A stretch of DNA of 9,222 nucleotides from a candidate division TA06 bacterium SM23_40. Lineage in GTDB: Bacteria; LJUI01; SM1-40. The translations under genes were made by a program, and so were the position numbers. Where the stretch lies: contig LJUI01000160.1 of NCBI GenBank assembly GCA_001303705.1, positions 1 to 9,222 on the forward strand, read 5' to 3'. Position 1 is the stretch's first letter. Each line of letters begins with the position of its first letter. Under the pieces are notes generated by a model. The model ran no database searches and was not told the DNA's origin. It saw only the letters and a list, made by a program, of their open reading frames with translations. This document shows positions 1-9,222 of the stretch, in pieces.

Positions 1-2
1 AG

Positions 3-191
3 GTGGGCGAAACCGACAAACGCGGGTGCGGTTGTTGCGGGGGTGGCATATTCGGCAGCATAGGAGCCGTTCTTGCCGCGCTGCTCAGTTGGCAGGTCAA
101 TCACAGTATCCTTCTGGCCCTCGTTCATGCGTTCTTGAGCTGGTTCTACGTGATTTACCACTGGCTCGCGTACGGCAGACTGTTCCCGTAG
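3..191 (+). CDS. small membrane protein, start uncertain at window edge
   Basis: Reads as a 62-residue protein from a GTG at position 3. The true start and any ribosome binding site may lie upstream of the window, so treat the 5' end as partial. The N-terminus is short, charged and rich in Gly and Cys (CGCCGGG near residues 9-15). Two hydrophobic stretches follow, about residues 16-30 and 36-57, joined by the polar motif VNHS. The second is aromatic (WFYVIYHW). This composition indicates a small integral inner-membrane protein with one or two helices. Similar short proteins with an NHS...WFYVIY pattern occur in several bacterial groups as hypothetical proteins (recalled from general knowledge, not searched). 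Function is unknown. The Cys-rich head could bind metal, but nothing here shows it. It ends at TAG and the next gene starts about 130 nt downstream. Confidence 0.6.
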   Translation: MGETDKRGCGCCGGGIFGSIGAVLAALLSWQVNHSILLALVHAFLSWFYVIYHWLAYGRLFP

Positions 192-320
192 AAGGAGCGG
201 CCTGAGCGATCTGTCGGGCACTGGAGCGGTTTCTCGAAATGCCGTTGCCGGAGGCATCGCGGCGCCGTTGAGCTGCCGGGGGCTGAGCTGTTCACGATCT
301 AGCGAATGGGGATGGAAACG

Positions 321-1082
321 ATGAAGGATTTTTCGGGCAAGCGTGTTCTCGTCACAGGTGGTTCGCGCGGGATCGGCCGCGCTATTAGTGAAGCGTTTGC
401 CCGCGAGGGTGCGCGCGTTGCCATATGCTACAAGACGGACGAAGCGGCAGCGCAGAACACGCTGAGTTCTCTGCCGGGGGGGCGGCATGTAGCCATTCAG
501 GCAGATATCGCTCAACCTAAGTCGGCCCGGTCTCTCGTCGAGAAGGCGGTGGGAGAACTGGGTCATCTCGATATCGTGGTGAACAACGCAGGAATCGGCA
601 TGATCCATCGGATAGATGAAGTGAGTTTCGAGGAATGGGAGTATGCATGGGATGAGATTCTGGCGGTGAATCTGTTGGGGCCGGCCAATGTCACCTACTT
701 CGCCGTCCAGCACATGATAGAGAGGGGCGGCGGAAGAATCGTCAACGTCTCCTCGAGAGGGGCGTTCCGCGGAGAGCCGGACAAGCCAGCATACGGTGCC
801 TCGAAGGCCGGACTGAATGCAATGAGCCAATCACTGGCGCAGCGGTTGGCGAGGTTCAACATCTTCGTCGGGGTTGTCGCGCCGGGATTCGTACAGACCG
901 ATCTGTCTGCCCCGCTTCTGACCGGCCCGGAGGGCGACGAGATCAGGAGGCAGAGTCCGCTGGGGCGGGTGGCGAGGCCGGAGGAGGTGGCTACTGCGGT
1001 TCTCTTTCTCTGTGCTGAGGGGACTGAGTATATGACAGGGGCGATCATCGATGTGAATGGAGCGTCATATTTGCGTTCCTAG
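321..1082 (+). CDS. SDR-family oxidoreductase (FabG-like)
   Basis: NAD(P)H-dependent short-chain dehydrogenase of the classical type, a cytoplasmic Rossmann-fold enzyme that oxidises or reduces an alcohol/ketone pair; the substrate cannot be told from sequence. Numbered from ATG 321 (253 aa), the cofactor loop TGGSRGIG is at 12-19, NNAG at 88-91, structural Asn117, and the catalytic Ser145, Tyr158 and Lys162 lie in the NVSS and YGASK motifs. The late segment APGFVQTDL is the usual PG motif. Length is normal for the family. In-frame ATGs also occur at 306 and 312. I prefer 321 because MKDFSGKRVLVTGG is the usual family N-terminus and GGGGA lies 8 nt upstream, while nothing like a ribosome binding site precedes 306. 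It resembles 3-oxoacyl-ACP reductase (FabG), but no fatty-acid synthesis genes flank it, so a specialised sugar or secondary alcohol dehydrogenase is equally likely. Confidence 0.93.
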   Translation: MKDFSGKRVLVTGGSRGIGRAISEAFAREGARVAICYKTDEAAAQNTLSSLPGGRHVAIQADIAQPKSARSLVEKAVGELGHLDIVVNNAGIGMIHRIDEVSFEEWEYAWDEILAVNLLGPANVTYFAVQHMIERGGGRIVNVSSRGAFRGEPDKPAYGASKAGLNAMSQSLAQRLARFNIFVGVVAPGFVQTDLSAPLLTGPEGDEIRRQSPLGRVARPEEVATAVLFLCAEGTEYMTGAIIDVNGASYLRS

Positions 1083-1167
1083 TTGGAGCGCGAAGGGGCG
1101 GGGTTGGCACGGCGGCCAAGCGGCGCCGAGTTTCGGGCGGGCAGATTGAACGGGTGGCGAGAGCTGG

Positions 1168-1186
1168 TTCGGGGTTTGCTAGCGGC
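1168..1186 (+). repeat. possible fragment of the same repeat
   Basis: This 19-bp stretch matches 1318-1336 of the repeat at 17 of 19 positions (TTCGG, a variable middle, then GCTAGCGGC at the same spacing). Sequence on either side does not align convincingly. It may be a decayed third copy or coincidence in similar GC-rich DNA. Confidence 0.3.
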
Positions 1187-1299
1187 GGTGTTAGCGGCGA
1201 CGTCGGGTGATTGTGGATCTGTCGAATGGCGTGAGTGCGTGGATTGATGGAGTTATGTGTTGCTGAATTCTGAGTTGCTGATTGATCGGGGGTGGAGGG

Positions 1300-1549
1300 G
1301 GCGGCGGATGGGGCTCCTTCGGAGTTCGCTAGCGGCATTTCGTGATGTTCAGGTCGCTTTGTTATCGATCTTTTGTGATATGCTCAGTTTGTTGGGTGAG
1401 GGCGGAGGACGCGGGGCGTTCGCTTCGCGTCCGCCCAGCGGCGGCTGTTGGCAGGATTGCGATTCGCTTGTGCACTGATGTGGCGTTGATAGTTTGTGAG
1501 CTGAGGGCGCGGCCGCGGAGCTCACTCCTCACGAGCCCCCTCCGCCGCC
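1300..1549 (+). repeat. MITE-like repeat, copy 1, with imperfect terminal inverted repeats
   Basis: About 250 bp, repeated in direct orientation 346 bp downstream with no indels. The left end (1300-1336, beginning GGCGGCGGATGGGGCTC) is an imperfect inverted match to the right end (1512-1549), whose reverse complement begins GGCGGCGGAGGGGGCTC; roughly 26 of the first 32 aligned bases agree. A further 12 bp upstream (1288-1299) are also shared by both copies. Internal structure includes a CTCC-TTC-GGAG hairpin (1315-1325), an AT-rich block (about 1357-1393) and a second hairpin with arms GGACGCG and CGCGTCC (about 1406-1431). Ends plus internal hairpins suggest a non-autonomous mobile element or a large structured repeat. 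No target-site duplication is evident and no transposase is encoded. Confidence 0.75.
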
Positions 1550-1645
1550 TTTGGTGAAGTTGGTCGAACGAGGGGCACGGCTTCGCGTGGGCTCGGGGGC
1601 AAGAGTTGGCTAGTTCGTGATCGCCTGAAGGATGGGGGTGGAGGG

Positions 1646-1895
1646 GGCGGCGGATGGGGCTCCTTCGGAGTTCGCTAGCGGCATTTCGTGATGTGCAGGT
1701 CGCTTTGTTATCGATCTTTTGTGATATGCTCAGTTTGTTGGGTGAGGGCGGAGGACGCGGGGCGTTCGCTTCGCGTCCGCCCAGCGGCGGTTGTTGATCG
1801 ATCTGTGGTCTGCTGGTGGACTGATGTGCTGTTGATAGCTTGTGAGCTGAGGGCGCGGCCGCGGAGCTCACTCCTCATGAGCCCCCTGCGCCGCC
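1646..1895 (+). repeat. MITE-like repeat, copy 2
   Basis: Direct copy of the element at 1300-1549, offset exactly 346 bp. The left 163 bp including the shared lead-in (1634-1796) differ from copy 1 at only two positions (1695 and 1791). The next 23 bp (1797-1819) agree at about half of positions, no better than weak similarity. The final ~76 bp (1820-1895) return to high identity with about five substitutions. The left and right ends are again imperfect inverted repeats of each other. Right-hand flanks differ between copies from 1550/1896 onward, which sets the right boundary. The copy ends about 60 bp before the methyltransferase start, so it could influence that gene's transcription or leader, which is inference only. 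Confidence 0.75.
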
Positions 1896-1954
1896 CCTCG
1901 GGATGTCTGTCGGATGAGTTCGGCACTTAGCGTGACGGAAGGTATGATCCTGAA

Positions 1955-2545
1955 ATGCTACAGACAATACCTCCGAAGATCCGAGACCGCATGGAGTATC
2001 TCGAGCGCATCGACGAACGCGATCGGATCGATGGCACTCCCCACATGAGGCGTCTTCGTCAAATCACTCCAGAGGTGGGGAAGTTCCTGGCATTGCTTGC
2101 CGCAAGCGCTCCTTCGGGCGAGTACATCGAGATCGGTACGAGCGCTGGTTACTCTACGCTCTGGCTCGCCGTGGCCTGCAGGGAGGTCGGGAGAAGGATA
2201 ACTACGTTCGAAGTGTTGGAGGAGAAGGCGCGGATCGCCCGTGAGACGTTCAGTGAGGCGGATGTCTGGGATGTCGTTGAACTGGTTGTGGGTGATGCCC
2301 GTCAATGCTTGCGCAACTATGATGAAATAAGCTTCTGCTTTCTCGACGCGGAGAAGGACCACTACATCGACTGCTATAATGCGGTAGTCCCGAAGCTCGT
2401 GACGGGCGGACTTCTCGTGGCCGATAACGCGATAAGTCATCGGTCTGTTCTCGAGAGGTTCTTGGACAGGGCTCTCGGCGATACGAGCGTGGATGCGGTA
2501 ATCGTCCCTATTGGGCGAGGCGAGCTGGTCTGTAGAAAGTGCTAG
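1955..2545 (+). CDS. class I SAM-dependent O-methyltransferase (COMT-like, family 3)
   Basis: Predicted cytosolic enzyme that moves a methyl group from S-adenosylmethionine to a hydroxyl, probably with a divalent metal; the substrate is unknown. The 196-aa protein has a helical N-terminal lid ([24 protein letters not shown], in part) followed by motif [11 protein letters not shown] at 59-68, acidic Glu86 at the end of beta-2 for the SAM ribose, GDA at 113-115, and FLDAEKDHY at 129-137. Asp131, Asp157 and Asn158 match the metal-binding triad of catechol O-methyltransferases, with DN in VADNAI. It is slightly short for the family (about 200-220 aa) but appears complete. GGAAGG at 1937-1942 is 12 nt before the ATG, a weakly spaced ribosome binding site. 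ATG 1991 is an alternative start but would remove conserved lid sequence. It follows the repeat pair and precedes the lipoprotein gene by 76 nt. Confidence 0.9.
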
Positions 2546-2621
2546 TATTTGAGGGTGGAGGAGGCCCGCCGTGGCCGGTGCCCAATCGGCCAGGCTGTCA
2601 CAACAGAGAAGAGGGAGAGAG

Positions 2622-3263
2622 ATGAATCGCCATGGCGCGATCCTTGTCGTCGTGTTGCTGGTGTCGATTCTGGCGGTGGGATGTGAGGACGAGCCGACCT
2701 CCATCTCGGATCAACAGTACTCGGAGGTCGTGGAAGGTGATTTTGCCGTGGGGGATTCCAGCACTCTTACGGTTGAGAACTTCGTTGGCAGTGTGGACGT
2801 GCGTCCCGGTGATGTTGGTATCATCCGAGTGGTCGCTACGAGGTGGGCCGAGCGGGAGGCCGACCTGGCGGAGATCGAGGTCGAGATGATTGCTGTGCCT
2901 GGTGGTGTGCGCATCGTGACTGAAAATCCCCTGGAACTCGATGATGTTTCGGTCGATCTCGAAATAACGACGCCGTCAGATACGCGGCCGACACTTCAGA
3001 ACGGCGTGGGGAGCACGAACTACGTGGGCCGAGCCGAGGGCGCGTGCTATTTCCAGACGGGAGTGGGCAGCATTACGCTCCAGCTGTCTGCCGACGTCAA
3101 CGTCGCAGTGCAGCTGGCCGTCGGTGTTGGCTCCATTAATGTGGCATTTCCTGTGGTGGGAGAGGTGAGTGAACAGCTTGTCAGTGGGATCATCGGAACC
3201 GGCCTGGACGGGCAAATCTACGCCCAAGTAGGGGTGGGCACTATGAGGCTGGTCCCACAATAG
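2622..3263 (+). CDS. putative lipoprotein with GVGS repeat ladder (DUF4097-like)
   Basis: A 213-aa exported protein. The start at 2622 is set by GAGGGAGAG just upstream and gives a clean signal peptide: MNRHG, hydrophobic residues 6-19, then AVGC with the lipid-modified Cys21, followed by Glu22 and Asp23. An upstream GTG at 2571 would put a charged extension before the signal and is unlikely. The mature part is rich in Val, Gly, Thr and Asp, predicted mostly beta. Its second half carries a ladder of GVGS/GVGT turns at 128-131, 147-150, 168-171 and 204-207, with a degenerate GIIGTG at 189-194. The pattern 'sequence, GVGS, short strands' recalls the parallel beta-helix of DUF4097/putative adhesin domains (a family resemblance, not a search result). 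Function is unknown; an envelope-anchored structural or binding role is plausible. A hairpin about 34 nt after the stop may end the transcript. Confidence 0.8.
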   Translation: MNRHGAILVVVLLVSILAVGCEDEPTSISDQQYSEVVEGDFAVGDSSTLTVENFVGSVDVRPGDVGIIRVVATRWAEREADLAEIEVEMIAVPGGVRIVTENPLELDDVSVDLEITTPSDTRPTLQNGVGSTNYVGRAEGACYFQTGVGSITLQLSADVNVAVQLAVGVGSINVAFPVVGEVSEQLVSGIIGTGLDGQIYAQVGVGTMRLVPQ

Positions 3264-3296
3264 CGTCAAGGTACCGGCAGGCGGTGATCCCGCCAC

Positions 3297-3317
3297 GGTG
3301 ACGAGTGCTCGGTCACC
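3297..3317 (+). terminator. hairpin downstream of the lipoprotein gene
   Basis: Arms GGTGAC (3297-3302) and GTCACC (3312-3317) are perfectly complementary, and the loop can extend pairing with GAG/CTC around a one-base bulge. It starts 34 nt after the lipoprotein stop codon. No T-run follows, so it is at best an atypical intrinsic terminator or a 3' stabilising stem. Confidence 0.35.
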
Positions 3318-3398
3318 CTATCCGGGTCAGCAGACGAACGCCCAACCGGTCGATGCGCTCACGTTTCGGAGCGCTTTCCGGCCCGGAGGCGATGCTGG

Positions 3399-3415
3399 CC
3401 GGTGAACTTCACCGG
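3399..3415. promoter_or_regulatory. 17-bp inverted repeat ahead of the small protein at 3437
   Basis: CCGGTGAA and TTCACCGG flank a single central C, a perfect interrupted palindrome. As RNA it could form a six-pair hairpin with loop AACTT. It ends 10 nt before the AGGAG ribosome binding site of the next gene, so it could be an operator or a leader hairpin limiting translation. No binding protein can be named. Confidence 0.35.
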
Positions 3416-3436
3416 TAGGATGGTGAGGAGTATCGG

Positions 3437-3766
3437 ATGGGGAAATCGCCCATTTCTCATACACATGAGCCCGGGTCCAGTGTGACGGTAAATGAAGAGC
3501 GGTGGATATGCGTCTCGGATTTTGCGGATTCCGGGCCTGATGATCGCCACTACACTATCGATAGAGCGACCGGCGAGATCAGGTTTGGAGACGGGATTCG
3601 TGGAAAGATACCTCCCGATGGCTCGGAAATCGAGGCGACATACTGGTGCGGCAGCGGAGCCTCTGGAGACGTGGATTCTGGTCCATCTATCGCTTTCAGG
3701 TGGGCTCCTCTGGACCTCCGCAGGCAGAGGGTCCTCTGGGCAGGCGATTGGGAAGTCGACTGGTGA
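3437..3766 (+). CDS. small protein resembling a domain of baseplate-type proteins
   Basis: A 109-aa soluble protein with no signal peptide or membrane segment. AGGAG at 3426-3430, 6 nt before the ATG, supports a real gene and this start. The core from residue 23 to 79 reads W-x-x-V-S-D-F, SGPDDRHY (32-39), IDRATGEIRFGDG (41-53), G-K-I-P-P-D-G (56-62), then ATYWCGSGASGDV (67-79). This pattern of 'YxIDxxTGxIxFGDGxxGxxPPxG..I.A.Y..G.G..G.V' is one I associate with putative baseplate assembly proteins of contractile phage-tail-like systems, where it is one beta-rich segment of a much longer chain. Here it stands alone with no tail, sheath or tube genes near it. It could be an independent small protein that shares the fold, or a remnant. 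The C-terminus is Trp/Arg-rich (ending DWEVDW). Function is not known. Confidence 0.65.
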   Translation: MGKSPISHTHEPGSSVTVNEERWICVSDFADSGPDDRHYTIDRATGEIRFGDGIRGKIPPDGSEIEATYWCGSGASGDVDSGPSIAFRWAPLDLRRQRVLWAGDWEVDW

Positions 3767-3896
3767 GAGTCGCCAGCCTGTGGTTACTGCGTCTTATATT
3801 CCGCATCAGCCCGTCTCGCCCGTGCTCGGCTGGCCAAGATCATTAGAAGGATCATTGCGTGCCGGATAGATCCCCTGGTTCACGGGGGAATAGTAG

Positions 3897-4448
3897 ATGA
3901 CTCTACCGATCGAGACCGAACGCCTGCTGCTTCGACGATATCGTATCGAAGATGTGCCTTCCATCGTCCGCTATTCATCTCATCCCTCGATCGCTCGCCT
4001 CATCGACTGGGCCTCGCCTGAGGGAGAGATCACCGAGCAGTCTGTCGCGCGGTTCATCGAGGCTCAAAACAGAATCAATCCGGGGGACCCGAGCTGGATG
4101 GATCTTGCCATTGCCCTCAGGTCTGATGACCAGGTCATCGGCGCAATAGGCATCATCTGTCGAGCTCACCGTCAGGGTCAGACGGGCTGGGCACTCGCTG
4201 TACAGCACCGCGGCCGGGGTCTGGCGACGGAAGCCGCCGCTGCGATGCTCGATTACGGATTCCTTACGCTTGATCTTCACCGCATATATGCGGTAACCAC
4301 AACGTGGAATATGCCTTCCTGGAAGCTCATGGAGCGCTTGGGCATGCGGCGCGAGGCCCACTTTCGCGAGAGTGAGATGGCCGACGGAGAGTGGCGGGAC
4401 GGATTGATCTATGCCATCCTGAAATCCGAATGGCTTGAGCGGAGATAG
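3897..4448 (+). CDS. GNAT acetyltransferase, RimJ/RimL type
   Basis: Predicted acetyl-CoA-dependent N-acetyltransferase of the Acetyltransf_3 group, 183 aa, full length. Members acetylate protein N-termini (RimJ, RimL), amino-glycosides or other small amines; the substrate here cannot be assigned. The N-terminus TERLLLRRYRIEDV (7-20) is the standard opening of the group. The acetyl-CoA pyrophosphate loop is Q103-H-R-G-R-G-L-A-T-E112 (QxxGxG/A). This is followed by the helix AAAAMLDYGF, the segment LHRIYAVTTTWNMPSWKLMERLGM with the conserved Asn and the 'LMERLGM' helix, and the closing GEWRDGLIYAILKSEW. GGGGGA at 3884-3889, 7 nt from the ATG, fixes the start. The gap from the preceding gene is 130 nt, so co-transcription is uncertain. 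It differs in subgroup from the second GNAT at 5951. Confidence 0.9.
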   Translation: MTLPIETERLLLRRYRIEDVPSIVRYSSHPSIARLIDWASPEGEITEQSVARFIEAQNRINPGDPSWMDLAIALRSDDQVIGAIGIICRAHRQGQTGWALAVQHRGRGLATEAAAAMLDYGFLTLDLHRIYAVTTTWNMPSWKLMERLGMRREAHFRESEMADGEWRDGLIYAILKSEWLERR

Positions 4449-4513
4449 CCCCGGGATCAGTGCGGATTAGCGGTGCAGGGCCTTGTGGTGGGGCGGCCAA
4501 TCGTACGACGGGG

Positions 4514-4535
4514 CAGGTGGACGCTGGCCCACCTG
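4514..4535 (+). promoter_or_regulatory. leader hairpin before the cupin gene
   Basis: CAGGTGG (4514-4520) pairs perfectly with CCACCTG (4529-4535) around an 8-nt loop. It lies between the GNAT stop and the cupin ribosome binding site, ending 25 nt before it. No T-run follows. It may be a transcript-end or leader structure. Confidence 0.3.
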
Positions 4536-4572
4536 GGAGTCAGCGCTGCGGTGGCCGAAAAGGAGAGAGTTG

Positions 4573-4944
4573 ATGGGCAACGCAGTGAACATCGAAAAGT
4601 GCTTCGGTAGGTTTACCGACACCTATTCGCCGAAGATCGTGGGAGAGCTGAACGGTCAGCATGTCAAGCTCGCACGGGTGGAGGGGGATAAGTGCCCCTG
4701 GCACACACACGATAACGAGGACGAGATGTTCTTCGTGGTCGATGGAGTGCTCGATATCGAGGAAAGAGACGGGGTCGTACCGGTGCATCCCGGGGAGTTC
4801 TACATCGTTCCACGGGGCCGGGAGCATCGTGTGGTCCCCCATGGGCATGTCAAGCTGATCCTGTTTGAACCAGAAGGTATTGCGCACACCGGGAACGTGC
4901 GGGCCGAGATCACCAGAGATCACTATGATCGACTCGAGGCCTGA
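4573..4944 (+). CDS. single-domain cupin protein
   Basis: A 123-aa small beta-barrel of the cupin superfamily, likely metal-binding and cytosolic; chemistry ranges from sugar epimerisation to dioxygenation and ligand sensing, and is not assignable here. Motif 1 is complete: G38-x5-H44-x-H46-x4-E51-x6-G58, giving His44, His46 and Glu51 as metal ligands. Motif 2 is also clear, with PGEFYIVPRGREHRV (G-x5-P-x-G-x2-H) supplying the fourth ligand. The start is ATG 4573, with AGGAGAG at 4561-4567; the frame is open further upstream but that part lacks family character. The N-terminal region (EKCFGRFTDTYSPKIVGELNG) matches the usual lead-in of mannose-6-phosphate isomerase-like stand-alone cupins. 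It ends 27 nt before the thioredoxin-like gene, so the two may share a transcript. Confidence 0.9.
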   Translation: MGNAVNIEKCFGRFTDTYSPKIVGELNGQHVKLARVEGDKCPWHTHDNEDEMFFVVDGVLDIEERDGVVPVHPGEFYIVPRGREHRVVPHGHVKLILFEPEGIAHTGNVRAEITRDHYDRLEA

Positions 4945-4971
4945 AAAAACCGGGTGACCAGGGACCTATCG

Positions 4972-5427
4972 ATGGAAGGCAGTAAGATTACTGTGATGGT
5001 AATAGGGACTGAGCCAGTCTGTCCACGATGCGATCTGGTCGCACGTCTTGTCCAGGAGATCGCGAGGGAATCGAACGTCCAGGTCGACCTGCGGCACTTC
5101 GCATTCGACTCAGTGGACGCTCAGGCGCTCGGACGGCGACTGGGGCGAAACGTGGGGACCGCCAAGCACGTCGCGAAGGCTGCAGCCATCCCGGTCGACT
5201 GGGAAGCCGTTCACCGCCTGATTGATCGCAGGAAAGAAGTACTGGGGCCGGACGCGAGACCCGCGGACACATGGGCCCCGGAACTGGACCGGATGCTCGA
5301 GCCCTGCCGGCAGGCAGCTGAGTCCGTCGGATATCTCATGACTCCGGTCCTGGTAGTGAACGGTGTCGTCACGCACCATGGGAGCGTGCCCACGAGAGAG
5401 GAGATTCGCTCCTGGATCCTCGAGTGA
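4972..5427 (+). CDS. thioredoxin-fold protein with CPRC active site
   Basis: A 151-aa cytosolic redox protein. Strand KITVMVIG (5-12) leads into the active site C17-P-R-C20, followed by a helix (DLVARLVQEIARES) and strand VQVDLRHFAF. The late motif MTPVLVVNG (123-131) holds the cis-proline Thr124-Pro125 typical of thioredoxin-like folds, and the end TREEIRSWILE is the usual C-terminal helix. Between them lies an insertion of about 75 residues, mostly helical, with GTAKHVAKAAAIP (62-74) and an extra Cys112. That makes it longer than plain glutaredoxin-like proteins of about 80-110 aa. AGGGA at 4959-4963, 7 nt from ATG 4972, supports this start over GTG 4954, which has no ribosome binding site. 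Probable role: disulfide reduction or exchange. It could serve the peroxiredoxin encoded downstream, but the sequence does not prove that. Confidence 0.82.
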   Translation: MEGSKITVMVIGTEPVCPRCDLVARLVQEIARESNVQVDLRHFAFDSVDAQALGRRLGRNVGTAKHVAKAAAIPVDWEAVHRLIDRRKEVLGPDARPADTWAPELDRMLEPCRQAAESVGYLMTPVLVVNGVVTHHGSVPTREEIRSWILE

Positions 5428-5443
5428 CGGCCGAGCCTGTCAG

Positions 5444-5479
5444 CGCCTCCGACGCGGCACTTGCCATCGCTTGGAGGCG
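5444..5479 (+). terminator. hairpin between thioredoxin-like and DUF4406-like genes
   Basis: CGCCTCC (5444-5450) pairs perfectly with GGAGGCG (5473-5479). Inside, GGC and GCC can form a small nested stem. It starts 17 nt after the stop codon of the thioredoxin-like gene. No T-run follows, so it may be a weak terminator or a processing/stability structure. Confidence 0.35.
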
Positions 5480-5515
5480 AACGTTCGCTGCAAGATCGAT
5501 CACGGGGAAGGCCAG

Positions 5516-5923
5516 ATGCCAGAGCGAAATAGACCCCTTGTCTTTGTCTCAGGTCCGTATTCTGCTCCCAGCGAGCCGGAAGAACAAGTCAACATCCGGA
5601 GGGCCGTTGATGTGGGTAGAGCCGTTTTTCAAAAGGGCTACTACCCCATCGTGCCGCATCTCCTCGTCCGCGAATACTACATCCATGGCGATAGCGGCCT
5701 GTTTGGGTATGAGTCACTCATGCAGTACACCCTGGCGATCCTGGCGAGGTGCGACGCGGTGCTTCTGTACGGTCACTCGCCGGGAGCCGACCGTGAATGC
5801 AGGGCGGCGGAGGAGCTTGGAAAGCCCGCCTATTTCGATATCGATCAGCTACCGGATCTTAGCGATCAAGAAGGACCGGGGGCTGACAGTGGTACAGAGG
5901 GGCGTGCTGGAGGCAGCAACTAA
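5516..5923 (+). CDS. nucleoside 2-deoxyribosyltransferase-like protein (DUF4406 type)
   Basis: A 135-aa cytosolic Rossmann-like protein of the nucleoside 2-deoxyribosyltransferase superfamily, whose members cleave or transfer the N-glycosidic bond of nucleosides or nucleotides. Visible motifs are VFVSGPYS (9-16) after the first strand, N26 in the following helix, PIVPHLL (44-50), a helix with YESLMQYTLAILARCDAVLL (65-84, the typical 'xxxLxxCDAVLL'), and SPGADRE (88-94). In that last motif Ser88 and Glu94 occupy the positions of the substrate-binding Ser and catalytic Glu. The strand KPAYFDI closes the core. The start is ATG 5516, with GGGGAAGG just upstream; the frame is open further 5' but overlaps the preceding gene and is not protein-like. 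The C-terminal ~20 residues are polar and low complexity. It might also be a non-enzymatic nucleotide-binding protein. Confidence 0.82.
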   Translation: MPERNRPLVFVSGPYSAPSEPEEQVNIRRAVDVGRAVFQKGYYPIVPHLLVREYYIHGDSGLFGYESLMQYTLAILARCDAVLLYGHSPGADRECRAAEELGKPAYFDIDQLPDLSDQEGPGADSGTEGRAGGSN

Positions 5924-5950
5924 CGCACGCCGCGTGGTGGCCTGAACGGT

Positions 5951-6475
5951 ATGCGGAGGATCACCGGGGTGGGAAGAGCGCCCGACGTGTCGGTGAGGCT
6001 GGCTGCGATCGAGGACATCGAATCACTCTGCTCGCTGTACGCGGAGTTCCGGGAGTTCCACGTGCGGGCGCTTCCAGAGCGCCTGGCGGACGCGTCCGGT
6101 TCGGGGGTGGACGAAAAGCCATGGCTGTCGGCTCGCCTGCGAGAGATCGTCCTTGCCGGCGACTCTGCGATCTTTGTGGCAGAGGCAGCTGGTCGGGCGA
6201 TCGGGCTGGCCGAGGTTTACTTGAGGAGAGATGAGCCCGATCGTGGCATCGTACCTCGGCGGTTCGCCCACCTGCAGAGCATGGTGGTGAGAGAGGAGCA
6301 GCGCCGTGCGGGCGTCGGAACCCTGCTCTTACAGGCAGCTGAAGAGTGGGCTCGCGCCGGGGGAGCCTCGGAGATGCGGCTCGATGTCTGGGAGTTCCCG
6401 GGAGGGCCGCTCGGGTTCTACGAGCGTTCCGGTTATAGGACGCTCCGCCATACACTGGTGCGAGAGCTGGAATGA
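5951..6475 (+). CDS. GNAT-family N-acetyltransferase
   Basis: Predicted acetyl-CoA-dependent acetyltransferase of the Acetyltransf_1 group, 174 aa; substrate unknown. The fold reads in order: VSVRLAAIEDIESLCSLY (13-30), a central AIFVAEAAGRAIGLAEVYL, then AHLQSMVVREEQRRAGVG with the acetyl-CoA loop Q117-R-R-A-G-V-G123. Helix LLLQAAEEWARAGG follows, then strand SEMRLDVWEFPGG and the closing GFYERSGYRTL (155-165), the usual 'FYxxxGF' segment. No ribosome binding site stands before ATG 5951. By contrast GGAGG at 5955-5959 is 9 nt before an in-frame GTG at 5969, which would remove six residues outside the domain; either start is possible. It lies 27 nt after the DUF4406-like gene, consistent with co-transcription. 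Confidence 0.9.
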   Translation: MRRITGVGRAPDVSVRLAAIEDIESLCSLYAEFREFHVRALPERLADASGSGVDEKPWLSARLREIVLAGDSAIFVAEAAGRAIGLAEVYLRRDEPDRGIVPRRFAHLQSMVVREEQRRAGVGTLLLQAAEEWARAGGASEMRLDVWEFPGGPLGFYERSGYRTLRHTLVRELE

Positions 6476-6591
6476 GAGCGCCTTCTCAGGTCGGAGCAAC
6501 CCATCTGATACATCGAGACAATCGAGGCATTGGGTATCACGCTTGTTGAGTGCGCACGAGGTGCGCTGCCTCGCGCGCCCTTGACGTGCAA

Positions 6592-6605
6592 GTAGTCATG
6601 ACTAC
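6592..6605. promoter_or_regulatory. 14-bp perfect palindrome before the TIM-barrel gene
   Basis: GTAGTCATGACTAC is perfectly self-complementary and sits immediately before the GTGAGG ribosome binding site of the gene at 6616. TTGACG at 6581-6586 looks like a -35 box but no good -10 follows. The palindrome is a candidate operator; a binding protein cannot be named. Confidence 0.35.
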
Positions 6606-6615
6606 GTGAGGCTGA

Positions 6616-7455
6616 ATGAACCTTTCAATGACAACGGACTACGTCGCGTACCTCGGCGATCCGGGGCCATATTTGCGGCGGATTGCCGAGACGGGCTTCA
6701 CCCACGTCCACTGGTGCCATGAGTGGAATACCGACTACCTGTACTCAGATGAGGAGGTCGCACAGGCCAAGGCATTGCTCCGGGAACTGGATCTTGACCT
6801 TCTGGATCTTCATGCCTCCAACGGAGTCGGAAGAAGTTGGGGATCGTTGCTCGAGGAAGAGCGGTCGGTCGGAGTGAAACTGATTCGCAATCGGATCGAC
6901 ATGACAGCGAGACTGTCGGGTCGCGCGATCGTCCTGCACCTGCCGCCAAAGCCTCACAGCCCGGTGGAGCTTGACAGGTTCTGGGCATCAGTCTGCCGGT
7001 CTCTCGATGAACTCGAGCCCCATGCGCTCCGTGCGTCTGTCAGGATCGCCCTGGAGAATATGGAAGACGATAGGTTCGACGGCATCGAGAGGCTCTTCTC
7101 GAGGTACGGCCGTCAGTTTCTTGGTCTGTGCTATGACTCAGGCCACGGCAATATCGGCGGCCGTGGTCTGGATCACCTCGAACGGTTCAGTGATCGCCTG
7201 GTATCCATTCATCTCCACGACAATGATGGTAGGATAGATCATCACAATCTGCCGTTCACCGGGACAGTCGACTGGCCCCGACTTGCCCGGCTCATAGCGG
7301 ATTCGTCCTACGATGGGTGCATGAGCCTTGAGTCGAACATGCGCGGGCAGGATATTGAGGAACGGCTCTATCTCAGACAGGCCTACGAGGCAGGCTCTGC
7401 TGTTGCCCGGTTGATCGAGACAGAGAGACAGAGGCTGTGCTCGCACGCCACATGA
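6616..7455 (+). CDS. sugar phosphate isomerase/epimerase-like TIM-barrel protein
   Basis: A 279-aa cytosolic protein of the xylose-isomerase-like TIM-barrel (AP_endonuc_2) superfamily, whose members isomerise or epimerise sugars and inositols with a divalent metal. Barrel strands can be followed: MTTDYVAYL, GFTHVHWCHEW (27-37), LDLLDLHAS (60-68), AIVLHLPP (104-111), RIALENMED (143-151), FLGLCYDSGHGN (168-179), LVSIHLHDNDG (195-205) and GCMSLESN (234-241). Candidate metal and catalytic residues are Glu147, Asp174, His177, His199/His201 and Glu239, placed as in this superfamily. FTGTVDW (214-220) is the usual 'G.G..DW' segment. The start uses GTGAGG 4 nt upstream of ATG 6616; ATG 6628 is a less well-spaced alternative. 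The substrate is unknown, and no sugar transporter or kinase is adjacent. The preceding 140-nt gap holds a palindrome. Confidence 0.9.
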   Translation: MNLSMTTDYVAYLGDPGPYLRRIAETGFTHVHWCHEWNTDYLYSDEEVAQAKALLRELDLDLLDLHASNGVGRSWGSLLEEERSVGVKLIRNRIDMTARLSGRAIVLHLPPKPHSPVELDRFWASVCRSLDELEPHALRASVRIALENMEDDRFDGIERLFSRYGRQFLGLCYDSGHGNIGGRGLDHLERFSDRLVSIHLHDNDGRIDHHNLPFTGTVDWPRLARLIADSSYDGCMSLESNMRGQDIEERLYLRQAYEAGSAVARLIETERQRLCSHAT

Positions 7456-7474
7456 TGTCCGGTTGCAGCGGACC

Positions 7475-7498
7475 GACCCCGCCCGTGAGACAGGGGTC
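7475..7498 (+). terminator. hairpin after the TIM-barrel gene
   Basis: GACCCC (7475-7480) pairs with GGGGTC (7493-7498) across a 12-nt loop, 20 nt after the stop codon. The following sequence is AAGAGC, not a T-run. Weak support as a terminator; it may be a 3' stem or part of the peroxiredoxin leader. Confidence 0.3.
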
Positions 7499-7641
7499 AA
7501 GAGCTTAAGTCCCCTCAAGTGGGGGCCGTGAACACCCCGTGTGATGCCCGGCCCGGGACCTGGAGACTGTATGATCCAGTCTTGGAGCCGTCTCGTGCCG
7601 CCTCTCTCATAGCGCAGTGTCTGGCGCCGTAACAGACAGCT

Positions 7642-7661
7642 CGGCGGAGTTGGCTCCGCCG
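7642..7661 (+). promoter_or_regulatory. perfect hairpin in the peroxiredoxin leader
   Basis: CGGCGGAG (7642-7649) pairs perfectly with CTCCGCCG (7654-7661) around loop TTGG. It lies about 36 nt upstream of the AAAGGAG ribosome binding site of the selenocysteine peroxiredoxin gene. No T-run follows, so it is not a standard terminator. It could be a leader structure affecting expression, but no known riboswitch is recognised. Confidence 0.4.
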
Positions 7662-7711
7662 GGGCCGTCACCACGTTGCCCTCAGCCACGGTACAGAGAA
7701 AGGAGACTGTG

Positions 7712-8413
7712 ATGCCGAAAATGAAAGATGGCTGTGTCAAACCGGCCAGGGGACCGATTCTCGAAGCCGCCGAGTCGACTACTCCAACTGGAAAAGCATT
7801 GCCACGGGAGGTAGGAAAGATGCAGGCACGTGTTGGTGCGGAGGCGCCGGATTTCGAGGCCAACGCCTTCGTCGCCGGTGAGGGTTTCAAACCGGTCAGA
7901 CTCTCGGCGTATAGGGGGAAATGGATCGTGCTATGCTTCTACCCGGGCGACTTCACATTCGTTTGACCGACAGAATTGGCAGCGGTCGCTGCCCGCTACG
8001 AAGAGCTGAAGTCGATGGGAGTGGAAGTGTTGGCGATGAGCACCGATAGCCGCTTTGTGCACAAGATGTGGCAGGAGCAAGAGCTATCGAAGATGGTCGA
8101 AGGCGGCGTCCCCTTCCCCATGCTTTCGGATGCCGGGGGGAAGATCGGGGCAATTTATGGCATCTATGATGATGCGGCTGGAGTTGATATTCGTGGACGG
8201 TTCATCATCGATCCCGATTTCGTGATTCGAGCTATGGAAGTCCTGACGCCGGAGGTGGGTCGCAACCCGGATGAACTAGTTCGTCAAGTCAAAGCATACC
8301 AGCATGTGGCGGCAACCGGTGAGGTGACGCCCTCGGGATGGCAGCCCGGAGAAGTGACACTGACACCTGGTCCCGATCTGGTTGGCAGAGTCTGGGAAAT
8401 CTGGAAACCATAG
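7712..8413 (+). CDS. selenocysteine peroxiredoxin (AhpC/TSA family), TGA read-through
   Basis: Predicted 233-aa thiol/selenol peroxidase reducing hydrogen peroxide or organic hydroperoxides in the cytosol. The frame is interrupted by TGA at 7964-7966 and continues unbroken to TAG. Residues 78-88 read P-G-D-F-T-F-V-U-P-T-E, so TGA (residue 85) replaces the peroxidatic Cys of PxxxTxxC. Downstream family motifs are intact: [11 protein letters not shown] (110-120), FPMLSD (135-140), Arg161 in RGRFIIDP, and [11 protein letters not shown] (182-192). A hairpin at 7978-7993 fits a bacterial SECIS. Where 2-Cys enzymes have a resolving Cys (EVCP), this has Thr206 (EVTP). The only cysteines are Cys8 and Cys75. 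AAAGGAG before ATG 7712 supports this start; GGAGG at 7807-7811 before ATG 7820 (Met37) offers a second one, without the 36-residue extension. Sec-containing peroxiredoxins are a known selenoprotein class. Confidence 0.92.
7964..7966 (+). other. recoded TGA (selenocysteine codon)
   Basis: In-frame TGA at codon 85, exactly at the catalytic cysteine position (FTFV-TGA-PTE). Reading from another start after it would lose the active site. TGA is an ordinary stop elsewhere in the window (for example at the ends of the cupin, thioredoxin-like, GNAT and TIM-barrel genes) and Trp uses TGG, so this is context-dependent recoding rather than a changed genetic code. Confidence 0.9.
7978..7993 (+). promoter_or_regulatory. 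SECIS-like hairpin within the peroxiredoxin gene
   Basis: GGCAGC (7978-7983) pairs perfectly with GCTGCC (7988-7993) around loop GGTC. The first loop G is 18 nt after the last base of the TGA. Bacterial SECIS elements are coding hairpins just downstream of the UGA with a small apical loop containing G (GGU in E. coli fdhF), which binds SelB. Position, stem and loop all agree. The stem encodes Ala90-Ala91-Val92-Ala93-Ala94 using four different alanine codons. Confidence 0.85.
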
Positions 8414-8671
8414 AGACGATCTCGGGCGATGGTTTGTGGGCAATCCTCTTGTCTTCAGAAAGGCAATCGTCACACGAGGAGTTTTGTCTATTGAAGGTCC
8501 CCTGAATTATCACTGGGCCTGACGGGTCCTAGGCGCTTCTCCCGTGAGCGGCCGATCAACGCGTGGAGGCCACACCACCACCATCGTGACGGCTCAGGGC
8601 GCAGAGGCGCCTGGACGGCCGGCCCTCGGCGGCTCAGGACCCGGCTGATGAGGATGTTGGAGGCACGAGGA
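8414..8671. other. 258-nt intergenic region, no feature assigned
   Basis: Between the peroxiredoxin and the deaminase. The first ~100 nt are less GC-rich, the rest is GC-rich and includes the palindrome GGCCGGCC near 8617-8624. GACGAT (8415-8420) and ATCGTC (8466-8471) are complementary, but the 45-nt loop makes a terminator unlikely. No small gene with a ribosome binding site, tRNA or clear promoter was seen. Confidence 0.5.
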
Positions 8672-9079
8672 ATGATGGAGTATCACGAACTGGACGACGA
8701 GGATCGGGATCTGATCCGTGCCGCATCAGATGCGATCGAGCGGAACTACTCGTACCCACGGCACACGGTCGGGGCTGCCGTGCTCTGCTCATCCGGTGCA
8801 GTTTATGTGGGCGTGAACGTCGAATGCTGCGGGTACGGCCCCTGTGCTGAACCGATCGCGATAGGCCGGGCGATAACCGAGGGTGAGCGTGAAATCGAGA
8901 GGATCGTGGCTGTCGGCGGACCGTCGGAGCCGCACAATGTCCTCTCACCGTGCGGTAACTGCAGACAGCTGGTGTACGATTACGCGCCAGATTGCTGGGT
9001 CATTCTTCCGCAGGCATCTCGGATCGTCAAGATCAGGGCGAGGGATCTACTCCCGGGCGCATACGGCGACTCGGACTGA
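8672..9079 (+). CDS. cytidine/blasticidin-S deaminase-like zinc enzyme
   Basis: A 135-aa cytosolic zinc deaminase of the cytidine deaminase fold, predicted to hydrolyse the amino group of cytidine or a related nucleoside. Visible are the strand VGAAVLCSSGAVYVGVNVE (part of 33-51, with the substrate-binding N49-V-E51), the catalytic C58-A-E60 and the zinc motif P93-C94-G-N-C97-R-Q99, giving Cys58, Cys94 and Cys97 as zinc ligands and Glu60 as proton shuttle. GPCAE, IVAVGG, LSPCGNCRQ and the ending LLPGAY resemble blasticidin-S deaminase more than housekeeping Cdd, whose motif usually continues CAER. The start at 8672 uses TTGGAGG (8657-8662); ATG 8648 and 8654 lack a site, and ATG 8675 directly follows. 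Length fits the family. It could serve pyrimidine salvage or detoxify a nucleoside antibiotic; sequence alone does not decide. Confidence 0.87.
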   Translation: MMEYHELDDEDRDLIRAASDAIERNYSYPRHTVGAAVLCSSGAVYVGVNVECCGYGPCAEPIAIGRAITEGEREIERIVAVGGPSEPHNVLSPCGNCRQLVYDYAPDCWVILPQASRIVKIRARDLLPGAYGDSD

Positions 9080-9222
9080 GATCACCGACCCCTAGGTGAA
9101 GAGAGTCCTGCCCCCTGGTGCCGGCACACTCGTGAAGGGTTCAGCCGTCGTCTTGCTCTCGTGTCAGGCCCGTAGTGCCGTTCGGGTTAGCTACAGGATC
9201 GTTCGCTGCTCAGCCACCTCGC

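Follow-up and report, generated by a model that had tools for sequence, protein, structure and literature searches.

Sec-peroxiredoxins, in which selenocysteine (Sec) takes the peroxidatic position, are an established family: 43 of their genes were found in the Sargasso Sea (PMC1088965), and early genomes yielded 12 Sec-peroxiredoxins with five Cys-to-Sec conversions (PMC1794560). The protein described here, PrxU, matches the NCBIfam family PrxU NF040737 (thioredoxin-dependent peroxiredoxin) over its full length, including the N-terminal extension, and the match itself shows no difference between the two. With the typical 2-Cys peroxiredoxins of the AhpC/Prx1 type, namely human Prx2 and Salmonella AhpC, it shares the fold (TM 0.89-0.93 on target), the PxxxTxx[C/U] motif and Arg161, whereas it has Sec for Cys and Thr for the C-terminal resolving Cys, and adds an N-terminal Cys tail as well as a putative second in-frame start. 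The Sec-peroxiredoxin of Eubacterium acidaminophilum, reportedly described by Sohling et al. in 2001, is said to resemble PrxU in being of the AhpC type with Sec at the peroxidatic position, and to differ from it in being shorter and lacking the 36-residue tail. Some bacterial genes, for example clpB, have two in-frame starts and give rise to a full-length and an N-terminally shortened isoform from one mRNA. The prxU gene appears to be alike in its two in-frame starts, the case for which is a comparative one throughout. Among peroxiredoxins and bacterial selenoproteins, we are aware of no other such case.

The window, that is, the whole stretch of DNA that was analysed, is an entire contig (C137) of 9,222 bases from a draft metagenome bin (2.88 Mb, 189 contigs, 89.8% complete). 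An earlier note on this DNA had pointed to a frame that reads through a TGA into AhpC-type sequence and that conventional gene calling would split, and both observations hold (Table 1). The frame reads ...GDFTFV-TGA-PTELAAV..., with 84 codons 5′ and 148 codons plus the stop 3′ of the TGA, and under table 11 it falls into two ORFs, one that stops at 7966 and a headless one that runs from TTG 7976 to 8413. The fused translation matches Pfam AhpC-TSA (E=1e-36) and scores 372.1 bits against NF040737, the cut-off being 270 (E=1e-111; residues 6-232 on positions 2-230 of the 233 of the profile). The base composition by codon position is similar 5′ and 3′ of the TGA. Of the two alternative frames, one has 8 stops and the other 6 in the part 3′ of it. 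As expected of a bacterial selenoprotein, the TGA falls where homologues have the catalytic Cys. Elsewhere in the window, the translations of the ORFs 1342-1557 and 1688-1930 are nearly identical, which suggests a direct repeat between genes within 1342-1930.

Table 1. Features of the prxU locus (positions in the window)
Feature	Position	Strand	Basis
Shine-Dalgarno 1 (AAAGGAG), 6 nt before ATG 7712	7699..7705	+	sequence, homologue M1 sites
prxU long form, 233-residue Sec-peroxiredoxin through TGA	7712..8413	+	TGA=U translation, NF040737, Pfam AhpC-TSA
N-terminal tail motif, 12 residues; Cys8 codon 7733-7735	7724..7759	+	conserved in homologues
Shine-Dalgarno 2 (GGGAGGT), inside coding frame, 7 nt before ATG 7820	7806..7812	+	homologues
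Predicted short form: internal start Met37, 197-residue peroxiredoxin core without Cys8 tail	7820..8413	+	codon-37 conservation
Cys75 codon, ten residues before Sec, in the core strand formed by residues 71-76	7934..7936	+	relatives, AlphaFold2 model
Sec85 codon TGA, peroxidatic position in PxxxTxxU	7964..7966	+	translation, relatives, motif per PMC13188914
Putative bacterial SECIS hairpin GGCAGC-GGUC-GCUGCC, loop 7984-7987	7978..7993	+	fold, covariation
Thr206 codon at site of usual C-terminal resolving Cys	8327..8329	+	human Prx2 alignment, relatives

We compared prxU with 80 related loci from genomes labelled Chloroflexota, Nitrospirae, Acidobacteria, Aminicenantes, Armatimonadetes, Eisenbacteria, Krumholzibacteriia, Spirochaetales, Deltaproteobacteria and others. 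The Sec85 codon is TGA in 79/80 of these and Cys in 0/80. The sole exception (L094:2001-2498) has CGA (Arg) at this codon and lacks the N-terminal third of the protein, so that it looks like a decaying gene copy. In a wider set of 386 genomes, drawn from across the same domain, members scoring over the NF040737 cut-off were present in 24, with TGA at the right place in 23 of them; no selB match was found in G013, the genome of the lone Cys-form member (L105). The selB gene scored over its cut-off in all 26 TGA-form genomes vs 10 of 24 Cys-form genomes (Fisher p=2e-6), an association that is a consistency check only, since the genomes were picked for having a match. A second Sec-peroxiredoxin of its genome, L132 (G345:C1:2642278-2643280), has a signal peptide and Ala at the resolving position, and lies about 1.1 kb from selB.

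The bSECIS model demands a G in the first two loop bases, a loop of 3-9 nt, a stem of 4-16 bp, a distance of 16-37 nt from the UGA and a minimum free energy of at most -7.5 (PMC13188914). Downstream of the prxU TGA there is a hairpin with the loop GGUC, a stem of 6 bp, a loop start 17 nt after the UGA and an energy of -11 kcal/mol, all within this model. Its pair 7981-7990, in which each partner is the synonymous third base of an Ala codon, is Watson-Crick in 79 of the 80 relatives (G-C 53, A-U 23, U-A 2, C-G 1; shuffled mean 43, maximum 56), shows the highest mutual information of all column pairs in the region, and has undergone about 19 changes on the tree. In an alignment of 16 diverse sequences, 97.3% of the cells are paired, with a covariation of 0.524 vs 0.176 for shuffled and at most 0.164 for slid alignments. 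It is on this covariation that we accept the SECIS, the z-score of the region folded as a single sequence not being significant; an Rfam search of the window, with a library that may have no bacterial SECIS family, gave no match. Support for the hairpin as a bacterial SECIS thus comes from compensatory changes in synonymous positions.

The earlier note had proposed that the source organism decodes UGA as Sec, a reading that the absence of selB or selC would have undermined. Both were looked for and found, so that the reading stands, and it is backed further by the TGA shared among the relatives. The note's additional proposal, a selenol peroxidase of high activity, is an inference. The same genome contains a tRNA-Sec with the anticodon tca (77.7 bits, gathering score 47), selB (392 bits) with selA (558 bits) adjoining it on contig C5, and selD (374 bits) directly after tRNA-Sec (L013:427-1470). 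SelD is itself a predicted selenoprotein, its in-frame TGA lying close to the N-terminus (U15), at what we take to be the catalytic Cys position. As prxU is alone on its own contig, it is tied to selABCD through binning; the GC content agrees (0.60 vs 0.59-0.63). Directly downstream of tRNA-Sec and selD, on contig C58, there is a secreted-looking ORF (L013:1766-2863) whose in-frame TGA falls in a UTGC motif (AELFTNYAUTGCTTANRV) and which has a weak Omp28 match just below the cut-off, making it a candidate for a third selenoprotein of this genome.

Two other readings of the TGA have to be weighed against Sec. If UGA were reassigned to Trp or Gly throughout the genome, an in-frame TGA would likewise be read through. 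However, TGA serves as the stop of 5 of the 10 main genes in the window, which argues that UGA is not reassigned throughout, while neither selA nor selB contains an internal TGA and the homologues carry the catalytic Cys at this position, not Trp or Gly. The ordinary stops elsewhere in the window refute such a reassignment, to which we give practically no credence. The TGA could, on the other hand, be a true stop, with the gene a pseudogene or the TGA a sequencing error for TGC or TGT. This would agree with the split gene that the standard code yields, and L094, a decayed fragment with CGA at the Sec codon, is a relative in which the gene has lost its integrity. Yet the TGA is conserved across many phyla, the protein is conserved on both sides of it, the SECIS shows compensatory changes, and the genome has the full Sec machinery. 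The conserved TGA and the covarying SECIS exclude a misread TGC or TGT in practice, as they do a pseudogene, and we regard a true stop as extremely improbable. We are thus highly confident, from strong genomic evidence, that the prxU TGA is read as Sec at the peroxidatic cysteine of one continuous peroxiredoxin frame. It is near certain that prxU encodes a Sec-peroxiredoxin, an already known kind of protein whose Sec occupies the position known from several Sec-decoding bacteria, as the earlier note had stated. That note did not mention the SECIS hairpin, the missing resolving Cys at the C-terminus, the conserved Cys-bearing tail at the N-terminus or the putative start within the gene.

An AlphaFold2 model built on 31 relatives has a mean pLDDT of 86.5; the core is mostly above 90, and the tail is flexible. 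Among PDB structures the model agrees best with human Prx2, Prx4 and Salmonella AhpC, human Prx2 being the top match, and it places Sec85 at the start of a helix, as in AhpC. The alignment columns of P78, T82, position 85 and R161 do not vary, such that PrxU carries the complete PxxxTxxC/U motif together with the Arg.

The resolving residue sets PrxU apart from typical 2-Cys enzymes. Where human Prx2 (PDB 5ijt) has GEVCPAGW, the aligned sequence of PrxU is GEVTPSGW, and among the 80 close relatives position 206 is Thr in 72 and Cys in 2, with 78 being non-Cys, unlike the typical 2-Cys pattern. Besides Sec85, the protein has Cys8 and Cys75 alone, both of which are invariant in close relatives (Cys75 in 80/80). 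Among 79 tailed homologues, Cys8 is present in 79/79, and the tail motif further shows Gly14 in 100%, Val9 in 99% and Pro15 in 95%; its third bases vary synonymously, which indicates that selection acts on the protein. Among 157 unique proteins, 106 of the 122 tailed vs 4 of the 35 untailed ones lack the C-terminal Cys, a comparison confounded by ancestry, the association involving about 8 changes on the tree. Cys8 is not a strict replacement, because 16 tailed proteins retain the C-terminal Cys, and L099, L105 and L130 have neither a tail Cys nor a C-terminal Cys while keeping Cys75. In a tailed subgroup with GCARPTG, part of the members keep both Cys residues, which fits a gain of the tail before the C-terminal Cys was lost. 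L177, a Cys form from genome G510, was considered as proof for Cys8, Cys75 being absent from it. It does not discriminate, since another Cys lies three residues past position 206.

Whether Cys8 on the N-terminal tail resolves Sec85 is, in our estimate, evenly balanced. Sec85 might instead be resolved without it, in a 1-Cys-type reduction by an external thiol or by Cys75, a route to which we assign a smaller, though appreciable, probability. The three proteins that lack both tail and C-terminal Cys and retain Cys75 speak for such a route, as does the ready reaction of selenenic acids with thiols (PMC8533274). Against this, Cys75 is located within a core strand of the AlphaFold2 model and would require large refolding, and a Cys8 so strictly kept, in a tail motif that is itself conserved, calls for a function.

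The second unusual trait of prxU is the putative internal start. At the upstream start, M1, the mean Shine-Dalgarno (SD) match is 6.9 nt vs 2.6 at random positions (72 homologues). In the 79 extended homologues, all of which have an SD-like site ahead of codon 37 (99% with 5 or more nt matched), the whole gene matches the SD best at this point, with a mean of 7.2 nt vs an average of 3.0; the M1 site is equally good. Codon 37 itself is ATG in 60, GTG in 16 and another codon in 3 of them. Where it encodes Val, it is GTG in 16 of 17 cases (p=4e-7, shared ancestry ignored), and Glu33, within the second SD, is encoded by GAG in 75 of 76 cases vs 46% elsewhere (p=5e-24, shared ancestry likewise ignored), the GAG share at other conserved Glu columns being 23 to 65%. 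The site persists across many phyla in an otherwise unconserved linker, and 43 divergent tailed genes from whole genomes have the same internal SD (mean 6.1 nt). No frame-0 stop separates the two starts in any of the 79; of the other two frames, one is interrupted by stops in 66 and the other in 41. A further SD-like peak at codons 207-210 was rejected as a start; it is due to the protein motif GEV, has no start codon, and its Glu204 is GAG in only 65%.

In-gene SD-like sites have been proposed to slow ribosomes, and the AGGAGG at codons 32-34 could be such a pausing element, or else a relic of an ancestral start, with no active initiation. The relic variant draws on the fact that un-extended relatives begin at the place of codon 37, from which it follows that the internal start site is ancestral. 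However, a relic would be expected to decay in this linker, and neither variant fits well with ATG or GTG at codon 37 in 76 of 79 homologues at near-fixed spacing, with the preference for GTG among the Val codons and for GAG at Glu33, or with L052 and L055, where the internal SD site is retained in a different reading frame. We therefore judge a silent site to be unlikely, and dual initiation, with both ATG 7712 and ATG 7820 in use, to be probable. Two in-frame starts, each with its own SD, predict isoforms of 233 and 197 residues, with and without the Cys8 tail.

The following mechanism can be envisaged. UGA would be read as Sec by the SelB-Sec-tRNASec complex, aided by the hairpin, and Sec85 would attack peroxide in the usual PxxxTxxU/Arg active site. 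The resulting selenenic acid would most likely be resolved by Cys8 on the flexible tail, as the canonical C-terminal resolving Cys is gone, and the Se-S bond so formed would then be opened by a thioredoxin-type reductase. The contig of prxU also encodes, at 4954-5427, a small protein that matches Thioredoxin_3 and has a CPRC motif, and this protein is a possible redox partner. The two starts would supply tailed and tail-less subunits. Taken as a whole, the explanation by Sec reading, SECIS, two starts and resolution by Cys8 appears very probable from the sequences. We propose more tentatively, at slightly less than even confidence, that this widespread Sec-peroxiredoxin family has two isoforms, that Cys8 of the long form largely replaces the C-terminal Cys, and that mixed tailed and tail-less oligomers set the resolution of the selenenic acid.

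With respect to novelty, we came across no description of the tail Cys, of the second start of PrxU or of the loss of the C-terminal resolving Cys in the PrxU family within the open-access literature that our search covered. The novelty of the tail Cys and the second start is thus provisional, and prxU is best seen as a PrxU member whose new features would be these two.

Such genes are split by gene callers, with the result that a large family of antioxidant selenoproteins in many uncultured bacteria is easily overlooked. If the two starts are real, a single selenoprotein gene would give rise to two functional forms. If the proposed role of Cys8 is true as well, the resolving residue would have left the C-terminus for a detachable tail at the N-terminus, and the effect of selenocysteine on peroxiredoxin chemistry would become directly testable.
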